DNA of 64,000 bases from Candidatus Nitrosopumilus sediminis (GTDB lineage Archaea > Thermoproteota > Nitrososphaeria > Nitrososphaerales > Nitrosopumilaceae): contig NC_018656.1 in the NCBI RefSeq assembly GCF_000299395.1, positions 1,054,001-1,118,000 of the forward strand. The letters run 5' to 3'. Positions 1 to 64,000 of this stretch are shown in pieces (within the stretch, counting starts at the first letter, position 1; the number at the start of each line of letters is the position of its first letter). The position numbers were made by a program, and so were the translations under genes. The notes below the pieces were generated by a model. It saw nothing but the letters and a program-made list of their open reading frames with translations. It made no database searches and was not told where the DNA came from.

Positions 1-2
1 AT

Positions 3-290
3 ATGCTCAAACTATTAGAGAAGAACGGAATTTCTCTCAAATCTAAAACACTTGATGACATAATTGAGATAATGGATGCAGTAATGCAAATCACGTGTTC
101 AGGCCATGTTAATTTTGAAGCAAACACCAAAAACATTACTGTAGAATCAAAATTGAATAGTGGGCATTCATTACCATGGGTATCAATTTTGGATGGATGT
201 CTTCAAAAACAAGGGTACAAGACAAGAACAATATATCAAAACAATTCAAACAAGGGTGAAAAAGTACTCATAAAAATAAGCAAAAATTAA
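3..290 (+). CDS. Hypothetical protein, possibly 5'-truncated by the window edge
   Basis: An open frame of 95 codons begins with ATG two bases from the window edge, so the true start may lie outside. I do not recognise the protein. It is a small soluble alpha/beta-looking sequence with a helical first third, two cysteines (in ITCSGH and DGCLQ) and a basic C-terminus ending IKISKN. No signal peptide or membrane segment is visible. It is followed by a pair of tiny genes on the opposite strand, so it ends its transcription unit. Coding character is reasonable, but function and exact start are unknown. Confidence 0.55.
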   Translation: MLKLLEKNGISLKSKTLDDIIEIMDAVMQITCSGHVNFEANTKNITVESKLNSGHSLPWVSILDGCLQKQGYKTRTIYQNNSNKGEKVLIKISKN

Positions 291-319
291 GATTTTTCAA
301 AATTTAGAAACCCAAATGA

Positions 320-469
320 TTATTCAGATGCATCATCAAATTTTTTCTGCTGTTCTTTGTATGCAATATATGAAATAAAGTCCGAAGTGCTTTGGAAGGG
401 AGTTTTTCCTTTAAGATTTTTCTGAATATAAGCAGATACTTTTTTTGCTAATCTTTCACTGTCAGTCAT
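320..469 (-). CDS. 49-aa small protein, second gene of a tiny overlapping pair
   Basis: This short frame starts ATG-ACT-GAC and runs 49 codons to TAA. The product is hydrophilic and helical: it begins MTDSERLAKKV, has a central KGKTPFQSTSDFIS segment and ends in an acidic tail, recalling the size and composition of small DNA-binding or antitoxin-like proteins without a motif I can name. Its start overlaps the last 8 nt of the upstream 35-codon frame, which suggests translational coupling. Support comes only from coupling and composition. Confidence 0.4.
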   Translation of the reverse strand: MTDSERLAKKVSAYIQKNLKGKTPFQSTSDFISYIAYKEQQKKFDDASE

Positions 470-569
470 TTCTGTATTCCTGTTGAATTAATTCAAGAGT
501 TTTAGGATCCAATTTTTCAAAACATTTGGTCAATTCTTCCTCGTCTAGTTCTTCATCATGAAATAACAT
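462..569 (-). CDS. 35-aa acidic microprotein, first gene of a tiny overlapping pair
   Basis: A 35-codon frame (MLFHDEELDEEELTKCFEK at the start) ends in TGA embedded in the ATGACTGA that also starts the next small gene. It is very acidic in its first half and amphipathic after that, with one cysteine. An AT-rich TATA-like stretch lies about 25 nt upstream on the minus strand, compatible with a leaderless transcript. Function is unknown. The coupled overlap with the following gene is the main reason for listing it. Confidence 0.4.
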   Translation of the reverse strand: MLFHDEELDEEELTKCFEKLDPKTLELIQQEYRND

Positions 570-741
570 ATTCTAATTATAGATTAAACACTCATTAGAT
601 TACCAGATAAGAAACATGTACAAAATGCTCAAAATTCGAGAGGTTTAGAGGACAAAATGGAATTTAGATTAAAATAAGAATAAAAAGACGCCCAAGAATT
701 CAGTTCACCACCAATAAATAATTCCAGATAAAAGACTGTCC

Positions 742-1347
742 ATGCAGATGATTTCAATAGAATATATTTTAGAATGTATGAATGATGAAAAAAATTATTT
801 TGGAGATATTTGGAAAAACTGTTTGAATAATAAAAAACGATTCAATAGAACCAAATTAAAAGAAATACTAAAAAAAATGGAAGAATTAGGACACATTAAA
901 AAACACGGTTACAAAAACGAGGCATATTATGAAAAATATTATCACTATTCACTTGAAGAACATATTGGTTTTATCAATAATTTAATTTTTACATATGAAT
1001 CTAAGATAAATTCTGCATTAAAAAAATTAGAAAGTAAGAAAATATTTTTAGACATATCCAAAGATCTTACATCTTATAAATTCAGCAAGTACACAAAAAC
1101 AGATTATGAATCAATAGTAACAGGCATGACCAGCATGTTTGAATTAGCATCATCAATTCTATGGACAATAGAAACAAGTGACGACAGCGAATTAAAAAAA
1201 GAGTTAAAAAATTGTTTCAAACAAATCAATGAATTCATGGATGAGACAAATCAGAGATTGCTTGAGGGTAGAAAAACAAACGAGCGAATATTATTGCAAA
1301 GGGACTTTAGTAGTAAAATTCCAAAAGCAGGCCATCTTAAGATTTAA
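742..1347 (+). CDS. Hypothetical protein with N-terminal winged-helix-like region
   Basis: The protein has 201 residues. Residues about 5-70 look like a winged helix: helical segments, then KKMEELGHIKKHGYKNEAYY, which reads like a recognition helix plus wing. The rest is long charged helices with possible coiled coil, and no membrane segment. ATG at 742 and ATG at 748 are both possible starts. An AT-rich box (ataaataatt, near 713-722) sits about 26-30 nt upstream, favouring a leaderless transcript. A role as a DNA-binding regulator is inference; I recognise no family. Confidence 0.7.
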   Translation: MQMISIEYILECMNDEKNYFGDIWKNCLNNKKRFNRTKLKEILKKMEELGHIKKHGYKNEAYYEKYYHYSLEEHIGFINNLIFTYESKINSALKKLESKKIFLDISKDLTSYKFSKYTKTDYESIVTGMTSMFELASSILWTIETSDDSELKKELKNCFKQINEFMDETNQRLLEGRKTNERILLQRDFSSKIPKAGHLKI

Positions 1348-1522
1348 AAAATACAGTGTTACTAGAGACATTCACTAGATCCTCATCATAAAATGCCCCT
1401 AGCAACACGAGTAATCAAAATATTTCACATATACAGTAATGCACAATTATTTTAAAAACATGCAATAAATTCACAAGATAATTGTAAAAACTAAAATCAG
1501 ACAAAAATTTATCAACATAGTC

Positions 1523-1978
1523 ATGATTGAAGAAAAACTTGAATTGCTAGGAATTAAACTTCCAAACCCTCCAACACCAGCAGGATCATACATTCCAGCA
1601 GTAAAGACTGGAAATTTGCTATTCATCTCAGGTCAAATCCCAATGGAGGAAGGAAAAGTACTATTCACAGGAAAAGTTACAGACGACAATCTAGAAACTG
1701 CTCAAAAATCGGCAAGAATGTGTGCAATCAATCTTTTAGCACAAATCAAAAGGGAATTAGGCAGTTTGGATAAAGTAACAAGAATTGTAAGACTATCAGG
1801 ATTTGTAAATTCAGATGCAGAGTTTTACCAACATCCCAAAGTAATCAATCCGGCATCAGATTTGTTCTTTGAAGTATTTGGAGATAAAGGAAAACATTCG
1901 CGAATTGCAGTGGGTGTTGCATGTTTACCGCTAAATTCAATGACAGAAATTGATGCAATTGTGGAATTTTCAGAATGA
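1523..1978 (+). CDS. RidA/YjgF/UK114-family protein
   Basis: The 151 residues show the Rid fold: a PAGSYIPAV segment near residue 21, then FISGQIPMEEGK (about 34-45), the helix with NLLAQIKRELGSLD, and a C-terminal strand with ACLPLNSMTEIDAIVEF. Family members deaminate reactive imine/enamine intermediates or act as YjgF-like regulators. This sequence belongs to the longer group of about 150 residues, in which the catalytic arginine of canonical RidA is often absent; I do not see the usual R-CP motif near residue 105, where R-I-A-V-G-V-A-C occurs instead. It sits alone between unrelated genes. The family is secure, the substrate unknown. Confidence 0.88.
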   Translation: MIEEKLELLGIKLPNPPTPAGSYIPAVKTGNLLFISGQIPMEEGKVLFTGKVTDDNLETAQKSARMCAINLLAQIKRELGSLDKVTRIVRLSGFVNSDAEFYQHPKVINPASDLFFEVFGDKGKHSRIAVGVACLPLNSMTEIDAIVEFSE

Positions 1979-2045
1979 AAAAATCAAAGATTACAAATGT
2001 TACGATAAAATCATATATACAATTCATATATATGTAATATTCAGA

Positions 2046-2870
2046 ATGTACGTGTTTAAAATTTCGTTATTAGCATTAATCGCAGTTTCAATATTTTCGA
2101 CTTCAGTATTTGCGGAACCAACAATACAAGTTAGCGTTTCTGAAGAAAACATCCAGTCTTTGGATTCTATTTGGATAACGGGGAAGGTAACTGATGTCTC
2201 ACAATGGAAGCCAGTAAGACTTACTGTAACTGATCCAGAGGGAATTGTTGTGTATAGGCCATCAGTGGCAATAAGTGATGATGGGACATTCAGAGATTTA
2301 ATGCATCCAACTCTTCCAAGTTTCAAATTAGGAACATACACAATAATTGCAAGTCAGGAAGATATAGACATTACAGCAAGGACACAATTCACAGTAACAT
2401 CTGAAGTAATGCCAAGAAACCAAATAACCCAACCATCTCCAGAACCAGCAGTAAGCACGCCACAATTAACAGATTCAAGCAAGATTACACTCACAGCAGA
2501 CACAGTTAACGGATCAAACATTATCAAAATTAGCGGATATACAGAAATTAGAAGTACAGACATTACATTTATCGTATATGCACCAAGTGGTAACATAATT
2601 TCAGTTGGGCAAGTAAGTCCAAATACGCAAGGAAAATTCCAATTAGAAATTAAAACAGGCGGTCCAGTATGGAAAGAGAATGGAATGTATACAATTACCG
2701 CAAATCAAGGAACTTCATCAGAGTACAAAGAATCAATCAAAGTCGAAATCAAAGATGGAGTGGTAGTTCCAGAGTTTGGAGTTGTAGCATCATTGGTTTT
2801 AGCAATATCAATAATTTCAATAATTATAGTGTCATCAAAATCAAAAATTGCAATGCCATCTAGATATTAA
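2046..2870 (+). CDS. Secreted surface protein with PEFG-CTERM sorting signal
   Basis: The start is placed at ATG 2046 because it gives a clean signal peptide (MYVFKISLLALIAVSIFSTS, then VFA-E as cleavage site); the frame is open further upstream but overlaps the preceding gene. The mature part contains two beta-rich Ig-like stretches (about residues 25-125 and 145-235) joined by a Pro/Thr/Ser linker. The C-terminus is diagnostic: VVPEFGVV followed by a hydrophobic helix and a short basic tail. This matches the thaumarchaeal PEFG-CTERM class, thought to be processed by an archaeosortase and attached to the cell surface. Two catatatata-type TATA boxes lie just upstream. The ligand or role at the surface is unknown. 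Confidence 0.85.
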   Translation: MYVFKISLLALIAVSIFSTSVFAEPTIQVSVSEENIQSLDSIWITGKVTDVSQWKPVRLTVTDPEGIVVYRPSVAISDDGTFRDLMHPTLPSFKLGTYTIIASQEDIDITARTQFTVTSEVMPRNQITQPSPEPAVSTPQLTDSSKITLTADTVNGSNIIKISGYTEIRSTDITFIVYAPSGNIISVGQVSPNTQGKFQLEIKTGGPVWKENGMYTITANQGTSSEYKESIKVEIKDGVVVPEFGVVASLVLAISIISIIIVSSKSKIAMPSRY

Positions 2871-2893
2871 TTTTAGAGCAGGCCAAAATCATT

Positions 2894-3262
2894 ATGATAA
2901 ATTTAGACGAAATTAAATCCGAAAAATATATCTCGCTTGAAACTTATCGAAAAAATAATCAACCAGTTAGAACACCAGTATGGTTTGTAGTCAAAGATGA
3001 TTTGATTTATGTCGTCACACGCAGTAAAACAGGCAAGGTAAAACGTCTAAAAAACAATTTACAAGTAAAATTTGCATTGTGTACAATTAAAGGTAAAGTT
3101 ACAGGAGAATGGATTTCAGGAACTGCCACAATTCTAAATGAAGAAGAGACTAAAAAAGCAGTAAAGAGAAGGGATAAAAAATATGGGTTTATGGCAAAAA
3201 TTTCAAAATTCCTGAGTAAAAGCAAGGGAGGATTTTTTGCATTTACAATTAAGGCAGATTAA
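2894..3262 (+). CDS. PPOX-class flavin/F420-dependent oxidoreductase
   Basis: At 122 residues this is a minimal split-barrel protein of the pyridoxamine-phosphate-oxidase-like superfamily. The opening KYISLETYRKNNQPVRTPVWFV is the characteristic first beta pair, and VTRSKTGKVKRLKNN is the phosphate-binding region seen in the F420-dependent (PPOX) subgroup. The C-terminus FFAFTIKAD closes the barrel. Such proteins reduce small molecules with F420H2 or FMN. The gene follows the PEFG surface protein by 23 nt on the same strand, but the functions look unrelated. Confidence 0.82.
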   Translation: MINLDEIKSEKYISLETYRKNNQPVRTPVWFVVKDDLIYVVTRSKTGKVKRLKNNLQVKFALCTIKGKVTGEWISGTATILNEEETKKAVKRRDKKYGFMAKISKFLSKSKGGFFAFTIKAD

Positions 3263-3320
3263 GGAATTGTAATTTCATTTAGGAAATTCTTTTGGTTAAT
3301 TTAGAATATTTAAGAATAGA

Positions 3321-4463
3321 TTATTTGATTTGCTTATTTAATTCCGTAATGAATTTTTTTATTTTGGGTTTAGGAATTACGGCACCACATGCCTTGTCAT
3401 GACCTCCACCAGAACCGCCAAGACTAGTAGCCAAGGTGTTGACAATTTTCCCAAGATGGACTTTGCAATCTTTAGAGCCACGAACAGATACAGCATAGAT
3501 TCCATGATCAACTCTTTCTTTGTATGCAACGCCGACGTCCTTTCCAGACAATCCCATTACAAAATTCACAGCACCACTAGCACCAGCATCTAAAATTTCC
3601 ATATAACCAAGATTTTTCATAGTTTTCATTCCTTGTTTTACTTTGGCAATCATCTGAGATAGTTTCTCAACTTGAATTTGAGCAAATTCAAAAGTGTTAG
3701 GTATTGCATGAGGGAACTTGGATTCAGCCAACTCCTCAACAAGGTACAATAGATAATCAGGTTCTTTTTGATGCCCCACAATATTGTAAGTAAGAACAGT
3801 CGCACTAATCAATGCAAATTGTCGGTCATAGATTTGCAGTAATTTTGCACCTATTGGTCTAGTTTCCATGTAGTCAGTAATTGCAGCACATGCTGCAACA
3901 AATGATGCATGATCATTTAATTTTGATTTGAATGCAGTGTAAGCTAAAACAGCAGTACATTCATTGATGTCATGAATCACCTTTACTTTTATTTTTTTTA
4001 ATGCCTTTACAACATCAGGGTCTATATCATGATGATCAATGTAAGTTACTGAGACTTTGTTTTTTCTCAGAGTTGTTAAAATATCAATAAATTCATCCTG
4101 GGTTTTTTTACTAAGACCCAAATCACAAATAAATAATGACTTTAATTTTTCATCTAAAACCACTTGATTTAGTGCTTCCATTTGTCCAGGATAGTCAACC
4201 AGTATTGCATCACCGCCAAATGCCTGTCTGATAATTGCAGCAGAACTAATACCATCACAATCTTCTTTGTGAGAAATACAAATCACTTTAGTTCTTTGTG
4301 GTTTTGTAGTTTTTTTAGATGCAGATTTCTTTGTTACTTTTTTTGCAACAGTTTTCTTAACAGGTTTTTTTGCTGCTGTTTTTTTGGCAACTTTTTTTGC
4401 TACTTTTTTAGTTGCTTTTTTCTTAACAGTGGTGGTAGATTTTTTAGTTTTAGATACTGCCAA
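3321..4463 (-). CDS. DHH-family phosphoesterase with histone-H1-like Lys/Ala tail
   Basis: I place the start at TTG 4463 (MAVSKTKKS) rather than the ATG at 4490, because a TTTAAAT box at about 4489-4495 is 26-30 nt upstream and would give a leaderless mRNA beginning at the TTG. Residues 1-57 are an almost pure Lys/Ala/Thr/Val tail (repeats of AKK and VAKK) resembling the histone H1 C-terminal domain. The catalytic part follows: SHKEDCDGIS (about 64-73), CDLGLS (about 113), DHHDID (about 145) and a C-terminal DHHA1-type GGSGGGHDKACG loop. DHH proteins cleave phosphodiesters such as nanoRNA, cyclic dinucleotides or single-stranded DNA. The tail suggests nucleic-acid tethering. The catalytic family is secure; the exact substrate is not. 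Confidence 0.88.
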   Translation of the reverse strand: MAVSKTKKSTTTVKKKATKKVAKKVAKKTAAKKPVKKTVAKKVTKKSASKKTTKPQRTKVICISHKEDCDGISSAAIIRQAFGGDAILVDYPGQMEALNQVVLDEKLKSLFICDLGLSKKTQDEFIDILTTLRKNKVSVTYIDHHDIDPDVVKALKKIKVKVIHDINECTAVLAYTAFKSKLNDHASFVAACAAITDYMETRPIGAKLLQIYDRQFALISATVLTYNIVGHQKEPDYLLYLVEELAESKFPHAIPNTFEFAQIQVEKLSQMIAKVKQGMKTMKNLGYMEILDAGASGAVNFVMGLSGKDVGVAYKERVDHGIYAVSVRGSKDCKVHLGKIVNTLATSLGGSGGGHDKACGAVIPKPKIKKFITELNKQIK

Positions 4464-4507
4464 TATAGATAGAAAATTTGCAACCCTCATTTAAATGAAG
4501 AAAGTGA

Positions 4508-4699
4508 TCAGGATTTATGAGACTGTTTTTTAATATTTTTGTGAATCAAAGATCTAGAATCAAGGTACACATCAAAAAACGATACTCCTTCAAGCTGAGT
4601 CTGATGATCAATCTCCTGAATTTTTTTCAGTTCATCAGATGTCGCATTCAATACCATGTCATCTAATTTTTGCAAATCTTTACGCTCTTTAGGAGTCAA
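4508..4699 (-). CDS. Small conserved-type protein, paralogue of 5985-6191
   Basis: The 63 residues form a helical N-terminus (MTPKERKDLQKLDDMVLNA) followed by HQTQLEGVSFFDVYLDSR and a basic end. The block aligns by eye with DQAQKKGITFYDMVFEVL in the protein encoded on the other side of citrate synthase, so the two are probable paralogues. The start is TTG, and a cataaatg box about 22-30 nt upstream supports a leaderless message. It precedes the DHH gene on the same strand with a short gap and could be co-transcribed with it. Function is unknown. Confidence 0.6.
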   Translation of the reverse strand: MTPKERKDLQKLDDMVLNATSDELKKIQEIDHQTQLEGVSFFDVYLDSRSLIHKNIKKQSHKS

Positions 4700-4818
4700 G
4701 TAATTTTTTATTAAAAATTCTCATTTATGGCCAAAAGTTGGCATATTAGACTAAATACTAAATTTCATAGACATGATTTTGAGCGAAAATATAATAGAAG
4801 AAATTTTGTAGGCTCATT

Positions 4819-5982
4819 ATGGAGACAAAAAATATCGGCCTTCGTGGAATCGAAGTAGCAGATACGAGAATTTCCAATATTGACGGAGAGAAAGGAAAGC
4901 TAATCTACCGAGGATATGATATTTTAGAATTAACCAAAAATTCAACATTTGAAGAAACAGCATATTTACTTCTTTATGACAAGCTTCCAAATAGAAATCA
5001 ATTAGATGAATTTAATGCCAAATTAATTGATGCCAGGTTCATTCCAAAACAAATGCAAAAAAACATGGGCAATTGGAGAAAAGATGCAGATCCTATGGAT
5101 ATGCTTCAGGCTTTTGTGGCAGCACTTGCTGGATATTATGATGAAGAATTTGCAAACAAAGAAGCAAGTTATGATAAGGCAATAAACCTGATTGCAAAAG
5201 TTCCCACAATTGTTGCAAGTTGGAACAGAATAAGAAATGGACTAGACATAGTAGATCCAGACCCAACACTAAGTCATGCAGCAAATTTTCTATACATGAT
5301 GTCAGGTAAAAGACCAGATCCAGAAGTTGAGAAGATCTTCGACGTGTGTTTAATTTTGCATGCAGATCATACGTTTAATGCATCTACATTTACTGCAAGA
5401 CAAGTGGCATCTACTAGGGCACACATGTATTCAGCATGTAGCGCTGCAATTGGGGCACTAAGTGGGGAACTACATGGTGGGGCCAATACCGAAGTAATGA
5501 AAATGCTGCTTGAGATAGGAGATATCGAAAAAGTAGAAGAATGGGTTAAGAAAGAAATGAGCGAAGGCAACAGAATAATGGGAATGGGTCACGCAGTCTA
5601 CAAAACATATGATCCAAGAGCCCAAGTACTAAAAGAATTATCTAGAAAACTAGCAGAAAAAACAAAAGACCCATGGTTTGACATTACAGAAAAAATAGAA
5701 GTCACCACAATTTCTGAAATGAAAAAACAGAAAGGAAAAGATATCTATCCTAACGTAGACCTGTACAGCGCATCATTGTATTACATGTTGAAAATTCCAA
5801 TGGATCTTAATACTCCAATTTTTGCAATTTCACGTGTTGTGGGATGGGCTGCACACATCATCGAAGAAAAATTTGCAGAAGCTGCACCAAAACCAGCATT
5901 GTATAGACCAAAGGCCACTTATGTTGGAAAATATTGTGGACCTGAAGGTTGTGAATACCAAACATTAGACTTGAGAAAATAA
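4819..5982 (+). CDS. gltA: Citrate synthase
   Basis: The 387 residues match the usual length of the short archaeal/Gram-positive-type citrate synthase. Signature blocks are visible: RGIEVADTRIS and LIYRGYDI near the N-terminus, HADHTFNASTFTAR (catalytic His, about 186), LSGELHGGANTEV (about 215), GMGHAVYKTYDPRA with the third active-site region (about 258), and PNVDLYSASLYY near the end with the catalytic Asp. The enzyme condenses acetyl-CoA and oxaloacetate, feeding 2-oxoglutarate and glutamate synthesis in an autotroph with an incomplete or mainly biosynthetic TCA cycle. A TATA-like aaatataata lies about 25 nt upstream. It is flanked on both sides by small related genes on the opposite strand. 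Confidence 0.96.
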   Translation: METKNIGLRGIEVADTRISNIDGEKGKLIYRGYDILELTKNSTFEETAYLLLYDKLPNRNQLDEFNAKLIDARFIPKQMQKNMGNWRKDADPMDMLQAFVAALAGYYDEEFANKEASYDKAINLIAKVPTIVASWNRIRNGLDIVDPDPTLSHAANFLYMMSGKRPDPEVEKIFDVCLILHADHTFNASTFTARQVASTRAHMYSACSAAIGALSGELHGGANTEVMKMLLEIGDIEKVEEWVKKEMSEGNRIMGMGHAVYKTYDPRAQVLKELSRKLAEKTKDPWFDITEKIEVTTISEMKKQKGKDIYPNVDLYSASLYYMLKIPMDLNTPIFAISRVVGWAAHIIEEKFAEAAPKPALYRPKATYVGKYCGPEGCEYQTLDLRK

Positions 5983-5984
5983 AT

Positions 5985-6191
5985 TTAATTTCTAGTACTT
6001 AACCAGTCTTTGGCTTTAGAATTTACATCGTGCTTGTATAGAACTTCAAAAACCATATCATAAAATGTGATACCTTTTTTCTGAGCCTGATCATCTAGCC
6101 ATTTAATTCCATCAGCTAATTCAGGATCATATTCTGAGAATTCAACTAATTCATCAACCATTTTCGAGAAGAAGGCGTGAGATTCAAGCAT
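5985..6191 (-). CDS. Small conserved-type protein, paralogue of 4508-4699
   Basis: I chose ATG 6191 (MLESHAFFSKM) because it has a good AAAGGTG ribosome-binding site 8 nt upstream; the frame could extend to 6245. The 68-residue product is acidic and helical and ends with KKGITFYDMVFEVLYKHDVN, which parallels EGVSFFDVYLDSRSLIHKN of the small protein at 4508-4699. The gene ends 3 nt from the citrate synthase stop on the other strand, so the two converge. No known domain is recognised. The paired placement around citrate synthase could mean co-inheritance or simply chance. Confidence 0.6.
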   Translation of the reverse strand: MLESHAFFSKMVDELVEFSEYDPELADGIKWLDDQAQKKGITFYDMVFEVLYKHDVNSKAKDWLSTRN

Positions 6192-6274
6192 AAGTACACC
6201 TTTCAATCTTTGATCATAAGTGGGGGATTCAAAATATATTAACAAAAGACCCCTTTTTGGTTGACAATTGAACC

Positions 6275-6615
6275 ATGTTTTTTATTCAGATGCAAATGCA
6301 ACAGAGATTTCATGAATTATCAAAACAGACAATTCAACTGTTGAGCAAAAAAGAGAGCATGTAGAAATTTATAAAAATAAAATTACAGATTTGCAATCAA
6401 AATATGTTGCATTGCATATTGGTTTGTTTTGGGGGATAGGAGTGTTCATAATTAAAAATAAAGATACTATTAAAATAAAAATTAATGAAAAAACAATGTT
6501 TGATCAGTTATCAAAAGGAATAACGAGTAATGAACAATTTATTCAAAAAAGAATAAAATTTATCAATCAACTAATCACTCAAAGGAAATTAAAAATCGAG
6601 TATGAATTGATTTAA
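6275..6615 (+). pseudogene. Hypothetical protein gene disrupted by a single-base deletion in an A run
   Basis: Frame 2 opens at ATG 6275 (MFFIQMQMQQRFHELSKQ) and stops at 6361. Frame 1 then carries convincing protein from about 6343 (HVEIYKNKITDLQSKYVALH) to a stop at 6615. The two halves join in one helical protein of about 113 residues if one A is added to the six-A run near 6347-6352 (the joint would read KKRE). The second half has a short hydrophobic stretch (GLFWGIGVFII) and a basic C-terminus. No family is recognised. Whether the lesion is biological or a sequencing error cannot be decided here, but other genes in the window show the same error type. Confidence 0.55.
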
Positions 6616-6723
6616 AATATATCAGTAAATGCAAAAGAGCTTAAGACCAAAAACGGTTAGTTACTTGGTGAGAGCTCATTTGCAGTTTGTAAATTAATTA
6701 CGTATTTGATTCATAAAAGAAAT

Positions 6724-6887
6724 ATGTGTTCACATTCATTGACAACACCTCAACATCAATTAGAGCGATCTTATGAAATTTACAAAGGATTGGAGATATT
6801 TTTGTAAATATTTCAAACATATTAAAAATTAAAGATATCAAGAAAAGAACTGCCCATCATCATAAAAGTAAATCAGCCAAGTTGTGA
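6724..6887 (+). pseudogene. Possible decayed or frameshifted small gene in a 340-bp gap
   Basis: The 340-bp gap 6616-6955 has no intact gene on either strand. Within it, ATG 6724 opens 27 codons (MCSHSLTTPQHQLERSYEIY at the start), and the -1 frame continues as DIFVNISNILKIKDIKKR and a His/Lys-rich end to TGA 6887. Adding one base near 6793-6795 would give a 54-residue helical protein. This is weak evidence based only on protein-like composition. The last 40 bp of the gap hold the TATA region for the downstream cupredoxin gene. Confidence 0.25.
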
Positions 6888-6955
6888 AAATATGAAAAAT
6901 ATACGTAATTGCAAAGATTAGATTTATTTACCATACATCAAGTGATGGATCAATT

Positions 6956-8236
6956 ATGGCAGGTATAGACAGAGCTGCAATTGCATTTTCTATTGCAATT
7001 GTAGTAATCGGTGTAGGATTTGCATTCTATATGGATGGAGTTCAAAATGCCGGTCCCGTTATTTCTGCTCCAGTAGCTTCAAAGACTGTTGAGGAAAAAA
7101 CTCAAACAGACCCATTTGCAGATATTGCAAATAAGGTAAAACAAGAAGCTCCTGCAAAACCAATGAAATCAGGTTGGGATAGACTAACATCAGAAACAGA
7201 TCCTGGTGTAGGTCATGAAACACACCAACTTGCAATCATTTTGGCACCAAGTGACAAAGTATATTCAGGTACACTCAAGTATGATGCATCTGAACCAATT
7301 CAACTTGTTACACTACACGGTCCATTAGCAGCTGGAGAAGACAAAGGACAAGCAATTTGGACACCAGATGGTGAAACAAAGTTTGCATTAACATTTGTTG
7401 ATCCAAAGAATGCAAGAGGCGAATGGGAATTTGCCGGTAATGCTTTAGCAGTACATACAATGAATACCGAACCATTCATAGTTGATTACAAAGTAGATTA
7501 CAAAGAAAAACCAATGTCAGATACTGTAATGACTGGCACAGTCCAGACAGTACAGGATCCTGGTGTAGGTCATGAATCACATCAACTTGCAGTGCTTTTG
7601 GCACCATCAAGTGATGTATATTCAGGAATTCTTTCATACTCTGCTTCTGAAAATATTCAACTAGTTACACTACGAGGACCAATCGGTGCTGATGAAAAAC
7701 CAGCAAAGACATGGACACCAGATGGTGAAACTATCTTTGAATTAACATTTGTTGATCCAAAGAATGCAATGGGTTCTTGGAAATTCTCAGGTAATGCTTT
7801 AGCAGTTCACACTATGAAGACAAACCAAGCAACCATTAGTTATTCTGTAAGTGCAACTACAACTGCAGGAAAAACTGTTCAACTAGAAGAAAAAGTCGCC
7901 ATGAAAGAAACCACGGTAGACAAACCAACAGGACCAACAACTCACACAGTTGATATTCCAGTAGGTACTTCAGTTCCAGGATGTGAAGAAAGTAATGCAT
8001 GCTACTTACCAGCAGACATCACAATCAATGTTGGAGACACAGTAGAATGGATTAATATCGACACAGCAGCACACACAGTAACTGGTGGTAGTCCAGCTGA
8101 TGGACCATCCGGCGTATTTGATAGCAGTCTAGTCATGGCAGATGCATCTTATGCATTTACATTCAATGACTCAGGCAGTTATGATTACTTCTGCATGGTT
8201 CACCCATGGATGACCGGTAGTGTCACAGTGAACTAA
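6956..8236 (+). CDS. Membrane-anchored cupredoxin (plastocyanin-like) with two His-rich repeat domains
   Basis: Residues 8-27 are a membrane anchor or uncleaved signal. Two copies of a domain of about 100 residues follow (about 82-182 and 201-300), each with DPGVGHExHQLA, a QLVTL(H/R)GP block, WTPDGET and GNALAVHTM. The C-terminal 100 residues are a cupredoxin with a complete type-1 copper site: H373 (in AAHTVTGG), C413, H416 and M419 (in YFCMVHPWMTG). Such proteins carry electrons between ammonia oxidation and terminal oxidases in ammonia-oxidising archaea, outside the membrane. A related protein lacking the cupredoxin is at 33779-34822. The cupredoxin assignment is secure; the role of the His-rich repeats, possibly metal binding, is inference. 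Confidence 0.9.
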   Translation: MAGIDRAAIAFSIAIVVIGVGFAFYMDGVQNAGPVISAPVASKTVEEKTQTDPFADIANKVKQEAPAKPMKSGWDRLTSETDPGVGHETHQLAIILAPSDKVYSGTLKYDASEPIQLVTLHGPLAAGEDKGQAIWTPDGETKFALTFVDPKNARGEWEFAGNALAVHTMNTEPFIVDYKVDYKEKPMSDTVMTGTVQTVQDPGVGHESHQLAVLLAPSSDVYSGILSYSASENIQLVTLRGPIGADEKPAKTWTPDGETIFELTFVDPKNAMGSWKFSGNALAVHTMKTNQATISYSVSATTTAGKTVQLEEKVAMKETTVDKPTGPTTHTVDIPVGTSVPGCEESNACYLPADITINVGDTVEWINIDTAAHTVTGGSPADGPSGVFDSSLVMADASYAFTFNDSGSYDYFCMVHPWMTGSVTVN

Positions 8237-8256
8237 CCAAAATTTTTCCTTTTTTC

Positions 8257-9843
8257 TTATTTTATTTGATTTTTCCTTATTGTTCTATTATATGCCACAC
8301 CAAATCTATGAGTCTCATCTCTTGCATGTTGTAAAATTTTTAGAGATGATTTGTATTTTGGAATTATTATAGGATTTTTGTGTTTAGGAAGGTATACCTC
8401 TTCGTTTTCTTTCGCTAAAGATATGCAAGGCAAATCCAAACCAAGAGATTCTAAAGACTTCACTGCAGAACTAAGTTGTCCTTTACCTCCATCGATCACA
8501 ATCAAATCAGGGAGTTCAGAATTTTCTTCGAGCAATCTATAGTATCGTCTTTTAATAATTTCTCCAATCATTGCAAAGTCATCTCTTCCAGAAACTGTTT
8601 TAATTTTGAATTTCCTGTATCCATTTTTGTTTGGAATTCCCCCAACAAATCTAGACATGGACCCCACAGCAAAATCTTCACCATGATTAGAAATATCAAA
8701 ACATTCAATGATATTTGGAATTACAGGTAAACTAAGAATTTCTTTTAATTCCACTAAACCAGGATTGCCCCCTTTGGAATGAATCAATTGGATATTTTTC
8801 AAAAGCAGATCAATGATGTCTTTTTTCTTTCCTCTAGTAGGAGTTATGATTTTTACATCAAATCCAGACTGTTCTGAAAGCAAAGATTCCAGCAATTTTT
8901 GATTTTCAGGAAGTTCACTAACTATGATAAATTTGGGAATTTTATGTGTCGAATAATATTGATATAAGAAATTTGAAAACGAATTATCACCTACTAAATC
9001 ATAAAAGAACTTGTCACTATCTCTAATCACACCGTTAATCATTCTAAAATTCATCACAGTTGCAGAATGTTCCTGAATACCTATGCCAAAGTATTCTTCA
9101 TCAGAATTTTCAACATACTCCATTTTCTGTTTAGTTTGTAAGCTTCCTAGTCTAATCAAAGTGTCACGAATATCCTTTGCACGCTCAAATTGTTGTAATT
9201 TTGCTGCTTGTTGCATCTCTTCTTTCAATTTTTTTGTAAAAATTTTGGTTTGATTTTTTCCTTTTAGAACATCTTGTAATGCTTGGACATGTTTAGGATA
9301 TCTTTCCTGAGCATCTTTAAATTCACATGGACCCTCACAATTTCCCAAATGATATTCCAAGCAAACCTTTTTTGGAAGAGTTTTACAAATTCTAATTTGA
9401 AATGCCTTTCTTAACGTACCAATTGTAAGTAGTTTAGAACTACCTTGAGTGAAGGGCCCAAATGTCTTACCTTTCCCAAGAAATTTTCCATCTCTAGTTC
9501 TTCTTGAAACTAACAGTCGCGGATATTTTTCATCAGATATTCTAAGATATGTGTATCTTTGTTGATCTTTTAATTCAATATTGAATCTAGGGCGATATTT
9601 CTTGATCATGTTTGATTCTAAAAGAAATGCTTCGCTTTCATTATCAGTTAAAACAAATTCAACATCAGAAATGTTTTCAACTAGTTTTTGTGTTTTGTAA
9701 TTTTGATTTTTATTGAAATAGGATTTTACTCTATTTTTCAAATTCTTTGCTTTGCCAATATAGATAATAGTTCCATCAGTATCCTTCATCAAATATATTC
9801 CAGGATCAGTAGGGATATTGATTTTAGAAATATCAAAAGTCAT
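8257..9843 (-). CDS. uvrC: Excinuclease ABC subunit C
   Basis: UvrC makes both incisions in nucleotide excision repair. The N-terminus is a GIY-YIG nuclease (DPGIYLMKDTDGTIIYIGKA at about 13-32), followed by a Cys cluster (CKTLPKKVCLEYHLGNCEGPC), a UVR helix pair that binds UvrB (about residues 205-235) and the RNase H-like second nuclease (VVGSMSRF region, LPDLIVIDGGKGQL). The protein ends at DETHRFGVAYNRTIRK, 528 residues, so the C-terminal tandem helix-hairpin-helix domain of the bacterial enzyme (about 610 aa) is missing. Its ATG overlaps the uvrA stop by 4 nt, and it is the last gene of uvrB-uvrA-uvrC. Confidence 0.95.
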   Translation of the reverse strand: MTFDISKINIPTDPGIYLMKDTDGTIIYIGKAKNLKNRVKSYFNKNQNYKTQKLVENISDVEFVLTDNESEAFLLESNMIKKYRPRFNIELKDQQRYTYLRISDEKYPRLLVSRRTRDGKFLGKGKTFGPFTQGSSKLLTIGTLRKAFQIRICKTLPKKVCLEYHLGNCEGPCEFKDAQERYPKHVQALQDVLKGKNQTKIFTKKLKEEMQQAAKLQQFERAKDIRDTLIRLGSLQTKQKMEYVENSDEEYFGIGIQEHSATVMNFRMINGVIRDSDKFFYDLVGDNSFSNFLYQYYSTHKIPKFIIVSELPENQKLLESLLSEQSGFDVKIITPTRGKKKDIIDLLLKNIQLIHSKGGNPGLVELKEILSLPVIPNIIECFDISNHGEDFAVGSMSRFVGGIPNKNGYRKFKIKTVSGRDDFAMIGEIIKRRYYRLLEENSELPDLIVIDGGKGQLSSAVKSLESLGLDLPCISLAKENEEVYLPKHKNPIIIPKYKSSLKILQHARDETHRFGVAYNRTIRKNQIK

Positions 9844-12659
9844 TTTTTCAATATTTTCTTCAAATACTTTCCAGTATAACTGCCAGGTGCTTTTGAGATC
9901 TCTTTTGGAGTACCAGTAGCTACAACTTGTCCACCTTCATCACCACCTTCAGGTCCAAGATCAATAAGCCAATCAGAATTTTTAATCACATCCATGTTAT
10001 GCTCAATTACGACAACAGTATTTCCAAGATTAACAAGGCGATTAAGTACATCTAATAATTTTTGAACATCTGCAAAATGCAAGCCTGTTGTAGGCTCATC
10101 TAGAATATAGAGAGTTTTTCCAGTTCCTCGTTTTGACAGCTCAGATGCAAGCTTAACCCTTTGAGCCTCACCTCCGGACAAAGTGGTGGAAGACTGCCCT
10201 AGTTTGATGTAGCCCAGTCCGACGTCAAATACTGTTTGCAATTTTCGTTTAATTGCAGGAACATTCTCAAAGAAATTTAATGCCTCATATACAGTCATGT
10301 CTAAAATGTCTGAAATGTTTTTGCCTTTGTATAGCACAGACAAAGTTTCAGTGTTGTATCTTTTTCCCTTACACTCATCACATTTTACATAAACATCAGA
10401 CAGAAACTGCATTTCGATTTGTTTTACTCCATCACCATCACATGCAAAACATCTACCATCAGCTACATTAAATGAAAATTGTCCCGGAGCATATCCTCGT
10501 TCTTTAGATAATGCAGTATTTGCATAAAGTTCTCTAATTGGAGTAAAGGCGCCAATGTAGGTTGCAGGATTTGAACGAGGAGTTCTGCCAATAGGAGATT
10601 GATCAATTGCAATTACTTTATCAATATTTTCTAAACCAATAATTTCCTTGTGAGTTCCAGCCCTTACATTTGACTTGGAAAAGTGGTTTTCTAATGTTTT
10701 TAACAATATATCATTGATTAATGTAGATTTACCAGAACCGGAAACCCCAGTTACAGAGACAAAAAGACCTAAGGGAATTTCCACGTCTATATTTTTTAGA
10801 TTATTTTCAGAAGCATTCTTTACAATCAAAGAACCAGAACGATTACGGATTTTATTTTCTAAATTTATTAATGAATTGTTTTTTAGATATGCACCAGTTA
10901 CAGATTTTTCATCCTTGAGAATTTGATTTACGGTTCCTTCAAAAACAACATTTCCACCATGAACGCCCGCACCAGGACCTAAATCTATCATCCAGTCTGA
11001 ATTTCGGATTACTTCTTCGTCATGCTCTACAACTATTACGGTATTTCCCAGATTTCGCAGTTTATTTAGCGTTTTAATGAGTCGGGCATTATCTCGTTGA
11101 TGCAATCCAATCGTAGGTTCATCAAGCACATACAACACCCCAGTCAAATTAGAACCGATTTGAGTTGCCAATCTAATTCGTTGTGATTCACCACCAGATA
11201 ACGTTGAACTTAGTCTATTCAATGTCAAATAATTTAATCCAACATTCATTAAAAATTCAAGGCGTTCTTTAATCTCTTTTAACACATCTCTTGCAATGTA
11301 TTGTTCGTTTTCAGTAAGTTTCAATGAAGAAAAGAAATCATAACAATTATCAATAGACATGTCACATACATCCATGATTCCTTTTTCATTAATTTTGACT
11401 GCTAGAGATTCAGGTTTCAGTTTTTTACCATTACATGTGTTACAAGGTGTGTCCCTCATGAATTGTTTTAACCATTCTCGTTTAGATTCAGAATCAGTTT
11501 CCATAAATGTACGTTGAAGATTTGACAAAACACCTTCAAACGAATTTGTAGATTGCCAAGAAGAATCTCCAGATTTTGAACGATATGTAAAGTCAATCAA
11601 ATCATCAGTGCCATGTAAAATTATTTGTAAATGTTTAGGCTTGATTTTATCAAAGGGAGTCATCAAATCAAATCCAAATTTTTTACCAACTGCTCTTAAG
11701 GCTTGACGTCTGAATGCTGAAAATCTTCCACTCCAAGGCACTATTGCACCATCCAAAATAGATTTAGATTTGTCAGGGACAACTAAATCTGCATCGAACT
11801 CCATCTTGACGCCCAAACCATTACATGTTTTACACATACCAAATGGAGAATTAAATGAAAAAGAACGGGGTTCTAATTCACCTACAGTTAATCCACAGTA
11901 AGGACATGCGTTATTTTGTGAGAAAATTTTTTCGGATTTTTCAGTTGCAATCATCACATCACCTTTAGAGGCCTTGATTGCAGTTTGTATGGCTTCAAAA
12001 AGTCGAGATCTTTCGGATTTTTCAGTAGTAATTCTATCAACTACAATTTCGATATTGTGCCATTTTTGCCGATCAAGTGGAGGAATTTCATCATCTAGGC
12101 TCAAAATCTCCCCATTTAGACGTATTCTAGAGTAACCATCCTTTTTGATTTGTTCAAATAATTTCTCATATGTTCCCTTTTTTCTCTGAATAATAGGAGC
12201 CAAAATTAGAATTTTTTCCCCTGAAAAATCTTTGAGTACTGAATCACAGATTCGTTCAACTGATTGGGTCGAAACTTTACGCCCACAATTTGTACAATAA
12301 GGAATACCAATTCTTGCAAACAATAACCTAATGTAATCATAAATCTCAGTCGTGGTTCCAACTGTTGAGCGGGGGTTTTTACTAGTAGTTTTCTGTTGTA
12401 TTGAGATTGCCGGAGAAAGACCTTCAATAGAATCAACATCAGGTTTATCCATCATTTCTAAGAATTGACGTGCATAAGCTGATAGAGATTCAACGTATCT
12501 TCTCTGACCTTCAGCGTAAATGGTATCAAATGCTAATGTGGATTTTCCAGAACCTGATAAACCACTGATAACAACTAGTTTGTTTTTCGGAATGTCAATA
12601 TCTAAATTCTTTAGATTGTGATGTCTTGCTCCTCTAATCTTTAGTTTATTTTCTACCAT
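9840..12659 (-). CDS. uvrA: Excinuclease ABC subunit A
   Basis: UvrA is the damage-sensing ABC ATPase of nucleotide excision repair. Two ABC modules are visible: Walker A GLSGSGKST near residue 30 and GVSGSGKST in the second half, LSGGESQR and LSGGEAQR signatures, and DEPTIGLH and DEPTTGLH Walker B regions. Zinc-binding CxxC pairs occur in each half (CPYCGL...CKTC and CFACDGDG...CDEC). I start at ATG 12659 (MVENKLKIRGARHHN), which fits the family N-terminus; a TTG four codons earlier is possible, with an AAAGGAG site immediately ahead. The gene overlaps uvrB and uvrC, so the three form one operon. Confidence 0.96.
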   Translation of the reverse strand: MVENKLKIRGARHHNLKNLDIDIPKNKLVVISGLSGSGKSTLAFDTIYAEGQRRYVESLSAYARQFLEMMDKPDVDSIEGLSPAISIQQKTTSKNPRSTVGTTTEIYDYIRLLFARIGIPYCTNCGRKVSTQSVERICDSVLKDFSGEKILILAPIIQRKKGTYEKLFEQIKKDGYSRIRLNGEILSLDDEIPPLDRQKWHNIEIVVDRITTEKSERSRLFEAIQTAIKASKGDVMIATEKSEKIFSQNNACPYCGLTVGELEPRSFSFNSPFGMCKTCNGLGVKMEFDADLVVPDKSKSILDGAIVPWSGRFSAFRRQALRAVGKKFGFDLMTPFDKIKPKHLQIILHGTDDLIDFTYRSKSGDSSWQSTNSFEGVLSNLQRTFMETDSESKREWLKQFMRDTPCNTCNGKKLKPESLAVKINEKGIMDVCDMSIDNCYDFFSSLKLTENEQYIARDVLKEIKERLEFLMNVGLNYLTLNRLSSTLSGGESQRIRLATQIGSNLTGVLYVLDEPTIGLHQRDNARLIKTLNKLRNLGNTVIVVEHDEEVIRNSDWMIDLGPGAGVHGGNVVFEGTVNQILKDEKSVTGAYLKNNSLINLENKIRNRSGSLIVKNASENNLKNIDVEIPLGLFVSVTGVSGSGKSTLINDILLKTLENHFSKSNVRAGTHKEIIGLENIDKVIAIDQSPIGRTPRSNPATYIGAFTPIRELYANTALSKERGYAPGQFSFNVADGRCFACDGDGVKQIEMQFLSDVYVKCDECKGKRYNTETLSVLYKGKNISDILDMTVYEALNFFENVPAIKRKLQTVFDVGLGYIKLGQSSTTLSGGEAQRVKLASELSKRGTGKTLYILDEPTTGLHFADVQKLLDVLNRLVNLGNTVVVIEHNMDVIKNSDWLIDLGPEGGDEGGQVVATGTPKEISKAPGSYTGKYLKKILKK

Positions 12660-14598
12660 TTTTAAATTCAATCTCCTTTTCTATTCTTTTTATTCTATCT
12701 CTGCATTCAATTGCACGCTCAAAATCTAATTCTTCAGAATATTTTTTCATTTGCGCATCCAAATCAATTATTTCTGTTGCAAGGTCATGTGTAGATTTTA
12801 GTTTTGAATCATCTAAAGCAACTTCTTGCTCAGGAACAGATTTGATTATTGTTCTAGGTACAATATTATGATCTTTGTTATATTGCATTTGTTTTTCTCT
12901 ACGACGCTTAGTTTCATTTATTGCATTTTTCATGGATTGTGTATTTTTATCAGCATACATTATCACAGTTCCATTTGCATTTCTTGCAGCTCTGCCACAG
13001 GTTTGAATCAAACTAGTAAAATTTCTTAAAAATCCTTCCTTGTCAGCATCCAATATAGCAACTAAAGAAACCTCAGGAATATCCAGTCCTTCTCGAAGAA
13101 GATTAATTCCCACAAGAACATCAAATTCGCCAAGACGTAATTGCCGAATTATCTCAGTTCTCTGTAAGCCTTCAATTTCAGAATGCATGTATCTTACCCT
13201 GACTTGTTTTTTCGAAAGGTATTCTGCCAGATCTTCAGCCATTCGTTTGGTCAATGTTGTGACTAAAACACGCTCAGAATTAGCAGATCTTTTCTTAATT
13301 TCCCTGATTAAATCATCCATCTGGTCTTTGGTAGGCCTGATTTCAATTTGAGGGTCAAGCAGGCCAGTAGGCCTTACAAGTTGTTCAGCAATTTGAGACG
13401 ATATTTTTTTTTCATATTCAGAAGGAGTCGCTGAAACAAAAATGGTATTTTGAATATATTTTTCAAACTCTTCAAATTTCAATGGACGGTTATCATATGC
13501 GCTTGGAAGTCTAAATCCATATGTCACTAATTCATTTTTTCTAGAATGATCACCTTTGTACATTCCATGAAGTTGAGGCAATGTAACATGAGATTCATCA
13601 ATTACCATAAGATAGTCATCGCCAAAAAAATCCATTAAACAAAATGCTTTTTCCCCAGGTTTTCTTCCGTCAAAATGTCTTGAATAATTTTCAATTCCAG
13701 AACAATATCCCAATTCCTCAATCATTTCCAAATCATATTTTGTTCGCATCTCAAGTCTTTGTTTTTCCAATTCATTTAATTCAGGCAATCTTGATTCTAA
13801 TTCTTCTCGAATTGATTTTACAGCTTTTTCTCGAACATCTTTAGCAATCAGATAATGTTTTGCAGGAAAAATTTTCATTTGTTTGATTTTCTTTTTTTCT
13901 TTAAGAGACACATGATCTAAAAGAGTAATTTTTTCTATTTCATCTCCAAACATAGAGATTCTAACTAAATCTTCAGAATACGCAGGAGTAACATCAATAG
14001 TATCTCCTTTCACTCTAAAGTTACCAGGTGCAACCTCAGTGTCATTTCTTTCATACCTAGCATCTACAAATCTTCGTATGATCTCACTTCTTTTAATTTC
14101 ATCCCCAGTGTTGACAGTAATAGCTAGATCCTCCCAATCGCGGGGATTTCCAAGAGAGTAGATGCAAGATACGGTTGACACAATTATTGTAGGCTCTCCA
14201 GAAAGCAACATGGCAGTGGCCTCTAGTCTTAATTTTTCAATTTTTTCATTTATCTGAGTATCCTTTTCGATGTAAGTATCAGTTTGAGGCAGATAACTTT
14301 CAGGCTGATAATAGTCATAGTAAGATACAAAATATCCAACATTATTTTTTGGAAAGAATTGTTTTAATTCTGAATAAAGCTGTGCTGCAAGAGTTTTGTT
14401 ATGGGAAATTACAAGGGTATTTTTTCCAGTCCTTGCAATAACATTTGCAATAGAAAATGTTTTTCCACTTCCAGTCACCCCAATCAGAGTTTGGACAGAT
14501 TTGTTCTTTACACCTTTAACTAATGTATCAATTGCTTGTGGCTGATCTCCAGTAGGAGAATAATCAGATACCAATTCAAACTGAGCGAGTTGTTCCAA
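12646..14598 (-). CDS. uvrB: Excinuclease ABC subunit B
   Basis: UvrB is the DNA helicase-like core that verifies damage with UvrA and recruits UvrC. Visible elements are SPTGDQPQAI, Walker A GVTGSGKTF, the beta-hairpin SYYDYYQPESYLP that grips DNA, a DESH Walker B, helicase motifs LREGLDIPEV and QTCGRAARN, and a C-terminal UVR helix pair (FERAIECRDRIKRIEKE). I prefer TTG 14598, with a GAGG site 9 nt ahead and a TTTAAA box about 28 nt upstream; TTG 14607 is the alternative. It is the first gene of the uvrBAC operon and overlaps the 5' end of uvrA. These bacterial-type genes are a known acquisition in this archaeal lineage. Confidence 0.96.
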   Translation of the reverse strand: MEQLAQFELVSDYSPTGDQPQAIDTLVKGVKNKSVQTLIGVTGSGKTFSIANVIARTGKNTLVISHNKTLAAQLYSELKQFFPKNNVGYFVSYYDYYQPESYLPQTDTYIEKDTQINEKIEKLRLEATAMLLSGEPTIIVSTVSCIYSLGNPRDWEDLAITVNTGDEIKRSEIIRRFVDARYERNDTEVAPGNFRVKGDTIDVTPAYSEDLVRISMFGDEIEKITLLDHVSLKEKKKIKQMKIFPAKHYLIAKDVREKAVKSIREELESRLPELNELEKQRLEMRTKYDLEMIEELGYCSGIENYSRHFDGRKPGEKAFCLMDFFGDDYLMVIDESHVTLPQLHGMYKGDHSRKNELVTYGFRLPSAYDNRPLKFEEFEKYIQNTIFVSATPSEYEKKISSQIAEQLVRPTGLLDPQIEIRPTKDQMDDLIREIKKRSANSERVLVTTLTKRMAEDLAEYLSKKQVRVRYMHSEIEGLQRTEIIRQLRLGEFDVLVGINLLREGLDIPEVSLVAILDADKEGFLRNFTSLIQTCGRAARNANGTVIMYADKNTQSMKNAINETKRRREKQMQYNKDHNIVPRTIIKSVPEQEVALDDSKLKSTHDLATEIIDLDAQMKKYSEELDFERAIECRDRIKRIEKEIEFKNGRK

Positions 14599-14651
14599 CA
14601 GATACAATCCTCGAAAACTGAATTTAAAGCAATGGTGATATCAAGATATGA

Positions 14652-15284
14652 TCACCATACAGGTTCATCAATCATTTTCAAACCCGTATCAGTTACCTCA
14701 AATCCCATAATTTTCAATGTTTCAAGAGCAGATGGTGAATTTCTCTTTAGAATTTTTTGGGCAAGATTCATCCTATCATCTGGACTCATGTGTTGACCAA
14801 TTTTGTATTTTCCATGAAGTGTTTGAGGAGCAACTTTAATCACACTAACAGCATCTAAAACCCTCATATCAGAACTAATTGGATCATACTTCCCTTCAGG
14901 TTGATATTTTTCCATTAATCCGTTTAGTGCAAGCGTTTTCTCTTCCCTGTCAGATACAAAAGAAGCCACTCCTTTGATTACAATGCTGATGTATAATGTA
15001 TCTGCCAAAGATGCATTGTGTGGATCTTCAAAATATGAGGGCAAAAATTCTAGCTCTCTGTCAGCTTCGAATCCCACTTTGTTATTTCTAGAAATATTAT
15101 CTAATTTCTCACCTTTTACATGAGAATGCATGTAAACTGCATCATTAAGAAATACAAAGTTCATAGGGATTATTTGAGGAAAGCCATTCACATCGATGCT
15201 AGCAATACGTCCTACATGCTCATCATTCAAAAATTCTTTTACCTTTTCATATGATTTAATTTGGAGAATTCCAGTTAACTGCAT
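14652..15284 (-). CDS. Pyridoxamine 5'-phosphate oxidase-related flavin-binding protein
   Basis: I start at ATG 15284 (MQLTGILQIKSYEKVKEFL) because TTTATAAT lies 26-31 nt upstream; the frame is open for 26 more codons but these are not needed. The split-barrel pattern is clear: LNDEHVGRIASIDVNGFPQIIPMNFVFLNDAVYMHSHVKGEKLDN, then KVGFEADRELEFLPS. This matches the nitroimidazole-resistance/PPOX-like FMN-binding group. The last 60 residues are an extra charged helical extension. The gene lies 53 nt upstream of uvrB on the same strand but has its own promoter. Confidence 0.8.
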   Translation of the reverse strand: MQLTGILQIKSYEKVKEFLNDEHVGRIASIDVNGFPQIIPMNFVFLNDAVYMHSHVKGEKLDNISRNNKVGFEADRELEFLPSYFEDPHNASLADTLYISIVIKGVASFVSDREEKTLALNGLMEKYQPEGKYDPISSDMRVLDAVSVIKVAPQTLHGKYKIGQHMSPDDRMNLAQKILKRNSPSALETLKIMGFEVTDTGLKMIDEPVW

Positions 15285-15360
15285 AAAGTAATTTAATGAA
15301 ATAATATTATAAATCCAGAGTATTAAAATTCCTAAAATACAAGATAATTTAAAAAACATC

Positions 15361-15584
15361 ATGGATGATCCATATCTAAATGAATTAAGAGCAGATTTTC
15401 AAGGATATTCAAATCAATTAAAAAAATTGAAAAAAAATTACTAAAAACTACATCACCAGAACTGCAGGCAAAAATAATCAAGCAGATTGATTCAATTGCA
15501 AATAAGATGGAGAATAATCAAAAGCAATCAGTTAAAGTAACAAAATCAAGAATAAAGGAAAGAAAAGCAAAATCAAAAAGATAG
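15361..15584 (+). pseudogene. Small basic protein gene disrupted by one missing A in an A8 run
   Basis: ATG 15361 opens 27 codons (MDDPYLNELRADFQGYSNQL, then Lys-rich) and stops at 15444. In the -1 frame, from about 15435, the sequence continues LLKTTSPELQAKIIKQIDS and a strongly basic end to TAG 15584. Restoring one A to the eight-A run at 15430-15437 joins both parts into a continuous 74-residue basic helical protein. The family is unknown. The divergent PPOX gene begins on the other strand just upstream. Natural decay or a sequencing error are both possible, and the window-wide pattern favours error. Confidence 0.55.
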
Positions 15585-15585
15585 A

Positions 15586-15678
15586 TCATTCTTCAACATC
15601 TAATTCTTTTGCCATTGCTTTGATTTCTAAAATTCTACATTCTAATTCATTACATTCAGCCTTGAATTTTACACCCAT
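15586..15678 (-). CDS. 30-aa hypothetical microprotein
   Basis: The frame starts ATG-GGT-GTA at 15678 and encodes a single amphipathic helix (MGVKFKAECNELECRILEIK at the start) with two cysteines, ending in TGA one base from the stop of the convergent small gene. There is no recognised family and no strong start signal. It is listed because it exactly fills the space between two neighbouring genes; it may be a chance frame. Confidence 0.3.
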   Translation of the reverse strand: MGVKFKAECNELECRILEIKAMAKELDVEE

Positions 15679-15793
15679 AGAATAGAATTACAAAAATAAT
15701 CAAAAATAAACAACATTCTAAAACTTGACTTTTTTCATCCAAATTCTTCATTAATGTAAATTGCTAAATTTAGGATGAATTCACAATAAGAAA

Positions 15794-16207
15794 ATGAGTG
15801 AAATAGATGAAGAGCGAGAAGAAGCCACCAAGATAACACTAGATCTTTTAGAAGAATGGGGTTCTGATTCAAAATTCATCTGGTTTAGAGAACTACACAG
15901 AATTACTGATATCGACAAGGGATTATTGCGAAATATACTCAATGACTTGAAAAAATCAAAAGAGATCAAAGAGATGCATGGAACAAACAATAGAATATTT
16001 TTTTGTCTAAGAAAATATTATATCAAATGTAGAGATGTTGAATTTCGATTCAAGGGCAAACAAATAATGTTAAGAGATGGAAGTAAGACAAAAATTATTC
16101 AAGGTTCAACAAATGCAACAGAGAGGACTAGGAAAAGATTAGAAAAACAGAAAAACAAACGCAGGGCAAAATCATTTACTAAAAAGAAAAGGCCTCATAA
16201 ATCATAA
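15794..16207 (+). CDS. Hypothetical protein with winged-helix-like core and basic tail
   Basis: The 137 residues begin acidic (MSEIDEEREEATKITLDLL), followed by a region that reads as a winged helix (IWFRELHRITDIDKGLLRNILNDLKKSKEIKEM), then a beta-rich part and a strongly basic C-terminus (RKRLEKQKNKRRAKSFTKKK). This composition suggests DNA or RNA binding. No named family is recognised. Its stop overlaps the end of the convergent gene at 16202 by a few bases. Coding character is good. Confidence 0.7.
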   Translation: MSEIDEEREEATKITLDLLEEWGSDSKFIWFRELHRITDIDKGLLRNILNDLKKSKEIKEMHGTNNRIFFCLRKYYIKCRDVEFRFKGKQIMLRDGSKTKIIQGSTNATERTRKRLEKQKNKRRAKSFTKKKRPHKS

Positions 16208-16432
16208 AGAGTCTTCAGCTTGACGTCGCGTAAAATTGGATTCTGCACGTTTTATCCTTGCAGATTCTGCAACATCTTCAGTCATATCAAACAAGTCGTG
16301 TAATTCCATATCAGGGGTCAATTCATCATTTTTTTCATCATCTAGATCATATTCAAGATTTGCCAAAATTTCCACATTCTCTTCTAAAATATCAAGACAT
16401 TTTTTTACTGATTCTGGAAGGTCATCATCCAT
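16202..16432 (-). CDS. Small acidic helical protein
   Basis: ATG 16432 (MDDDLPESVKKCLDILEENV) is preferred over a TTG six codons earlier because a tttagtata box sits about 28 nt upstream, giving a leaderless mRNA. The 76-residue product is very acidic in the middle (YDLDDEKNDELTPDMEL) and ends in a basic helix (ARIKRAESNFTRRQAEDSL). I recognise no domain. The gene converges with the winged-helix-like gene at 15794 and overlaps its end slightly. Confidence 0.65.
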   Translation of the reverse strand: MDDDLPESVKKCLDILEENVEILANLEYDLDDEKNDELTPDMELHDLFDMTEDVAESARIKRAESNFTRRQAEDSL

Positions 16433-16491
16433 AATAATTTGTAAGGACAAGTATACTAAAGGATTTGCTGTGTATTATAGAGCGAAATTTC

Positions 16492-17598
16492 TTACTGTTT
16501 AGCTTTAGCACGTAATGCAGGCATTACATGACTTGCGAATTTGTCAATAGACCCAAAGTAATTCTTGCCCCAGAATCTAATCACAAAGTGGTTTACACCT
16601 GCATCCATGAATCTTTCAAATGTAGGAATCATATCTTCAGGAGTACCAACAGCTGTTGATGAACGTGCAACGGCATCAGGGATTTTAGTTGCAGCCTCTC
16701 TCATCTTTACAATCCAACTTTGATCAGACATTGAATATTCTGTAAAGTATTTTACGAAATCAAATCCTTCAATTTCTTTTAATCCATGGACTCTTAAAAT
16801 TTCAGGCTTGAATAGGCTTACTTTAACGGCTTCTTTCATCTTGGCCCATGATGCTTCTGCATCATCAGAGAAGTAAACATCGATATCTAAAGCAAATTCG
16901 AAGTTGTCTTTTTCTTCCTGAGTTCTATTATTTTCATTCATTGAAACTTCGATTTGTTTTTTATGATCTTCAAATAATTCAGGAGTATATCCAATTGGCA
17001 GCCAACCATCGCCTAGTTTTCCAGTCAATGCAAGAGTTCGTTTACCACCAGCTGCCATGTAAGTTGGTGGACGTGGTTTTCTAATTGGAGGAGCTTGTAA
17101 ACATGCACCTTCAAGTTGATAGTACTTTCCTTTGTAATCTACAGTGTTATCAGGAGTTGATTGGTATAATGTGTGAATAGTTTCAATTTGTTCTTCCCAT
17201 TTAGAAACTGGTTTTTCAAATGGAATGCAAAATTCCTTTAGATTTTGTGCTTCACCTGCTCCAATTCCCAGAATCGCCCTACCTTTTGAAACCCTATCAA
17301 GAGTAATTGCAGCTAGTGCGATGTTTGAAGGATGTCTTCTAATTGCATCTGTAACACAAGTTCCCAATTCAACATTATTAGTAACAGCTGCAATTGCAGA
17401 TAACATAACCCAAGGGTCTAAAACAGTAGCATTTTTCCATTGTGGAACATTTGTATGATCCATATAGAAAATAGAATCATAACCTGTTTTATCAGCAAGC
17501 ATACATGCAGTTAAAATTTGATCTTCAGTGTAGCCAGCTCTTGCAACATTGAGGCCATTTTGAATTCCAAATTTGATTTTTTTATCTGCCAAGTACAT
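16492..17598 (-). CDS. LLM-class (luciferase-like) F420/FMN-dependent oxidoreductase, Mer-like
   Basis: The 368 residues form the bacterial-luciferase-like TIM barrel. Recognisable parts are KFGIQNGLN at strand 1, FYMDHTNVP, LGTCVTDAIRRHPSNIALAA, ILGIGAGEAQNLKEF and YMAAGGKRTLALTGKLGDGW. The closest described type is the methylene-tetrahydromethanopterin reductase-like group that uses coenzyme F420, but the protein is about 40 residues longer than true Mer and the organism's one-carbon genes here are folate-type. The physiological substrate is therefore open. A tttttattctaat box upstream supports ATG 17598. The Fe-ADH gene lies next upstream on the same strand. Confidence 0.85.
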   Translation of the reverse strand: MYLADKKIKFGIQNGLNVARAGYTEDQILTACMLADKTGYDSIFYMDHTNVPQWKNATVLDPWVMLSAIAAVTNNVELGTCVTDAIRRHPSNIALAAITLDRVSKGRAILGIGAGEAQNLKEFCIPFEKPVSKWEEQIETIHTLYQSTPDNTVDYKGKYYQLEGACLQAPPIRKPRPPTYMAAGGKRTLALTGKLGDGWLPIGYTPELFEDHKKQIEVSMNENNRTQEEKDNFEFALDIDVYFSDDAEASWAKMKEAVKVSLFKPEILRVHGLKEIEGFDFVKYFTEYSMSDQSWIVKMREAATKIPDAVARSSTAVGTPEDMIPTFERFMDAGVNHFVIRFWGKNYFGSIDKFASHVMPALRAKAKQ

Positions 17599-17691
17599 TT
17601 ACGTCAGATTATTAGAATAAAAAGTTTCAGCAAGCTGCCAATTTCGCACTTTATCAAGAAAATAGAAAAAAAGTAAAAAATATTGAATTTT

Positions 17692-18636
17692 TTACAAATT
17701 ACCTGTTTTGATATCTTCAAGACACTTTACAACATCGTCTTTGGATATTGGGATTGGGTTTGGATCCAAATGACCTCTATCAGTCATTACAGTGTCAGCA
17801 GCTTCTGAAACATCAGCTTTGAGTTCTAGTTTATCAAAGCCTAGTTTTTCCATTGCCTCTTTGAATCTATCATAAAAGATGGACTTGTTATGCTTGTGTG
17901 CAACAGTAGTACAAGAGGACAACGAATATCCATGTGGTACTCCTTCATTTGAGAACACATAGGACAATGCATGTCCAAGTGTTGTAGAGCAGTTACCAAA
18001 TCCCATTCCAGACAACATTGATCCATAAGGATAGTTTTCCGGTTTGTCATTCATAATTGCATCATATAGAATCTCAAATGCTTGTTTACAAAGAGTTCTT
18101 GTCAAGTCATTGCCTAATTTGCTATCATAGCCTTCGGTTGCTTGAGCACATGCATCACAGACAGAATTGTTTATGACTTGTTGTGGAGTTCCTTCTAAGA
18201 AGTATGAATCTACAACTGCCATGTCGGCTAGAAATCTGTCTTCACGTAACAATTTCTTTTTACCATCAAATTTCAGAACACAATAAGTTGTCATTTCAGC
18301 TCCAGTTCCAAATGTAGTTGGAATTAAGATTTTTTCTTTTTTCATCTCAGGTGCAGCATATTTTACTACATCCATCGAACTTCCACCACCAAGTCCAATT
18401 AGACATGATGGATCTTTGTCTTTGAATTGTGAAATAACAGCATTGACGTCATCGATTGATGGTTCAGGTTTTACTTGGTCATACAACATGTAATCTTTAA
18501 TCCCCATTCTTGCAATCCATTTGTCAGAAAGTTCAGGAGGAACTGTTGTGACAATTAGGGCATTTTTTGGATACTCTGTTTCACCAAGTGCATTTTCTCC
18601 AAAGTTGATAACTTTTGGAATGCGTACTGTATTCAT
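17692..18636 (-). CDS. Iron-containing alcohol dehydrogenase, candidate malonic/succinic semialdehyde reductase
   Basis: The 314-residue protein is a compact group III Fe-ADH. The nucleotide-binding GLGGGSSMDVVK is near residue 82, PTTFGTGAEMT near 107, and metal ligands are expected in DACAQATEG, LGHALSYVF and VPHGYSLS. In Nitrosopumilus an enzyme of this family has been shown to reduce malonic and succinic semialdehyde in the 3-hydroxypropionate/4-hydroxybutyrate cycle, so that role is the most likely here. It is shorter than typical bacterial Fe-ADH (about 380 aa), mainly from a trimmed N-terminus and C-terminal domain. The family is secure; the substrate is inference by lineage. Confidence 0.87.
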   Translation of the reverse strand: MNTVRIPKVINFGENALGETEYPKNALIVTTVPPELSDKWIARMGIKDYMLYDQVKPEPSIDDVNAVISQFKDKDPSCLIGLGGGSSMDVVKYAAPEMKKEKILIPTTFGTGAEMTTYCVLKFDGKKKLLREDRFLADMAVVDSYFLEGTPQQVINNSVCDACAQATEGYDSKLGNDLTRTLCKQAFEILYDAIMNDKPENYPYGSMLSGMGFGNCSTTLGHALSYVFSNEGVPHGYSLSSCTTVAHKHNKSIFYDRFKEAMEKLGFDKLELKADVSEAADTVMTDRGHLDPNPIPISKDDVVKCLEDIKTGNL

Positions 18637-18688
18637 AACTGAAAGGCATCATTGATTATTATTATATCTTGCATTATTGAGTGACAGT

Positions 18689-19966
18689 ATGATTATTCAA
18701 AATTTTGATGACTTGGCAACTACAGACAAGAAAAAAGATTGTTTGGAAATTTTAGAGTCAGGATTTCAAGCAGCAAATCCAGAAAATATTATTCCAAAAT
18801 TTGTCACTCCTAATGAAATCAAAATTAATGGTAAATCATTCAATCTTGAGGAATATTCAAACATCTATTCAGTGGCATTTGGAAAGGCAGGAGATACCAT
18901 GACCAGAGCATTAAATGCAATAATTCCAATTAAAAGTGGAATTATAGTAATCCCCAAAGGCTCAAAATCAGTAATTAAAGGCAAGAAATTCCAGATTTTT
19001 AATTCCAGACATCCAAAACCAGATACAACAAGTGTAAAAGCAGCAAAAGAAGTCATGAAGTTTGTTCAAAATAAGCGCAGTGACGAATTGATAATTTTTC
19101 TAGTATCAGGAGGGGGCTCATCATTACTAGCAATGCCAGATGATATCACTTTGGATGACAAAGTGCATGTCACAAATGTTCTGTTAAAATCAGGAGCAAC
19201 GATACAAGAGTTCAATTGTATTAGAAAGCACCTATCCAAGATCAAAGGAGGCAAGCTTGTGGAGAATATGAAATGTCATGGAGTAAGTCTAGTGATGTCA
19301 GATGTCGAAGGAGATGATCTTTCATCTATTGCATCAGGAACTACATACATGGATGATACAACGTATGCAGATGCATTAGGAATTATTGATAAATATAAAA
19401 TAAGATGGAAAATGCCAGATGAAGTTTTAAGATTATTAGAAAATAGAATGAATCAGAAAAAAGATGAAACCCCAAAAAGATCTAAAATCGAAAATTATGT
19501 AATTGCCAATAATGATGATTGTCTAAAAGCCATGAAAACAAAAGCTGAAGAGATTGGGTATACCGTTAACATAATGCATGTTTTCGGAGACATTAAAGAA
19601 GTGGTTACAAAAATTCTTGATGAAATTTCAACTAGTGAAAAAACATGCATCATATTTGGAGGAGAGCCAACAGTCAAAGTTTTAGGAAAAGGAATGGGAG
19701 GAAGGAATCAAGAATTAGTTTTAAGATTATTAAAAAATACTCAAAAATTACAAAAAATGGTTATTGCGTCAGCTGGGACAGATGGAATCGATGGTAATTC
19801 CGTTTTTGCAGGTGCAATTACTGAAAACGTCAAAATAGATTTAGACACAATGAAAGAATTTCTCAAAAACAGCGATTCAGGACGATTTTTTCAAAAACAA
19901 AAAGGAAATATCATCACACATGCAACGCACACGAATTTGATGGACATAGGCGTAATTCTAAAGTAA
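18689..19966 (+). CDS. Glycerate 2-kinase (MOFRL/GckA family)
   Basis: The sequence has the two-domain architecture of archaeal glycerate kinases: SVAFGKAGDTM near residue 63, LVSGGGSSLLAMP near 143, HLSKIKGGKLVE near 188, and the C-terminal MOFRL part with IFGGEPTVKVLGKGMGGRNQ and ASAGTDGIDGNS. It phosphorylates glycerate to 2-phosphoglycerate, linking C3 metabolism to gluconeogenesis. ATG 18689 is chosen because a ttatata box begins 24-27 nt upstream; a TTG four codons earlier is also in frame. The divergent Fe-ADH gene starts about 50 nt away. Confidence 0.9.
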   Translation: MIIQNFDDLATTDKKKDCLEILESGFQAANPENIIPKFVTPNEIKINGKSFNLEEYSNIYSVAFGKAGDTMTRALNAIIPIKSGIIVIPKGSKSVIKGKKFQIFNSRHPKPDTTSVKAAKEVMKFVQNKRSDELIIFLVSGGGSSLLAMPDDITLDDKVHVTNVLLKSGATIQEFNCIRKHLSKIKGGKLVENMKCHGVSLVMSDVEGDDLSSIASGTTYMDDTTYADALGIIDKYKIRWKMPDEVLRLLENRMNQKKDETPKRSKIENYVIANNDDCLKAMKTKAEEIGYTVNIMHVFGDIKEVVTKILDEISTSEKTCIIFGGEPTVKVLGKGMGGRNQELVLRLLKNTQKLQKMVIASAGTDGIDGNSVFAGAITENVKIDLDTMKEFLKNSDSGRFFQKQKGNIITHATHTNLMDIGVILK

Positions 19967-20073
19967 ATTTTTAAAAAATCATGTGTAAAAATATCAATTT
20001 TTTCAGTTTTAACTGAACAAATGATTAGTCAAAAAGAAGAGTCCTTCAAATATTATAATTGCCCACTTGCAAT

Positions 20074-20178
20074 ATGATAAAAAATAATCATGGATTTTGT
20101 AATGACCAGTATTGCAAATGTGACTGTCATGAGGGATCAAGTTTTAGAAGAGGAAACAGGAAGAGACAATATTGCTAG
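20074..20178 (+). CDS. 34-aa Cys-rich peptide, or N-terminal part of a split zinc protein
   Basis: ATG 20074 lies 14-23 nt after a tattataatt box, an archaeal leaderless arrangement. The peptide contains CNDQYCKCDCHEG, with four Cys and one His within 11 residues, and then becomes basic before TAG 20178. The last seven bases overlap a TTG that starts the next gene. Two readings are possible: a separate metal-binding microprotein translationally coupled to its neighbour, or the N-terminus of one protein of about 112 aa split by a missing A at 20154-20156. The joined version (HEGSSFRRGKQEETI...) reads smoothly. Confidence 0.5.
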   Translation: MIKNNHGFCNDQYCKCDCHEGSSFRRGNRKRQYC

Positions 20179-20408
20179 AAAAACAATTCAACCCAGAAAG
20201 GCTCTACAACAGAGTAGTTCATTTCTATATTGATAAAAAAGGATACTCAAAAGACAAAGCAAACGATATTGCCCAGTCAGTAGTACAAAAAGAAGCTCAG
20301 AGGAGAATTTGTAAAAACGAAAAATGCAAACATTTCTCTCATGACCATATTAGAAATGCAGAAACCTGTTTAGTTGAAAATTGTGAATGCAATGAATTTA
20401 CTAAGTAA
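20172..20408 (+). CDS. Small zinc-binding protein with CxxxxC / CxxxxCxC clusters
   Basis: The frame can start at TTG 20172 (MLEKQFNPERLYNRVVHFYI) and encodes 78 residues. An N-terminal helical region of about 45 residues (FYIDKKGYSKDKANDIAQ) is followed by a Cys/His cluster: RICKNEKCKHFSHDHI and TCLVENCECNEF. This strongly suggests a bound zinc ion. It overlaps the upstream Cys-rich peptide by 7 nt and converges with the MBL-fold gene, overlapping its end by 8 nt. No named family is recognised; a nucleic-acid or chaperone role would be speculation. Confidence 0.65.
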   Translation: MLEKQFNPERLYNRVVHFYIDKKGYSKDKANDIAQSVVQKEAQRRICKNEKCKHFSHDHIRNAETCLVENCECNEFTK

Positions 20409-21381
20409 AATTATCTAATGAATTTTCAAGCAAAGGTTGTGCACCAATACCACGTTTTCTCAAATCTTCTGCAAATTCATCTACAAAACCATGTATAGTG
20501 TATACTTGTTCTGCTCCGGATTGGATCACCAAATCAATTAATTCATTGTAATCGCAATGATCACTCATGGGAATGGAGTAGTCAGTACGCCGTCCAAAAG
20601 AGTATTTTGTCGATTGTGCCCATCCGCTAAATCCAATTGTTACAGCACCGTATTTCAATTTCATATCTTGAACAAATTTGTTTTTACTTGATAGCATCGG
20701 AGCAACCATAATCCAAGGCTTTTTTTCTAACAACCCTTTTTTTTCAGCCTCAGTGTGTCCAATTCCATCTTTGAGAGGCACACCAAATTTGCGATGTAAA
20801 GAATTCATATCTTTTACAGAATCATGAAGGTATAGAGGTCCCCAGTGACCAAAAAACTGAGTAATAGTTTGTGCTTTTCCTAACTGGTATCCCATCAAAA
20901 TCACAGGGACCCCTTTCCCGTAAAGTTCAGAAATCAATTCGTTTACTTGTTTTAGAGTATCATCAAGTTTTGGGAAAACAAATTCAGGTAATCCAAATGT
21001 GCATTCAGTGATGAGTGTTTTGCATTTTGGAATTTTTGCCCCTTTGAGAAACCCACGATCTCTAGTACATACATCACCAGTATAGAAGACATCATCAAAA
21101 AGAAGACCTTTTGAACCAAGAATGTGTCCACTGTTAATTAAAGAAAAATCATCGTGTGATTCGATATGATTTTCCATCTTAAAACCACGTAAATTAGCTA
21201 TCTCATTGGTCTCAATGGAAGATAGGATGGTACCTCCATTTTTTGAAGGAAGGTGATCAGAATGGGCATGAGATACAAAATTGATTCCGGTAACATCACC
21301 ATTTTTTGGATCCAATAAAACTCGTTTATCATCAACCTCACACAGGATTCCGTTTTTTGTCATCCTGACTTTGCTAGGCAA
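20401..21381 (-). CDS. MBL-fold nuclease-like protein (beta-CASP/exonuclease type)
   Basis: The metallo-beta-lactamase signature SHAHSDHLP (about residues 37-45) binds two zinc ions; further ligands are in NSGHILGSKG, FYTGDVC and the late SDHCDYNE. The arrangement resembles archaeal exonucleases related to mRNA 3'-end processing factors and DNA-ligase-associated exonuclease rather than hydrolytic glyoxalases. At 326 residues it is a single-domain member without KH domains. The start is TTG 21381: a TTTATAT box about 25-32 nt upstream would give a leaderless message. The TATA element is shared with the divergent purN gene. The nucleic-acid substrate is uncertain. Confidence 0.82.
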   Translation of the reverse strand: MPSKVRMTKNGILCEVDDKRVLLDPKNGDVTGINFVSHAHSDHLPSKNGGTILSSIETNEIANLRGFKMENHIESHDDFSLINSGHILGSKGLLFDDVFYTGDVCTRDRGFLKGAKIPKCKTLITECTFGLPEFVFPKLDDTLKQVNELISELYGKGVPVILMGYQLGKAQTITQFFGHWGPLYLHDSVKDMNSLHRKFGVPLKDGIGHTEAEKKGLLEKKPWIMVAPMLSSKNKFVQDMKLKYGAVTIGFSGWAQSTKYSFGRRTDYSIPMSDHCDYNELIDLVIQSGAEQVYTIHGFVDEFAEDLRKRGIGAQPLLENSLDNFT

Positions 21382-21403
21382 TGAAAATCAAATTATTTGG
21401 ATT

Positions 21404-21415
21404 TGATATAAATTG
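21404..21415. promoter_or_regulatory. Single TATA element shared by two divergent leaderless TTG genes
   Basis: The 58-bp interval between the TTG start of the MBL-fold gene (21381, minus) and the TTG start of purN (21440, plus) contains one clear TATA element, gatataaatt, read as aatttatatc on the other strand. Its centre (about 21410) is 29-30 nt from both starts, the normal archaeal TATA-to-start distance for leaderless mRNAs. Both directions therefore probably use the same near-palindromic element. Confidence 0.55.
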
Positions 21416-21439
21416 CAGGTTTGATCTAGTATTGACTAG

Positions 21440-22057
21440 TTGCTAAATCTAGGAATTCTAATCTCAGGTCGCGGGAGCAACATGGAATCTATCTTAAAGG
21501 CAATTAAGAAGAAGAAAATTCCAATCAACCCAGCAGTAGTTATTTCTAATAAACAAGATGCAAAGGGCCTAAAAATTGCAGAAAAATTAGGAGTTAAAAT
21601 CGAAGTTATTGAGAGTAAAGGATTCAAAGGTAGCAGAGCAGAATATGATAAAAAAATCATTTCAGCCCTAACAAAATATGGGGTAACCCCAAAAAATGGT
21701 CTTGTGTGTCTTGCAGGATTTATGAGAATAATCAGTCCAGAATTTGTAAAAAAATACAAGAACAGAATAATCAACATCCATCCAGCCTTGCTACCCGCAT
21801 TTCCTGGATTAAATTCACAAAAACAGGCATTGGAATATGGGGCCAAAGTCTCAGGATGCTCAGTGCATTTTGTGGATGCAGGGATGGACACAGGGCCAGT
21901 AATCATCCAAGCTGTTGTGAAAGTTGATGAAAAAGATACAGAAGAATCCCTCTCAAAAAGAATTCTAAAAGAAGAGCACAGAATTTACCCTGAAGCAGTG
22001 AATCTTTTTGCGAGAAAGAAAATCAAAATATCTGGAAGAAGAACTATAATCAGTTAG
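21440..22057 (+). CDS. purN: Phosphoribosylglycinamide formyltransferase
   Basis: PurN transfers the formyl group of 10-formyl-THF to GAR in purine synthesis. Motifs are complete: LISGRGSNMES (phosphate binding, about 6-16), VCLAGFMRIISPEF (about 90-103), INIHPALLPAFPG with the catalytic Asn-His (about 110) and HFVDAGMDTGPVI with the catalytic Asp (about 144). The length, 205 aa, is normal. TTG 21440 is the only sensible start and is supported by a TATA box 30 nt upstream. purD and the folate genes folD and formyl-THF cyclo-ligase lie within 4 kb. Confidence 0.95.
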   Translation: MLNLGILISGRGSNMESILKAIKKKKIPINPAVVISNKQDAKGLKIAEKLGVKIEVIESKGFKGSRAEYDKKIISALTKYGVTPKNGLVCLAGFMRIISPEFVKKYKNRIINIHPALLPAFPGLNSQKQALEYGAKVSGCSVHFVDAGMDTGPVIIQAVVKVDEKDTEESLSKRILKEEHRIYPEAVNLFARKKIKISGRRTIIS

Positions 22058-22374
22058 GAATCATGGCCACCAAAAAAATACAATACCTTAAGCTCTTTTG
22101 TGTTCCCATGAAAAAAATGTTCTACATCTTTTGCAACAAAAAATAATTTATCTTTTGATACTTTGTAATCTTTGTTTTTGATTTTTAAATATCCGTCACC
22201 AGAAATGATAAAATATACTTCATCACTATCATGAGGAGTTTGTGTATCTTCTTCACCAGGTTTTAGAAACAAAATACCTGTAGCTAAACTATCTTTATTG
22301 ATAAAAGTATCAAAGTAAGAATTATTGTTTTTTATTTTTTCAAGGTATGTATCTAAATCATACTCTATCTTCAA
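22054..22374 (-). CDS. Cupin-domain protein
   Basis: The 106 residues carry a single cupin barrel: motif 1 around LFLKPGEEDTQTPHDSDEVYFIISGDGYL and motif 2 around LFFVAKDVEHFFHG. The histidines and glutamate in these motifs (H47, E51, H85) probably bind a metal. The gene begins with TTG two bases after the stop of the upstream monooxygenase-like gene, so the two are translationally coupled. The substrate is unknown. Its end overlaps the purN stop by 4 nt in convergent orientation. Confidence 0.82.
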   Translation of the reverse strand: MKIEYDLDTYLEKIKNNNSYFDTFINKDSLATGILFLKPGEEDTQTPHDSDEVYFIISGDGYLKIKNKDYKVSKDKLFFVAKDVEHFFHGNTKELKVLYFFGGHDS

Positions 22375-22376
22375 TT

Positions 22377-22661
22377 TTATTCAGCAGCTACAGTGTATGT
22401 TTTTCTTTGAGGATCTGCACTCATAAAAGAATGTCCAGTTGGATGAATTTTCTCATGCTCTGGACTTTGGTGCATTTTGATAAAAGTCTCTTTACTCTCA
22501 TGCTCTACAAGAATCCTGTAGCTACCATCAGAGGATTTTAGAAATTTTCTTGAGATAAATCCAGGAAATTTAGACAAAACTTTGTTTGATTCAGCAAACC
22601 AGCTTTTGAAATCTTCTTCAACGCCATCTTTGAGTTGAATATCTGCAATCATTACAAACAT
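22377..22661 (-). CDS. Antibiotic-biosynthesis-monooxygenase (ABM)-like protein
   Basis: The 94 residues fit the dimeric ferredoxin-like ABM fold: MFVMIADIQLKDGVEEDFKS at strand 1, FPGFISRKFLKSSDGSYRI in the middle and VEHESKETFIKMHQSPEHEK with the helix carrying conserved His. Family members include heme-degrading IsdG types and quinol monooxygenases, but also many of unknown function. It is the promoter-proximal gene of a two-gene unit with the cupin. Confidence 0.82.
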   Translation of the reverse strand: MFVMIADIQLKDGVEEDFKSWFAESNKVLSKFPGFISRKFLKSSDGSYRILVEHESKETFIKMHQSPEHEKIHPTGHSFMSADPQRKTYTVAAE

Positions 22662-22752
22662 GACATGACTTGAAAAACAACCATTTAATTTCTTTTCCTA
22701 GATTTTCAACATAAATTCCAAGAATTAAATATCTACAAAGCAGAACCAGAGC

Positions 22753-23616
22753 ATGGTAGGGGTCAGAATCGATGGCAAAATTATTGCTCAATCAGTCAAA
22801 GACAGAGTCAAAAAAGCTGTAGTAGAATTGAAGAATCAGGGAATTTCTCCATGTTTGGCCACAGTCTTGGTAGGAGACAATCCAGCTTCTGCCACATATG
22901 TAAGAAATAAGCACAAGGCTTGTGAAGAGGTTGGAATAGTCACCAAAGATCATAAACTTGATGCCAACATCACACAGTCAGAATTAACAAAAATTATTGA
23001 CGAATTAAATTCAGATAATTCAATTCATGGAATTCTAGTACAGCTCCCACTACCAAAGCAATTAGATGAATTTGCAATCATATCAAGAATATCACCATTA
23101 AAGGATGTGGATGGTTTAACTCCACATAATGTAGGATTGCTTGCAATGAAAAAGGCAGCATTGGTAGCATGCACTCCATCAGGAGTCATGGAGATGTTTA
23201 ATTATCACAATATTGATTTGGAAGGAAAAAATGTTGCACTAATTAACAGAAGTAACTTAGTAGGAAAACCACTATATCATTTATTGTTAGAAAAAAATGC
23301 AACAGTACTAACTTGTCATTCTAAGACCAAAAATTTAATTGAATTATGTCAGTCAGCAGATATCATTATCACAGCAGTGGGAGACAGAAATAAATTCACA
23401 TTAACGCCCGAAATGATCAAAGAAGGAGCAATTGTGATTGATGTCGCAATTTCAAGATTCCAAGAAAAACTAGTAGGAGATTCAAATTATGACGAGATTA
23501 TTAAAAAAGCATCTTTTGCAACTCCAGTTCCTGGGGGAGTTGGGCCTATGACAGTTGCAATGCTATTAAAAAACACCATCACTGCAGCATCATTGAGTAG
23601 TCAAATTGGACAATAA
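22753..23616 (+). CDS. folD: Bifunctional methylene-THF dehydrogenase / methenyl-THF cyclohydrolase
   Basis: FolD interconverts methylene-, methenyl- and 10-formyl-tetrahydrofolate. Evidence includes LVGDNPASATYVRNKHKACE with the catalytic Tyr-x3-Lys (about residues 36-55), GILVQLPLPKQLDE, PLKDVDGLTPHNVG, the NADP-binding NRSNLVGKPLYHLL, and the C-terminal PVPGGVGPMTVAML. The length of 287 aa is typical. The formyl-THF cyclo-ligase gene overlaps its 3' end by 11 nt, forming a folate one-carbon operon that would supply PurN. Its presence shows that this archaeon uses folate rather than only methanopterin. Confidence 0.96.
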   Translation: MVGVRIDGKIIAQSVKDRVKKAVVELKNQGISPCLATVLVGDNPASATYVRNKHKACEEVGIVTKDHKLDANITQSELTKIIDELNSDNSIHGILVQLPLPKQLDEFAIISRISPLKDVDGLTPHNVGLLAMKKAALVACTPSGVMEMFNYHNIDLEGKNVALINRSNLVGKPLYHLLLEKNATVLTCHSKTKNLIELCQSADIIITAVGDRNKFTLTPEMIKEGAIVIDVAISRFQEKLVGDSNYDEIIKKASFATPVPGGVGPMTVAMLLKNTITAASLSSQIGQ

Positions 23617-24169
23617 TCCCGAAAAAGAATCACTTCGAAATCTTCTTTTAGAAAAAAGAGACAACACATCTTTTGATTTAATGAAAATTGCAAGTGGAAA
23701 GATACAAAAAAAATTAAAGAAAATTTTTGCGTTCAGAGATGCTCAAAAAATAGGAGCATACTATCCAATAGGAAGTGAGATATTTACACAAGACATCATC
23801 CAAGAATTACTCAGTCAGGGAAAAGAGGTGTTTTTGCCAAAAGTCATAGGAGATTCCATGGAATTTAGAAAAATTAGCAGTTTTTCAAGCCTGGAACATG
23901 GCAGTTTTGACATAATGGAGCCAAAAGACGACTGTCCAGTAAATAACAATCTAGATGTGATTTTGGTTCCAACAGTTGCAATATCCCCTACAGGAGTAAG
24001 ATTAGGATATGGTCATGGATTTTATGACAAATTTTTGGCAAAAAACAAAACTGCAACAATTTCACTTACATTGGAAAAACAAATCATCAAAAACATTCCA
24101 AAATCAGAGCATGATGTGCTAATTGATTGGATTGTTACTGAAGATCAGATTCTGCAAACTCAGAGATAA
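23606..24169 (+). CDS. 5-formyltetrahydrofolate cyclo-ligase
   Basis: The enzyme converts 5-formyl-THF to 5,10-methenyl-THF with ATP, recycling an inactive folate. Conserved features are KIGAYYPIGSEI, VFLPKV, the E-P-K-D segment (FDIMEPKDDC) and the diagnostic GYGHGFYDKFL loop near residue 137. At 187 aa it matches the family. TTG 23606 inside the end of folD is the start, so translation is probably coupled. The gene converges with purD, overlapping by 10 nt. Confidence 0.93.
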   Translation: MDNNPEKESLRNLLLEKRDNTSFDLMKIASGKIQKKLKKIFAFRDAQKIGAYYPIGSEIFTQDIIQELLSQGKEVFLPKVIGDSMEFRKISSFSSLEHGSFDIMEPKDDCPVNNNLDVILVPTVAISPTGVRLGYGHGFYDKFLAKNKTATISLTLEKQIIKNIPKSEHDVLIDWIVTEDQILQTQR

Positions 24170-25425
24170 GACAATCCTTTTTTTCCAATATCACGTCTGT
24201 AATATTTTTGAGACCATGTGATTTTCTGAGTTGCAGAATATGCATTTGCAATTGCAGATCTTAGAGTATCACCTAATGCGGTGACACCCAAAACGCGTCC
24301 ACCGTTTGAAAAAATTTTACCGTCAGATTTTTTTGTGCCAGCATGAAAAACAAAAGACCCTTTTGGAATAGAATCAAATCCAGAAATTTCATCATTTTTT
24401 GAATAAGATTCTGGATATCCTTTAGATGCTAAAACAACACATACTGCAAATTGGGATTTCCAAGAAGCTGGAGGCAAAGAAGACAATCGGCCATCTACAC
24501 TTGCAGCAAAATAATCATATAAATCAAAATCCATCCTCATGGTAATTGGTTGGCATTCAGGATCACCCATTCGAACATTGTATTCTAAAACATATGGTTT
24601 TCCATCTCTAATCATAATACCGGCGTACAAAAACCCTTTAAACAAAATTCCCTCATTTTTCATTGCGAGGATTGTTTTTTCAATAATTTGTTCTTGTATG
24701 ATTTTTGCCAAATCATCATCAATTATAGGAGTTGGAGAATATGCGCCCATACCACCAGTGTTAGGACCTTCATCATTGTCAAAAATTCTCTTATGATCTT
24801 GGCTAGAAGCCATAGGGATTGCAACATCGCCATCAGACAGAGCGATGTATGATGCCTCTACCCCATCAATCCTTTCTTCAATAATTATCCGATTTCCAGC
24901 ATCACCAAATGTCTTTTTTACAAGTATTGTCTGGATTGCAGCCAAAGCCTCATCATTGCTATCGCACACAATCACTCCTTTTCCAGCTGCCAGGCCATCT
25001 GCCTTTACAACTACATTGTAATCAAGGGATTTCACATATTCTTGAGCTTTTTGAGCATCATCAAATATTTCAAAACGGGCAGTAGGGATTTCATTTCGTT
25101 TCATGAAATTTTTTGCCCAAATCTTACTGGATTCAAGTTGAGCTGCTTTTTGAGAAGGTCCAAAAATAGGGAGATTGAGTTTGTTGAATTTATCAACAAT
25201 TCCTGCGGCAAGAGGATCTTCAGGTCCAACTACAGTAAAACAATTATTTTTTTGAGCAAAATCAGCTAGGCCATCCAAATCATCGACATTAATAGAAACA
25301 TTGTTTTGAGTGCCCCCATTTCCAGGTGCTGTAAAAACAGTATCAACTTTGCTGCTTTGGGACAATTTCCAAGACAATGCATGTTCTCGGCCACCAGAAC
25401 CTACCACTAAGACATTTACCAACAA
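24160..25425 (-). CDS. purD: Phosphoribosylamine-glycine ligase
   Basis: PurD is the ATP-grasp enzyme that makes GAR, the substrate of PurN. Visible are VVGSGGREHALSWKL at the N-terminus, APGNGGT, VVGPEDPLAAGI, FGPSQKAAQLE, VVKADGLAAGKGVIV (ATP-grasp), GGMGAYSPTP and LEYNVRMGDPE with the metal ligands. The length of 421 aa is normal. The start is a TTG (25425, or the adjacent 25422), with ttatataatt 20-27 nt upstream. The divergent ileS gene begins 83 bp away. Confidence 0.96.
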   Translation of the reverse strand: MLVNVLVVGSGGREHALSWKLSQSSKVDTVFTAPGNGGTQNNVSINVDDLDGLADFAQKNNCFTVVGPEDPLAAGIVDKFNKLNLPIFGPSQKAAQLESSKIWAKNFMKRNEIPTARFEIFDDAQKAQEYVKSLDYNVVVKADGLAAGKGVIVCDSNDEALAAIQTILVKKTFGDAGNRIIIEERIDGVEASYIALSDGDVAIPMASSQDHKRIFDNDEGPNTGGMGAYSPTPIIDDDLAKIIQEQIIEKTILAMKNEGILFKGFLYAGIMIRDGKPYVLEYNVRMGDPECQPITMRMDFDLYDYFAASVDGRLSSLPPASWKSQFAVCVVLASKGYPESYSKNDEISGFDSIPKGSFVFHAGTKKSDGKIFSNGGRVLGVTALGDTLRSAIANAYSATQKITWSQKYYRRDIGKKGLSYL

Positions 25426-25508
25426 AAATTATCTTTCACCCAATTATATAATCCAAGTCTCAAAAAATCAATTTAGCTTTATAATGCCACAAACATACCA
25501 AAATCCAG

Positions 25509-28500
25509 ATGGAACTTTCCACCAAATTTGACGCAAAAGCAATAGAATCTCAAGTAAAGGAATACATCAAATCCATTAATTTAGAAAAACAAATTTTTGC
25601 ATCAGATAAACCTGAAAAAATTCGATTCATAGAAGGGCCACCAACAATGAATGGGATTCCACATGCAGGTCATCTAAGAGGCAGAGTCATCAAAGATTTG
25701 TGGTACAGATTCAATACACTTCAAGGTAAAAAAATTGAATTCAATGGAGGATGGGATACGCAAGGACTCCCTGTAGAATTGCAAGTTGAAAAAGAGCTTG
25801 GAGTTTCAGGAGGGAAGACAGAGGCCATCAAAGAATTTGGCATTGAGAGAATAGTATCAGAATGCAAAAAAGTCGTTGAGAAATTCAACAAGACATGGGT
25901 AGAAGTTGACGAATTGTTAGGGATGTCATTTAATCATGAGAAAGCATACTGGACTTTTAGAGATGAATTTATTGAAAGAGAATGGCAAGTACTCAAAAAA
26001 GCATACGAGAACAAAATTCTAGAGGAAGATTTTACAGTTATTGCATATTGCCCAAGTTGCCAAACATCACTTAGTCATGCAGAAGTAAATCAAGGATATG
26101 AAGAAGTAAAAGATCCATCACTGTACTACAAGGTCAAACTAGTCAATGAAGATGCATTTTTGATTGTATGGACTACTATGCCTTTTACTCTTGTTACAGA
26201 TGCAATGGTAGGATTACAGCCTGAAGAAGATTATGCATGTGTCAAAGTAGAAAGCGAAACATGGATAGTTGGAAAAACCAGATTGGAAGAATTCATGACA
26301 GAATTAAAAATTGAAAAATATGAAATTGAAAAATTTGTAAAAGGTTCTGAATTTGAAGGGAAAAAATACATTCATCCGTTATTAGATTTAATTCCAGAGC
26401 TAAATGAAATATCAAAGCTAGATAATTATCATATTGCAGTATCTGAGACATTTGTAGATGCAAGTACTGGTAGTGGATTAGTACACTTATCCCCTGCAAA
26501 TGGTGAGGAAGACATCAAAATTGCAAATAAGCGCAAAGTCAAAATTTTCAGCCCCATTGATGACGAGGTAAAATTCACAGAGAAAGCAGGCAAATACCAA
26601 GGGATGTTTGTAAGAGATGCAGATAGACCAATTGTAGAAGATCTCAAAGAACATAATGCATTAGTGAAGATTGGTAAAATCAAACACAAATATCCACTCT
26701 GTTGGAGATCACACCATCCAATTGTATGGCTTGCAAGAAGGGGTTGGTTTTACAAATTAGACAGACTAGAAAACAAAGCAATTGATGCTGCAGAAAGCGT
26801 AGAGTATTTTTTTGAGCAGCCAAAAAATAGATTTCTCGGAATCATCAAAGAAAGGCACCCATGGTGTATTTCCAGAGAAAGGATTTGGGGATGCCCATTA
26901 CCAGTTTGGAATTGTGAAGACTGTGGTGAAAAAAACTGGTTTTTTACAAGAAAAGACATTGTAGAATCAGCAGACAAATTACCAGATGGACCTAATTTTG
27001 AATTACACAGACCATGGATTGACAACATTACGATAAAATGTAAAAAATGTAGCAGTGTCAATACAAAAAGAGAAGAATATGTGTTAGATACATGGCACAA
27101 CAGTGGTTCTGCACCATATTCATCATTGACTGATGAAGAATACAAGAAAGAAATTCCAGCACCGTTTTTTACAGAAGGCATTGATCAAACTAGAGGATGG
27201 GCATATACCCTGCTTATCGAAAATGTAATTCTGAATAATGCGCCAATACCCCCATACAAAGCATTCTTGTTTCAAGGCCATGTTCTAGATGAGAAAGGGG
27301 GAAAGATGAGTAAAAGCAAAGGAAACGTCATAGAAGGGGCAGAACTACTTCAAAAATATCCAGCAGATCTGATAAGATTCTATTTCATGTGGAAAGCAAG
27401 TCCAATTGAGCCACTAAGTTTCAGTACAGACGAGCTCATGTCAAGACCATATCAAGTAATCAACACACTATTCAATCTACATCTGTACTTTCAACAGAAT
27501 AGTCAATATGACAATTTTGATCAAACAAACACAATAGAATGGGCAAAGAAAAACAATCTACTAACATCACCAGACATTTGGTTATTATCCAAACTTCAAA
27601 AATTAATTCAAACTCTAACTGAAAAAAACCAGACATGTAAATTCCATGAAGGTGCAAAAGCAATTGATGATTTCATAATAAACAATCTAAGTCAGATATA
27701 CATTCCAATTACGAGAGGGGAATTATGGGACGAGGGTGAGGAAAAGAAAAACAGGAGATTGTCAATCTATGCAGTTCTCAGCGAGGTGCTCAAAACATTA
27801 GATATTTTGATACACCCATTTTGCCCATTTACAAGTGAGCATCTCTATCAAACAGTATTCCAAGGAAAGCCAAGCATCCTACTTGACAAATGGCCTTCAT
27901 ATCAAGAATCACTAGTCAATGAAGAGATTGAAGAATCATTTGACATCATGAAAGACGTTGTATCCATTTCATCTGCAGCAAGAATGAAAGGAAAGCTAAA
28001 GAGGCGATGGCCATTAAATGAGGCTAAGATTTGTGTGAAAAAAGGACAAAAAGCAAAGCTGGAATCATTATCAGAACTATTACAATCACAACTCAATGTT
28101 GAAAAATTCAGCATTGTTGAAACCGAAAAAGGATCAGGACTAGAACAGATTTTGGAATTAAAACAATTAGGATTGCCAGTTAAAGGAATTGTAGAGTTGG
28201 AAAGAAAAAGGATCGGACCAAAAGCAAAACAACACATGGGCAAATTAGTTTCAACATTTAACGAAACAGATCCAGAAGAAATAATTTCAGCGTTGCAAAA
28301 AGAATCCAAATATGATTTTAAAATTGACGGGGAAATAATTTCATTAGATAATGAAGATTTCATCATAGACTTTGATGCAAGTGAAAATTTTGCAGTTGCA
28401 AAAAGAGATAACTACACAGTTCTAATCTCAACATCAAGAAACAGAGAGATGATGGCAAGAGGATTAGTAAAAGATATTGCCAGAAGACTGCAGACTCTAA

Positions 28501-28706
28501 GAAAAGAAAGAGGATATACACCAACTGATGTTTTAGATGTAGCATCAATTTTAGAATTAGATGAAGAATCACTTGAAATGATGAAAGAGAAAGCAGAAGA
28601 TTTGGCATTTTTAGTTAGAGTAAAGCAAGTCAATTTTACAGATTCTTGTAAAGAATACAAAGAAGATGATATTGACGGACAAAAAATTAGAATATCAGTA
28701 GAATAG
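25509..28706 (+). CDS. ileS: Isoleucyl-tRNA synthetase
   Basis: The 1065-residue class I synthetase charges tRNA-Ile. The HIGH motif appears as GIPHAGHLRGR (about residue 48), the editing domain contains IVWTTMPFTLVTDAM and GLVHLSPANGEED, and KMSKS appears as GGKMSKSKGN (about residue 600). WNSGSAP-type and DxxxLDTWHNSGSAP elements support Ile over Val or Leu specificity. Zinc-type CxxC pairs (CPSC, CEDC, CKKC) are present, as in the archaeal/eukaryotic form. A ctttataatg box about 28 nt upstream supports ATG 25509. The gene stands alone. Confidence 0.96.
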   Translation: MELSTKFDAKAIESQVKEYIKSINLEKQIFASDKPEKIRFIEGPPTMNGIPHAGHLRGRVIKDLWYRFNTLQGKKIEFNGGWDTQGLPVELQVEKELGVSGGKTEAIKEFGIERIVSECKKVVEKFNKTWVEVDELLGMSFNHEKAYWTFRDEFIEREWQVLKKAYENKILEEDFTVIAYCPSCQTSLSHAEVNQGYEEVKDPSLYYKVKLVNEDAFLIVWTTMPFTLVTDAMVGLQPEEDYACVKVESETWIVGKTRLEEFMTELKIEKYEIEKFVKGSEFEGKKYIHPLLDLIPELNEISKLDNYHIAVSETFVDASTGSGLVHLSPANGEEDIKIANKRKVKIFSPIDDEVKFTEKAGKYQGMFVRDADRPIVEDLKEHNALVKIGKIKHKYPLCWRSHHPIVWLARRGWFYKLDRLENKAIDAAESVEYFFEQPKNRFLGIIKERHPWCISRERIWGCPLPVWNCEDCGEKNWFFTRKDIVESADKLPDGPNFELHRPWIDNITIKCKKCSSVNTKREEYVLDTWHNSGSAPYSSLTDEEYKKEIPAPFFTEGIDQTRGWAYTLLIENVILNNAPIPPYKAFLFQGHVLDEKGGKMSKSKGNVIEGAELLQKYPADLIRFYFMWKASPIEPLSFSTDELMSRPYQVINTLFNLHLYFQQNSQYDNFDQTNTIEWAKKNNLLTSPDIWLLSKLQKLIQTLTEKNQTCKFHEGAKAIDDFIINNLSQIYIPITRGELWDEGEEKKNRRLSIYAVLSEVLKTLDILIHPFCPFTSEHLYQTVFQGKPSILLDKWPSYQESLVNEEIEESFDIMKDVVSISSAARMKGKLKRRWPLNEAKICVKKGQKAKLESLSELLQSQLNVEKFSIVETEKGSGLEQILELKQLGLPVKGIVELERKRIGPKAKQHMGKLVSTFNETDPEEIISALQKESKYDFKIDGEIISLDNEDFIIDFDASENFAVAKRDNYTVLISTSRNREMMARGLVKDIARRLQTLRKERGYTPTDVLDVASILELDEESLEMMKEKAEDLAFLVRVKQVNFTDSCKEYKEDDIDGQKIRISVE

Positions 28707-28779
28707 TCATTTCAAAGGTTTAGAATGAGTGCACTGCAAACATATTTTTTATTTATTACTATTGCAAAACAGATTCAGA

Positions 28780-28838
28780 TTTCAGAGGAATAAAACATAA
28801 GGTCCCCCAACCGATATTTTCTAACACCTCCTCTGAAA
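28780..28838. other. Inverted repeat in the ileS / Dps-like intergenic region
   Basis: Perfect 10-nt arms, tttcagagga (28780-28789) and tcctctgaaa (28829-28838), are separated by 39 nt containing a GGTCCCCCAACC stretch that is unusually GC-rich for this genome. It lies about 75 nt after the ileS stop and 57 nt before the Dps-like start. It could be a terminator, an RNA leader or an operator for the ferritin gene. I cannot tell which. Confidence 0.4.
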
Positions 28839-28895
28839 ATCAAATTATAATATTTTATGAAATATTTTTATTACTACTAAAAAATCCATAATTAA

Positions 28896-29480
28896 ATGTC
28901 CGAATCAAAACCAAATGTGGTTGGAATCAATATTCTAAAACAAAATGGCCTTGATGTCGATGAATTGGTAAAAGAGTTAATCAAAAATGCAGCAGTAGAA
29001 TTTACTGCATACTATTACTTTACCAATCTCAGGGCACATTGTACAGGTATGGAAGGAGAAGGACTCAAAGGAATTATCGAAGATGCAAGATTAGAAGATC
29101 TTAGCCACTTTGAATCATGTATTGAAAGAATCTACCAATTAGGTGGGGCTCTTCCAAATGATGCAACAGAATTTATCAAAATTTCCGGTTGTGAATTCTT
29201 ACAACTTCCAGCAAATCCAACAGATCACAAAGCAATTCTAGAAAAATGTCTCAAAGCAGAACAAGGCGCAATTGTCAACTGGGATAAAATTTGCAAGATG
29301 ACATTAGGCAAAGATCCTGCAACATACGATATTGCAAAAGATATTCTCGCTGAAGAGATCGAACATGAGTCTTGGTTCCTAGAACTAATCTATGGAAGAC
29401 CATCAGGGCACATGAGAAGAAAGTATGCAGGTGAAAGACCACATACAAGAAAACATTCTAGAGCATTAGATATGGCCTAA
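28896..29480 (+). CDS. Dps-like / ferritin-like protein
   Basis: The 194-residue protein is a four-helix ferritin-like bundle. Candidate di-iron ligands are E in AAVEFTAYYYF (about residue 36), E..H in ARLEDLSHFE (about 69-76), E in LKAEQGAIVNWD (about 130) and ExxH in LAEEIEHESWF (about 160). Cysteines in ESCIERI and SGCEFLQLP recall the thiol pair of archaeal Dps-like (DPSL, thioferritin) proteins. These store iron and remove peroxide. The C-terminus is basic (HMRRKYAGERPHTRKHSR). An inverted repeat sits in the upstream region. The class is likely; the exact subtype is inferred. Confidence 0.83.
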   Translation: MSESKPNVVGINILKQNGLDVDELVKELIKNAAVEFTAYYYFTNLRAHCTGMEGEGLKGIIEDARLEDLSHFESCIERIYQLGGALPNDATEFIKISGCEFLQLPANPTDHKAILEKCLKAEQGAIVNWDKICKMTLGKDPATYDIAKDILAEEIEHESWFLELIYGRPSGHMRRKYAGERPHTRKHSRALDMA

Positions 29481-29594
29481 GTGCCAAATCATTTTCTTTA
29501 TTTTAAATTCTCAATTAATGTGACTTTAATGACGACATGTTGTGAAGATGCGTTGTTTTATCAGGGTTAAATAGAAAAATCACATATTATTATC

Positions 29595-29924
29595 ATGGTA
29601 AAGCAGATCAGCCTAGATGCATGGCAGATTCAGCACTTGTCAGATCTGTTAGAAAAAGGCTCAAACATTGTAGCAAAAACAAACAGACCAATTGTCCTGT
29701 ACAGACAAACTCTAGAAGAAGAAGAAGAGTCCTATGAAGAAATTGTTTGCACGCTTACCAAAGGATATGTAATTGAGCAGATGGTCACATCTGGAGGGAT
29801 TTTAGTTCCGAGTTTTCATCAACAATTTGTATTTACAATTGAAGAGTATCCCCAAGAATTGTTGAGAAAAAGTAAAGATCGCTTTTTAGAAATGATTGAT
29901 TTTCTAGATGAGCAATTAAAATAG
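29595..29924 (+). CDS. Hypothetical protein, small alpha/beta
   Basis: The 109 residues begin MVKQISLDAWQIQHLSDLLE, include an acidic run (LEEEEESYEE), a beta-rich centre (VCTLTKGYVIEQMVTSGGI) and a helical end. There is no signal peptide, membrane segment or known motif. A cacatattat element lies close upstream and sucC follows after a short gap with its own TATA-like sequence. Coding character is convincing, function unknown. Confidence 0.7.
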   Translation: MVKQISLDAWQIQHLSDLLEKGSNIVAKTNRPIVLYRQTLEEEEESYEEIVCTLTKGYVIEQMVTSGGILVPSFHQQFVFTIEEYPQELLRKSKDRFLEMIDFLDEQLK

Positions 29925-29964
29925 TATCATAGTTAATAAAGACCGTAAATTTCATGATTTTTGC

Positions 29965-31071
29965 ATGCAATTACTAGAATTTCAGGCTAAAGAATTATTC
30001 CGAGAATATGGAATCAATCTTCTTGACAGCATATCGTCAACGAATATCGAAGAAGGTAGAAAACATGCAAAAGAGTTAGGATATCCATTTGTAATTAAAA
30101 TTCAGGTGCCAGTAGGAGGCAGAGGAAAAGCAGGAGGCATTCAAAAATGTCAAAATGATGATGAATTTGAGTTGAAATACCCTCAAGTAATGGATTTGAC
30201 CATCAAGGGGGAAAAAGCAAGAGCAATTTTGCTAGAAAAGATGGCAGACATCAAAAAAGAATTGTATCTTTCATTATTTTTGAATCGCTCAAAAAGATGT
30301 TACACCATAATTGCATCAGCAGAAGGAGGAGTGGAAATTGAATCAGTCAAAAACCAAATTATCAAAGAAGTAGGATTAGGAGAAGTATCTGATGAACTTG
30401 CAAAAGAAGTTGCAAAAGAAATTGGATTAGAAGGGAACACAGCAGAGCAATTTGTCGACACACTAAAAAAATTATCAAAACTTACAATTGAAAAAGAGGC
30501 AGAACTTGTAGAAATTAACCCATTAGCTATCATGCAAGATGACACAATTATGGCACTTGATGGTAAATTTGTAACAGATGATAACAGTAATTTCAGACAT
30601 CCTGAATTACAAAAATATCAAGAAAAAACAGCTATTGAGGAACAAGCTGAGAAGAGCGGATTTTCCCTTGTAGAATTAGATGGAGACATTGCAGTTGTCG
30701 GAAATGGTGCAGGACTTGTAATGTCAACATTAGATATGCTATCAGATAACGGTGGAAAACCTGCATGTTTCTTAGATGTGGGCGGAGGTGCAACAACTGA
30801 ATCTGTATATGAGGCATTGACTTTGATTAGTAAATTAGATAGAGTGAAAGGAATTCTTGTAAATCTCTATGGGGGAATTGTAAAGACAACTGTTGTTGCA
30901 GAAGCATTTCTCAAAGCATATGAAAATAATCTAATTGATTTACCAGTATTTGCAAGACTAAAAGGAACAGAATCAGAAAAAGCAAAAGAAATGCTTCAAG
31001 GTTCTAGAACCAACATATTTGGTTCTGTTGAAGAAGCAATTAATGCTGCAGTGATGGGAGTGAAGAAATGA
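29965..31071 (+). CDS. sucC: Succinyl-CoA synthetase (ADP-forming) beta subunit
   Basis: The beta subunit supplies the ATP-grasp fold: MQLLEFQAKELFREYGI at the start, KIQVPVGGRGKAGGI (about residues 46-60), VEINPLAI (about 178) and the C-terminal GNGAGLVMSTLDM and FLDVGGGATTE segments. With the alpha subunit it interconverts succinyl-CoA and succinate with ATP formation. In this lineage succinyl-CoA is also an intermediate of the 3-hydroxypropionate/4-hydroxybutyrate cycle. Its stop overlaps the sucD start by 4 nt. The length of 368 aa is normal. Confidence 0.94.
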   Translation: MQLLEFQAKELFREYGINLLDSISSTNIEEGRKHAKELGYPFVIKIQVPVGGRGKAGGIQKCQNDDEFELKYPQVMDLTIKGEKARAILLEKMADIKKELYLSLFLNRSKRCYTIIASAEGGVEIESVKNQIIKEVGLGEVSDELAKEVAKEIGLEGNTAEQFVDTLKKLSKLTIEKEAELVEINPLAIMQDDTIMALDGKFVTDDNSNFRHPELQKYQEKTAIEEQAEKSGFSLVELDGDIAVVGNGAGLVMSTLDMLSDNGGKPACFLDVGGGATTESVYEALTLISKLDRVKGILVNLYGGIVKTTVVAEAFLKAYENNLIDLPVFARLKGTESEKAKEMLQGSRTNIFGSVEEAINAAVMGVKK

Positions 31072-31985
31072 CAGATATTTTTGAATTACTAAAAGGAAAA
31101 CCAGAAGATCCAGATTACAAAAACAAAGGAGTAATTGTTCAAGGAATTACTGGCGCATATGGTTCACTTCATGCAAAACAGATGATAGCATATGGAACCA
31201 ATGTTGTTGCAGGAGTTACCCCAGGTAAAGGAGGTCAAAAGTTTGAAGACAAAGTTCCAATTTACAACACAATGCAAGAGGCAGTAGATGCAACAAATGC
31301 TAAAATTTCAATAATCTTTGTTCCAGCAAAATTCTTTCTCGGAGCTGCTAAAGATGCATTAAATGCAGGAATCAAATTACTAGTCGCAATTCCAGAGCAC
31401 GTTCCAATTAGAGACACCATGGAGACTCTAGAACTTGCAAAACAAAAAGGTGCAATAGTGATTGGCCCAAATACTCCAGGAATCATGATTCCAGAACTAA
31501 TCAAAATTGGAATAATGCCGCCCACACCTTTCAAAGCTGGAAAAATTGCAGTATTATCAAAAAGTGGAACATTGCTCTATGAAATTTCAGATGCACTGAC
31601 AAATTCTGGATTTGGTCAATCAATCACAATTGGTATTGGAGGAGACCCAATAAATGGTACAAGGCTTATTGATGCATTTGATATGGTCAAAGACATTCCT
31701 GATTTGGAGGGACTCGTAGTAGTGGGCGAAATTGGTGGGGACTCTGAAGAAATATTGGCTCAGAGAATTATCGACAGTGGATTTAACAAACCAACAGTGG
31801 CATATATTGCTGGAAGAGCAGCTCCTAAAGAAAAAAGAATGGGTCATGCAGGAGCAATCGTAATGGGAACTTATGGTTCAGCAGAATCCAAGGTATCCAT
31901 GTTTAACAAAGCAAACATCCCAGTAGCCAAAAGACCTGCAGAAGTGCCAGTATTACTAGCAGGAAAGATGGAAAAATCCGATTAG
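31068..31985 (+). CDS. sucD: Succinyl-CoA synthetase (ADP-forming) alpha subunit
   Basis: The 305-residue alpha subunit binds CoA and carries the phosphohistidine. VIVQGITGAYGSLHAKQM is the CoA-binding Rossmann start, VAGVTPGKGG follows, GPNTPGIMIP is typical, and GRAAPKEKRMGHAGAIV contains the phosphorylated His (about residue 258). The ATG lies within the sucC stop (ATGA). L40e follows 31 nt later with a strong AAGGAG site, so the three may be co-transcribed. Confidence 0.95.
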   Translation: MTDIFELLKGKPEDPDYKNKGVIVQGITGAYGSLHAKQMIAYGTNVVAGVTPGKGGQKFEDKVPIYNTMQEAVDATNAKISIIFVPAKFFLGAAKDALNAGIKLLVAIPEHVPIRDTMETLELAKQKGAIVIGPNTPGIMIPELIKIGIMPPTPFKAGKIAVLSKSGTLLYEISDALTNSGFGQSITIGIGGDPINGTRLIDAFDMVKDIPDLEGLVVVGEIGGDSEEILAQRIIDSGFNKPTVAYIAGRAAPKEKRMGHAGAIVMGTYGSAESKVSMFNKANIPVAKRPAEVPVLLAGKMEKSD

Positions 31986-32016
31986 AATAAAAGAGAGAGA
32001 TTAAGGAGACAATTAA

Positions 32017-32184
32017 ATGCCAGTTACAGACCCCGAGAAGAAAAGAATTGCTCAACAAGCACGTCTTGTAATGAAAATTTGTTTCAAATGCGGTTGTAGA
32101 AATGACATCGATGCAACACGATGCAGAAAATGCAGAAATCCATACTTGAGACTAAAGAATAGAAATCTCGGCGTTAAGAAGTAG
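32017..32184 (+). CDS. rpl40e: Ribosomal protein L40e
   Basis: This 55-residue zinc-ribbon protein has the archaeal L40e pattern: MPVTDPEKKRIAQQARLVMK, then ICFKCGCRN and ATRCRKCRNPYLRLKN, giving two CxxC-type pairs, and the C-terminus GVKK. In eukaryotes the homologue is fused to ubiquitin; here it is stand-alone. TTAAGGAG lies 9-13 nt before ATG 32017. It follows sucD closely and is probably the last gene of that unit. Confidence 0.92.
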   Translation: MPVTDPEKKRIAQQARLVMKICFKCGCRNDIDATRCRKCRNPYLRLKNRNLGVKK

Positions 32185-32186
32185 AA

Positions 32187-32435
32187 TTAGAAATTCATCA
32201 ATTTTTGCCTATAAGATACAATTGCAGATTTTAGTTCAACGTAATATTTCTTTACAAACGATTTTGCATCTTCAGGATCATCTAATTCTTCAAAAGTTAG
32301 TTGCAGATCATCTGGTAATTGATCGTTCATTTGATACAAAACTTTGGCCGCCTCCACATATTGTCCTAGGTTATCAGCATATTCAAAAGCTAATTTCATC
32401 CTATCAATTAAAGCATCAAAATCTTGCAAAGACAT
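32187..32435 (-). CDS. Hypothetical helical protein
   Basis: The 82 residues are almost entirely helical and mildly acidic (MSLQDFDALIDRMKLAFEYA at the start, FEELDDPEDAKSFVKKYY in the second half). It converges with L40e, with only 2 nt between the stops. A tttaaaaaataat element upstream of ATG 32435 could serve as promoter. No domain is recognised. Confidence 0.65.
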   Translation of the reverse strand: MSLQDFDALIDRMKLAFEYADNLGQYVEAAKVLYQMNDQLPDDLQLTFEELDDPEDAKSFVKKYYVELKSAIVSYRQKLMNF

Positions 32436-32528
32436 GATAATTATTTTTTAAATCAGTAATAAAGCCCAAGGTAATTGTGACATATCCAAATAGCAAAGAC
32501 AAAAAAACTCCCTTGGATTAATTTAGTC

Positions 32529-32627
32529 GGACCGGTCGTCTAGTTTGGTTTGGATGACGCACTCACACTGCGTAAGGAAATCAGTTTCCCGCAAAGGTCG
32601 TGGGTTCAAATCCCATTCGGTCCACCA
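32529..32627 (+). tRNA. tRNA-Val (CAC) with a 21-nt intron, CCA encoded
   Basis: Acceptor ggaccgg pairs with tcggtcc. The D stem is gtct/ggat, the anticodon stem acgca/tgcgt with loop CTCACAC (anticodon CAC), and the T arm is gtggg-ttcaaat-cccat. Between the anticodon stem and the T arm lie 26 nt instead of 5. Removing 32575-32595 restores a 5-nt variable loop (aggtc). The discriminator is A32624 and CCA is encoded at 32625-32627. Confidence 0.93.
32575..32595 (+). other. Candidate 21-nt tRNA intron in the variable region (bulge-helix-bulge)
   Basis: tgcg (32569-32572) pairs with cgca (32590-32593) as the 4-bp central helix. taa and aag form the two 3-nt bulges, and ggaaa/tttcc closes a tcag tetraloop. 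Cutting each bulge after its second base removes exactly 21 nt and leaves tgcgt followed by aggtc, a normal stem and variable loop. The site is after position 44, not the usual 37/38. Confidence 0.75.
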
Positions 32628-32769
32628 CTCCAGTGTTCTTTTTTAAGGTTCCATCCGCATAAAGGAACAGAAAATGAAGATGACAAAAATCTAATTTTTA
32701 ACCACTCACGATAAAATTATTATGTTCATAAGTACTTCGAATCTTTTACTCTTGCAGTCAAACAATAAA

Positions 32770-33672
32770 TTATGATATGTGTTTTTGAGGTAAAATTACA
32801 GTGAATGTTGTAGGGTTGTTTGTTACTTCTATTTTACCACCATGCGCGTCTACAATTTGTTTACAACTAACTAGACCTAAACCAGTACCTGTTTGTTTAG
32901 TAGTAAACAAAGGATCAAATATTTTTGGAATTATTTTCTCAGGTATGCTAGGTCCAGAATTTTCAAAAGAGATTAAAACATTATCCGCATCTCGAGTTAT
33001 TTTGATATCTATTTTTCCAAAATTGTTCATTGCTTGTATCGCATTAAGAATAATATTTACAAAAAGAACACGTATGGATTCAAAATCACAATAAAGAGGG
33101 ACATTATTTTGGGATTTATTCACAGATATTTTTTTAGGAATGGCCATACCTGTAAGCGAGGAATCCAAAATTTCAGTTATGTTGTTTAAATTAAAATTTA
33201 GTTTCCTGGAGGCTACAAATCCCAATACATCATCTATTTGATGTTCAATTCTATCTATTGCAGATTTTATCATATCAAATTTGACATTTTCTTTTTTAGA
33301 TATATCAGGATATTTTGATTTTAAAATATCCACAGAGGATTGTATAACGGTTAAAGGATTTCTAATATCGTGTGCAAATCGAGAAGAAAGCTCCCCAATC
33401 ACTTTTAATTTCTCGTCTTTGGTAATTTTATCAGTTTTTATTTCATCAATTGGAAAAATTTTATCGCATTTTGTGTTAAATTTCATATGATGTTTTTCTA
33501 CAGATTCTATATCAGAGGCAGAACAAATACAATGCAAGATATCTTCCTTTTCATTAAACATCATCTGATGTACTGTAACACCAAATTCGTCTGCTTTATC
33601 TTCTAATCCCATAATTAATTGCTCTTTGGTGTAATCTCCCAATTTGTGCATATCCAGAAAAATAGGCATCAA
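32770..33672 (-). CDS. Soluble histidine kinase with N-terminal DUF4242-like sensor
   Basis: Residues 1-75 (MMPIFLDMHKLGDYTKEQLI, HQMMFNEKEDILHCIC, EKHHMKFNTKCDKI) resemble the small ferredoxin-like DUF4242 family, some members of which bind nickel; Met, His and Cys are conspicuous. The kinase follows: H-box SSRFAHDIRNPLT (H101), N-box NIILNAIQAM, G1 FENSGP, F-box FDPLFTTK and G2 GTGLGLVS. There is no transmembrane helix, so sensing is cytoplasmic. No response regulator is adjacent. A metal or redox sensing role is inference from the N-terminal domain. Confidence 0.87.
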   Translation of the reverse strand: MMPIFLDMHKLGDYTKEQLIMGLEDKADEFGVTVHQMMFNEKEDILHCICSASDIESVEKHHMKFNTKCDKIFPIDEIKTDKITKDEKLKVIGELSSRFAHDIRNPLTVIQSSVDILKSKYPDISKKENVKFDMIKSAIDRIEHQIDDVLGFVASRKLNFNLNNITEILDSSLTGMAIPKKISVNKSQNNVPLYCDFESIRVLFVNIILNAIQAMNNFGKIDIKITRDADNVLISFENSGPSIPEKIIPKIFDPLFTTKQTGTGLGLVSCKQIVDAHGGKIEVTNNPTTFTVILPQKHIS

Positions 33673-33778
33673 TTATCAGAGGGAATGGGTATTAAAAAAT
33701 GCATATAGGTTTGAAAAAGAATTAAAATCATCATCCATAAAATTTTGTCACAATTAAACGATTTTGTTCAATATGAGA

Positions 33779-34822
33779 CTATTGGCCAGTAGCTATAGAA
33801 TAGCTTACGGTAAATGGAGTATCTTTCATTGTGTGTAATGCAACGGCATTACCAGTAAATTGCCAAGTACCCATTGCAGTTTCTTTATCTACAAAAGTTA
33901 ATGCATAGAATGTTTTTCCATCAGGGGTCCAGATTGCTTGTCCATGTGCACCTTGACCCGGTTGTAATGGACCATGGAGTGCTACTAACTGAACATCTTC
34001 AGATGCAGAGAATCCCAAAGTTCCAAAATAAGCATAAGGCCTAGGAGGCAAGATTATTGCTAATTGATGATTTTCATGTCCTTGTCCAGGATCTTGTGTA
34101 GACGTGATGGTTTCACTTTTTACAGTATCAGAGAGAGTTCTTTCTCTATATGCAACCGAGTATGAAACAGTAAATGGATCTTCATTCATGGTATGCACGG
34201 CCAAAGCATTACCAGCAAATGCCCAAGTTCCTGCGGAGGCATCTAAAGGAACAAAAGTCAAAGCATATTTTGTTTTACCATCTGGAGACCAAATTGCTTG
34301 TCCCTTGTCTTCACCATTTTTCAGAGGGCCATGAAGGGTTACCAGTTGAACATTTTCAGAGACAGTGAATGCAAATATTCCACGATATACTTTATCAGAA
34401 GGAGGTAAGATTATTGCTAATTGATGATTTTCATGTCCTTGTCCAGGATCTTGTGTAGACGTGACAGTTCCAGTTTTTATTGTTCTAGGCGGTAATGACA
34501 ATTCATCATATCTTGCTTTTTCAGATGCTGCTTTGTCATCTAATTTCTTTTTTTCAGATTCTTTCTTTTCTGTTTTGGCTTGTTCCTTTTTTTCTGCTTT
34601 CTTTTCTATTTTCTTTTCTACTTTCTTTTCTTCTTGTTCCACTTCAGAACATAATTTGTCTCCACAGACAATTCCTTTTGTGGCAGAACCATATTGTGAT
34701 GATGGGACTCCTTGTCCCTTTAATGCATCAGCTGAAGGAATAAGATTGACAGAACTGGATATTGTCCCTAGTAACAATATTGAGACAGTAAAAAATACAA
34801 CAAAAATAGTCTTGTTATTCAT
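33779..34822 (-). CDS. Secreted protein with Lys/Glu-rich linker and two His-rich repeat domains
   Basis: A signal peptide (hydrophobic residues about 5-23) is followed by CGDKLC (C53, C58), a Lys/Glu-rich helical linker (about 63-103) and two copies of the domain also found in the cupredoxin at 6956-8236 (about 125-222 and 244-342). Each copy has DPGQGHENHQLAIILPP, a LHGPL block, AIW(S/T)PDGKT and GNA(L/V)A(V/L)HTM. The cupredoxin domain is absent. The copies share an identical 58-bp stretch at the DNA level (34050-34107 and 34407-34464), a sign of recent duplication or gene conversion. It lies directly downstream of the S-layer candidate on the same strand. A metal-binding surface role is possible but unproven. 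Confidence 0.78.
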   Translation of the reverse strand: MNNKTIFVVFFTVSILLLGTISSSVNLIPSADALKGQGVPSSQYGSATKGIVCGDKLCSEVEQEEKKVEKKIEKKAEKKEQAKTEKKESEKKKLDDKAASEKARYDELSLPPRTIKTGTVTSTQDPGQGHENHQLAIILPPSDKVYRGIFAFTVSENVQLVTLHGPLKNGEDKGQAIWSPDGKTKYALTFVPLDASAGTWAFAGNALAVHTMNEDPFTVSYSVAYRERTLSDTVKSETITSTQDPGQGHENHQLAIILPPRPYAYFGTLGFSASEDVQLVALHGPLQPGQGAHGQAIWTPDGKTFYALTFVDKETAMGTWQFTGNAVALHTMKDTPFTVSYSIATGQ

Positions 34823-34854
34823 GATAATAGTTTGAATTTAGAACTATTAAAAGA

Positions 34855-37800
34855 TCATGACACACTGATTTCAAAATCAATGGTAGGACTGATTGCAATA
34901 GGGTTTTTTAGATTATCCCAAACAAAAATTGTTGCAGTATATTTTCCAGGAGCATCAGGAGTCCAAGACACGGAAGGAGACAATAACTGTCCTTTCGATA
35001 AAGTTCCAGCAATCCAAGATAATGAATTTACAGCATTTGACGAATCATGAATCTGAACTAAATAAGTAAAGGGTTGAGTTCCAACGTTGTTGTTTACAAG
35101 GCTTGCAGAAATTTGGACCTGACTATCTACTTTGATTAAATTAATTGAGTTACCAAAAGAATCAACAATACGTGGATTTGACACAGGAACGCGCTCCAGA
35201 GGAGGAACCACAGGGCCAACAGGAATGCTAGAGGTAATTTTTAGTTCATCCGTTCTTGAATAGGGTTTTGGCAACGTGTTGTCTTCATATTTTGCAGTAA
35301 CATAGTCACCTTCATTTACTCGTAATTTATGACCAGATGATTGATCTCTTGTGGTAAATGTGACAGAGCCTTCAAAGATTCCAGTTGCAGGCCCTGTTTC
35401 AATTACAGTGAGATCAATGCCACCAAGATCCGAATCAGACCACATGTCAATCAAAAAGGTGTTTACAATATCAGGATTGAGATTCATATCAGGATCAACT
35501 ACTCGAATAATCCCGTTTCCATTTGCAGATGTTGCGCCTTGAACCCATTCTACATTTCCAATATTCCATCTAATCAATGCAGACTCTGTTGATGTTTCTC
35601 TGTCTGTAAATTGAAATGATACAGTAAGACCATCATCATTTTTAGTTTCCAAGAAACCGTTTGTTGGACCTCCTCCACTTTTTGGTTCAGTTCTAGGAGT
35701 GGTGTCAATTCCATCAATGTCGCCCGTTCTTGGATTTCCATCAGCATCATGTTTGAATCCAGTTAGTGTTACTTCCCCAGTAAAAATCCCTGTATCACCT
35801 CCAGTTTCAACAAGCTTGTATTGAGTTAGTTTGTTTGCACGGGTTGAAATTTTTATTTCATTTGTAGATTTTGAACCAATCTCATCTATTTTATTTTCAT
35901 TAAAATTGTGGTCAGGAGCTACAATTGTGATGTATACTTTGTCAGTCCACGTATACACTTTCTTATCTAAAGAGATCAAAGATTGAAAGTTAGACGTGAA
36001 AAACTTCATTTCTATTTTTTGATCATTCTTTCCTACAAAATCAGAACCAGATGTACCCCAATCAGTATATGTTAATTTAATTGACTCACCCCTATCAAGA
36101 GATTTTCCATTTATTTCAGAAGGAATTTTTACAATAGTTTGGAAAATTCCAGTTGAATCACCAGTTTCACGCAATCCAACAGGTTGTGCATCAAAGATTT
36201 GTCCATTTTTTGTTACTGTACCGCCCATCTTACCCATAGTAGTCTTGATATTAGCTGAGTTCCATTCTAAGACATCAAGTGAATGCGTCTCTGCCTTTTT
36301 AGAATCAAAGTCAAGATCAGGATCAACTAGTGTAATCAATGCATCACGTCCAATAATGTAAGATTGTTTATCAGATTGTAATGAACCAATTCGAAGATCA
36401 AATACGGCTGAATCAGTAACGATTCTTTGAGAACCTGATGCATCTGTTTGATCAGAGTATTCTACGGTAATCACATCACCTTGTAATATACAATAATTAC
36501 CTTCGGACGGAGACATATCGAATCTTGACAAAACTCCAGATTTTGTTTTGTCTAACTTTGTAAATCCAGAATCAGGAGTAATGGGACATTTGGAAGAGGA
36601 TGGACCATCAACATATCTAACGGGCAAACTAAATTGGAAAATTCCAGAACTAGGAGAAGTTTCCACTATAGGTCCAAGTTCTCTAGTAACACTACTTTTG
36701 ATATCTTTACCAGTTGTAATTACTCCAGTTTTTGCATTCTCACCTCCAGCTGTTGCTAAAAGTAAACTGGAGCTTCCACGAGTTACAAATACTTTAACTG
36801 GTCCATTAGTTCCTGAAATATTTTGAGAAATTTTGTCTTCCCCATTTGGAGATAAGTTATAATCATCATCATAAATGCGGACATAAAGTACAGTATCCCG
36901 AGGTCCAATTTCCTCACCTGAATCAATTGCATTAGCATCACCGTTTTTGGTAATTGCTGTTAAATGATATGGGAAAATCGATAAACTGTTAGGCCTAGTG
37001 GAAGTGGACTTGCCTGTATTAAAAAAATCATTGACAGAGCCTATCGGGACAGGATAGCTTGTTCTATCAAGTTGAACACTACCACTTGTTGCACCAACTG
37101 CTGCACTTGCACTAGTAATTGCAGCTTGACTTGATTGTCCTCTAAAGTCATAATATCGCGCACCAATATCCACTCCAGTTGTTGACTTGACTGTGCCCCC
37201 ACTATTTCTTGAGCAGTATTGAGATGGAATTTTAAAATCACCAGTAAACACCCCAGTCTTACTTCCAGTTTCAACTAGGGTAAAACCAGTTGAAGCCAAC
37301 CCATCACTTCCAGAAATTAAAGAACATGATTTTCCGTTTTTAGAAACAGAAGATTTCAACCAAGATTCATCATCAAATGTGATTTCTAATAATCTTCCAT
37401 ATGGTTGATTGTCACTAGTTAACCCTAGGTTTGGGAGACCGATTGTATCTACAGCAGGATCATTTGGATATTTTGAAGGATCAACAACGGTGTAAATTTC
37501 AATTAAATCAGAATCAGTGTTAAGATCTTTATCAGATAATGTCACACCCACATTATCTCCAGGCTTGAATGTTTTTACAGAAAGCACAACCACTCCCATA
37601 TGAGCAAGAACATCTTGTTGGTCTGAAACTGCAGTAAAGATTCCATCAGAACCCAAGTCATTATAATTAACTCTTGGAGAATCTTTTCCTTTTAACTCAT
37701 CAACTACTAGAAAAATTGGTTCGTCATCAATTGGGATTATTTTTTCATATGTTTTCGAATCAAAAATATTTAATTGATTTAACATAATATACTCAAGACT

Positions 37801-39975
37801 CCCTCTAAACTTTCCAGAATTTGTTGTCAATTCTTCTAATTCCAAACGAATTATTTGATTTGCAATTCGTTCATCTTTGGATTGCCCGTCTTTAATTAAT
37901 CCGTAAGAGAAAAAGTCAGCAACAATGGGTCTTGTTTCAGTTCCCATATTTTGAATTTTTGGATATGAAAACATTAATCCTATTTGCTCATTTCCAGAAA
38001 ATGAACTTGAAAATAAATTAGAATGAAGTAACGAAGGATTTGTAACTTGTAATGTAGAATTTAAATTGATTAGATTTTGTAAAGATGAATCAGATGCAAT
38101 TTTAATTGCAGTTATGTCAGATGTGGGATTTCCTGAAGAATCAAGAATTGGAGAAGAAGTTTTTCCAACTAACAAGTAAATGTCGATATTTCCGATAGTG
38201 TTGTTAATTGAACGTAAATCAAAATTAAACATGTTTGTTCCTCTAAAATTTGTCGTAGAATCAAATGGATTGTTTATTGAAGAATAAAGTTTATTGAGAT
38301 TTGTCTTAAGATCAATTATTAGAGCATCCGAATCTGAATTATTGTAAGGATCTATTCTTGCCCTATCACTGAATTTTTCAACTATTACTGACGATGTTGT
38401 ACCTAAAATGGCACCTGAAAGAGTGAATTGTTCAGGAGTGTGTGGATTCAAAACAAATCCATCTAAAAATGATGCAGAAATCTTACTGTCTGATTCAGTC
38501 CCACTTTCTCCCAAGGTGTATGGATTTCCAGTGCTTAATGCAGGAATTGCTTTGTATGAAGGATTAAAAAGATCAAGATCTTCTTTTTCTAGATTATTTT
38601 TATTTGCATCAGAGTCAATTAGTATGACGGGCATTTCTTCACCGGAATTCCATTCAGTTCCTTTTAGTCGTTCATCAAGGGACAAACTAGCTTTTCCAAA
38701 TCCTATGAGAAGAGTCAATGGTTTTTTGTTATATTCTATAGAAGCAGAGGTTCCTCTTTGAGCATTTTGTGTTGTAATTAAAACAGAATCATTGTTTGGA
38801 TCATAAGTGGTAAAGATTCCACTATTTGGAGAGGTTTCAGTAATTGTTACGGGTTGCTTTCCAACCCCAATAGAGCCCTCATTTGAGGAGATTAAGGAAA
38901 TATCGATTTCCCCATCACCGTTTGTTTCAGAATGACTATTATCTTGGATAGTCAGGACATTTGATTGTCCCTGCAAATTGGGATTTATCTTAAGAACCCC
39001 GTTGTCTTTAAACATCATTGAATTAAGATTAGGTACAAGATTTACAGCTCCTGCAGTTCCATCAGAGTTAGTTTTTCCAGACTCATCATAAAGCAGATAG
39101 TATGTAGAAGGATTTGTAACAGAGGTTCCAAACGACCAAGAATCGACAGAGGTAGGATCAATGTTTAAAGTTAGATCCTTAATTTTTAGATTTACATCCG
39201 ATGATCTAGTATAAGAGCTTCTGTCTAACTCGTGTGTGATCAACTTTTCTGCAGAATCAAATGTCAGAGTTGTTTTTTGAGAGCCCCCTCCTTTATTGTA
39301 TTGAATTACAACATTGCCACCTTTTGAAAAATCATATAGTTGAATGAAAGGCCAAAGATCTTTTGATGTAATGCCAATCTGTCCAAGACTTACTTTTGTA
39401 TTTCCGGTATTCATCTCCTTTACTTGTCGTACAACGTTAATCGATTTTTTTGAATAAGGCAAAGTCAAAGTACAGTCTTGAGATATCGGGCTGGGTGGAT
39501 TTTTACCATTTTCCCCACCAACATTAATTCCACTTACAGGTATTGAAATTCCATCGGTTTCTGAAACAGAGACCCCTAAAATAGAAGTGTTCCGTGAACA
39601 AAATGTACCAAAATCAAGTCCTTTACTAGTCAAACCAACTGTACTATCAGCTATCTGAGCCTGTTTTCGCTCAGAGAAATAACCATACCAATTTCCATCA
39701 GTGGCCTGAACCATACGTAAATCTTTTCCATTTACTGTAACATCAGGCTCACCTTTACCTTCACCAGTATTACTGATATTTTGATCACGAATTACAACCT
39801 CGATAACTTGGGGACCTGAAATAAAATTATTGAATGATGAATTATCTGCAGATACATAAAGATTGGATGTCTGAGCTTCAACATCAGAAAAACTTCCCAA
39901 AGACATACTGCCAGTAAGAATTAGAATAGACAAAACAACTGCTGAGAAATGTTTAGTATGAATCAGATTAGTCAT
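34855..39975 (-). CDS. Giant secreted surface protein, S-layer protein candidate
   Basis: The 1706-residue protein has a signal peptide (about residues 1-35, ending VEAQ) and is otherwise extracellular beta-sandwich sequence rich in Ser, Thr, Asp and Gly with few Cys. A motif of the type ETG-x-x-TG(I/V)F-x-G recurs at least six times (SPNSGIF, GSKTGVFTG, SPSSGIFQF, GDSTGIFQ, GGDTGIFTG, GPATGIFEG), each closing an Ig-like unit, together with Asp-rich DPDLDFD and DPDMNLNPD segments that could bind calcium. Size, composition and repeats match the S-layer protein of Nitrosopumilus. No C-terminal membrane anchor is present; it ends FEISVS. The identification is strong but made by eye. Confidence 0.85.
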   Translation of the reverse strand: MTNLIHTKHFSAVVLSILILTGSMSLGSFSDVEAQTSNLYVSADNSSFNNFISGPQVIEVVIRDQNISNTGEGKGEPDVTVNGKDLRMVQATDGNWYGYFSERKQAQIADSTVGLTSKGLDFGTFCSRNTSILGVSVSETDGISIPVSGINVGGENGKNPPSPISQDCTLTLPYSKKSINVVRQVKEMNTGNTKVSLGQIGITSKDLWPFIQLYDFSKGGNVVIQYNKGGGSQKTTLTFDSAEKLITHELDRSSYTRSSDVNLKIKDLTLNIDPTSVDSWSFGTSVTNPSTYYLLYDESGKTNSDGTAGAVNLVPNLNSMMFKDNGVLKINPNLQGQSNVLTIQDNSHSETNGDGEIDISLISSNEGSIGVGKQPVTITETSPNSGIFTTYDPNNDSVLITTQNAQRGTSASIEYNKKPLTLLIGFGKASLSLDERLKGTEWNSGEEMPVILIDSDANKNNLEKEDLDLFNPSYKAIPALSTGNPYTLGESGTESDSKISASFLDGFVLNPHTPEQFTLSGAILGTTSSVIVEKFSDRARIDPYNNSDSDALIIDLKTNLNKLYSSINNPFDSTTNFRGTNMFNFDLRSINNTIGNIDIYLLVGKTSSPILDSSGNPTSDITAIKIASDSSLQNLINLNSTLQVTNPSLLHSNLFSSSFSGNEQIGLMFSYPKIQNMGTETRPIVADFFSYGLIKDGQSKDERIANQIIRLELEELTTNSGKFRGSLEYIMLNQLNIFDSKTYEKIIPIDDEPIFLVVDELKGKDSPRVNYNDLGSDGIFTAVSDQQDVLAHMGVVVLSVKTFKPGDNVGVTLSDKDLNTDSDLIEIYTVVDPSKYPNDPAVDTIGLPNLGLTSDNQPYGRLLEITFDDESWLKSSVSKNGKSCSLISGSDGLASTGFTLVETGSKTGVFTGDFKIPSQYCSRNSGGTVKSTTGVDIGARYYDFRGQSSQAAITSASAAVGATSGSVQLDRTSYPVPIGSVNDFFNTGKSTSTRPNSLSIFPYHLTAITKNGDANAIDSGEEIGPRDTVLYVRIYDDDYNLSPNGEDKISQNISGTNGPVKVFVTRGSSSLLLATAGGENAKTGVITTGKDIKSSVTRELGPIVETSPSSGIFQFSLPVRYVDGPSSSKCPITPDSGFTKLDKTKSGVLSRFDMSPSEGNYCILQGDVITVEYSDQTDASGSQRIVTDSAVFDLRIGSLQSDKQSYIIGRDALITLVDPDLDFDSKKAETHSLDVLEWNSANIKTTMGKMGGTVTKNGQIFDAQPVGLRETGDSTGIFQTIVKIPSEINGKSLDRGESIKLTYTDWGTSGSDFVGKNDQKIEMKFFTSNFQSLISLDKKVYTWTDKVYITIVAPDHNFNENKIDEIGSKSTNEIKISTRANKLTQYKLVETGGDTGIFTGEVTLTGFKHDADGNPRTGDIDGIDTTPRTEPKSGGGPTNGFLETKNDDGLTVSFQFTDRETSTESALIRWNIGNVEWVQGATSANGNGIIRVVDPDMNLNPDIVNTFLIDMWSDSDLGGIDLTVIETGPATGIFEGSVTFTTRDQSSGHKLRVNEGDYVTAKYEDNTLPKPYSRTDELKITSSIPVGPVVPPLERVPVSNPRIVDSFGNSINLIKVDSQVQISASLVNNNVGTQPFTYLVQIHDSSNAVNSLSWIAGTLSKGQLLSPSVSWTPDAPGKYTATIFVWDNLKNPIAISPTIDFEISVS

Positions 39976-40147
39976 TAAACAGTATTTAATTCTCCATAGT
40001 ATGAAAGTGTTGAGGGTTAAAAGATAAGGAAAATACTTATTGTGTGAAATGTTCTTTTCTGGAAACTTGTTCCTTAGCCAGTTGATTTAATCCAGAATAA
40101 AATCAACTATTGATTAGATTTTAAATAATTTTTTGTATGTTGATTCA

Positions 40148-40303
40148 TTGATAAAATACAAGGAAATAACCACAGAAAACAGGTCATATGACAAATCAAT
40201 GCATTGTGATTATTGTGGAGATATGCTAAAAACACAAGCGGATTATTGTTCAGAGTCATGCAAACAGAAAGATTCAGTTTGGCATAGAGAAGACGAGTCA
40301 TAA
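40148..40303 (+). CDS. 51-aa zinc-ribbon microprotein
   Basis: The frame starts with TTG 40148, 22-29 nt after a tttaaata box (40119-40126), as expected for a leaderless gene; an internal ATG at 40199 is the alternative. The C-terminal half reads MHCDYCGDMLKTQADYCSES followed by CKQKD, giving CxxC and CxxxC pairs, a likely zinc site. It is followed 5 nt later by another tiny gene and then by the TPR gene, suggesting one unit. Function is unknown. Confidence 0.6.
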   Translation: MIKYKEITTENRSYDKSMHCDYCGDMLKTQADYCSESCKQKDSVWHREDES

Positions 40304-40308
40304 ACACC

Positions 40309-40449
40309 ATGGCAGATTCAAATTCCCATAATGAAAATTATATCGAAGAGCAATTTGAAAAGATGTATCCTCAGTATGATTATTCATTAGAGTCCTCACA
40401 TCATGAAAAAGAGATTCGAAAGAGAAAAAGAATGAAAACAATGCACTAG
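40309..40449 (+). CDS. 46-aa hypothetical protein
   Basis: ATG 40309 lies 5 nt after the zinc-ribbon stop. The product begins MADSNSHNENYIEEQFEKMY, has a Tyr/Ser-rich middle and ends in a basic stretch with several Lys, Arg and His. It has no hydrophobic segment or known motif. Its place between a zinc ribbon and a TPR gene with a strong ribosome-binding site suggests a three-gene unit, but it could be a chance frame. Confidence 0.45.
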   Translation: MADSNSHNENYIEEQFEKMYPQYDYSLESSHHEKEIRKRKRMKTMH

Positions 40450-40477
40450 ATGCATTGTTCTTAAAAAGGAGATAAAA

Positions 40478-41611
40478 GTGAAATTCATTCTAGTTTTAAT
40501 AATATCGGGAATAATATTGCCTATTTTTCCCTCAGTATATGGATTAACTAATTTAGAAGAAACTCAATATTTAGATAATTTTACTCGCCTTTATCAAGAA
40601 AAAAAATTCGATGAGTCAATTGTAGAACTAGATAAAATTTTAGAATCAGAACCAGATAATGTTACTGCATTAAACAAAAAAGGCAGTATTCTATTAACTC
40701 AAGGGAAATATGTTACTGCACTACAAAATTTTGAAAAAGCATTTACTGCAGACCCAAAGAACTTTGACTCAATTAATGGTATAGGCTATTCCTATTATTA
40801 TTTAGACAGATATGACGATGCAATAAAACAATTTGAAAGTGTTTTAAAAAAAGACAATCGTAATATTGGTGCGCTGTTAGGAAGTGGAAATGTATTATTA
40901 AAAATTGAACAGTACGATGATGCCATTTTGTTTTTCAATATTGTTCTAAAAATAGATCCAAATAACATAGATGCGCTAAATGGAAATGCAAATGCGTTAT
41001 TAGCAGTGAATCAGTACAAATTATCATTAATTTTGTATGACAAGGTTCTTGAAATTGATTTAGATAACATAGATGCGCTAAATGGGAAAGGTCAAGTCTT
41101 TCTAGAACTAAATCAATATGAACAATCAAGAAGTGCATTTTTAGCAGCACAGGAAGTTGAACCAGACAACACCATCACATTGTTAGGTCTAGCAGAATTG
41201 AATTTCTTGGAAGAAAAAAACATCAAATCTCAAAAAATCTATGAAAAAATTCTCTCCATTGATCCGGACAATATTCAAGCATTGATTGGAGAAGCTTCTG
41301 TTCTTATAGAATTGGGAAGATTTGATGAGGCATTGGAATATTTTGATGAGGCATTGGAAATTGATCCTTATAATCTAGATGCGCTAAATGGAAAAGATAG
41401 AATAATGGAAGACAAAGTCAATGATTCTCTTGATCTGATTTTATTGGTTACTATAATTGGAAGTGTTACTTCGGTCATCTCATTTTGTGTAGTTTTATTC
41501 AAAATTAAAGAAAATTCAGAATTAAAAACAAAATTGATCCTATCAAATGAGCAGATAGAGGATTTGGTAGATAAAATGATGAAAAATATGGCAAAAACTA
41601 AACCAAAATGA
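40478..41611 (+). CDS. Secreted/membrane TPR-repeat protein
   Basis: GTG 40478 is selected by an excellent AAGGAG site 6 nt upstream. A signal peptide (MKFILVLIISGIILPIFPS) precedes about eight tetratricopeptide repeats of 34 residues between residues about 30 and 300 (repeating A-L-N-G-x-A/G and A-I-x-x-F-x-x-x-L-x-x-D-P-x-N patterns). A transmembrane helix (about 312-335) and a short charged cytoplasmic tail complete it. The repeats would face outside and scaffold a protein complex. The DNA of repeats 5-7 is itself repetitive (agatgcgctaaatgg recurs). The partner is unknown. Confidence 0.85.
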   Translation: MKFILVLIISGIILPIFPSVYGLTNLEETQYLDNFTRLYQEKKFDESIVELDKILESEPDNVTALNKKGSILLTQGKYVTALQNFEKAFTADPKNFDSINGIGYSYYYLDRYDDAIKQFESVLKKDNRNIGALLGSGNVLLKIEQYDDAILFFNIVLKIDPNNIDALNGNANALLAVNQYKLSLILYDKVLEIDLDNIDALNGKGQVFLELNQYEQSRSAFLAAQEVEPDNTITLLGLAELNFLEEKNIKSQKIYEKILSIDPDNIQALIGEASVLIELGRFDEALEYFDEALEIDPYNLDALNGKDRIMEDKVNDSLDLILLVTIIGSVTSVISFCVVLFKIKENSELKTKLILSNEQIEDLVDKMMKNMAKTKPK

Positions 41612-41730
41612 TTTGATATTCCTGCTGAACATGGATTATTACAAGATATTTTTAAGATGAATTTAGAAGCACAAATTACAATAGCATTTCCATTTACATT
41701 AAATGCAAGTATGAAAACGACTGGTTTTAG

Positions 41731-42579
41731 TTAATACAGAGATTCGCCTTTTTCCCAAGACAAATCAAAAAGAGAAATCATCAAATCAACCAGAGTCTCA
41801 GAATCAGACCACCATGCAAAAGTCTGTCTAGTAGGATGTGTTGCATTTCGCATGAATATTAGCACTTCTTTTTTGTCATTGATTATGAAACATTTGTTTT
41901 CAGATTCTGATGGGAGTGCTTTAATTTTTGACGAATCCATATCAGATAAGAATTCAGGAGTTTTATTTACAGGTGAAGCAACTATTTTAAGATCAGTTGG
42001 AGTGTTTTCAATCCAATCAAATACATCTGAATGATACATTCTCAACAAATCTGAGACGCTACCATAAATTCTGAAATCTTCAGCGCTAGAGCTTACCATC
42101 TCTTTTATTTTGTTAATTATAGGACCAGTTCCATGGAGCAATTGCATTTTTTCAGATTTTGATTCATCAGTTTCTACTGCAAAGAAAGGTATTTCCTTCC
42201 ACAGCTGAGAAAGGGATTCTTCTTTATCAGCTAATACATCGATTCTCTCTTGTTCTTGTTTTACTAATGTAGATACAGCTTCTTTCATATCCATAGCTGT
42301 GTATTTTGTAGGATGGGATAATTCTGCAACAACCAATCCCATGTTTTGAAGTGAATTGACCAGATGATATGTTTCAGTTCTAGGTAACTGTAATGCTTTA
42401 GCGATTTCAGATGCAGTTTTTGAACCATACTTGCCAAGATAAATGAAAACTTTTGCCTGACTTTTTGTAAGACCAAAATTAATTAACTCATTTCTAATTT
42501 TTTCAAGAGTCAGTTTATGCTTGTACATAGCAGTGTCTGATTCATTGTCAAACAGATTGATCTGGGACTCGGTTGCCAT
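41731..42579 (-). CDS. TrmB-family transcriptional regulator
   Basis: The 282 residues have the TrmB layout: a winged helix (LINFGLTKSQAKVFIYLGKY, then TASEIAKALQLPRTETYHLV, about residues 33-80), a coiled-coil linker (about 100-125) and the effector-like domain (IYGSVSDLLRMYHSDVFDW onward) ending in FAWWSDSETLVDLMISLFDL. TrmB proteins often sense sugars, but those in ammonia oxidisers are numerous and mostly uncharacterised. A perfect 10-bp inverted repeat covers its own TATA region, suggesting autoregulation. The neighbours do not identify a regulon. Confidence 0.9.
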   Translation of the reverse strand: MATESQINLFDNESDTAMYKHKLTLEKIRNELINFGLTKSQAKVFIYLGKYGSKTASEIAKALQLPRTETYHLVNSLQNMGLVVAELSHPTKYTAMDMKEAVSTLVKQEQERIDVLADKEESLSQLWKEIPFFAVETDESKSEKMQLLHGTGPIINKIKEMVSSSAEDFRIYGSVSDLLRMYHSDVFDWIENTPTDLKIVASPVNKTPEFLSDMDSSKIKALPSESENKCFIINDKKEVLIFMRNATHPTRQTFAWWSDSETLVDLMISLFDLSWEKGESLY

Positions 42580-42591
42580 TTGTAAGCGATT

Positions 42592-42619
42592 ATTGTTATA
42601 TATTCAACAATATAACAAT
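42592..42619. promoter_or_regulatory. Perfect inverted repeat over the TrmB gene promoter
   Basis: Arms attgttatat (42592-42601) and atataacaat (42610-42619) flank an 8-nt spacer and begin 13 nt upstream of the TrmB ATG at 42579. The TATA-like gaatatataa of the gene on the minus strand falls inside it. This is the size and place expected of an autoregulatory operator. A weaker hairpin (atgcct/aggcat, 42657-42674) lies farther upstream. Confidence 0.6.
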
Positions 42620-42809
42620 GCTGTCACACGCTGTTAAGACAGAGAATAACAGTTTCATGCCTAGAAAAAGGCATCAAAGCAAGGAGTGTCACATACCATT
42701 ATGACAAAAAGGTGTTAAATTAGACACATAATTTGAGTCTTAAACAGCATTTAGAATAAAGATTTGCCCAACAACCTGATTAAAATTAGATTAAAATGAT
42801 AATGATACT

Positions 42810-42941
42810 ATGAAAGCCAGATTTAATGGAAAATGTGTAGAGTGTGGAGATGTCATTAAAACAGGAAAAGAAATTCTAAAAAACTCTAAGGACCAATGGG
42901 TTCACAAAGCATGTTGTGATCTAGAGGAAGAACTGCCATAA
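42810..42941 (+). CDS. 43-aa zinc-binding microprotein
   Basis: ATG 42810 opens 43 codons (MKARFNGKCVECGDVIKTGK at the start, VHKACCDLEEELP at the end). The CVEC and HKACC elements would form a treble-clef or LIM-like zinc site, and the spacing around GKEILKNSKDQWVHKAC is typical of small PARP-/HNH-like zinc knuckles. An agattaaaatga stretch upstream is TATA-like. No family name is certain. Confidence 0.6.
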   Translation: MKARFNGKCVECGDVIKTGKEILKNSKDQWVHKACCDLEEELP

Positions 42942-42996
42942 TTTAGACAAACTGGGATGAATTAGTAATAAATTTTTTAAAGGACTTTGAAGAACG

Positions 42997-43428
42997 GTGA
43001 ATGAAATGAATGTTAAGCCAAATCTGTTGTTAATTGCATCAATTATGACAGTATTTGGAGTATTGGTAATTCCAGCAGACATTTCTGCGGAGGTTAATCA
43101 AGTCACAGTAACTCCAATAAATGAAAAAGTAAGTTTGGAAAAAACAATAACTACAATGAATGTTCCTTTAGACAATAAACTTCCATGGGGAACTGTTAGA
43201 GGAGGAGCATCAGACGTTGCTGAGAGATATCCAATCATCATTCAATTTTACAAAGGAGGGGATCCAGTTCACTTTGCACAAGTAGATGCGAAAGGCGACG
43301 GATCTTATGAATACAAATTCAGAGTTAGAAATCTAGATTCAAACACGGGCGAATTTGTAAATGTGTTTGAAGGGGATTATACTGTAAAAATATACAAAGT
43401 CATTCCAAATACTAATGATTTAACATAA
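42997..43428 (+). CDS. Secreted hypothetical protein
   Basis: The frame opens with GTG 42997 (MNEMNVKPNLLLIASIMTVF); ATG 43006 is an equally good start and still leaves the whole signal peptide, cleaved near DISAEV. The mature part of about 110 residues is a beta-sandwich-like sequence (YPIIIQFYKGGDPVHFAQVD, DGSYEYKFRVRNLD, VFEGDYTVKIYKV), resembling single Ig-like surface domains. It has no membrane anchor or sorting signal. The role is unknown. Confidence 0.7.
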   Translation: MNEMNVKPNLLLIASIMTVFGVLVIPADISAEVNQVTVTPINEKVSLEKTITTMNVPLDNKLPWGTVRGGASDVAERYPIIIQFYKGGDPVHFAQVDAKGDGSYEYKFRVRNLDSNTGEFVNVFEGDYTVKIYKVIPNTNDLT

Positions 43429-43521
43429 TCAACAGGTCACAAATTACCTCTATTTTGTCAATTACATAACATATCATTTCATAGAATTCATATACTGAAT
43501 ATCCAAACCAAGAGCTAGAAT

Positions 43522-44061
43522 ATGAGCAAGAATTTTTGGCACGACATAGAATCAGGTACAGACATTCCTGAAATCATTAATGCAATTGTAGAGATTCCCA
43601 AAGGCTCTATGAACAAGTACGAATATGACAAAAAACACAACATGATAAAATTAGACAGAGTGTTATTTTCACCATTTCATTATCCAGGAGACTATGGTCT
43701 CATCCCTCAAACATTATCAGATGACGGGGATCCATTGGACGCATTAGTATTGGTTACAAATCCCACATACCCAGGAATCTTAATTGAAGCAAGGCCAATA
43801 GGGCTCCTTCAAATGAAGGATGATGGAAAACTAGATGACAAAATTATTTGTGTTGCAACAAACGATCCAAGATACCTACACACTACAGACATTACAGACA
43901 TTGAAGATCATTATCGTTCTGAAATTGCTCACTTTTTCCAAGTTTACAAAGATTTGGAAGGAAAGAAGGTAGAAATTTTAGGATGGAAGTCTGCAAAAGA
44001 AGCAAAAACAGTAATCATTGAATCGATAAAAAGATACAGAGACACTTTGAAAAAATATTAA
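43522..44061 (+). CDS. ppa: Inorganic pyrophosphatase (family I)
   Basis: The 179 residues match the soluble hexameric enzyme that hydrolyses pyrophosphate with Mg2+. Key motifs are VEIPKGSMNKYEYDKKHN (substrate binding Lys and Glu), HYPGDYGLIPQT, the metal-binding DDGDPLDALVLV (three Asp, about residues 71-82) and DKIICVATNDPR. It drives biosynthesis by removing pyrophosphate. The UBP-type zinc finger gene follows one base after its stop, so the two are probably co-transcribed. Confidence 0.96.
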   Translation: MSKNFWHDIESGTDIPEIINAIVEIPKGSMNKYEYDKKHNMIKLDRVLFSPFHYPGDYGLIPQTLSDDGDPLDALVLVTNPTYPGILIEARPIGLLQMKDDGKLDDKIICVATNDPRYLHTTDITDIEDHYRSEIAHFFQVYKDLEGKKVEILGWKSAKEAKTVIIESIKRYRDTLKKY

Positions 44062-44062
44062 C

Positions 44063-44317
44063 ATGGCTAAAGAATGCGAGCATTTTCTTCAAGAAAAAAA
44101 TGTATCTCAAAATAGAAAAAGTTGTGAAGAATGTGAAAAAGAGCACCTCCCAGTTGTTGCACTTAGAATGTGTCTAACATGCGGACATGTAGGTTGTTGC
44201 GATTCATCTATTGGAAAACATGCAACAAAACACTTTGAAGAAACAGGACATCCAGTAATGCAAGCAGTTCCAGAAAATATTTGGAAGTGGTGTTATATTC
44301 ACAAAGAATATTACTGA
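44063..44317 (+). CDS. Stand-alone UBP-type (ZnF-UBP) zinc finger protein
   Basis: The 84 residues are a single ZnF-UBP domain: CEHF at the start, CEECEKEHLPVVALRMCLTCGHVGCC, then HATKHFEETGHPVM, and WKWCYIHKEYY at the end. In eukaryotes this fold binds the free C-terminal Gly-Gly of ubiquitin. Archaea have ubiquitin-like modifiers, so a similar ligand is conceivable, but no such modifier or protease is visible in this window. It is co-linear with ppa with a 1-nt gap. The domain call is strong; the function is inference. Confidence 0.85.
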   Translation: MAKECEHFLQEKNVSQNRKSCEECEKEHLPVVALRMCLTCGHVGCCDSSIGKHATKHFEETGHPVMQAVPENIWKWCYIHKEYY

Positions 44318-44381
44318 TTTGAATTATTTTGCAGATTAGATTATTTTAGATATTAGTAATTAGAATTTTCAATTAGCAGTT

Positions 44382-44942
44382 CTAATCGTAAACCATTAGT
44401 CCTTTTTCTTCCAATAAAGCATGGATTTGGTTTACAGAACGATGAACATCTTTTTCGAGTTTTGCTCCTACACAAACTAATTTTCCTGATGCAAATATGA
44501 GAATTACAGTTTTTGGATCAAGCATCCTATGAATTAGTCCAGGGAATTGTTCTGGCTCATACATGCTTCTAGGAAGAGTTCTAGCGGCTTGTTCCAAATT
44601 TACTTTGCCTCCAAGATTAATGGAAGAGACGATATTTTGTATTGAGACTATAGGGTCATTTTTGATTTTGATTTTTCCTTTTCGTAATATCTTAACTACT
44701 TCAAATACGGCAGTTTCTGCCAATTCTTGAGATTTTGCACCTGTGCAAACCATCTTTCCTGAGCCAAAAAGTAATGTTGCAGTTTTAGGATTTTTCAGTC
44801 GGAAAACAGCGCCAGGGAATTGTTCTGGATGATATTCAACAGCAGGGAATTTTTTTGTAATATCTACTAAATCTAATTTTTGTTCAATTGTTGCAGAAGC
44901 TACAACATTGACAATTGCAATTATTGGTTTTGTTTGAGTCAT
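44382..44942 (-). CDS. tbp: TATA-box-binding protein (TBP)
   Basis: The 186-residue protein has the two direct repeats of the TBP saddle: repeat 1 with IVNVVASATIEQKLDL, YHPEQFPGAVFRLK and LLFGSGKMVCTGAKS, and repeat 2 with IQNIVSSINLGGKVNL, YEPEQFPGLIHRML and LIFASGKLVCVGAKL. It binds TATA boxes such as the many seen in this window and recruits TFB. The tfb gene ends just 1 nt upstream of its start, so the two general factors form one operon. Confidence 0.97.
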   Translation of the reverse strand: MTQTKPIIAIVNVVASATIEQKLDLVDITKKFPAVEYHPEQFPGAVFRLKNPKTATLLFGSGKMVCTGAKSQELAETAVFEVVKILRKGKIKIKNDPIVSIQNIVSSINLGGKVNLEQAARTLPRSMYEPEQFPGLIHRMLDPKTVILIFASGKLVCVGAKLEKDVHRSVNQIHALLEEKGLMVYD

Positions 44943-44943
44943 T

Positions 44944-45891
44944 TTATGATTTTCCTCCCAGCATATCCATATTTTGATCTAATCTCAAGCCTTTGTATCT
45001 ATTTCTAATTGTTACTTCAGTAACATTTGCGGCCTCTGCAATATCACGTTGAGTTTTATCTTCACCGTTTTTGACACAAGAAAGGTATAATGCCGCAGCA
45101 GCTAATCCCATAGGATCTTTTCCTGCAGACTCTTCATGTGCTTGTGCATCTTTGAGTACTTTAACTGCATAACGTTTTGTTTTTTCAGTAATTCCAATAG
45201 AGCTTGCAATTCTTGCAACACATTGAACAGGATCCACAACAGGCATTTTTAGTTCTAATTCCTGATGTAAAATTCTATAACATCTTGAAATGTCTTTTTT
45301 CTTAATATTACCTGCATCTGAAACATCTTTTAGAGTTCTAGGGGTTTCAGTGTCTCTACATGCAGCATAAAGAGAAGCTGCAATTAATGCAGATATAGAA
45401 CGACCTTTTACAAGACCTTTTTCTAAGGCTTTTCTGTAAATGTATGATGCTTTTTCAATAACTGCATCAGATAATGAAAGTTTGTCTTTTAATGTAGATA
45501 ATTCACTTAGTGCTTGTCTGAGATTTTTATCTGAAGAAGCATTTACTTTACTTCTACTATCCCAAGTTCTCAATCTTTCAATTGTACTTTTCATGGTAGA
45601 GGTCAGAGGTTTTCCAGAAGAGTCCTTATTCATAGGACTGATAATTGTTGCAAGTCCTCTGTCATGCATTGCAAGCGATGTGGGAGCTCCAGTTCTTGTT
45701 GGATCTGCACCACCTTCTTTTGAAAATGATCTCCATTCAGGGCCGGAGTCTTGTAGAGTCTCAGTGATCACATAACCGCATTTACCACAGAATCTTTCAC
45801 CAGTGACATTATCAGTCAGCATGGAATTTTTTCCGCAACGACCGCATGTCGAATCAGCATTAATAATTTCTAAAACCAAGTGTAATACCAT
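44944..45891 (-). CDS. tfb: Transcription initiation factor B (TFB)
   Basis: The 315 residues contain the N-terminal zinc ribbon (CGRCGKNSML, then CGKCGYV, about residues 16-40), the B-reader/linker (GPEWRSFSKEGGADPTRTGA, LAMHDRGLATII) and two cyclin folds (about 110-205 and 210-305) ending in a helix-turn-helix (QRDIAEAANVTEVTIRNRYK) that contacts the BRE. It bridges TBP and RNA polymerase. It is co-transcribed with tbp. Genomes of this group encode several TFBs; this one looks complete. Confidence 0.96.
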   Translation of the reverse strand: MVLHLVLEIINADSTCGRCGKNSMLTDNVTGERFCGKCGYVITETLQDSGPEWRSFSKEGGADPTRTGAPTSLAMHDRGLATIISPMNKDSSGKPLTSTMKSTIERLRTWDSRSKVNASSDKNLRQALSELSTLKDKLSLSDAVIEKASYIYRKALEKGLVKGRSISALIAASLYAACRDTETPRTLKDVSDAGNIKKKDISRCYRILHQELELKMPVVDPVQCVARIASSIGITEKTKRYAVKVLKDAQAHEESAGKDPMGLAAAALYLSCVKNGEDKTQRDIAEAANVTEVTIRNRYKGLRLDQNMDMLGGKS

Positions 45892-46091
45892 TTTTGCATT
45901 GTTGATTTCCTATATGAACCGATTTATTTGCAGATTTTGAAGGAAAAATTGAGCCTAGTTTTTAGGCACAAAATCTGAAAAAGTAGTAAAATTCAGGCAT
46001 TGTTTCACCATATTGGTCTAAAACGAGAATTTTGGAAAATATCTATCAAATGTATATTCATTTTTTAATAGTTACAAAACAGCAGATTCAG

Positions 46092-47863
46092 ATGTCATCA
46101 TATCAGTTAGGTAAATGGGATCTCACAAAATTAGTCAAAAATCCAAAAAGTCCGGCATTTCAAAAACAAATTAAAGAATTAGAGAATCAAGCTAAAAAAT
46201 TTGAAAAAATTAAATCAAAACTAGATCCAAAAATGTCAACTAAACAATTCATGAATATACTCCAACAAGTGGAAGAAATTTCTGAAAATATGAGTAAGAT
46301 TGGCGGATATGCATCATTGTCATATTCTTCAGACACACAATCAGATGAAGCGACATCTTTAATGACAAGAATATCTAAACTTGGCGCCGAAATATCAAAT
46401 AAAATTTTATTTTTTGATTTATGGTGGAAAACACAAGTTGATGGGAAAAATGCAAAACGACTAATGAAAGATGCAGGTGAAATCACAGAATATCTTTCAC
46501 ATAAAAGATTATTTGCAAAATATGCATTGAGTGAACCAGAAGAGAGAATCATAAATACATTAGATGTAACTGGAATATCTGCACTTGTCAAACTGTATGA
46601 TAAGATTACGAATTCTTTTGAATACAAAATGAAAATTGGAAATAAATCAAAAGTAATGACAAGAGAAGAACTCACAAATTATGTTAGAAGTACTAGTCCA
46701 AAAATTAGAGAAACAGCATACAAAACTATTCTTTCAAAATATTCAGATAACAAAGGAGTGGTTGGAGAGATATACCAAAACATTGTCCTTAATTGGAAAG
46801 ATGAAGGTATTGAAATTAGAGGATATGAATCGCCAATCTCAATGAGAAACATTGGAAATGATGTAGATGACAAAACCATAGAGTCATTACTCTCTGTGTG
46901 TAAGAGAAACTCTCCTGTTTTTCAGGAATTTTTTGTTCAAAAAGCAAAAATGCTAAACATGAAGAAACTACGAAGGTATGATTTGTATGCTCCAGCAGCA
47001 GCCAACATTAAAGAAAAAATTATTCGTATGATAAATCAGTGAAATTAGTTTTCGAATCACTTGGAAAGTTTAGTAGTACGCTTGAAGAGTATGCTAGAAA
47101 AGTATTCAGTGAAAACCATATTGATTCAGAAGTAAGGCAAGGGAAAAGAGATGGGGCGTTTTGCAGCACACTTTCACCAAAAATTACTCCCTACGTATTG
47201 GTAAATTTTACAGGCAAGACAAGAGATGTATTTACTCTAGCCCATGAATTAGGTCATGCCATTCACAGCCAAGCAGCACAAGATAGATCAATTCTTGTTC
47301 AAGATGCACCATTACCTCTAGCAGAAACAGCATCAACTTTTTCAGAATTATTGTTGTATGATAATTTGTCTAACAAAATTTCAGATAATGAAAAAAAGGC
47401 AATGCTATCAGAGAAAATCGATGATCTATATGCAACAATCCTAAGGCAGTCATTTTTTACAATCTTCGAAGTCGATGCTCACAAGCAGATAGGAGAAGGA
47501 ACTACAATAGATGAAATATCAAAAACATACATGAACAATCTCAAAGTCCAATTTGGTAACTCAGTGAGTTTATCTGACGACTTTGCAATTGAATGGAGTT
47601 GTATTCCTCATTTTTATCACACACCGTTTTACTGTTATGCATATTCATTTGGCAATTTACTAGCTTTGTCTCTATTTCAAAGATACAAAAAAGAAGGAAA
47701 AGACTTTGTTCCAGCATACATTAGCATTCTTGCAGCAGGGGGTTCCAAGAAACCAGAGAAACTTCTCTCAGAATACGGGTTTGACATAACTAGTCCAAAA
47801 TTCTGGCAGGAAGGATTTGATTATGTCAAAACGCAGGTAAAGACACTTTCTTCATTAAACTAG
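46092..47863 (+). pseudogene. M3-family oligoendopeptidase F, split by a single missing base
   Basis: The first frame starts at ATG 46092 (MSSYQLGKWDLTKLV) and ends prematurely at 47042 with a nonsense tail. The family sequence resumes in the -1 frame near 47020 (NYSYDKSVKLVFESLGKFSS) and runs to 47863. Adding one A to the six-A run 47014-47019 gives KEKNYSYDKS and a continuous protein of about 590 residues. The second part has the zinc site LAHELGHAIHSQ and the downstream glutamate region, so the active site is intact. This is a cytoplasmic oligopeptide-degrading zinc peptidase. It may be a genuine mutation, but a sequencing error is more likely. Confidence 0.85.
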
Positions 47864-47877
47864 ATTTTAGAATAAAT

Positions 47878-47917
47878 GGGGCTGACAGTCCAACGCATGG
47901 ACTGCCAGCTTGTTCCC
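47878..47917. other. Stable stem-loop in a convergent intergenic region
   Basis: cagtcca (47886-47892) and tggactg (47898-47904) form a perfect 7-bp stem with a 5-nt loop. It extends through one mismatch by CTG/CAG and then GGGG (47878-47881) with CCCC (47914-47917). A second mini-hairpin gttc-ccc-gaac overlaps the far side. Such GC content is unusual here. It lies between the ends of the M3 peptidase gene and the membrane-protein gene at 47979, so a bidirectional terminator or an unannotated RNA is possible. Confidence 0.5.
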
Positions 47918-47978
47918 CGAACGGTTTGAATTCGATGTCATTTCCAAGACAATGATAATCTGATTTAAACGTTTGAAA

Positions 47979-48551
47979 TTATTCCACATCTAGTTTCTTG
48001 GGCTTTATCTTTCTAATAGAGCCTATCAAGATTCCAATGGTAATTCCCAGCTGATAAAGAAAATACAATAAAACTTCAAAAGTGCTAGGAGTGAGATCGG
48101 TAAATCTGCTCACAGCCGTTAATATCAATAACAGAGCACTAAAAAAGAAAACAAAGCCTTTAGTCACCCCACTAAGATTTGTGAATTTCAACACAACAAA
48201 ACTCATGACAGTGACAGAGATTGCCAATACTGTCAAAAATCCAGTATTCATTCCAAAAATCAAGAAGAGTAAAGATACGAGTTCCCCAGGACTGCCTGCA
48301 GACAGATTAGATAATGTAATTTTTTCAGGAGAGGCAAAACGCGGGACACTCAAAATTGCATTTGTTAGAAACAAGACAAACATTGTGACAGATACAGTTT
48401 TGACACGATTTTGTAAACGTGGAAATCTTACAAGGATCGCCCTACCCAGAATTATTCCTTGAAACAATCCAATACCAAATGCACTCAAAACTGCAATTAG
48501 TTGAATGACAGGATTAAGAAAAAGATCCACCAAGACTGGAATTAATGCCAT
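47979..48551 (-). CDS. Multi-pass membrane protein of unknown function
   Basis: The 190 residues form about five transmembrane helices (roughly residues 8-35, 50-68, 90-115, 127-147 and 158-178). Short loops are basic on one side (RFPRLQNRVK) and the C-terminus is IRKIKPKKLDVE. No conserved catalytic motif is visible and no family is recognised. The gene converges with the M3 peptidase gene across the stem-loop region. The ATG is preceded by AT-rich sequence compatible with a promoter. Confidence 0.72.
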   Translation of the reverse strand: MALIPVLVDLFLNPVIQLIAVLSAFGIGLFQGIILGRAILVRFPRLQNRVKTVSVTMFVLFLTNAILSVPRFASPEKITLSNLSAGSPGELVSLLFLIFGMNTGFLTVLAISVTVMSFVVLKFTNLSGVTKGFVFFFSALLLILTAVSRFTDLTPSTFEVLLYFLYQLGITIGILIGSIRKIKPKKLDVE

Positions 48552-48687
48552 ACTATCCAGATAATTGAATTAATGGGAATATTAGTTACTAGATATCTTG
48601 CAAAAAATGGAAAAGTGAACAGCAGATATATGAAATATGAACTAAACAGGAGTAAATTTAATAATTTCACATATTGAAACAGAGCCG

Positions 48688-49836
48688 ATGCAGCAAAAAA
48701 TAATCTTCTTTGCAATTATTGCACTAGTTGGAATTTCAGTAAATTATGCATATTCTCAAGAAATGAGTCTTGCAACATTTCAGGAAACAGCACAGATTAT
48801 CATAGACAAGCGAATTTCACAAAATGTGACATCATCAATCACATTACAGAGTACCAGTATTCAAGAAATTAAAATTCCAGCAGAATTGGAGCAAAGGATT
48901 AGAGAAAACGGAAATATTTCAGCAGTAGTAATTACAAATCAAGACAAATGTGTTCTAGGAGTTAGTGGAGAATCATGTATTTTGATTAATGTTAAAAGAA
49001 ATCCAGAAGATACAAATATTTTGAAAATTCAAAATTCAACACTAAAAATATCAGAGCAATTCATTGATGAGATAAATGGCATTTTTGATACAAAGGCAAA
49101 ATTGCATTCTACATTCATTCAACCTAGTGACGAAACAAATACAGCATTACAAACATCAGGAGTGATTTCAGGTAAAGGAACAATTTCAGCAGCGTACACC
49201 ATGCCTATGGAAGACACTGATTCAATGTATGAAAAGATATCAGCAATTCTAATTCCAAAAGCCATCAGAGACTCAGGAGGGTTTTATGATGCAGCAAGAA
49301 ATCTTTCAACAGAAGAGAATGCAAAGATGACGTTTTCAATAATACCAGCAGACAGTAAATCATTACTTCAATTAAGAGTGTCAACCACATATTCAGGAAT
49401 AGCACCAGATATCGATAGAATTAATCCATTAGAATTTTTAAAAACTGATGTACTAAAAAGATCAGAGTATTTCTCAACAGGGTTTTATCCTCTAAATTCA
49501 ATCATCCAAGTAGCAGTATTATCTTCTGAAAATACCAACATTTCAGATGTCGCAGGAGACATCATTCCAACTCAAATTATAGATAATGAAAAAATTCCAA
49601 TAGACGTTACAAAAAACGGATGGGTTTTTGATCCTGAAGAGGGGCAATTAATTCAAGGAAAATACATTTTTGGTAAAGAGACAACAGTGAACGGTGATGA
49701 ATTAAGATTTTCACTCGGAGGAGAAAATCTTAAAGCAGAAAAGCAAGAATTGGATGAATCGATTTTAGTTGTAGTTATAATTACAATAGTTGCAATAGCA
49801 GCTGCATTATTTTATCTTAAAGGTTATAAAAAATAA
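48688..49836 (+). CDS. Secreted, C-terminally anchored hypothetical protein
   Basis: A signal peptide (MQQKIIFFAIIALVGISVNY, cleaved near AYSQ) and one C-terminal transmembrane helix (about residues 355-377, followed by KGYKK) place the 330-residue middle outside the membrane. Two cysteines (in NQDKCVLGV and GESCILI) are 9 residues apart and may form a disulfide. No repeats or named domain are seen. It starts about 130 nt from the divergent membrane-protein gene and converges with the arginine decarboxylase gene with no gap. Confidence 0.75.
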   Translation: MQQKIIFFAIIALVGISVNYAYSQEMSLATFQETAQIIIDKRISQNVTSSITLQSTSIQEIKIPAELEQRIRENGNISAVVITNQDKCVLGVSGESCILINVKRNPEDTNILKIQNSTLKISEQFIDEINGIFDTKAKLHSTFIQPSDETNTALQTSGVISGKGTISAAYTMPMEDTDSMYEKISAILIPKAIRDSGGFYDAARNLSTEENAKMTFSIIPADSKSLLQLRVSTTYSGIAPDIDRINPLEFLKTDVLKRSEYFSTGFYPLNSIIQVAVLSSENTNISDVAGDIIPTQIIDNEKIPIDVTKNGWVFDPEEGQLIQGKYIFGKETTVNGDELRFSLGGENLKAEKQELDESILVVVIITIVAIAAALFYLKGYKK

Positions 49837-50388
49837 TCATAATAAAAGAACTGCTGCTGCAAATACAGTTGTCCATTTTCCATCTTTGTCACCTTTAGTA
49901 GCTGAAGTGATATTATGAGTTTTGTAGATTTCTCCAGAGATTAACCATTGTTGTCTTTTTTCATTCCATGCTTTGTCAGCATCAAAAGGAATTCCTAAAG
50001 AAGATGCAAGCATTTGTGCTGCAATATCTTCAGCATAATCGCCTGCTTGAATTTCATTTTGTCCAAAGGCCTCATATTCAGACAGATACCCATAGCGTGT
50101 TTTGTCCTTTGGTTGAGCAAGACCAACAGATGCAGAACATACTCGATGAGGTTCATTTGTTTGATTTTTTGAATAAATAGTAAACAAGATTTGTCCAGGC
50201 GAGATTTTTTTCAAGCCTTCTTTTCTAGAAATTAATTTTGCATTTGGTGGAAATATACTGGAAATTAAAACAAGATTAGTTCCTGCAATTCCTGCATCAC
50301 GTAGAGCATATTCAAAACTTGTCAATCTATCTTCGTGAACGCCTTTGCCTTTTGTAAGAAACAAATTCTTTGCAACTAAATCTAGCAT
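49837..50388 (-). CDS. pdaD: Pyruvoyl-dependent arginine decarboxylase
   Basis: The enzyme makes agmatine from arginine, the first step of archaeal polyamine synthesis; in many archaea agmatine is also needed for a tRNA-Ile modification (agmatidine). The self-cleavage site is visible as NLVLISSIFPPNAK: chain scission between the two serines (about residues 43-44) creates the pyruvoyl group. GLAQPKDKTRYGYLSEYEAFG and the glutamate in this region are active-site elements. The length of 183 aa is normal. It stands alone with a tail-to-tail neighbour. Confidence 0.92.
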   Translation of the reverse strand: MLDLVAKNLFLTKGKGVHEDRLTSFEYALRDAGIAGTNLVLISSIFPPNAKLISRKEGLKKISPGQILFTIYSKNQTNEPHRVCSASVGLAQPKDKTRYGYLSEYEAFGQNEIQAGDYAEDIAAQMLASSLGIPFDADKAWNEKRQQWLISGEIYKTHNITSATKGDKDGKWTTVFAAAVLLL

Positions 50389-50463
50389 TTATGAATTCAT
50401 GAAAGAGAGTTATTATTTATACTTTAATTGAAGAAGGACAAAACATTTTCAAACTAAATAGAG

Positions 50464-50694
50464 TTAATCGCTTTTTCTTTTCTTCTTTCTTTTATCAGGT
50501 TCCTTTTGAATCTGTGTCAAAAGAATGAATGTAAAGAATGCCCCTAATCCTATGTTTATCACACCCATGAAAGTAATCATCAGAGTCTGTTGAGGTCCAG
50601 CAACAGGAGATAAGCCAATAACAATACCAATTGAGCCGGTTGCAAAAAACATCATCATCAAAACCTTAACTCTAGTAGGTTCGATGTATCTCAT
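50464..50694 (-). CDS. Small membrane protein, two transmembrane helices
   Basis: The 76 residues contain two hydrophobic helices (about 10-30 and 38-60) and a highly basic C-terminal tail (DKRKKKRKSD) that should remain cytoplasmic. It starts MRYIEPTRVKVLMMMFFATG. No family is recognised. The gene lies upstream of pdaD on the same strand with a 75-nt gap, and tRNA-Thr is on the other side. Confidence 0.65.
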   Translation of the reverse strand: MRYIEPTRVKVLMMMFFATGSIGIVIGLSPVAGPQQTLMITFMGVINIGLGAFFTFILLTQIQKEPDKRKKKRKSD

Positions 50695-50817
50695 ATCAGT
50701 ATCAAAATACAGGATTATTATAAACTGACGGTGAATTTAGCGATTTTCGAATAAGAGGGATTTTTGAATCGGCCACAGGTAACACTTTAAACCGTCAAAA
50801 AATTCATTTTACTTCGT

Positions 50818-50891
50818 GCCAATGTAGCTCAGCCTGGTAGAGCAATTGATTTGTAATCAATAGGTCATGGGTTCAGATCCCGTCATTGGCT
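50818..50891 (+). tRNA. tRNA-Thr (TGT)
   Basis: Acceptor gccaatg pairs with cattggc. The D arm is gctc-agcctggta-gagc, the anticodon stem attga/tcaat encloses TTTGTAA (anticodon TGT), and the T arm is atggg-ttcagat-cccgt. The discriminator is T and no CCA is encoded. It is intronless. Confidence 0.95.
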
Positions 50892-50959
50892 TTTAAATTT
50901 CTAAAACTATCTTTAGGTAATCTTTGACAATACGATTAAGTATGCTAGATATTCAATGA

Positions 50960-51760
50960 ATGAAAATGAGTTTGGAAGAAGGGACGAATCAAGATAATCA
51001 AAAAAATTCTGTTAAAAAATCCACATTTAACGGGTTGATTGTAGGGATAATCATTCTAGTAGGAGTTGCAGCATTCTTTGCAGGATCATATACATCAAAT
51101 TCTAACCAAATTTCAAATGAAGATCTTGATGATGCAATAGCAAAGTTGGAATTAAAACTATTACAAAACCAATTACCCACAAAACAACCATCAGCACCAG
51201 TAAAAATTTCAGCAGATAATGATCCCATCATAGGAAATCCAGATGCACCGATTACAATTGTAGAATTTTCAGATTTTCAATGTCCATTTTGTGCCAGATT
51301 CCATACCCAAACATTACCATTAATCATTGAAGAATATATTGAACAGGGAAAAGTAAAGTTGGTTTTTAGAGATTTCCCTATTCAGAGTATTCATCCAAAT
51401 GCATTACCTGCATCAGTTGCAGCTGAATGTGCAAATGAACAAAACAAATTCAGAGAAATGCACGATATGTTATTTGAAAAACAAAATGAGTGGAATAAAC
51501 TAGAGACTGTTGATGCATTGTCTTTATTCAACCAATATGCTACAGAAATTAAATTAGATGAAGAGCAATTTGATTCATGTCTTTCCAGTGGAAAATACAT
51601 TCCAGAAATAAAAAAAGATCTTGATGATGGAAGAGATTATGGAGTTTCAGGAACCCCAGGATTTTTTATAGGAAATGACGAAATAGGATATGTCGAATTG
51701 AAAGGAGCACAGCCTTTTGATAGTTTCAAAAAAATTATTGATGCCCAATTAGATGCATAA
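50960..51760 (+). CDS. Membrane-anchored DsbA-like thiol-disulfide oxidoreductase
   Basis: One N-terminal transmembrane segment (about residues 24-44) is followed by a short coiled linker and a DsbA/thioredoxin-like domain (about 85-266). The active site is CPFC in VEFSDFQCPFCARFH (about residue 110), and the cis-proline loop is VSGTPGFFIG. Further cysteines (AAECANE, FDSCLSS) may form a structural disulfide. Such proteins form or isomerise disulfides in exported proteins. AOA genomes carry many copies. ATG 50960 is used; a second Met is at codon 3. Confidence 0.92.
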   Translation: MKMSLEEGTNQDNQKNSVKKSTFNGLIVGIIILVGVAAFFAGSYTSNSNQISNEDLDDAIAKLELKLLQNQLPTKQPSAPVKISADNDPIIGNPDAPITIVEFSDFQCPFCARFHTQTLPLIIEEYIEQGKVKLVFRDFPIQSIHPNALPASVAAECANEQNKFREMHDMLFEKQNEWNKLETVDALSLFNQYATEIKLDEEQFDSCLSSGKYIPEIKKDLDDGRDYGVSGTPGFFIGNDEIGYVELKGAQPFDSFKKIIDAQLDA

Positions 51761-51862
51761 AAAAATAACAAGCGTTTATTAGGGTACAGTCAGCATCAAG
51801 CATCAGAATAATGACGAGTGGGCAATGAGCTTTTTCGTCATTGCCAAAGAGAAAAAAATAAA

Positions 51863-53176
51863 ATGACAAAATTTCAAGATTTAGGATTAAGCGAGAATGT
51901 TCTGAAAGGAATTGTTGATCAAGGTTTCGAAGAAGCATTTCCAATTCAAGAAGCAGTGATTCCAGTATTACTTTCAGGCAGAGATGTTGTTGGACAGGCT
52001 CATACAGGTTCAGGAAAGACAGCAGCATTTGCACTATCAATGTTGCAACAGATCAAGCCAAAACAAGGAATTCAGGGATTGATCATGGCACCTACAAGAG
52101 AACTTGCCATGCAAATTAGTGATGAAATTAAAAAGTTTGGAAAACACACAGGGATCAGAATAGCAACAGTGTATGGAGGACAAGGCATGGGAATTCAACT
52201 AGATGCACTTCATAGAGGAGTAGAAATTGTGGTAGCAACACCAGGTAGACTAATAGATCATCTCAAAAGAGGCTCAATTGAACTCAGAGACATTTCTCAT
52301 ATTGTTCTAGATGAGGCAGATACAATGTTAGACATGGGATTTGTGGACGATATTTCATTCATTTTAGATTTAGCACCAGAAGACAGAGTAATGTCATTAT
52401 TTTCAGCAACAATGCCAACTGAAATTTTAAGATTATCTGAAGAGTATCTAAAGAATCCAAAACAATTCTTGTTAGATGCAGATGATCTTAGTGGGGAAGG
52501 AATAGACCAATCATATTTAGTGATTAAAGACAGGGACAAATTCAAGTATCTTATTGATTTTATCAAACCAGTTAAAGGGCAAAGTATCGTATTTTGTTCT
52601 ACAAAATATAGAACCAGAGATGTTGCAAAATTCCTCCATCAAGAAAAATTTAATGCCGTTGCCATTGAAGGAGACATGTCACAACATAGAAGAGAGCAAT
52701 CAATGGGGAAATTCAGAAGTGGTAAAGCAGACATTCTTGTAGCAACAGATGTAGCATCAAGAGGAATAGATGTTCCAAGAGTAGAGTTAGTCATAAACTA
52801 TGATGTACCAAATCAAGAGATGGCATACTTTCACAGAATCGGAAGGACCGCCAGAGCTGGTGCACTAGGTAGAGCAATAACATTTGTTTCATACTCATCA
52901 GTTGGAGATTGGAATCTAATCAAACGTCAAATCAAAGTTCCCCTCACAGATTTAAACCAAGAGATGGGAATTCAAATTTCAATCCCAGATCCTCTAAAAA
53001 GACAGACGCCATCAAGAAGATATGGCGGTCAATCAAGATCCAATTATTCTAGAGGAGGACGTTCTGGAGGATATGGTGGATCTAGAGGAGGCAACCCCAG
53101 AGACGACAGAGGAAAAAGAAGAACTAGTGACAGAGATGGGAATAGAAACAGCTACGGTGGACGTAGTAGATGGTAA
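51863..53176 (+). CDS. DEAD-box RNA helicase with RGG-rich tail
   Basis: I start at ATG 51863 (MTKFQDLGLSENVLKGIVDQ), which gives the usual Q-motif helicase N-terminus. Motifs are complete: Q motif FPIQEAVIP, I AHTGSGKT, Ia PTRELAMQ, II DEAD (VLDEADTMLD), III SAT, IV IVFCSTK, V DVASRGIDVP and VI HRIGRTARAG. Residues about 380-437 form a low-complexity Arg/Gly/Ser tail (SRGGRSGGYGGSRGG) for RNA binding. It is probably involved in RNA unfolding or cold adaptation. A small AsnC-type gene follows 49 nt downstream. Confidence 0.95.
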   Translation: MTKFQDLGLSENVLKGIVDQGFEEAFPIQEAVIPVLLSGRDVVGQAHTGSGKTAAFALSMLQQIKPKQGIQGLIMAPTRELAMQISDEIKKFGKHTGIRIATVYGGQGMGIQLDALHRGVEIVVATPGRLIDHLKRGSIELRDISHIVLDEADTMLDMGFVDDISFILDLAPEDRVMSLFSATMPTEILRLSEEYLKNPKQFLLDADDLSGEGIDQSYLVIKDRDKFKYLIDFIKPVKGQSIVFCSTKYRTRDVAKFLHQEKFNAVAIEGDMSQHRREQSMGKFRSGKADILVATDVASRGIDVPRVELVINYDVPNQEMAYFHRIGRTARAGALGRAITFVSYSSVGDWNLIKRQIKVPLTDLNQEMGIQISIPDPLKRQTPSRRYGGQSRSNYSRGGRSGGYGGSRGGNPRDDRGKRRTSDRDGNRNSYGGRSRW

Positions 53177-53225
53177 TACTGTAAAACTTAAAGACCTGAA
53201 CTTGTAATTATTGTTAGATAAAGTA

Positions 53226-53459
53226 ATGCACAAAGGATTCATTTTATTAAATTGTGATCTGGGAGCCGAAGAATACATTGTTGATGAATTAAAACAAATG
53301 CAGAATATCCCAAATGCACATCTTACTTTTGGAGCATATGACGTGATTGCAGAAGTTGAGACGGAAAACCAAGAAGAATTTGAAAAATTAATTGCAACAA
53401 TTAGAAAACTTTCCAGAGTAGTTAGCACAATGACGCTAAATGTAATCGTTCCCGAATAA
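53226..53459 (+). CDS. Stand-alone Lrp/AsnC effector (RAM) domain protein
   Basis: ATG 53226 (MHKGFILLNCDLGAEEYIVD) is preferred over an upstream TTG. The 77 residues fit the alpha/beta RAM domain of Lrp/AsnC regulators (AHLTFGAYDVIAEVETENQE, then the helix FEKLIATIRKL and the final strand VVSTMTLNVIVPE) without the DNA-binding half. Such stand-alone domains bind amino acids or modulate partner regulators. The stop codon TAA forms the first three bases of the left 30-bp repeat, so this gene marks the left border of the proposed islet. Confidence 0.82.
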   Translation: MHKGFILLNCDLGAEEYIVDELKQMQNIPNAHLTFGAYDVIAEVETENQEEFEKLIATIRKLSRVVSTMTLNVIVPE

Positions 53460-53486
53460 TTGATCTAAGCTAGATTGTCAGTTATT
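53457..53486. repeat. 30-bp direct repeat, left copy
   Basis: The sequence taattgatctaagc-tagattgtcagttatt is identical to 57589-57618. It begins with the stop codon of the AsnC-type gene and contains a small palindrome (atcta-agc-tagat). See the islet entry for interpretation. Confidence 0.9.
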
Positions 53487-53584
53487 GTTTTGTAAAAACT
53501 ATCTGTATTCTTTCATTTTTAATTCAATTTCTGACAGATTCTAACCTAAAAAATCTTTAAGTTCAAACAGCACAGTAAATTGAC

Positions 53585-53731
53585 ATGATAGACGTTAAAG
53601 ATTTGAAAGTGTGTGCTGATTGTGGAACAGTATATTATGGAAAATTTTCAAAAGGAACATGTCCTAGTTGCCACACCAATAATTTTGAACAAATATCTGC
53701 AGATAGCGGCGTGGGAAATTTAGATAGATAA
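53585..53731 (+). CDS. 48-aa zinc-ribbon microprotein
   Basis: ATG 53585 begins MIDVKDLKVCADCGTVYYGK; the second pair is GTCPSCH, giving a classic CxxC...CxxC zinc ribbon similar to rubredoxin-like or transcription-factor ribbons. A ctttaag box lies about 30 nt upstream. It is the first gene inside the proposed islet. The 275 bp that follow contain no clear gene on either strand. Confidence 0.7.
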   Translation: MIDVKDLKVCADCGTVYYGKFSKGTCPSCHTNNFEQISADSGVGNLDR

Positions 53732-54006
53732 AGAATATTTGAACAGGTTTAATCCGGGTTTTCACGTCAAATATTATTTAGGGAAAGTTGGCTGGCACAT
53801 GCGAAAGAACAAAGGAGGAATCTTTAGAATAATGAATTCGCATTAGATGAATTGTCACTTTGGTTAAAACCCTGTAATGGGAAATCAAGAAACTAATGTA
53901 TCTTTACTATGGGTTTTACTTAATGTGATTTTTCAGCATTAATTAAAAACCAAATTTCAAAAAAAGAGAATTATGGCGTATATACTAGTCATGCATTATA
54001 AAATCA

Positions 54007-54798
54007 ATGAGTTTCAAACCAAACAAAGAGCAAAATCCCAACATACTAGACATTCTTCTGAGCAAGAATTCAGATAAAACAATTAATTCGGACACACTGA
54101 TAAAAAATGTACAAAATAGAATTAACAAGGCATTGGAAAAAGGATATCAATACACAAGAGTAATTGATTCTTCTGAAAAATTCCTGAGAAAAAATGTGTT
54201 TGGACAAATAAACATGGCAGTACTGTATGTAGATATTGTCGGTTCTACAAAAATGAGCATGACATTGCCACCTGACAAACTATCAATAATCATTAGTTCA
54301 TTTTCTCAGGAAATGTCATATGTGATTGAGCAGTTTCACGGATATGTTCTAAAATTTGTTGGTGATGCAGTTATAGGATATTTTGTAGAAAACGAGACAG
54401 AGCAAATACCAGCAGTATACAACGTAGTAGCTTGTGCAGAATCCATGATAAATGTGGTAAAGCAAGGAATTAACTCAATATTAGTTGAAAAAGTAGGGCT
54501 TTCAGAAATTAGTGTGAAGATTGGCATTGACTTTGGGAATAATGTGGTAGTCAGATATGGGTCTGATGAAAAAAAGGCGTATGTGGATTTGCTCGGACCT
54601 ACAATGAATGTGGCATCAAAGATTCAAAATTTGGCAAAGCCAAACCAAATCATAGTAGGACAAGATGCATACGACAAACTAGACTCATACATGCAAGAAT
54701 TTTTCTTAGACATGACAGATGAGTTAGATTATCCTTTGCAACATTATTCAAGTGATCAGGACAAAATTTACCGTGTTTACAGATACAAGTATCAATAA
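54007..54798 (+). CDS. Class III adenylate/guanylate cyclase-like protein, soluble
   Basis: After an N-terminal helical region (about residues 1-65), residues about 68-235 form a class III cyclase domain. Both metal-binding aspartates are present: MAVLYVDIVGSTKMS and KFVGDAVIGYF. The transition-state Asn is in PTMNVASKIQNLA, but the usual Arg four residues later is Lys. KIGIDFGNNVVVRYG matches the strand before it. There is no transmembrane segment. It is inside the repeat-bounded islet next to two stress proteins. It may make a cyclic nucleotide or only bind ATP; activity is uncertain because of the substitution. Confidence 0.85.
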   Translation: MSFKPNKEQNPNILDILLSKNSDKTINSDTLIKNVQNRINKALEKGYQYTRVIDSSEKFLRKNVFGQINMAVLYVDIVGSTKMSMTLPPDKLSIIISSFSQEMSYVIEQFHGYVLKFVGDAVIGYFVENETEQIPAVYNVVACAESMINVVKQGINSILVEKVGLSEISVKIGIDFGNNVVVRYGSDEKKAYVDLLGPTMNVASKIQNLAKPNQIIVGQDAYDKLDSYMQEFFLDMTDELDYPLQHYSSDQDKIYRVYRYKYQ

Positions 54799-54919
54799 CC
54801 TATGTCAGATCAATTTCATGATTTCATATTGTTTGAAAGCCACGATTATCCTTGATAGTTAGTGTAAAAAAGCCAATTAAAATAACCAAGAGAATAATTG
54901 ATTTGATCATTACGTTTGT

Positions 54920-55354
54920 CTATTTTATAATTATCACAGGGCACTTTGCTTTTTGCATAACGCCATTACTTACGCTACCAAGCAATATTTTATCAAATCC
55001 TCCTCTACCAGAAGAGCCCATAACTATGAGGTCTACATTTTTAGATTTTGTAAACAGCATTAGGGATTTTATTGTATTGTTAGATTCTATAATTTTAAAA
55101 TCTACTGATACTGAATTCTTTTTTGCAACAGAATCCAATTTGGAAAAAAGATCTTTTGTTAGTTTTTTTGCCTTTCTCATAATATCTTTATTGATTCTTT
55201 TATCAATATACCATCCACCCAGATTTGCAATATTCAGACAACTAACCACTTTGATTTGAGAATGGTGTTGTTTGGCCAATTCTACGGCTTTATTGAATGC
55301 TTTAAGAGCATGGGCTGATCCGTCATATGGAACTAGAATGGTGTTAAAAGTCAT
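54920..55354 (-). CDS. Universal stress protein (UspA family)
   Basis: The 144 residues show the Usp fold: ILVPYDGSAHALKAFNKAVE at strand 1 and the ATP-binding loop VMGSSGRGGFDKILLGSVSN near residues 110-130, matching the G-x2-G-x9-G(S/T) pattern. ATP-binding Usp proteins act in stress signalling. It follows a second Usp gene with no spacer (stop and start adjacent), forming a tandem pair by duplication, though the two differ clearly in the middle. It lies within the islet. Confidence 0.93.
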   Translation of the reverse strand: MTFNTILVPYDGSAHALKAFNKAVELAKQHHSQIKVVSCLNIANLGGWYIDKRINKDIMRKAKKLTKDLFSKLDSVAKKNSVSVDFKIIESNNTIKSLMLFTKSKNVDLIVMGSSGRGGFDKILLGSVSNGVMQKAKCPVIIIK

Positions 55355-55786
55355 TTATTTTACCACCATTACCGAACATTTTGCTTGTTGCGCAACACCA
55401 TATGTAACACTACCCAGAATTAATTTATTCAAACCTGTTCTGCCATGAGACCCCATTACTATGAGATCTGACTTTTTTAAATTTGCGAGATTGATTATCT
55501 CTTTAACAATAGATGTCCCTTGTTTGATTTTCACAGATATTGGAACGTTGAGACTTTTTGCAGTTTGCTCAAGTTTGTAAATAAATTTTTTAGCCGCACT
55601 TTGTTGTTTTTTTATTGTTTGAGGGTTAACTTTAGAAAATCCCCTTATTGCAGAATACTCTCCTTCTATGACTGTAAATACAGTAATTTTAGAACCGTCT
55701 TTTTTTGCAATATCTAATGCTTTTCTAAATGCTCTATTGGAAAAATTTGTACCATCATATGGCACTAGAATATTTTTGAAAACCAT
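55355..55786 (-). CDS. Universal stress protein (UspA family)
   Basis: The 143 residues begin MVFKNILVPYDGTNFSNRAF and contain VMGSHGRTGLNKLILGSVTY, the nucleotide-binding G-x2-G-x9-GS motif. Its stop is directly adjacent to the start of the second Usp gene, so the pair is one unit. The upstream 250 bp to the divergent transporter gene are AT-rich without a gene. The close link to a cyclase and a transporter in the same islet suggests a stress or nutrient-response module, which is inference. Confidence 0.93.
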   Translation of the reverse strand: MVFKNILVPYDGTNFSNRAFRKALDIAKKDGSKITVFTVIEGEYSAIRGFSKVNPQTIKKQQSAAKKFIYKLEQTAKSLNVPISVKIKQGTSIVKEIINLANLKKSDLIVMGSHGRTGLNKLILGSVTYGVAQQAKCSVMVVK

Positions 55787-56028
55787 GTATCACATTACGC
55801 TGATTTGGATTTAAAAAGCGTATCTAATTTTCAAAAATGAATGTCATAAGTTAAGATAAACGACTAATTTTAAACAGATTTCAAATTAACAATAAAATTT
55901 TATTCTATGTTTAAAATTTGACCCTAAATCCAGATTTGAATTAGATTTAACACAAGATATGAGGGTATTTCCACATTTGTAAATTTTAGATTAGTGTAAC
56001 AGTCAATAAAGATGAATAATGTTAACAT

Positions 56029-56042
56029 ATTGAATATTCAAT
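56029..56042. promoter_or_regulatory. Perfect 14-bp palindrome over the transporter start codon
   Basis: attgaatattcaat reads identically on both strands and includes the A and T of the ATG at 56041. A repressor bound here would block a leaderless message. In AT-rich DNA such palindromes can also arise by chance. Confidence 0.3.
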
Positions 56043-57378
56043 GGAAACAAAGTCCTTCAATTATCATGTACCTCAAATTACATATCTAATAAAGAAAAAA
56101 TTGTGGGCGCAAGTGCTTTTTGCGTTATTTTTAGGATTAGTTTTTGGTATGATCATAGGACCTGAATTAGGAATTGTTGAAAAAGAAACTGCAGAAGTAA
56201 TTACTGAGTGGTTATCCATTCCAGCCAATCTCTTTCTGAAAATTATTCAAATGATTATTGTACCGCTAATTTTTGCATCCATTATTCGAGGACTGACATC
56301 ATCTGGAAGTTTAGAGCAGCTTCAAAAACTAGGTATAGGGATTTCTTTGTATTTCATTGCAACCACTGTAATAGCATTAACTATAGGAATCATTCTTGTA
56401 ACTGTAATAGAGCCCGGTAATTTTATCGATAGTTCTTTGATCAGAGAAAGTTTCGGAATTGAGGATATGGAACCAGTTCAGAGAACAGAACTATCCCTTC
56501 AAGATATTCCTCAGAGCATTGTGGGAATTGTTCCTAGCAATCCATTGGCATCATTCATGTCTGGAGAGATGCTGAGCATCATTGTTTTTGCAGTAATTGT
56601 CGGAGTGTCATTGATTACATTACCAAAAGAAAGATCAGAGCCAATTCTTGATTTGCTAGAATCCATACAGAAACTTACCCTGAAGATAGTTTCATGGGCA
56701 ATGCGTTTGGCACCATTTGCAGCGTTTGGTCTTATGGTTGGACTAACGTCAAAGCTTGGGTTATCTGCGCTTGCAGGACTTGGAGCATACATGCTAACTG
56801 TGGTGGTTGGTTTATTGTTGATGGTATTTGTCTATATTCTAATTATCAAATTTTTTACAAAGAGGCCATTGTTTTCTACTTTTGCAATGATGAAAGATGC
56901 ACAGTTATTGGCATTTTCAACTTCCAGCTCTGCGGCAGTAATGCCATTGTCAATTAAAACTGCAGAAGAAAAAATGAAAGTGAAACCAAAGGTTTCACAA
57001 TTCGTCATTCCTTTGGGTGCCACAATTAACATGGATGGAACTGCACTATATCAAATAATAGCAGTGTTTTTCTTGGCACAATTATTCAATATTGATTTAG
57101 GATTTACCACGATACTATTGATTTCATTAACAGCACTTGCAGCATCAATCGGGGCTCCATCAGCTCCTGGAACAGGAATAGTAATTCTTTCAACAATTCT
57201 GATTGCTGCAGGTATCCCCCCTATTGCAGTGGTACTTTTGTTAGGAGTGGATAGAATTTTAGATATGACCAGAACGATGGTCAATGTTACAGGAGATCTT
57301 ACAGCTTGTCTATTCTTTGATGAAAGAATAAAAACAGATAAAATTACAAAAGATGATCATCCACCAGCAAAAAATTGA
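56041..57378 (+). CDS. Dicarboxylate/amino acid:cation symporter (DAACS family)
   Basis: The 445 residues form the GltP/DctA fold with about eight transmembrane helices and two re-entrant hairpins. Signature segments are WLSIPANLFLKIIQMIIVPL, HP1 with the serine-rich AFSTSSSAAVMPLS, GATINMDGTALYQ (TM7 sodium/substrate site) and HP2 SIGAPSAPGTGIVILS with the following VDRILDMTRTMVNVTGD, in which DxxRTxxNVTGD binds dicarboxylate or amino acid. An acidic loop after TM3 is longer than usual. It is probably an importer of glutamate/aspartate or C4-dicarboxylates. In a chemolithoautotroph this hints at mixotrophic uptake. It is the last clear gene of the islet. Confidence 0.94.
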   Translation: METKSFNYHVPQITYLIKKKLWAQVLFALFLGLVFGMIIGPELGIVEKETAEVITEWLSIPANLFLKIIQMIIVPLIFASIIRGLTSSGSLEQLQKLGIGISLYFIATTVIALTIGIILVTVIEPGNFIDSSLIRESFGIEDMEPVQRTELSLQDIPQSIVGIVPSNPLASFMSGEMLSIIVFAVIVGVSLITLPKERSEPILDLLESIQKLTLKIVSWAMRLAPFAAFGLMVGLTSKLGLSALAGLGAYMLTVVVGLLLMVFVYILIIKFFTKRPLFSTFAMMKDAQLLAFSTSSSAAVMPLSIKTAEEKMKVKPKVSQFVIPLGATINMDGTALYQIIAVFFLAQLFNIDLGFTTILLISLTALAASIGAPSAPGTGIVILSTILIAAGIPPIAVVLLLGVDRILDMTRTMVNVTGDLTACLFFDERIKTDKITKDDHPPAKN

Positions 57379-57411
57379 AAAATTTGTCACCTTTCATTCA
57401 TCTCAACTGAG

Positions 57412-57537
57412 ATGGATATCAACAAACCTAAAATCAAACTAATTTCACAAAACTCGCCTCATGTATTATGGAATGCCACATGGTCCACAAACCAATCTTC
57501 GTTTTGCAAATATTGGTTAGACACAACAAAAGTGTAA
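57412..57537 (+). CDS. Questionable 41-aa open frame
   Basis: ATG 57412 opens 41 codons (MDINKPKIKLISQNSPHVLW at the start), rich in Trp and Ser, ending DTTKV. The ATG lies in the right arm of a hairpin (catctca/tgagatg) that looks like the transporter terminator, so the frame is probably fortuitous or a remnant. It is the only frame in the 235 bp between the transporter and the regulator gene. Confidence 0.2.
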   Translation: MDINKPKIKLISQNSPHVLWNATWSTNQSSFCKYWLDTTKV

Positions 57538-57588
57538 TTTACTGAAGGGTATTCTTTGCAGAAAATTCAACTACAATGTATGGGCGAT

Positions 57589-57618
57589 TAATTGATCTAA
57601 GCTAGATTGTCAGTTATT
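57589..57618. repeat. 30-bp direct repeat, right copy
   Basis: The sequence is identical to 53457-53486, 4132 bp away. Its last bases include the stop codon (57614-57616 on the minus strand) of the DUF1724-type regulator. Confidence 0.9.
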
Positions 57619-58414
57619 CTTTTAATTTACTCTCTTTGAAAATATCAGAGCCATACCAGCAATATCTGAAATAATCAAGACACCATTCATGAAACATTGG
57701 ATCCTCTGAATAGAACATCTCACTAATATCAGCATCCCCATCAACTGTTGGAAACATTATGCATGCCTCTTTCTCATTCATTACAAGGACTGTTTGAACA
57801 TTTTTTGTCATTTTTCTTTGAATTAATCCATCATCCATTAATTTGTCAAATCCCAATTTCTTGAGAATTGCCTTCCTTCCTTTTGGAACTACGACAGATT
57901 CAGAAAAAATGTAATCAAATTTTATTCCTTTCTTGACTTTCTTTATCAATGGTTCAATCAGATCTAAAGGAACTTCTGATAATATTTCGTATATGTAATC
58001 ATCAGAATTTTTGTAAATATTTTTCCATTGCTCCATTGTTTTAGAAAAACCCTTAACACGTTGACATACTGTTAATTGGCCACAACGCATTTGAAATTTA
58101 GTAGGAATTTCTCCAAAATTGTGGTCTTCAAAATATTTCCGATTTTGTGTAAGAAAAACTAATGATGGTACTTGAGTACATACTGTCTTTCCAAATGTCG
58201 TTAATGTATATTTTCCATCATTTTTCTTTTCAATCAAACCACTCTCTTCTAATCGTATAAAATTTCTATGTACTTCTTGTTTAGTCGCATCAATCTCTTT
58301 TGCTAATGTGGTGGGAGTAGAGTTTTTTTCTAATAACTTGAATAAAATTTGCATTCTTTGAGGACTAGCTAAATCAAGTACATAATTTGCAGTTTCATCA
58401 AACAGATCACTCAT
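57614..58414 (-). CDS. Winged-helix regulator with DUF1724/FilR1-like C-terminal domain
   Basis: Residues 10-85 are an ArsR-like winged helix (ASPQRMQILFKLLEKNSTPT, AKEIDATKQEVHRNFIRLEE, then the wing KKNDGKYTLT). The remaining 180 residues match the DUF1724-type sensor domain common in archaeal regulators (FGEIPTKFQMRCGQL, LIEPLIKKVKKGIKFDYIF, TVLVMNEKEACIMFPTVDG). Its ligand is unknown. It borders the islet on the left and a cluster of small redox-type genes on the right, so it is a plausible regulator of the shared promoter element at 58716 and 63533, but no binding data exist. Confidence 0.85.
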   Translation of the reverse strand: MSDLFDETANYVLDLASPQRMQILFKLLEKNSTPTTLAKEIDATKQEVHRNFIRLEESGLIEKKNDGKYTLTTFGKTVCTQVPSLVFLTQNRKYFEDHNFGEIPTKFQMRCGQLTVCQRVKGFSKTMEQWKNIYKNSDDYIYEILSEVPLDLIEPLIKKVKKGIKFDYIFSESVVVPKGRKAILKKLGFDKLMDDGLIQRKMTKNVQTVLVMNEKEACIMFPTVDGDADISEMFYSEDPMFHEWCLDYFRYCWYGSDIFKESKLKE

Positions 58415-58510
58415 TAGGCACTTTGTACAGTTTTGACAGATAAAAACTAGAGGGAAATAAGCTGTAACTAAGAAAACAATTTCAAGTTTTTATAAAAAAG
58501 AGTTATGTCG

Positions 58511-58660
58511 CTAGCCAAAGATACCGCTAGCAACTGAATATGCTCCAATGCCAACTCCCATCACCACACCGATTCCCATGCAGATAAGATCGAATTTTAC
58601 GACCTTTTTGAAAGGGGCATGAACCATTTTATCCCAGTTTGAGATTTGTTGTGATTTCAT
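58511..58660 (-). CDS. 49-aa single-pass membrane microprotein
   Basis: ATG 58660 encodes MKSQQISNWDKMVHAPFKKV, then a hydrophobic glycine-rich helix (CMGIGVVMGVGIGAYSVA) ending in GIFG. A ctatctata box lies about 25 nt upstream on the minus strand. The position is divergent from the zinc-ribbon gene at 58767. A similar tiny membrane peptide is divergent from a microgene at 63584, where the same promoter element occurs. Confidence 0.65.
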   Translation of the reverse strand: MKSQQISNWDKMVHAPFKKVVKFDLICMGIGVVMGVGIGAYSVASGIFG

Positions 58661-58715
58661 GATCGTATTTAGTGATAGTTATAGATAGAATCAGGTAAAA
58701 ATAGTAGATTACAAG

Positions 58716-58745
58716 TAAGCTATGCAGCTGACCAAGACATATTGC
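58716..58745 (+). promoter_or_regulatory. Shared 30-nt promoter element, copy 1
   Basis: taagctatgcagctg-accaagacatattgc matches 24 of 30 positions of the element at 63533-63562. In both places the element ends exactly 21 nt before an ATG on the plus strand. The terminal tattgc-rich part sits where a TATA box is expected, so the conserved upstream bases probably include a BRE and an operator. Confidence 0.6.
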
Positions 58746-58766
58746 AAATTTTGATGTACTAGTATT

Positions 58767-58949
58767 ATGAGAGTTGATAGTTGTAGAAAATGTGGAATGG
58801 AACTAACAATCAAACAAGAATGTTCAATTTGTAATGAACCAATCAAGTTCAGTTGCAAAGAATGCTATTTTGAACCAGAAGAGCAAATTCATTCATTATG
58901 CAAATTAGTAGATATGAATCATAAACCATTAATTTCAGAAACAGCATAA
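58767..58949 (+). CDS. 60-aa zinc-binding protein
   Basis: The protein has many Cys pairs: MRVDSCRKCGMELTIKQECS, then CNEPIKFSCKECYFEP and HSLCKLVD. Three CxxC units suggest two zinc sites. It begins 21 nt after the shared promoter element. Its stop TAA overlaps the ATG of the next zinc-ribbon gene by one base (TAATG), so the two are translationally coupled. Function is unknown; it could be a metal sensor or a small nucleic-acid-binding protein. Confidence 0.7.
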   Translation: MRVDSCRKCGMELTIKQECSICNEPIKFSCKECYFEPEEQIHSLCKLVDMNHKPLISETA

Positions 58950-59167
58950 TGTCAAGAAATACAGGACCTTACCCACTATGCATAGGAAAATGTCAAGAAT
59001 TCCAGGTAAAGAGATTCGGATTGAGTAAAAGATATGAGTTGGGACAAAAATTATGCCAAATGTGTAATCAATGGATTCACTATGAAGGTGTATGGTGTCC
59101 ATGTTGTCACAAACGCTTGAGAACTAAACCAAAATGTAAAAAACGTACAGATTTTCCACGGATTTAA
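58949..59167 (+). CDS. 72-aa zinc-ribbon protein, coupled to the previous gene
   Basis: The sequence contains LCIGKCQEF, KLCQMCNQWIHYEGVWCPCC and a basic end (RLRTKPKCKKRTDF). CxxxC, CxxC and CPCC elements indicate zinc binding. MSRNTGPYPLCIGKCQEFQV at the start recalls short thaumarchaeal zinc-finger proteins. It shares one base with the previous stop codon. It probably acts with the 58767 protein. Confidence 0.7.
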   Translation: MSRNTGPYPLCIGKCQEFQVKRFGLSKRYELGQKLCQMCNQWIHYEGVWCPCCHKRLRTKPKCKKRTDFPRI

Positions 59168-59273
59168 CTTTTTGATATGATAATGGTCTAAATAAGATCA
59201 GTGAAATGAATGATATTTAGCATATTTTAGATAATTTTGGATACTAGAACCTCAGGATTTCAGATTGTTTAAT

Positions 59274-59819
59274 CTACTTTGACAAATTCCAAGGTCTAGA
59301 TTCTAAATAGTCAATTTCTTTAATCATGTCTTCTACTTTTTTTACTATTGCAAACACTGATTTGTATTCCTCGTACATGTTAGCCTCTTCTTCCTTTGTC
59401 AAGACATTAGCTTCAGCAGTATCAAAAAATTTGTTTTCTTTGTGCAAATGATCTTTTAGAAATACACCGTATGCATTAAGATATCTTGAAACAGGTTCCC
59501 TTTCATCAGATCCTTCTTTCCACAATTTAAGATGACGTGATATTAGACGTGCAACATTTCTTCCGAATTCATGTTCAACTAGAAATCGGTGAATCTCATC
59601 TTTTAGAGAACCATGATCTGACACGCATGGGAAATAGGAATTTTCTTCTCTAGAATGATGAATAGTATCAATAAACTCAGAAATTACAATCATAATTTTT
59701 GATAAATCTGAAAAGGGAATATCTGCACCTTTTTTTAATTCCTCAGAGCATTTGAAGACTATTTTTTCAAGACGTTTCACTTGATCATGATCTGCACGTA
59801 GTTGGTTAGTTGCACTCAT
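59274..59819 (-). CDS. Hemerythrin-like (HHE domain) protein
   Basis: The 181 residues form a four-helix HHE bundle with the di-iron ligands visible: H in LRADHDQVKRLE (about 10), HH and E in IDTIHHSREENSYFP (about 54-59), H in LVEHEFGRN (about 83), and H plus E in LKDHLHKENKFFD (about 122-127). Hemerythrins bind O2 or NO or repair iron centres. The C-terminus DMIKEIDYLESRPWNLSK is echoed by the microgene at 63584 (MDFLETRPWYLD). It is preceded by a 72-aa gene 14 nt upstream in the same operon. Confidence 0.88.
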   Translation of the reverse strand: MSATNQLRADHDQVKRLEKIVFKCSEELKKGADIPFSDLSKIMIVISEFIDTIHHSREENSYFPCVSDHGSLKDEIHRFLVEHEFGRNVARLISRHLKLWKEGSDEREPVSRYLNAYGVFLKDHLHKENKFFDTAEANVLTKEEEANMYEEYKSVFAIVKKVEDMIKEIDYLESRPWNLSK

Positions 59820-59833
59820 TTTGCATCACCAAT

Positions 59834-60052
59834 TCATTTGTCGGATAAAAATTCTCTGAGAACTTCAACAGCTCCTGACGTATCACATGCATCTAATCTG
59901 TCTAATAGGTACGATTCATCTTCAACTTGCTTCATTTTTTCTTTTAATTGTCTATATTTTGTGGCATCTTCTTGATTTTGAAATATTTGTTGTATGTCTT
60001 CTGAAGTTAGAGAACTGCCCTCGCATTTTGATTCCAATTCATCTTTATTCAT
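59834..60052 (-). CDS. 72-aa hypothetical protein upstream of hemerythrin
   Basis: The product is helical and acidic (MNKDELESKCEGSSLTSEDI at the start, YLLDRLDACDTSGAVEVLRE near the end) with two cysteines. It has no recognised motif. It is the first gene of a two-gene unit with the hemerythrin, so it may assist or regulate it. Confidence 0.6.
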   Translation of the reverse strand: MNKDELESKCEGSSLTSEDIQQIFQNQEDATKYRQLKEKMKQVEDESYLLDRLDACDTSGAVEVLREFLSDK

Positions 60053-60151
60053 TGATTTACATGTTTTTTATCGGAATTAAAGGAGCATCATGCTTATCAG
60101 AAGTGAAAATGAAAAATACACAGAGAATGATTAGAGGAGAAAGAAGGTTTT

Positions 60152-61864
60152 CTAAGTGACAATAAAAATAGAATATTCCAAATCCCTGATGAGACTTTGA
60201 TCCAGTTTTGTAAACTTGAAATCTAGTTTCTTGGCTCTCTCATATACTGAATTATCTATTACGATCGTATTGGGTAATGCATATTGATTAATCTTAAAGG
60301 CGATGTTGACAGGTTCTCCAAAAATATCATCCAATGAGGAATCAGATGTTTTTGCTTCATGGACCAGTCCAAATGCAGAACTGATTCTATATGAAATTCC
60401 AGGAAGATTTTCAGACTTTGTTTTAGCATTGATCTCCTTATCCATTTTTGATAATTCAAGACAACATTTGAGCATATTTGTCAAAACATCCTCATCTTCA
60501 GTCAAGGGGAAATAGAAAAGAATTGCATCATCCACTATTTTGATTGGGATTCCTTTGTATTTTTTTATAATAGGAATAACAGCATCAGAGAAAATTTTAC
60601 CGTATTGTTGTTTTTGTTCTATAGTCAATGATTTTGTTATCTTAAGAGAACCTACCAAGTCTATAAGACATACATAGCTATCGTGTTTTTCTTCAAAAAA
60701 TCTGGATAAAATATTGCCTTGTTGTTTGATAATATTTTCTCGTTTACCTATAGCTGAAATTGTTTCTTGAATGGTTTTTGCCATATCGTCAAATGATGTT
60801 GATAGCTGTTCAATCTCATCATTTGTTTGAATGTTTGTTCGTACATCAAAATTGCCTGAAGACAATTGTTGTGCAGCATCACGTAGTTTGAGAATTGGTT
60901 GAGATATTCTTCTTGAGAGAATAAAAGTAACAACACTTGCAATGACAATAAGACTGATTCCAACTAGAATTATCATATTTTGTAATTCTGTTATAGGTTT
61001 GAGAATAGCAGATTCATCAACCTCAGTCAATAAAACAAATCCCAAGTCTTTAGCACAATAAGAATATCCAAAGATGTCTACATTTCGGTAATCAGGATAA
61101 ACTTCTGCTTCAACATTTTTACCATTATCAAAACATTCTGAGACTGCAAATGTGTCTACTTTTTGATTAAATGGCGTATTTTCTAAAAAGATAGATTCTG
61201 AAATCATCATTCTGTTTTGGTTTACTAGATAAACTTCACCAGTATCATGTAACCCAAATCTATTAAGCAACACATTATCAAAGACCCCACTTCCCATTGA
61301 TGCAATCAATACACCCTGCTGATTACCATTTTCAGAGAATATCGGCAATGATATTTTTATCAATCTAGTTTTGTCTACATCCTGTACAAATTCCACAGTA
61401 GGCTTGCTGACTTTGAAATTACCTTTGATGTATGTTATTGGATCAATTTTTTCATTTAATGAGAAGATAGGTTTTCCTCGCATGTTAATAATTTGAAGAT
61501 CTCGTAATCCAGCTTCAAATTCATTTAGTTGAAATGAATAAAATTCGGTTTGAATTAGTGGTAGTTGTTCTTCTAAAATATTATGAAATGATACATCATC
61601 AATTCCAGGGATTAATACATTAAATGCATTTTTGATTGCCTGATTCTGAGAAAAACTCTGAAGTTTGTTAATTCTTGATTCAATTATTGAAGAAATTGTA
61701 TTACCCCTTGTTTCAGATTCATCTTTTAGGGATTCTTTGATGTTGTTTTTAATTATAGTGTCTGTGAAATTATACGCAAGCCCAGTGGTTACAGCTATTG
61801 ATGCTATACTGATTGCAAGCATCAAAATAATTAGTTTGGTACTGATACTTACAAAAGATTTCAT
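60152..61864 (-). CDS. Membrane sensor: extracellular Cache, HAMP and class III cyclase-like domain
   Basis: The 570 residues comprise a first transmembrane helix (about 7-29), a 260-residue extracellular Cache-type sensor (with VLIASMGSGVFDNVLLNRFG and GEVYLVNQNRMMIS), a second transmembrane helix (about 292-314), HAMP (SRRISQPILKLRDAAQQLSS), a short coil and a cyclase homology domain (about 395-570). Metal aspartates are present (YVCLIDLVGSLKI, IKIVDDAILFYF). The Asn of PVNIAFKINQY is kept but the catalytic Arg is Lys, as in the islet cyclase. It could convert an outside signal into a cyclic nucleotide. It is close to the hemerythrin and multicopper oxidase genes. Confidence 0.88.
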   Translation of the reverse strand: MKSFVSISTKLIILMLAISIASIAVTTGLAYNFTDTIIKNNIKESLKDESETRGNTISSIIESRINKLQSFSQNQAIKNAFNVLIPGIDDVSFHNILEEQLPLIQTEFYSFQLNEFEAGLRDLQIINMRGKPIFSLNEKIDPITYIKGNFKVSKPTVEFVQDVDKTRLIKISLPIFSENGNQQGVLIASMGSGVFDNVLLNRFGLHDTGEVYLVNQNRMMISESIFLENTPFNQKVDTFAVSECFDNGKNVEAEVYPDYRNVDIFGYSYCAKDLGFVLLTEVDESAILKPITELQNMIILVGISLIVIASVVTFILSRRISQPILKLRDAAQQLSSGNFDVRTNIQTNDEIEQLSTSFDDMAKTIQETISAIGKRENIIKQQGNILSRFFEEKHDSYVCLIDLVGSLKITKSLTIEQKQQYGKIFSDAVIPIIKKYKGIPIKIVDDAILFYFPLTEDEDVLTNMLKCCLELSKMDKEINAKTKSENLPGISYRISSAFGLVHEAKTSDSSLDDIFGEPVNIAFKINQYALPNTIVIDNSVYERAKKLDFKFTKLDQSLIRDLEYSIFIVT

Positions 61865-61947
61865 ATATACCGTGATTAATCTTAACTATTTTAATTAGTT
61901 TGCAGTCATCATGGTACAAATCTCAAATTGATAAAATACCTATGAAT

Positions 61948-63282
61948 CTAATTTACACTGACAGTTCCTTTCATCCAAGGATGTAATGTGCAAAGATATC
62001 CATATTCCCCAGGTTTTTCAAACGTGTTAGACCAAGTTTTTCCTGCTTGAATAAATCCTGAATCAAACGTATTTTCATCATCAGTTACAGTGTGTACAAC
62101 AAAGTCTTCGTTTGTCCAAGTTACAGTAGTACCTGAAGTAATTTCAATTGCAGTAGGATCATAAGACTCTACAACATCAGGATTCCATGAATCTTTCACA
62201 ATAGTTACTTTGTCTATTTTAATTTTCTCTGCATCAATTACTTGGGATTCTCCCAAGTTATCATATTTGATTAGTTTAGGTTGTTCCAATGATCTTATCA
62301 AATCTTCTTGCCACTCTATCATTGAATAACTTCCTTCACTGTTACTTGGAGTTTGAATTTCAGATAATGATGATGTATTTTCTAGCACTTCAATTATTGC
62401 CATAGAGCCACGTTCTTCTTGAATACCATGAACATGGAAAAGATATTTTCCTGGAGTGTCCCATGTTGCTTCAATTATGGCAGTATCCCCGTTTCCAATT
62501 AGATGGGTCTGTGCAAAATATGGTTCATTCCACAAAATTCCTGATGGATATACTTTCATTATTGTACTATGCACATGGAAGGGAGATTGCAATACACCAC
62601 CAATTCCAACTACATAGAATCTGGTTAATTCTCCTGAAACCACTTGAATTGGATTATCCATGTACTGGTTTGCATATCCATTTACTGGATAAAATTCTGT
62701 AAAGTACTCTAACGCATTATTAGGATCAAACTCACTTAGAGTGAAAAAGTATTCTCGTGCAGGTTCCATTGGACGTATTGCAGGATCAATTATCATTGCA
62801 CCAAACATTCCCATTCTCACATGTTCAGATGTTGGAAATGCATGGCAGTGATACATGAACAAACCAGCTTCATGTGCAACAAAATGATATGTGTATTCCT
62901 CACCAGGCATTATCTGTGGAAAGACACCATCATTTACTGAATCATGTGTTCCATGGAAATGGATTGTATGGGCATAAGGAGTTTCATTGACAAATTTAAC
63001 GGTAACATCATCACCCTCATCAAATCTTAGAGTTGGTGCAGGTACTGTTCCATTGTATGTCCACACTTTGGCTTTGACACCCGGTGACACTTCAATTTCA
63101 GCATCTTGAGCAATTAACGTATAAGATAATGTCTTAGGATTAGGATTTGTAAATTTGGGATATACATCAGATGATTCAGCAGAGGTAGTTTGAATTTCAG
63201 GGGATTGAATAAATGCTACAAATGCAATACTGAATCCAATTAAAACTCCAATCGCTACCAATATTGTTGTATTTTGTTTCAT
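61948..63282 (-). CDS. Two-domain multicopper oxidase (NirK-like) fused to a plastocyanin domain
   Basis: A membrane anchor or signal (about residues 7-26) precedes two cupredoxin domains (about 50-300) and a C-terminal plastocyanin domain (about 355-444). Type-1 copper ligands in domain 1 are H105, C146, H154 and M159 (MYHCHAFPTSEHVRMGM); type-2 or trinuclear His residues are in HTIHFHGTHD, PFHVHST and LFHVHGIQ. The C-terminal site is H397, C431, H434 and M437 (LCTLHPWMKG). This matches the AOA group of putative nitrite reductases/multicopper oxidases acting outside the membrane. A TAGGAG site 9 nt upstream supports ATG 63282. A 38-aa membrane peptide gene lies just upstream in the same unit. 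Confidence 0.9.
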   Translation of the reverse strand: MKQNTTILVAIGVLIGFSIAFVAFIQSPEIQTTSAESSDVYPKFTNPNPKTLSYTLIAQDAEIEVSPGVKAKVWTYNGTVPAPTLRFDEGDDVTVKFVNETPYAHTIHFHGTHDSVNDGVFPQIMPGEEYTYHFVAHEAGLFMYHCHAFPTSEHVRMGMFGAMIIDPAIRPMEPAREYFFTLSEFDPNNALEYFTEFYPVNGYANQYMDNPIQVVSGELTRFYVVGIGGVLQSPFHVHSTIMKVYPSGILWNEPYFAQTHLIGNGDTAIIEATWDTPGKYLFHVHGIQEERGSMAIIEVLENTSSLSEIQTPSNSEGSYSMIEWQEDLIRSLEQPKLIKYDNLGESQVIDAEKIKIDKVTIVKDSWNPDVVESYDPTAIEITSGTTVTWTNEDFVVHTVTDDENTFDSGFIQAGKTWSNTFEKPGEYGYLCTLHPWMKGTVSVN

Positions 63283-63294
63283 TAGATTTTTCTC

Positions 63295-63411
63295 CTATAA
63301 CACCAATGATAATACCACTATAGTAACAGCTGTAATGATATAGAATCCATAAAATGCCTTTTTGTGGCGAGGTATGACAAGTTTTGCTTTTTGTTTTAAT
63401 GTCAAATTCAT
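63295..63411 (-). CDS. 38-aa single-pass membrane peptide, first gene of the oxidase operon
   Basis: ATG 63411 is preceded by GGAG with 9 nt spacing. The peptide is a basic cytoplasmic stretch (MNLTLKQKAKLVIPRHKKAF) and one transmembrane helix (YGFYIITAVTIVVLSLVL). Its TAG stop overlaps the ribosome-binding site of the multicopper oxidase gene, so translation is probably coupled. It may be a small subunit or anchor for the oxidase. Confidence 0.65.
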   Translation of the reverse strand: MNLTLKQKAKLVIPRHKKAFYGFYIITAVTIVVLSLVL

Positions 63412-63434
63412 AATATTATCTCCATTAGTGTAAA

Positions 63435-63495
63435 GCGAGAACATTGTGAAAAAAACTCACAATTGCTTTCGTGTCTGGGGAAACATTGTTCTCGC
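63435..63495 (-). ncRNA. Candidate structured 5' leader of the oxidase operon
   Basis: gcgagaaca (63435-63443) and tgttctcgc (63487-63495) are perfect 9-bp complements. Inside, attgtga (63443-63449) and tcacaat (63457-63463) form a second perfect stem. On the minus strand this would be a 61-nt RNA structure between a TATA-like ctataccttat (about 63522-63533) and the GGAG/ATG of the 38-aa peptide gene, 24 nt from the start codon. It could be a riboswitch-like or protein-binding leader, or a DNA operator. Confidence 0.45.
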
Positions 63496-63532
63496 ATGAG
63501 ATAGATACTACACTTGTGATGATAAGGTATAG

Positions 63533-63562
63533 TCAGCTAATCAGCTTACCAAGGCCTATTGC
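63533..63562 (+). promoter_or_regulatory. Shared 30-nt promoter element, copy 2
   Basis: tcagctaatcagctt-accaaggcctattgc matches 24 of 30 positions of the element at 58716-58745 and, like it, ends exactly 21 nt before a plus-strand ATG. It lies between two divergent microgenes, one of them in the multicopper oxidase unit. Confidence 0.6.
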
Positions 63563-63583
63563 CTACTAATACTAGGTATAATC

Positions 63584-63664
63584 ATGAATGCTACAAACAA
63601 ACATGAAGAATTAATGATCAACCAAATGGATTTCTTGGAAACACGTCCTTGGTATCTAGACTGA
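63584..63664 (+). CDS. 26-aa microprotein echoing the hemerythrin C-terminus
   Basis: The frame begins MNATNKHEELMINQMDFLET and ends RPWYLD. The segment DFLETRPWYL resembles DYLESRPWNL at the end of the hemerythrin-like protein (59274-59819). The conserved promoter element 21 nt upstream suggests it is transcribed. It could be a true microprotein or the remnant of a deleted paralogue. Confidence 0.4.
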   Translation: MNATNKHEELMINQMDFLETRPWYLD

Positions 63665-63675
63665 TTTAAAAAATA

Positions 63676-64000
63676 TTATTTTAGGCGTTTGTATATCTCT
63701 TTGAATTCAGCTGAAAGATTATATGATATGTTTAGTACATGTGTTAGTTGATTCATCGATGTCATGCCATTGCCAACCTGTCTTAGAATTGTTAAAGCTT
63801 TCTGTGGAGAAGTTGTAGATGGTGGTTTTTGACCGGTCCATGTTTTAAAAGAATCTCCAACATCTAAACAAAAATTCAAAACAAACTCTCTCCAGTTTGA
63901 CATTTCAGTTAGCTTCTTTTTTCCTAAAAATACTTGTGATAATTCATGAAATTCATTTTTTCTATCTACATATAGTAATTCAAGTGCTTCACGAATTTTT
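63676..64000 (-). CDS. Hypothetical protein, 5' end beyond the window
   Basis: The frame is open from the stop at 63676 to the window edge. An internal ATG at 63903 (MSNWREFVLNF) would give 75 residues, but the upstream codons read like protein (EALELLYVDRKNEFHELSQ), so the gene probably starts outside. The visible part is helical, with WTGQKPPSTTSPQKALTILR in the middle, and has no recognised domain. It converges with the 26-aa microgene. Confidence 0.6.
   Translation of the reverse strand, partial: KIREALELLYVDRKNEFHELSQVFLGKKKLTEMSNWREFVLNFCLDVGDSFKTWTGQKPPSTTSPQKALTILRQVGNGMTSMNQLTHVLNISYNLSAEFKEIYKRLK

Follow-up and report, generated by a model that had tools for sequence, protein, structure and literature searches.

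The window, a stretch of 64,000 nucleotides, comes from the genome of the marine ammonia-oxidising archaeon Candidatus Nitrosopumilus sediminis, a single contig of 1.69 Mb, and contains a gene for a DHH enzyme with a lysine-rich N-terminal tail. The observation of this tailed enzyme, made in an initial annotation, was confirmed. The nearest named matches to its core belong to Nitrosopumilus (L033, 99%; Ca. N. salaria BD31, 97%). The locus contains the following features:

3321..4463, minus strand: whole DHH gene, 380 aa from TTG, with the stop codon at 3321-3323
4293..4463, minus strand: Lys-rich N-terminal tail of 57 aa, disordered in the AlphaFold model, with tails of the same kind in relatives
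3912..4289, minus strand: DHH domain (Pfam PF01368, residues 68-193)
within 3912..4289, minus strand: DHH motifs I (SHKEDCDG), II (CDLG), III (DHH) and IV (aspartate D140 of the core)
3324..3578, minus strand: DHHA1 domain (Pfam PF02272, residues 305-389) with GGSGGGHDKACG
4484..4495, minus strand: TATA-like box TTTAAATGAGGG, 32 to 21 nt 5' of TTG 4463, containing the unused ATG 4490
4508..4699, minus strand: small 63-aa ORF matching no Pfam family above cut-off, with its own stop before the promoter-like box of the DHH gene
1523-1978, plus strand: gene labelled by eye, which we take to be RidA, convergent with the DHH gene

The automatic ORF caller begins the DHH gene at ATG 4490. This start was ruled out because the codon sits within the conserved TTTAAATGAGGG box; a TATA-like match is present in 85/85 distinct upstream regions of aligned relatives. 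At the position of 4463, TTG or ATG is common to the relatives, and TTG 4463 is therefore the likely start and the boundary given by the initial annotation the better one. Among 95 loci with a core identity of at least 88%, the start codon was TTG in 75, ATG in 11 and GTG in 2, and 7 were unassigned; the rule applied, the last start codon before the first basic cluster, is slightly biased towards basic tails. Judged by its sequence, the box is promoter-like and may act as the promoter, in which case the DHH transcript is probably close to leaderless.

The gene neighbourhood is partly conserved. Citrate synthase usually adjoins the DHH gene (17/20 stretches), as does RidA (16/20), and the ORF at 4508..4699, located upstream in the same orientation, is often conserved beside it. 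This ORF and another small one on the minus strand (5985-6245), likewise with no Pfam family over cut-off, flank the citrate synthase gene; both are kept beside the DHH gene in many genera, and their C-termini look similar by eye. Some loci of the order's other families also have a RidA homolog near the DHH gene.

The core of the enzyme comprises the 323 residues that follow the tail. Both Pfam domains pass their cut-offs (DHH 30.0 bits vs. 28.1; DHHA1 46.4 vs. 25.9), and the core positions H8, D11, D13, D57, D86, H87, H88, D140 and H298 were invariant in 47/47 aligned orthologs, while one glycine of the GGGH motif was kept in 46/47 (motif numbering follows PMC8268124). The claim that 3321-4463 encodes a complete DHH-DHHA1 enzyme thus holds, and domains and intact motifs assign the protein by sequence to the DHH-DHHA1 superfamily. 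In this family the two-metal DHH site is described as cutting a phosphodiester held against DHHA1 (PMC8268124; also family knowledge). The AlphaFold model of the core predicted a confident two-domain fold (pLDDT 94.8, pTM 0.89). Its best structural matches were archaeal RecJ/Cdc45 proteins, with 7bih at a Z of 29.4 and an rmsd of 2.5 over 295 residues; a solved structure of similar size, the PAP phosphatase 8a8k, matched with Z 26.1 and rmsd 3.1 over 291 residues. Both matches extend over the whole length.

Curated family models did not accept the core: it scored 70.1 bits against archaeal RecJ (NF053576, cut-off 360), 28.6 bits against GAN (NF053575, cut-off 850) and 22.2 bits against NrnA/oligoribonuclease-PAP phosphatase (NF053633, cut-off 350). 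A DHHA1 search of the genome returned three proteins, namely the tailed enzyme, a protein of 473 aa that exceeds the RecJ_archaeal cut-off (486.8 bits vs. 360), and an 897-aa frame read here as alanyl-tRNA synthetase, given the C-Ala domain known from that enzyme. Two DHH enzymes are encoded in the genome, of which the tailed one is, by these profiles, not the RecJ/Cdc45-type nuclease; that nuclease has a gene of its own. The DHH motif (47/47) and His298 of GGGH (47/47), the two-domain features described for NrnB (PMC12709177), were both present, a combination that is not specific to NrnB. The reading that we favour for the core is a minimal NrnB/COG2404-like phosphodiesterase, with archaeal pAp phosphatase as the rival assignment; archaeal arCOGs were placed in the COG2404 clade by Makarova 2012 (PMC3307487). 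For the RNase_T (Orn-type) family no match was obtained in the genome at E ≤ 0.01, while 11/14 control genomes were positive, and this leaves the tailed DHH enzyme as a candidate nanoRNase.

Additional DHH proteins were observed in other genomes. One genome (G016) carries a second, divergent copy (L126, 39% identical) without a lysine tail, beside a normal ortholog. In Nitrososphaera viennensis, NVIE_010490, a 'putative phosphoesterase, DHHA1', is described as highly transcribed and as having one predicted membrane helix (PMC10030591); its orthology to the present enzyme is only possible.

The tail had been described as about 57 residues of Lys/Ala repeats resembling histone H1. Counted from TTG 4463 it does have 57 residues, including 23 K, 10 T, 8 A, 7 V, 4 S, 2 P and 1 R and no D/E; its lysine richness was borne out, but alanine is not its particular partner, and from these counts 'Lys/Thr/Ala/Val' is therefore the truer label. 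The H1-like basic character on an archaeal enzyme was confirmed as well, as a likeness of tail composition only: the four Pfam matches included no linker-histone family that would indicate the globular winged-helix domain of H1. In the full-length AlphaFold model the tail is unstructured; for residues 1-50 the block means lie at 41-47. The relatives have tails of the same kind. In the bands of 88-100% and 80-88% core identity, lysine makes up 39.5% and 36.9% of the tail residues, Asp and Glu together account for 5/3,041 and 1/981, and aromatic residues are completely missing; arginine is scarce (2.1% vs. 39.5% lysine).

Among 156 loci with a core identity of at least 80%, a set that counts some genomes twice because they were reached by different routes, every one of the 141 readable N-termini has a tail, 17-132 aa in length; the remaining 15 loci comprise 14 with Lys-rich sequence and one (L106) that is cut off. 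In the 88-100% band there are 62 unique tails, with a median length of 48 aa and a range of 17-132; the 80-88% band contributes 30, with a median of 28. Frame 0 of the 91 unique tail DNAs is stop-free by construction, and stops occur in frame 1 of 78/91 and frame 2 of 84/91; together with the tails in relatives, this ruled out a frame artefact or chance ORF. Tandem arrays were found in 78/91 tail DNAs, with a period divisible by 3 in 76/78. The interiors of the tail DNAs contain 3 acidic codons in 2,823, compared with 11.5% D/E in the window's core, and lysine is encoded by both AAA (978) and AAG (225), a mixture indicating that the tails are not one repeated DNA word. Where the cores are 95.7-98.8% identical to that of the window, the tails are only 45-71% identical, and so charge and frame are kept while the sequence is not. 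At the level of sequence it is thus confirmed that the tail is translated and conserved, and that it turns over fast as in-frame minisatellites. Tail length correlated weakly with core basicity (Spearman -0.18, n = 150, uncorrected for relatedness); as cores are not more basic where tails are longer, the core gives no sign of co-adaptation.

Orthologs were detected in 111/121 Nitrosopumilaceae genomes (84/85 among the good ones). Matches were present in 186/200 genomes at class level (E ≤ 1e-5; the weakest may be the RecJ paralog) and in 143/200 at phylum level (E ≤ 1e-10; some are RecJ-type proteins of ~480 aa), while a plasmid collection yielded no match to the core (tblastn, E up to 1e-3). 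Many of the full-length homologs are open frames of ~320-330 aa with little space for a tail. The N-terminal extension measures 3 aa in most rows of genera g6, g8, g9 and g21, ~6 to 14 aa in g17, g20 and most of g19, 20-39 aa in g4 and Nitrosarchaeum-like rows, and 17-132 aa in Nitrosopumilus and g18; on these alignments it is 3 to ~14 aa long in most Nitrosopumilaceae genera beyond Nitrosopumilus and its nearest genera. In the order's other families, represented by 16 loci (L150-L164, L169), no Lys-rich extension was found. The expectation that the tail is kept in relatives therefore holds, in frame, for all readable N-termini of Nitrosopumilus and the nearest genera, but not further out, where the long tail is absent. 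One g2 genome (L132) has a tail of about fifteen ARTKSP repeats, by its sequence a separate Arg/Lys-Ser-Pro version seen in this genome alone, while its genus-mate L113 has an extension of only 10 aa.

With a cut at 17 aa, the tail trait changed at least 7 times on a 103-row tree and 5 times on a 36-row tree; the cut is arbitrary, and such counts cannot separate gain from loss. Tail lengths of ~35 rows were assigned by eye, and no state was given to L165 and L166 (two unusual copies in G222) or to the cut-off locus L106. From its distribution, the tail is a fast-evolving feature of part of the Nitrosopumilaceae and not general to the enzyme family. As tail-less orthologs are common, it is not needed for the basic function.

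Lysine-rich stretches are not confined to this enzyme. The tail used as protein query in its own genome found only itself, which reflects a limit of the search and is not proof of uniqueness; a DNA-pattern search followed by ORF reading revealed further ones. The simpler Lys pattern stayed below its reversed control (126/152 vs. 163/182), as did the second pattern as a whole (17/45 vs. 30/51), and so only stretches afterwards read as ORFs were used. Besides the DHH enzyme, the set consists of a DUF6659-like protein, a SWIB-like protein, RadA and two uncharacterised proteins. The SWIB-like protein (L293, C1:1469000-1472500, minus; 89 aa) begins with a tail rich in Lys, Ala and Pro, after which comes a weak match to a SWIB/MDM2-like domain (17.0 bits vs. 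a cut-off of 25); by this resemblance it is possibly an archaeal chromatin protein. The DUF6659-like protein (L295, C1:500500-503300, minus; 25.1 bits, cut-off 27) ends in near-perfect Lys/Arg-rich repeats and also weakly matches chlamydial-type HC2. In the RadA recombinase (L292, C1:1266300-1269500, minus) a C-terminal KKTKKTTKKATTKK stretch is followed by an acidic PEVEATVET repeat array, and an 89-aa protein with no Pfam family over cut-off (L290, C1:763000-766500, minus) combines KKTVKKTTKK and KATKA repeats with an acidic C-terminus.

The SWIB-like query matched in 21/41 genomes of the family, mostly those with a tailed DHH enzyme. Co-occurrence of the two was strong across genera (Fisher p 1.5e-5, 36 genomes; G024, G028, G031, G039 and G040 were left out, and G017, whose match spans only query residues 9-41, mostly tail, was scored absent). 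A phylogenetic pair test yielded 2 independent pairs on supported branches and 5 on the best tree and had no power; we do not claim that the co-occurrence is independent of phylogeny.

Taken together, we propose, with a probability of roughly one half, that the enzyme is a minimal NrnB/COG2404-like phosphodiesterase acting on oligonucleotides, and that its tail is a flexible polycationic tether to long polyanions. The two-domain, two-metal enzyme would trim single-stranded oligonucleotides, most likely RNA ends and fragments of 2-5 nt, and in Nitrosopumilus and the nearest genera the tail would hold it on RNA, ssDNA or the nucleoid. Lying outside the active site, the tether would raise residence time and access to long substrates. 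Selection would act on the charge and flexibility of the tail and not on its sequence, so that tandem-repeat slippage could rebuild and lengthen it freely. Substrate class, nucleic-acid binding by the tail and an effect on processivity are what we infer from analogy; the tail would most likely tie the enzyme electrostatically to nucleic acid, in the manner of the lysine repeats of TopA and the basic extension of NrnB-A. The target is less clear: a lysine-over-arginine make-up leans towards DNA, as low-complexity regions are described as Arg-rich in RNA-binding and Lys-rich in DNA-binding proteins (PMC6821194), while the enzyme class leans towards RNA, and polyphosphate is possible by analogy with AlgP (PMC9239181). 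The initial suggestion that such tails bind nucleic acid or polyphosphate and may target the enzyme to chromatin or RNA is plausible and partly supported, with nucleic-acid binding drawn from these parallels only.

A different substrate would be 3'-phosphoadenosine 5'-phosphate (pAp), the enzyme then being a housekeeping phosphatase of sulfate assimilation that the tail only positions, e.g., near ribosomes or polyphosphate. Archaea are described as having DHH enzymes that act as pAp phosphatases (PMC8268124, PMC10322725), and since a PAP phosphatase is the nearest solved structure of comparable length and the genome encodes a PAPS reductase family protein (173.7 bits), pAp may be the substrate. 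However, the pApase of P. yayanosii is described as having a lysine at the motif VII histidine (K287 in the text, R287 in a figure legend; PMC8268124), whereas all 47 aligned orthologs have His298 here. The role of a CysQ-type enzyme could be filled by two Inositol_P family proteins that score over cut-off, none of the neighbours examined was recognised as a sulfate-assimilation gene, and a nucleic-acid tail is without obvious use for a metabolite phosphatase, which makes a pAp phosphatase rather improbable in our judgement. We also regard it as unlikely that the protein is an ssDNA exonuclease for repair or replication, a functional RecJ paralog brought to chromatin by its tail. The top structural matches to archaeal RecJ/Cdc45, the lysine-rich rather than arginine-rich tails (PMC6821194) and the similar tails on RadA and the SWIB-like protein of the same genome speak for it; yet the RecJ/Cdc45-type slot is occupied by another gene, and the core lies far under all RecJ family cut-offs and, with 323 aa, is far shorter than the matched RecJ/Cdc45 chains.

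Concerning the tail itself, its fast turnover in length and sequence, the tandem arrays in its DNA and the lack of long tails in relatives outside the group would also be expected if the tail had arisen as a side effect of repeat slippage in A-rich DNA and were nearly neutral. Such slippage alone is hard to reconcile with zero losses in 141 readable N-termini, with the near absence of acidic residues, with the variety of synonymous codons, or with a relative (L132) that carries a tail of different repeats, and we judge it very unlikely. Least probable of all, at the edge of what we would consider, is that the tail serves as a platform for polyphosphate binding or lysine modification. The precedent is AlgP, whose Lys/Pro/Ala repeat domain is described as associating with polyphosphate granules and as needed for their spacing (PMC9239181), but composition cannot tell polyphosphate from nucleic acid.

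If the tether reading is true, this would be an archaeal enzyme made processive or localised by a sequence-free tail selected for charge, and natural relatives with every tail length from 3 to ~130 residues would be at hand for dose-response experiments. The openly licensed PMC literature yielded no study on the nanoRNase step of RNA turnover in ammonia-oxidising archaea, for which the tailed enzyme is a candidate, nor any account of an archaeal DHH enzyme with a lysine tail. A wider idea, which we put forward as speculative and doubtful, is that marine ammonia-oxidising archaea re-equipped several nucleic-acid proteins (DHH enzyme, RadA, SWIB-like, DUF6659-like) with H1-like lysine tails, whereby a household nanoRNase-type enzyme would have become a nucleoid- or RNA-tethered exonuclease, with changes in the in-frame minisatellites altering tail length and thereby tuning its processivity.

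Among known enzymes, the archaeal RecJ/GAN/Cdc45-type proteins share the two-domain fold and give the strongest structural matches, but the tailed enzyme is shorter, scores far below their family cut-offs and coexists with a separate member in its genome. The archaeal DHH pAp phosphatases (PYCH_17540, MtPAPP 8a8k) resemble it in size and architecture; the descriptions compared mention no basic tail. Like the tailed enzyme, the NrnB nanoRNases (COG2404 clade; B. subtilis NrnB) combine DHH and DHHA1 with GGGH, and A. pernix APE_0124 has been called a member of the NrnB family (PMC8268124). NrnB-A is reported to need a conserved, positively charged extension at its C-terminus for long RNA but not for dinucleotides (PMC12709177). 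There the basic element is a conserved C-terminal extension, whereas here it is a disordered, low-complexity N-terminal tail, likened to it from sequence and not from activity.

The tail has its nearest counterparts in unrelated proteins. In actinobacterial TopA, as here, H1-like lysine repeats are fused to a nucleic-acid enzyme, and in Streptomyces they are described as keeping TopA on DNA and giving it processivity (PMC7398561); TopA differs in being an unrelated, bacterial enzyme with C-terminal repeats. The KPAA repeats of AlgP and PhaF likewise form an H1-like tail (PMC9239181), but these are described as polyphosphate- and nucleoid-associated and are not fused to an enzyme, as the tail of the DHH protein is.

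Follow-up and report, generated by a model that had tools for sequence, protein, structure and literature searches.

A predicted bidirectional operator and a conserved leader RNA at small-gene and copper-oxidase promoters in Nitrosopumilaceae

Does a short sequence shared by two divergent promoter regions of an ammonia-oxidizing archaeon reflect a common regulator, a variant core promoter, or chance? Ammonia-oxidizing archaea rank with the ocean's most abundant cells, and to our knowledge their transcription control is almost uncharted. No description of an operator or leader RNA of these archaea was found in a limited literature search that covered open-licence papers. In the window (the whole 64-kb stretch of DNA analysed here), a sequence-only reading had reported 24 of 30 identical positions between 58716–58745 and 63533–63562, each stretch ending 21 nt before a plus-strand ATG (58767 and 63584). 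Both statements were confirmed on the sequence. On its own, a match of 24/30 lacks significance in 64 kb of sequence, with roughly 5–16 pairs expected per window (sampling 1/16 of all offsets gave 1 pair; Markov sequences gave 0, 0 and 1). What carries weight is where the element stands and how well it is conserved, not this similarity.

The shared 30-nt element is real, but its boundaries were drawn off-centre, and the true unit is a 20-bp inverted repeat, GGTNAGCT-N4-AGCTNACC. Operator A (58714–58733) reads AGTAAGCT-ATGC-AGCTGACC, with 1 mismatch to GGTNAGCTN4AGCTNACC, and operator B (63531–63550) reads AGTCAGCT-AATC-AGCTTACC. The originally described stretch is best explained as the TATA-proximal part of this putative palindromic operator. 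A genome-wide motif search, proposed earlier and run here, found exactly four copies of the inverted repeat at ≤1 mismatch, and the next matches need 3 mismatches. All four, namely the two operators of the window and the sites at 349 kb and 1300 kb, are placed at related micro-gene loci (mTM1/mTM2/ZnR1). The half motif of the earlier description, searched family-wide with 2 mismatches, gave mostly chance hits, a problem that was solved because the inverted repeat was recognised.

As described earlier, each stretch is divergent from a minus-strand gene for a single-pass peptide, although the two peptides belong to different families. At operator A the peptide is mTM1 (49 aa, WDKMVHAPFKKVVKFDLICMGIG...; 58511–58660, minus strand). 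At operator B it is mTM2, a small peptide (PRHKKAFYGFY...; 63295–63411, or to 63444, minus strand). On the plus strand, operator A is followed by ZnR1 (58767–58949), a 60-aa CxxC/B-box-like zinc-binding protein, and by ZnR2 (58949–59167), a second small Cys-rich protein whose start overlaps the ZnR1 stop. The plus side of operator B carries a putative 26-codon ORF (63584–63664).

The position of the inverted repeat relative to these genes is strict. It ends exactly 33 nt ahead of the ATG at ZnR1 and at the 26-codon ORF, and at the locus formerly called nirK-like this is true for both directions. Among 250 Nitrosopumilaceae genomes, 50 of 114 operator sides have an ATG at offset 33 (mean 3.3 per offset), and 95 of 114 have one at 32–34 or 52–54 nt. 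Sides with the 52–54 nt spacing usually contain a second abutting site in between. The mTM1 ATG, 53 nt from operator A, is such a case: a degenerate 20-bp site (58694–58713) abuts the operator, reads TGTAATCT-ACTA-TTTTTACC on the minus strand and has the mTM1 ATG 33 nt further on, so that it would bring the 33-bp spacing back. Over 21 such sides, the second site has a mean of 8.3/14 consensus matches versus 3.4 when shuffled. A TATA core lies at −27 to −25 of the ATG in nearly all aligned sides (all 50 have A at −26, and 49 of them have T at −25). The corresponding positions in the window are 58740–58742 for the ZnR1 promoter (plus strand, relative to ATG 58767), 63557–63559 for the plus-strand promoter at operator B and 63522–63524 for the minus-strand promoter of the oxidase side. 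Since the palindrome is symmetric, with a start 33 bp away on each side, one copy is predicted to control two divergent transcripts.

This geometry would also suit a BRE/TATA variant that extends the core promoter and is read by one of several TFB paralogues, rather than the operator of a regulator. The motif lies directly against the BRE/TATA and keeps a constant distance to the start. There are eight TFBs in N. maritimus, and in its biofilm the dominant TFB changes from Nmar_0517 to Nmar_0013 (PMC12448741). However, conservation is strongest upstream of the BRE, and if the motif were a TFB site, far more than four promoters per genome should carry it. The two conserved arms of the inverted repeat, the tandem 20-bp sites and the co-occurrence with a regulator gene described below fit a dimeric regulator and not a TFB, and we consider the core-promoter explanation improbable. 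As in a palindromic operator, both arms are conserved at orthologous promoters, and the element holds a fixed place with respect to the core promoter.

The palindrome is conserved in relatives. The 250 genomes contain 58 copies, versus 8 for a reversed control, in 35 genomes, and dozens of relatives have the operator at these same genes, its spacing fixed at 33 nt. In other genera, AGCTKA-N14-AGCTKA was found in 16 of 21 mTM1 upstream regions, 15 of these with an ATG at 33–34, and nowhere else in the 131 kb searched. These are tandem half-sites that keep the 33-nt rule, and the left arm of the operator is degenerate outside the core clade. A recent promoter duplication, or chance alone, might be invoked for the similarity, given that the mTM1-ZnR1-REG module is duplicated at 349 kb in this genome and that a 24/30 match alone is expected several times per window. 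Yet the two window copies have the operator and TATA in common but neither flanks nor genes, and dozens of species have retained the arms, with spacing that compensates. The family-wide copy counts, the ATG offsets and the half-sites of other genera likewise contradict such an origin, which is very improbable. The earlier proposal of a shared cis element, with a small regulon including zinc-ribbon proteins and an oxidase, is strongly supported by the four copies, the conservation and the fixed geometry.

The candidate regulator of this operator is REG (57614–58414, minus strand), encoded downstream of mTM1. The regulator next to the element had been described as DUF1724-type. A wHTH regulator does adjoin the element, but it matches Pfam HVO_A0261_N (51 bits, above the curated cut-off of 35), with no Pfam match to the DUF1724/FilR1 domain at E ≤0.01 and none to the TrmB domain either. 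REG also falls below the NCBIfam ArsR/SmtB cut-offs (25–29 bits versus 55 and 150), and phmmer against the PDB returned nothing useful. Foldseek retrieved TrmBL2 (E 5e-6) and ArsR/SmtB folds. The AlphaFold model is good for the wHTH only and poor outside it (mean pLDDT 59), so no sensor domain was assigned.

REG and the palindrome occur together. Nearly all palindrome copies (56/58) come from genomes that also encode a close REG homologue. The palindrome is present in 33 of 43 genomes with a REG of at least 69% identity versus 2 of 207 others (Fisher 6e-30), and within the genus in 21/25 versus 1/70, although shared ancestry and physical linkage inflate this co-occurrence. With the mismatch limits used, the palindrome was not found in G011, G039, G241 and G242 despite a REG of at least 69% identity. 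Co-occurrence and adjacency suggest that REG probably binds the palindrome. Six REG-family matches at E ≤1e-20 are present in this genome, so that the palindrome could instead be bound by a paralogue or by some other factor; ZnR1 and ZnR2, Cys-rich and located at the operator, are further candidates. Relatives of ZnR1 are present in 170/250 genomes, mostly without the palindrome, whereas close REG homologues track it far better, and binding by a factor other than REG appears unlikely. A REG dimer, or a paralogue, would most likely occupy the palindrome directly upstream of BRE/TATA at leaderless promoters, with activation slightly favoured over repression as its mode of action. As in archaeal TrmB/ArsR-type systems (TrmB, TrmBL2, ArsR/SmtB), a wHTH regulator adjoins a BRE/TATA-abutting palindrome in its own divergent promoter region. 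Unlike in those systems, the 20-bp sequence is new, the 33-nt rule is rigid and two-sided, and 20-bp sites occur in tandem. The reading that we judge best, and likely, is an operator and regulon of an HVO_A0261/TrmB-like regulator together with a new leader-RNA family.

This leader RNA lies on the oxidase side. It is a structured element of 63 nt (63435–63497, minus strand; model R1) that starts 33 nt from operator B and has three helices, P1 (GCGAGAAC/GTTCTCGC), P2 and P3 (TTGTGA/TCACAA with a U-run loop). Model R1 scores the window leader, which is among its training set, at 83.0 bits (E 3e-18). The leader is conserved in about 25 genomes. In four non-training genomes (G108, G140, G014 and G012), matches to the RNA model have the palindrome (2–4 mismatches) exactly at −33. 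Two weak matches, L209 and L210 (G245 and G164; E 0.001–0.008), had no palindrome in the stretches read and were left uncounted. Covariation analysis gave 22 two-sided changes versus 7.7 in shuffled data (score 0.135 versus 0.066). The covarying pairs, columns 38/59 and 39/58 in P3 and 19/31 in P2, support two helices; P1 is nearly invariant and is backed by conservation rather than covariation. The element thus combines conserved secondary structure with compensatory changes, as a structured cis-regulatory RNA does. No Rfam 15 family matched at its gathering score (best 15.8 bits versus 85.6; none within 24 bits of the cut-off).

The same stretch may encode a leaderless upstream ORF (MREQCFPRHESNCEFFSQCSRFTLMEIIL; 63408–63497, minus strand) that overlaps the mTM2 start, and conservation of the leader could be due to this short ORF (MREQ..FPRP..) alone. 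Its frame is open through the RNA in 24/25 distinct sequences despite indels, and it avoids the two stops that could arise in frame. Nevertheless, P1 and P3 are retained across indels that change the reading frame within the element, and P3 and P2 have compensatory pair changes. Because of these frame shifts, the view of MREQ... as a coding microgene alone was set aside, and we regard it as improbable; coding and RNA structure can hold together, and the sequence may still be a leader ORF. In the preferred reading, transcription would start at ATGCGAG and the transcript would fold immediately into the three-helix RNA, which may double as a short leaderless ORF and would form a second control layer, presumably by RNA switching, over mTM2 and the copper oxidase. 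Like riboswitches and attenuators, the leader is a structured RNA at a putative 5′ end, and in most copies a Shine-Dalgarno-like sequence and then the start codon come after it. Unlike known leader RNAs, it is outside the Rfam 15 families and may contain a leaderless ORF. The operator, its geometry and its conservation, as well as the conservation and covariation of the RNA, can be read at the sequence level. Palindromy, action in both directions, the tandem mTM1-side site and the oxidase-side leader RNA were absent from the sequence-only reading.

The oxidase (61948–63282, minus strand) had been described as NirK-like. A copper oxidase does belong to the predicted regulon, but it misses the TIGR02376 NirK equivalog cut-off (111 bits versus 296) and is an MCO4a-type enzyme with a C-terminal cupredoxin, the orthologue of Nmar_1354. 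It matches PDB 9cck, which we take to be the Nmar_1354 (MCO4a) enzyme, at 838 bits over 409 aa (residues 35–443). Nearby are a hemerythrin (HHE) gene (59274–59819, minus strand), orthologous to an MCO neighbour in relatives, and a Cache-HAMP-cyclase gene (60152–61864, minus strand), itself an MCO neighbour in several relatives. The window oxidase and that of G088 have hemerythrin, REG and mTM2 in common as neighbours, and the G088 gene order fits Nmar_1353-1354. In contrast to the Nmar_1354 system, the cyclase gene separates hemerythrin from the MCO in the window.

The predicted regulon would comprise two membrane peptides and small Cys/zinc proteins together with the oxidase of Nmar_1354 type, hemerythrin and, in relatives, a nitroreductase. 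From this gene set, reactive nitrogen or redox stress is tentatively proposed as the signal to which the regulon responds, perhaps sensed by conserved cysteines of REG. The cysteines of REG include C79, C111 and three at the C-terminal end. A fuller and more speculative version is a reactive-nitrogen regulon, in which a TrmB/ArsR-like cysteine sensor acts on a bidirectional 33-bp-spaced operator and a leader-RNA family (with leaderless ORF) tunes a hydroxylamine-to-nitroxyl oxidase as a second switch. The main text of an H2O2-exposure proteome study makes no mention of multicopper oxidase, hemerythrin or nitroreductase. The analysis yields an operator that is exactly defined and can be tested, together with a candidate regulator, a list of genes and an RNA element outside Rfam. 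These elements converge on an enzyme reported to turn hydroxylamine into nitroxyl, which bears on the avoidance of self-poisoning and on N2O chemistry. The activity was reported for N. maritimus MCO4a (Nmar_1354), which oxidizes hydroxylamine to nitroxyl (HNO) as cited in PMC12448741, and the window enzyme is known here from its sequence match. According to the same paper, Nmar_1353, Nmar_1354 and a nitroreductase family are upregulated in N. maritimus biofilm.

Two 30-nt stretches at 58716-58745 and 63533-63562 had been singled out by the sequence-only reading as a shared promoter element, and direct comparison bears out both their likeness (24 of 30 positions identical) and the equal distance of 21 nt from each to a plus-strand ATG (58767 and 63584). 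Taken alone, such likeness is nothing unusual: when 1/16 of the offsets were sampled, the window yielded one pair this similar, and three Markov sequences yielded 0, 0 and 1. Its significance comes from the element to which the 30-mers belong: leftward extension exposes an inverted repeat in each. Operator A (58714-58733; AGTAAGCT-ATGC-AGCTGACC) lies between genes for the single-pass peptide mTM1 (58511-58660, minus strand) and the small Cys/zinc protein ZnR1 (58767-58949, plus strand). Operator B (63531-63550; AGTCAGCT-AATC-AGCTTACC) belongs to the locus of a second single-pass peptide, mTM2 (63295-63411, minus strand), and the MCO4a-type copper oxidase MCO (61948-63282, minus strand). Each has one mismatch to GGTNAGCT-N4-AGCTNACC.

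Exactly four palindromes with at most one mismatch occur in the 1.69-Mb genome, and the next-best matches have three. The third (349137) lies in a duplicated module of mTM1, ZnR1 and the wHTH regulator REG; the fourth (1300096) belongs to another MCO-mTM2 locus, with an mTM1 gene opposite. The motif is also conserved in relatives, with 58 palindromes in 35 of 250 Nitrosopumilaceae genomes searched, compared to 8 sites for a reversed control pattern. Loci with half of the motif or with ZnR1 or mTM2 homologues gave 59 matches at up to three mismatches (overlapping loci counted more than once), nearly all with 0-2, against shuffled means of 0, 0, 0 and 4 for 0, 1, 2 and 3 mismatches. The module and operator in L144 (G000:C1:343137-355156, about 4492-7120) are recently duplicated, and a second REG paralogue (42% identical) lies on the far side.

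Spacing was analyzed on 57 distinct palindromes (114 sides). An ATG stands at offset 33 on 50 sides, compared to a mean of 3.3 per offset, at offsets 32-34 on 62 sides, and at 52-54 on another 33. On 52-54-nt sides, the palindrome is usually abutted by another 20-bp site of degenerate sequence (consensus tGTAATCT-N4-xxTTTACC; on average 8.3 of 14 consensus positions match, vs 3.4 when shuffled), which accounts for the longer spacing and restores the 33 nt. In the window, ZnR1, the leader RNA described below and the plus-strand ORF start 33 nt from the palindrome, and mTM1 53 nt. ATG-aligned sides carry T/A-A-T at -27 to -25, with A at -26 in 50 of 50. Because this is the TATA-box position for a start at the ATG, the transcripts are predicted to be leaderless.

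Genera with a REG homologue of about 60-66% identity lack the full palindrome. There, AGCTKA-N14-AGCTKA, the TATA-proximal half-site repeated with a 20-bp period, precedes mTM1 in 16 of 21 regions, and a CTATC-type TATA and then an ATG at 33-34 nt follow in 15 of these 16. Across 131 kb of these loci the pattern has no further occurrence, and shuffled upstreams never contain it. Independently of the first clade, this establishes both the 20-bp unit and the 33-nt rule.

REG (57614-58414, minus strand), previously taken for a DUF1724-type regulator, has no DUF1724 match and instead carries an HVO_A0261_N wHTH (51 bits, above cut-off). Its AlphaFold model is confident for the wHTH only, and Foldseek returned TrmBL2 and ArsR/SmtB folds. 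The palindrome is present in 33 of 43 genomes with REG at least 69% identical vs 2 of the remaining 207 (G015 and G094, within the control-pattern rate), a co-occurrence inflated by ancestry and linkage, although no close REG was found near some palindromes, such as 1300096 in this genome. Cys 79, Cys 111 and three C-terminal Cys are conserved in most of 23 aligned REG-family sequences and missing in the two most divergent paralogues; a sensing role for them is speculative. Since the site is symmetric, directly upstream of BRE/TATA and equally distant on both sides, it is best explained as a predicted operator for a dimeric wHTH regulator, which would recruit or block TFB/TBP at two divergent leaderless promoters. 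Activation is slightly favoured over repression.

The larger find behind the similar 30-mers is a leader-RNA family. Toward the oxidase gene, ATGCGAGAACAATRTTTCCCTAGACCAGAA...TTGTGANTTTTTTTCACAATGTTCTCGC (63435-63497, minus strand) begins at a distance of 33 nt from operator B, and alignment of 26 relatives supports helices P1, P2 and P3. P1 (8 bp, 97% paired) is nearly invariant, P3 shows A-U/U-A to C-G/G-C and P2 U-A to A-U compensatory changes, and the P3 loop has an invariant U-run. Two-sided changes number 22, vs 7.7 after shuffling, and sliding the structure lowers the score. With the covariance model, 27 of the 250 genomes gave 38 matches in total; all 25 genomes with strong scores have close REG, and four outside the training set (G108, G140, G014 and G012) have a palindrome at exactly -33 with 2-4 mismatches. 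When the order was sampled evenly, the RNA occurred only in Nitrosopumilaceae, and no Rfam family came near its gathering score. In about 25 genomes the RNA is predicted to open the transcripts of mTM2-MCO and of ZnR1. The frame from its first AUG is uninterrupted in 24 of 25 distinct cases, with in-frame TAG and TGA avoided at its two conserved motifs. In G088 (L149) and G092 (L153), this upstream ORF is joined in frame with mTM2 (MREH...PRHRKSFYGFY), while the window has it as a separate, overlapping ORF. Given the open frame and the fusion in these two genomes, a leaderless leader peptide may exist alongside the RNA structure. A weak match in another genus (L209:1500-1565, G245), with a CCAGACCAGA loop, a TGTGG/CCACA hairpin and no clear P1, is perhaps a distant relative.

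Sorted by the first gene reached, 33-nt sides lead to ZnR1 (18), mTM1 (10) and others, 53-nt sides to mTM1 (29) and ZnR1 (3), and leader-RNA sides to mTM2/MCO (14), ZnR1 (5) and three others. Frequent arrangements in relatives are mTM1-nitroreductase (PF00881)-REG and MCO with hemerythrin, cyclase and REG. The order REG-hemerythrin-MCO in G088 agrees with Nmar_1353 (hemerythrin) and Nmar_1354 (MCO4a) (PMC12448741); the window MCO is an orthologue of the latter and matches PDB 9cck at 838 bits. That article reports Nmar_1353, Nmar_1354 and a nitroreductase family as upregulated in biofilm, and cites functional work on conversion of hydroxylamine to HNO by N. maritimus MCO4a. Hydroxylamine oxidase, hemerythrin, nitroreductase and Cys-rich small proteins together suggest that the predicted regulon may respond to reactive nitrogen or redox stress.

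A dCache-HAMP-guanylate/adenylate-cyclase protein is encoded between hemerythrin and MCO (60152-61864, minus strand), and this signalling gene adjoins the regulon in several relatives. Two further small ORFs start 33 nt from a palindrome. One, in L148 (5197-5412) and L153 (5215-5427), encodes a secreted-looking peptide of metal-binding appearance (MKTSIKAMFVIMAILSYHF...CEGGSC...DHRHEHKKKK); the other, near 9694 of L149, encodes a 45-aa zinc ribbon (METCPKCSNLVQ...) at a fourth palindrome of G088.
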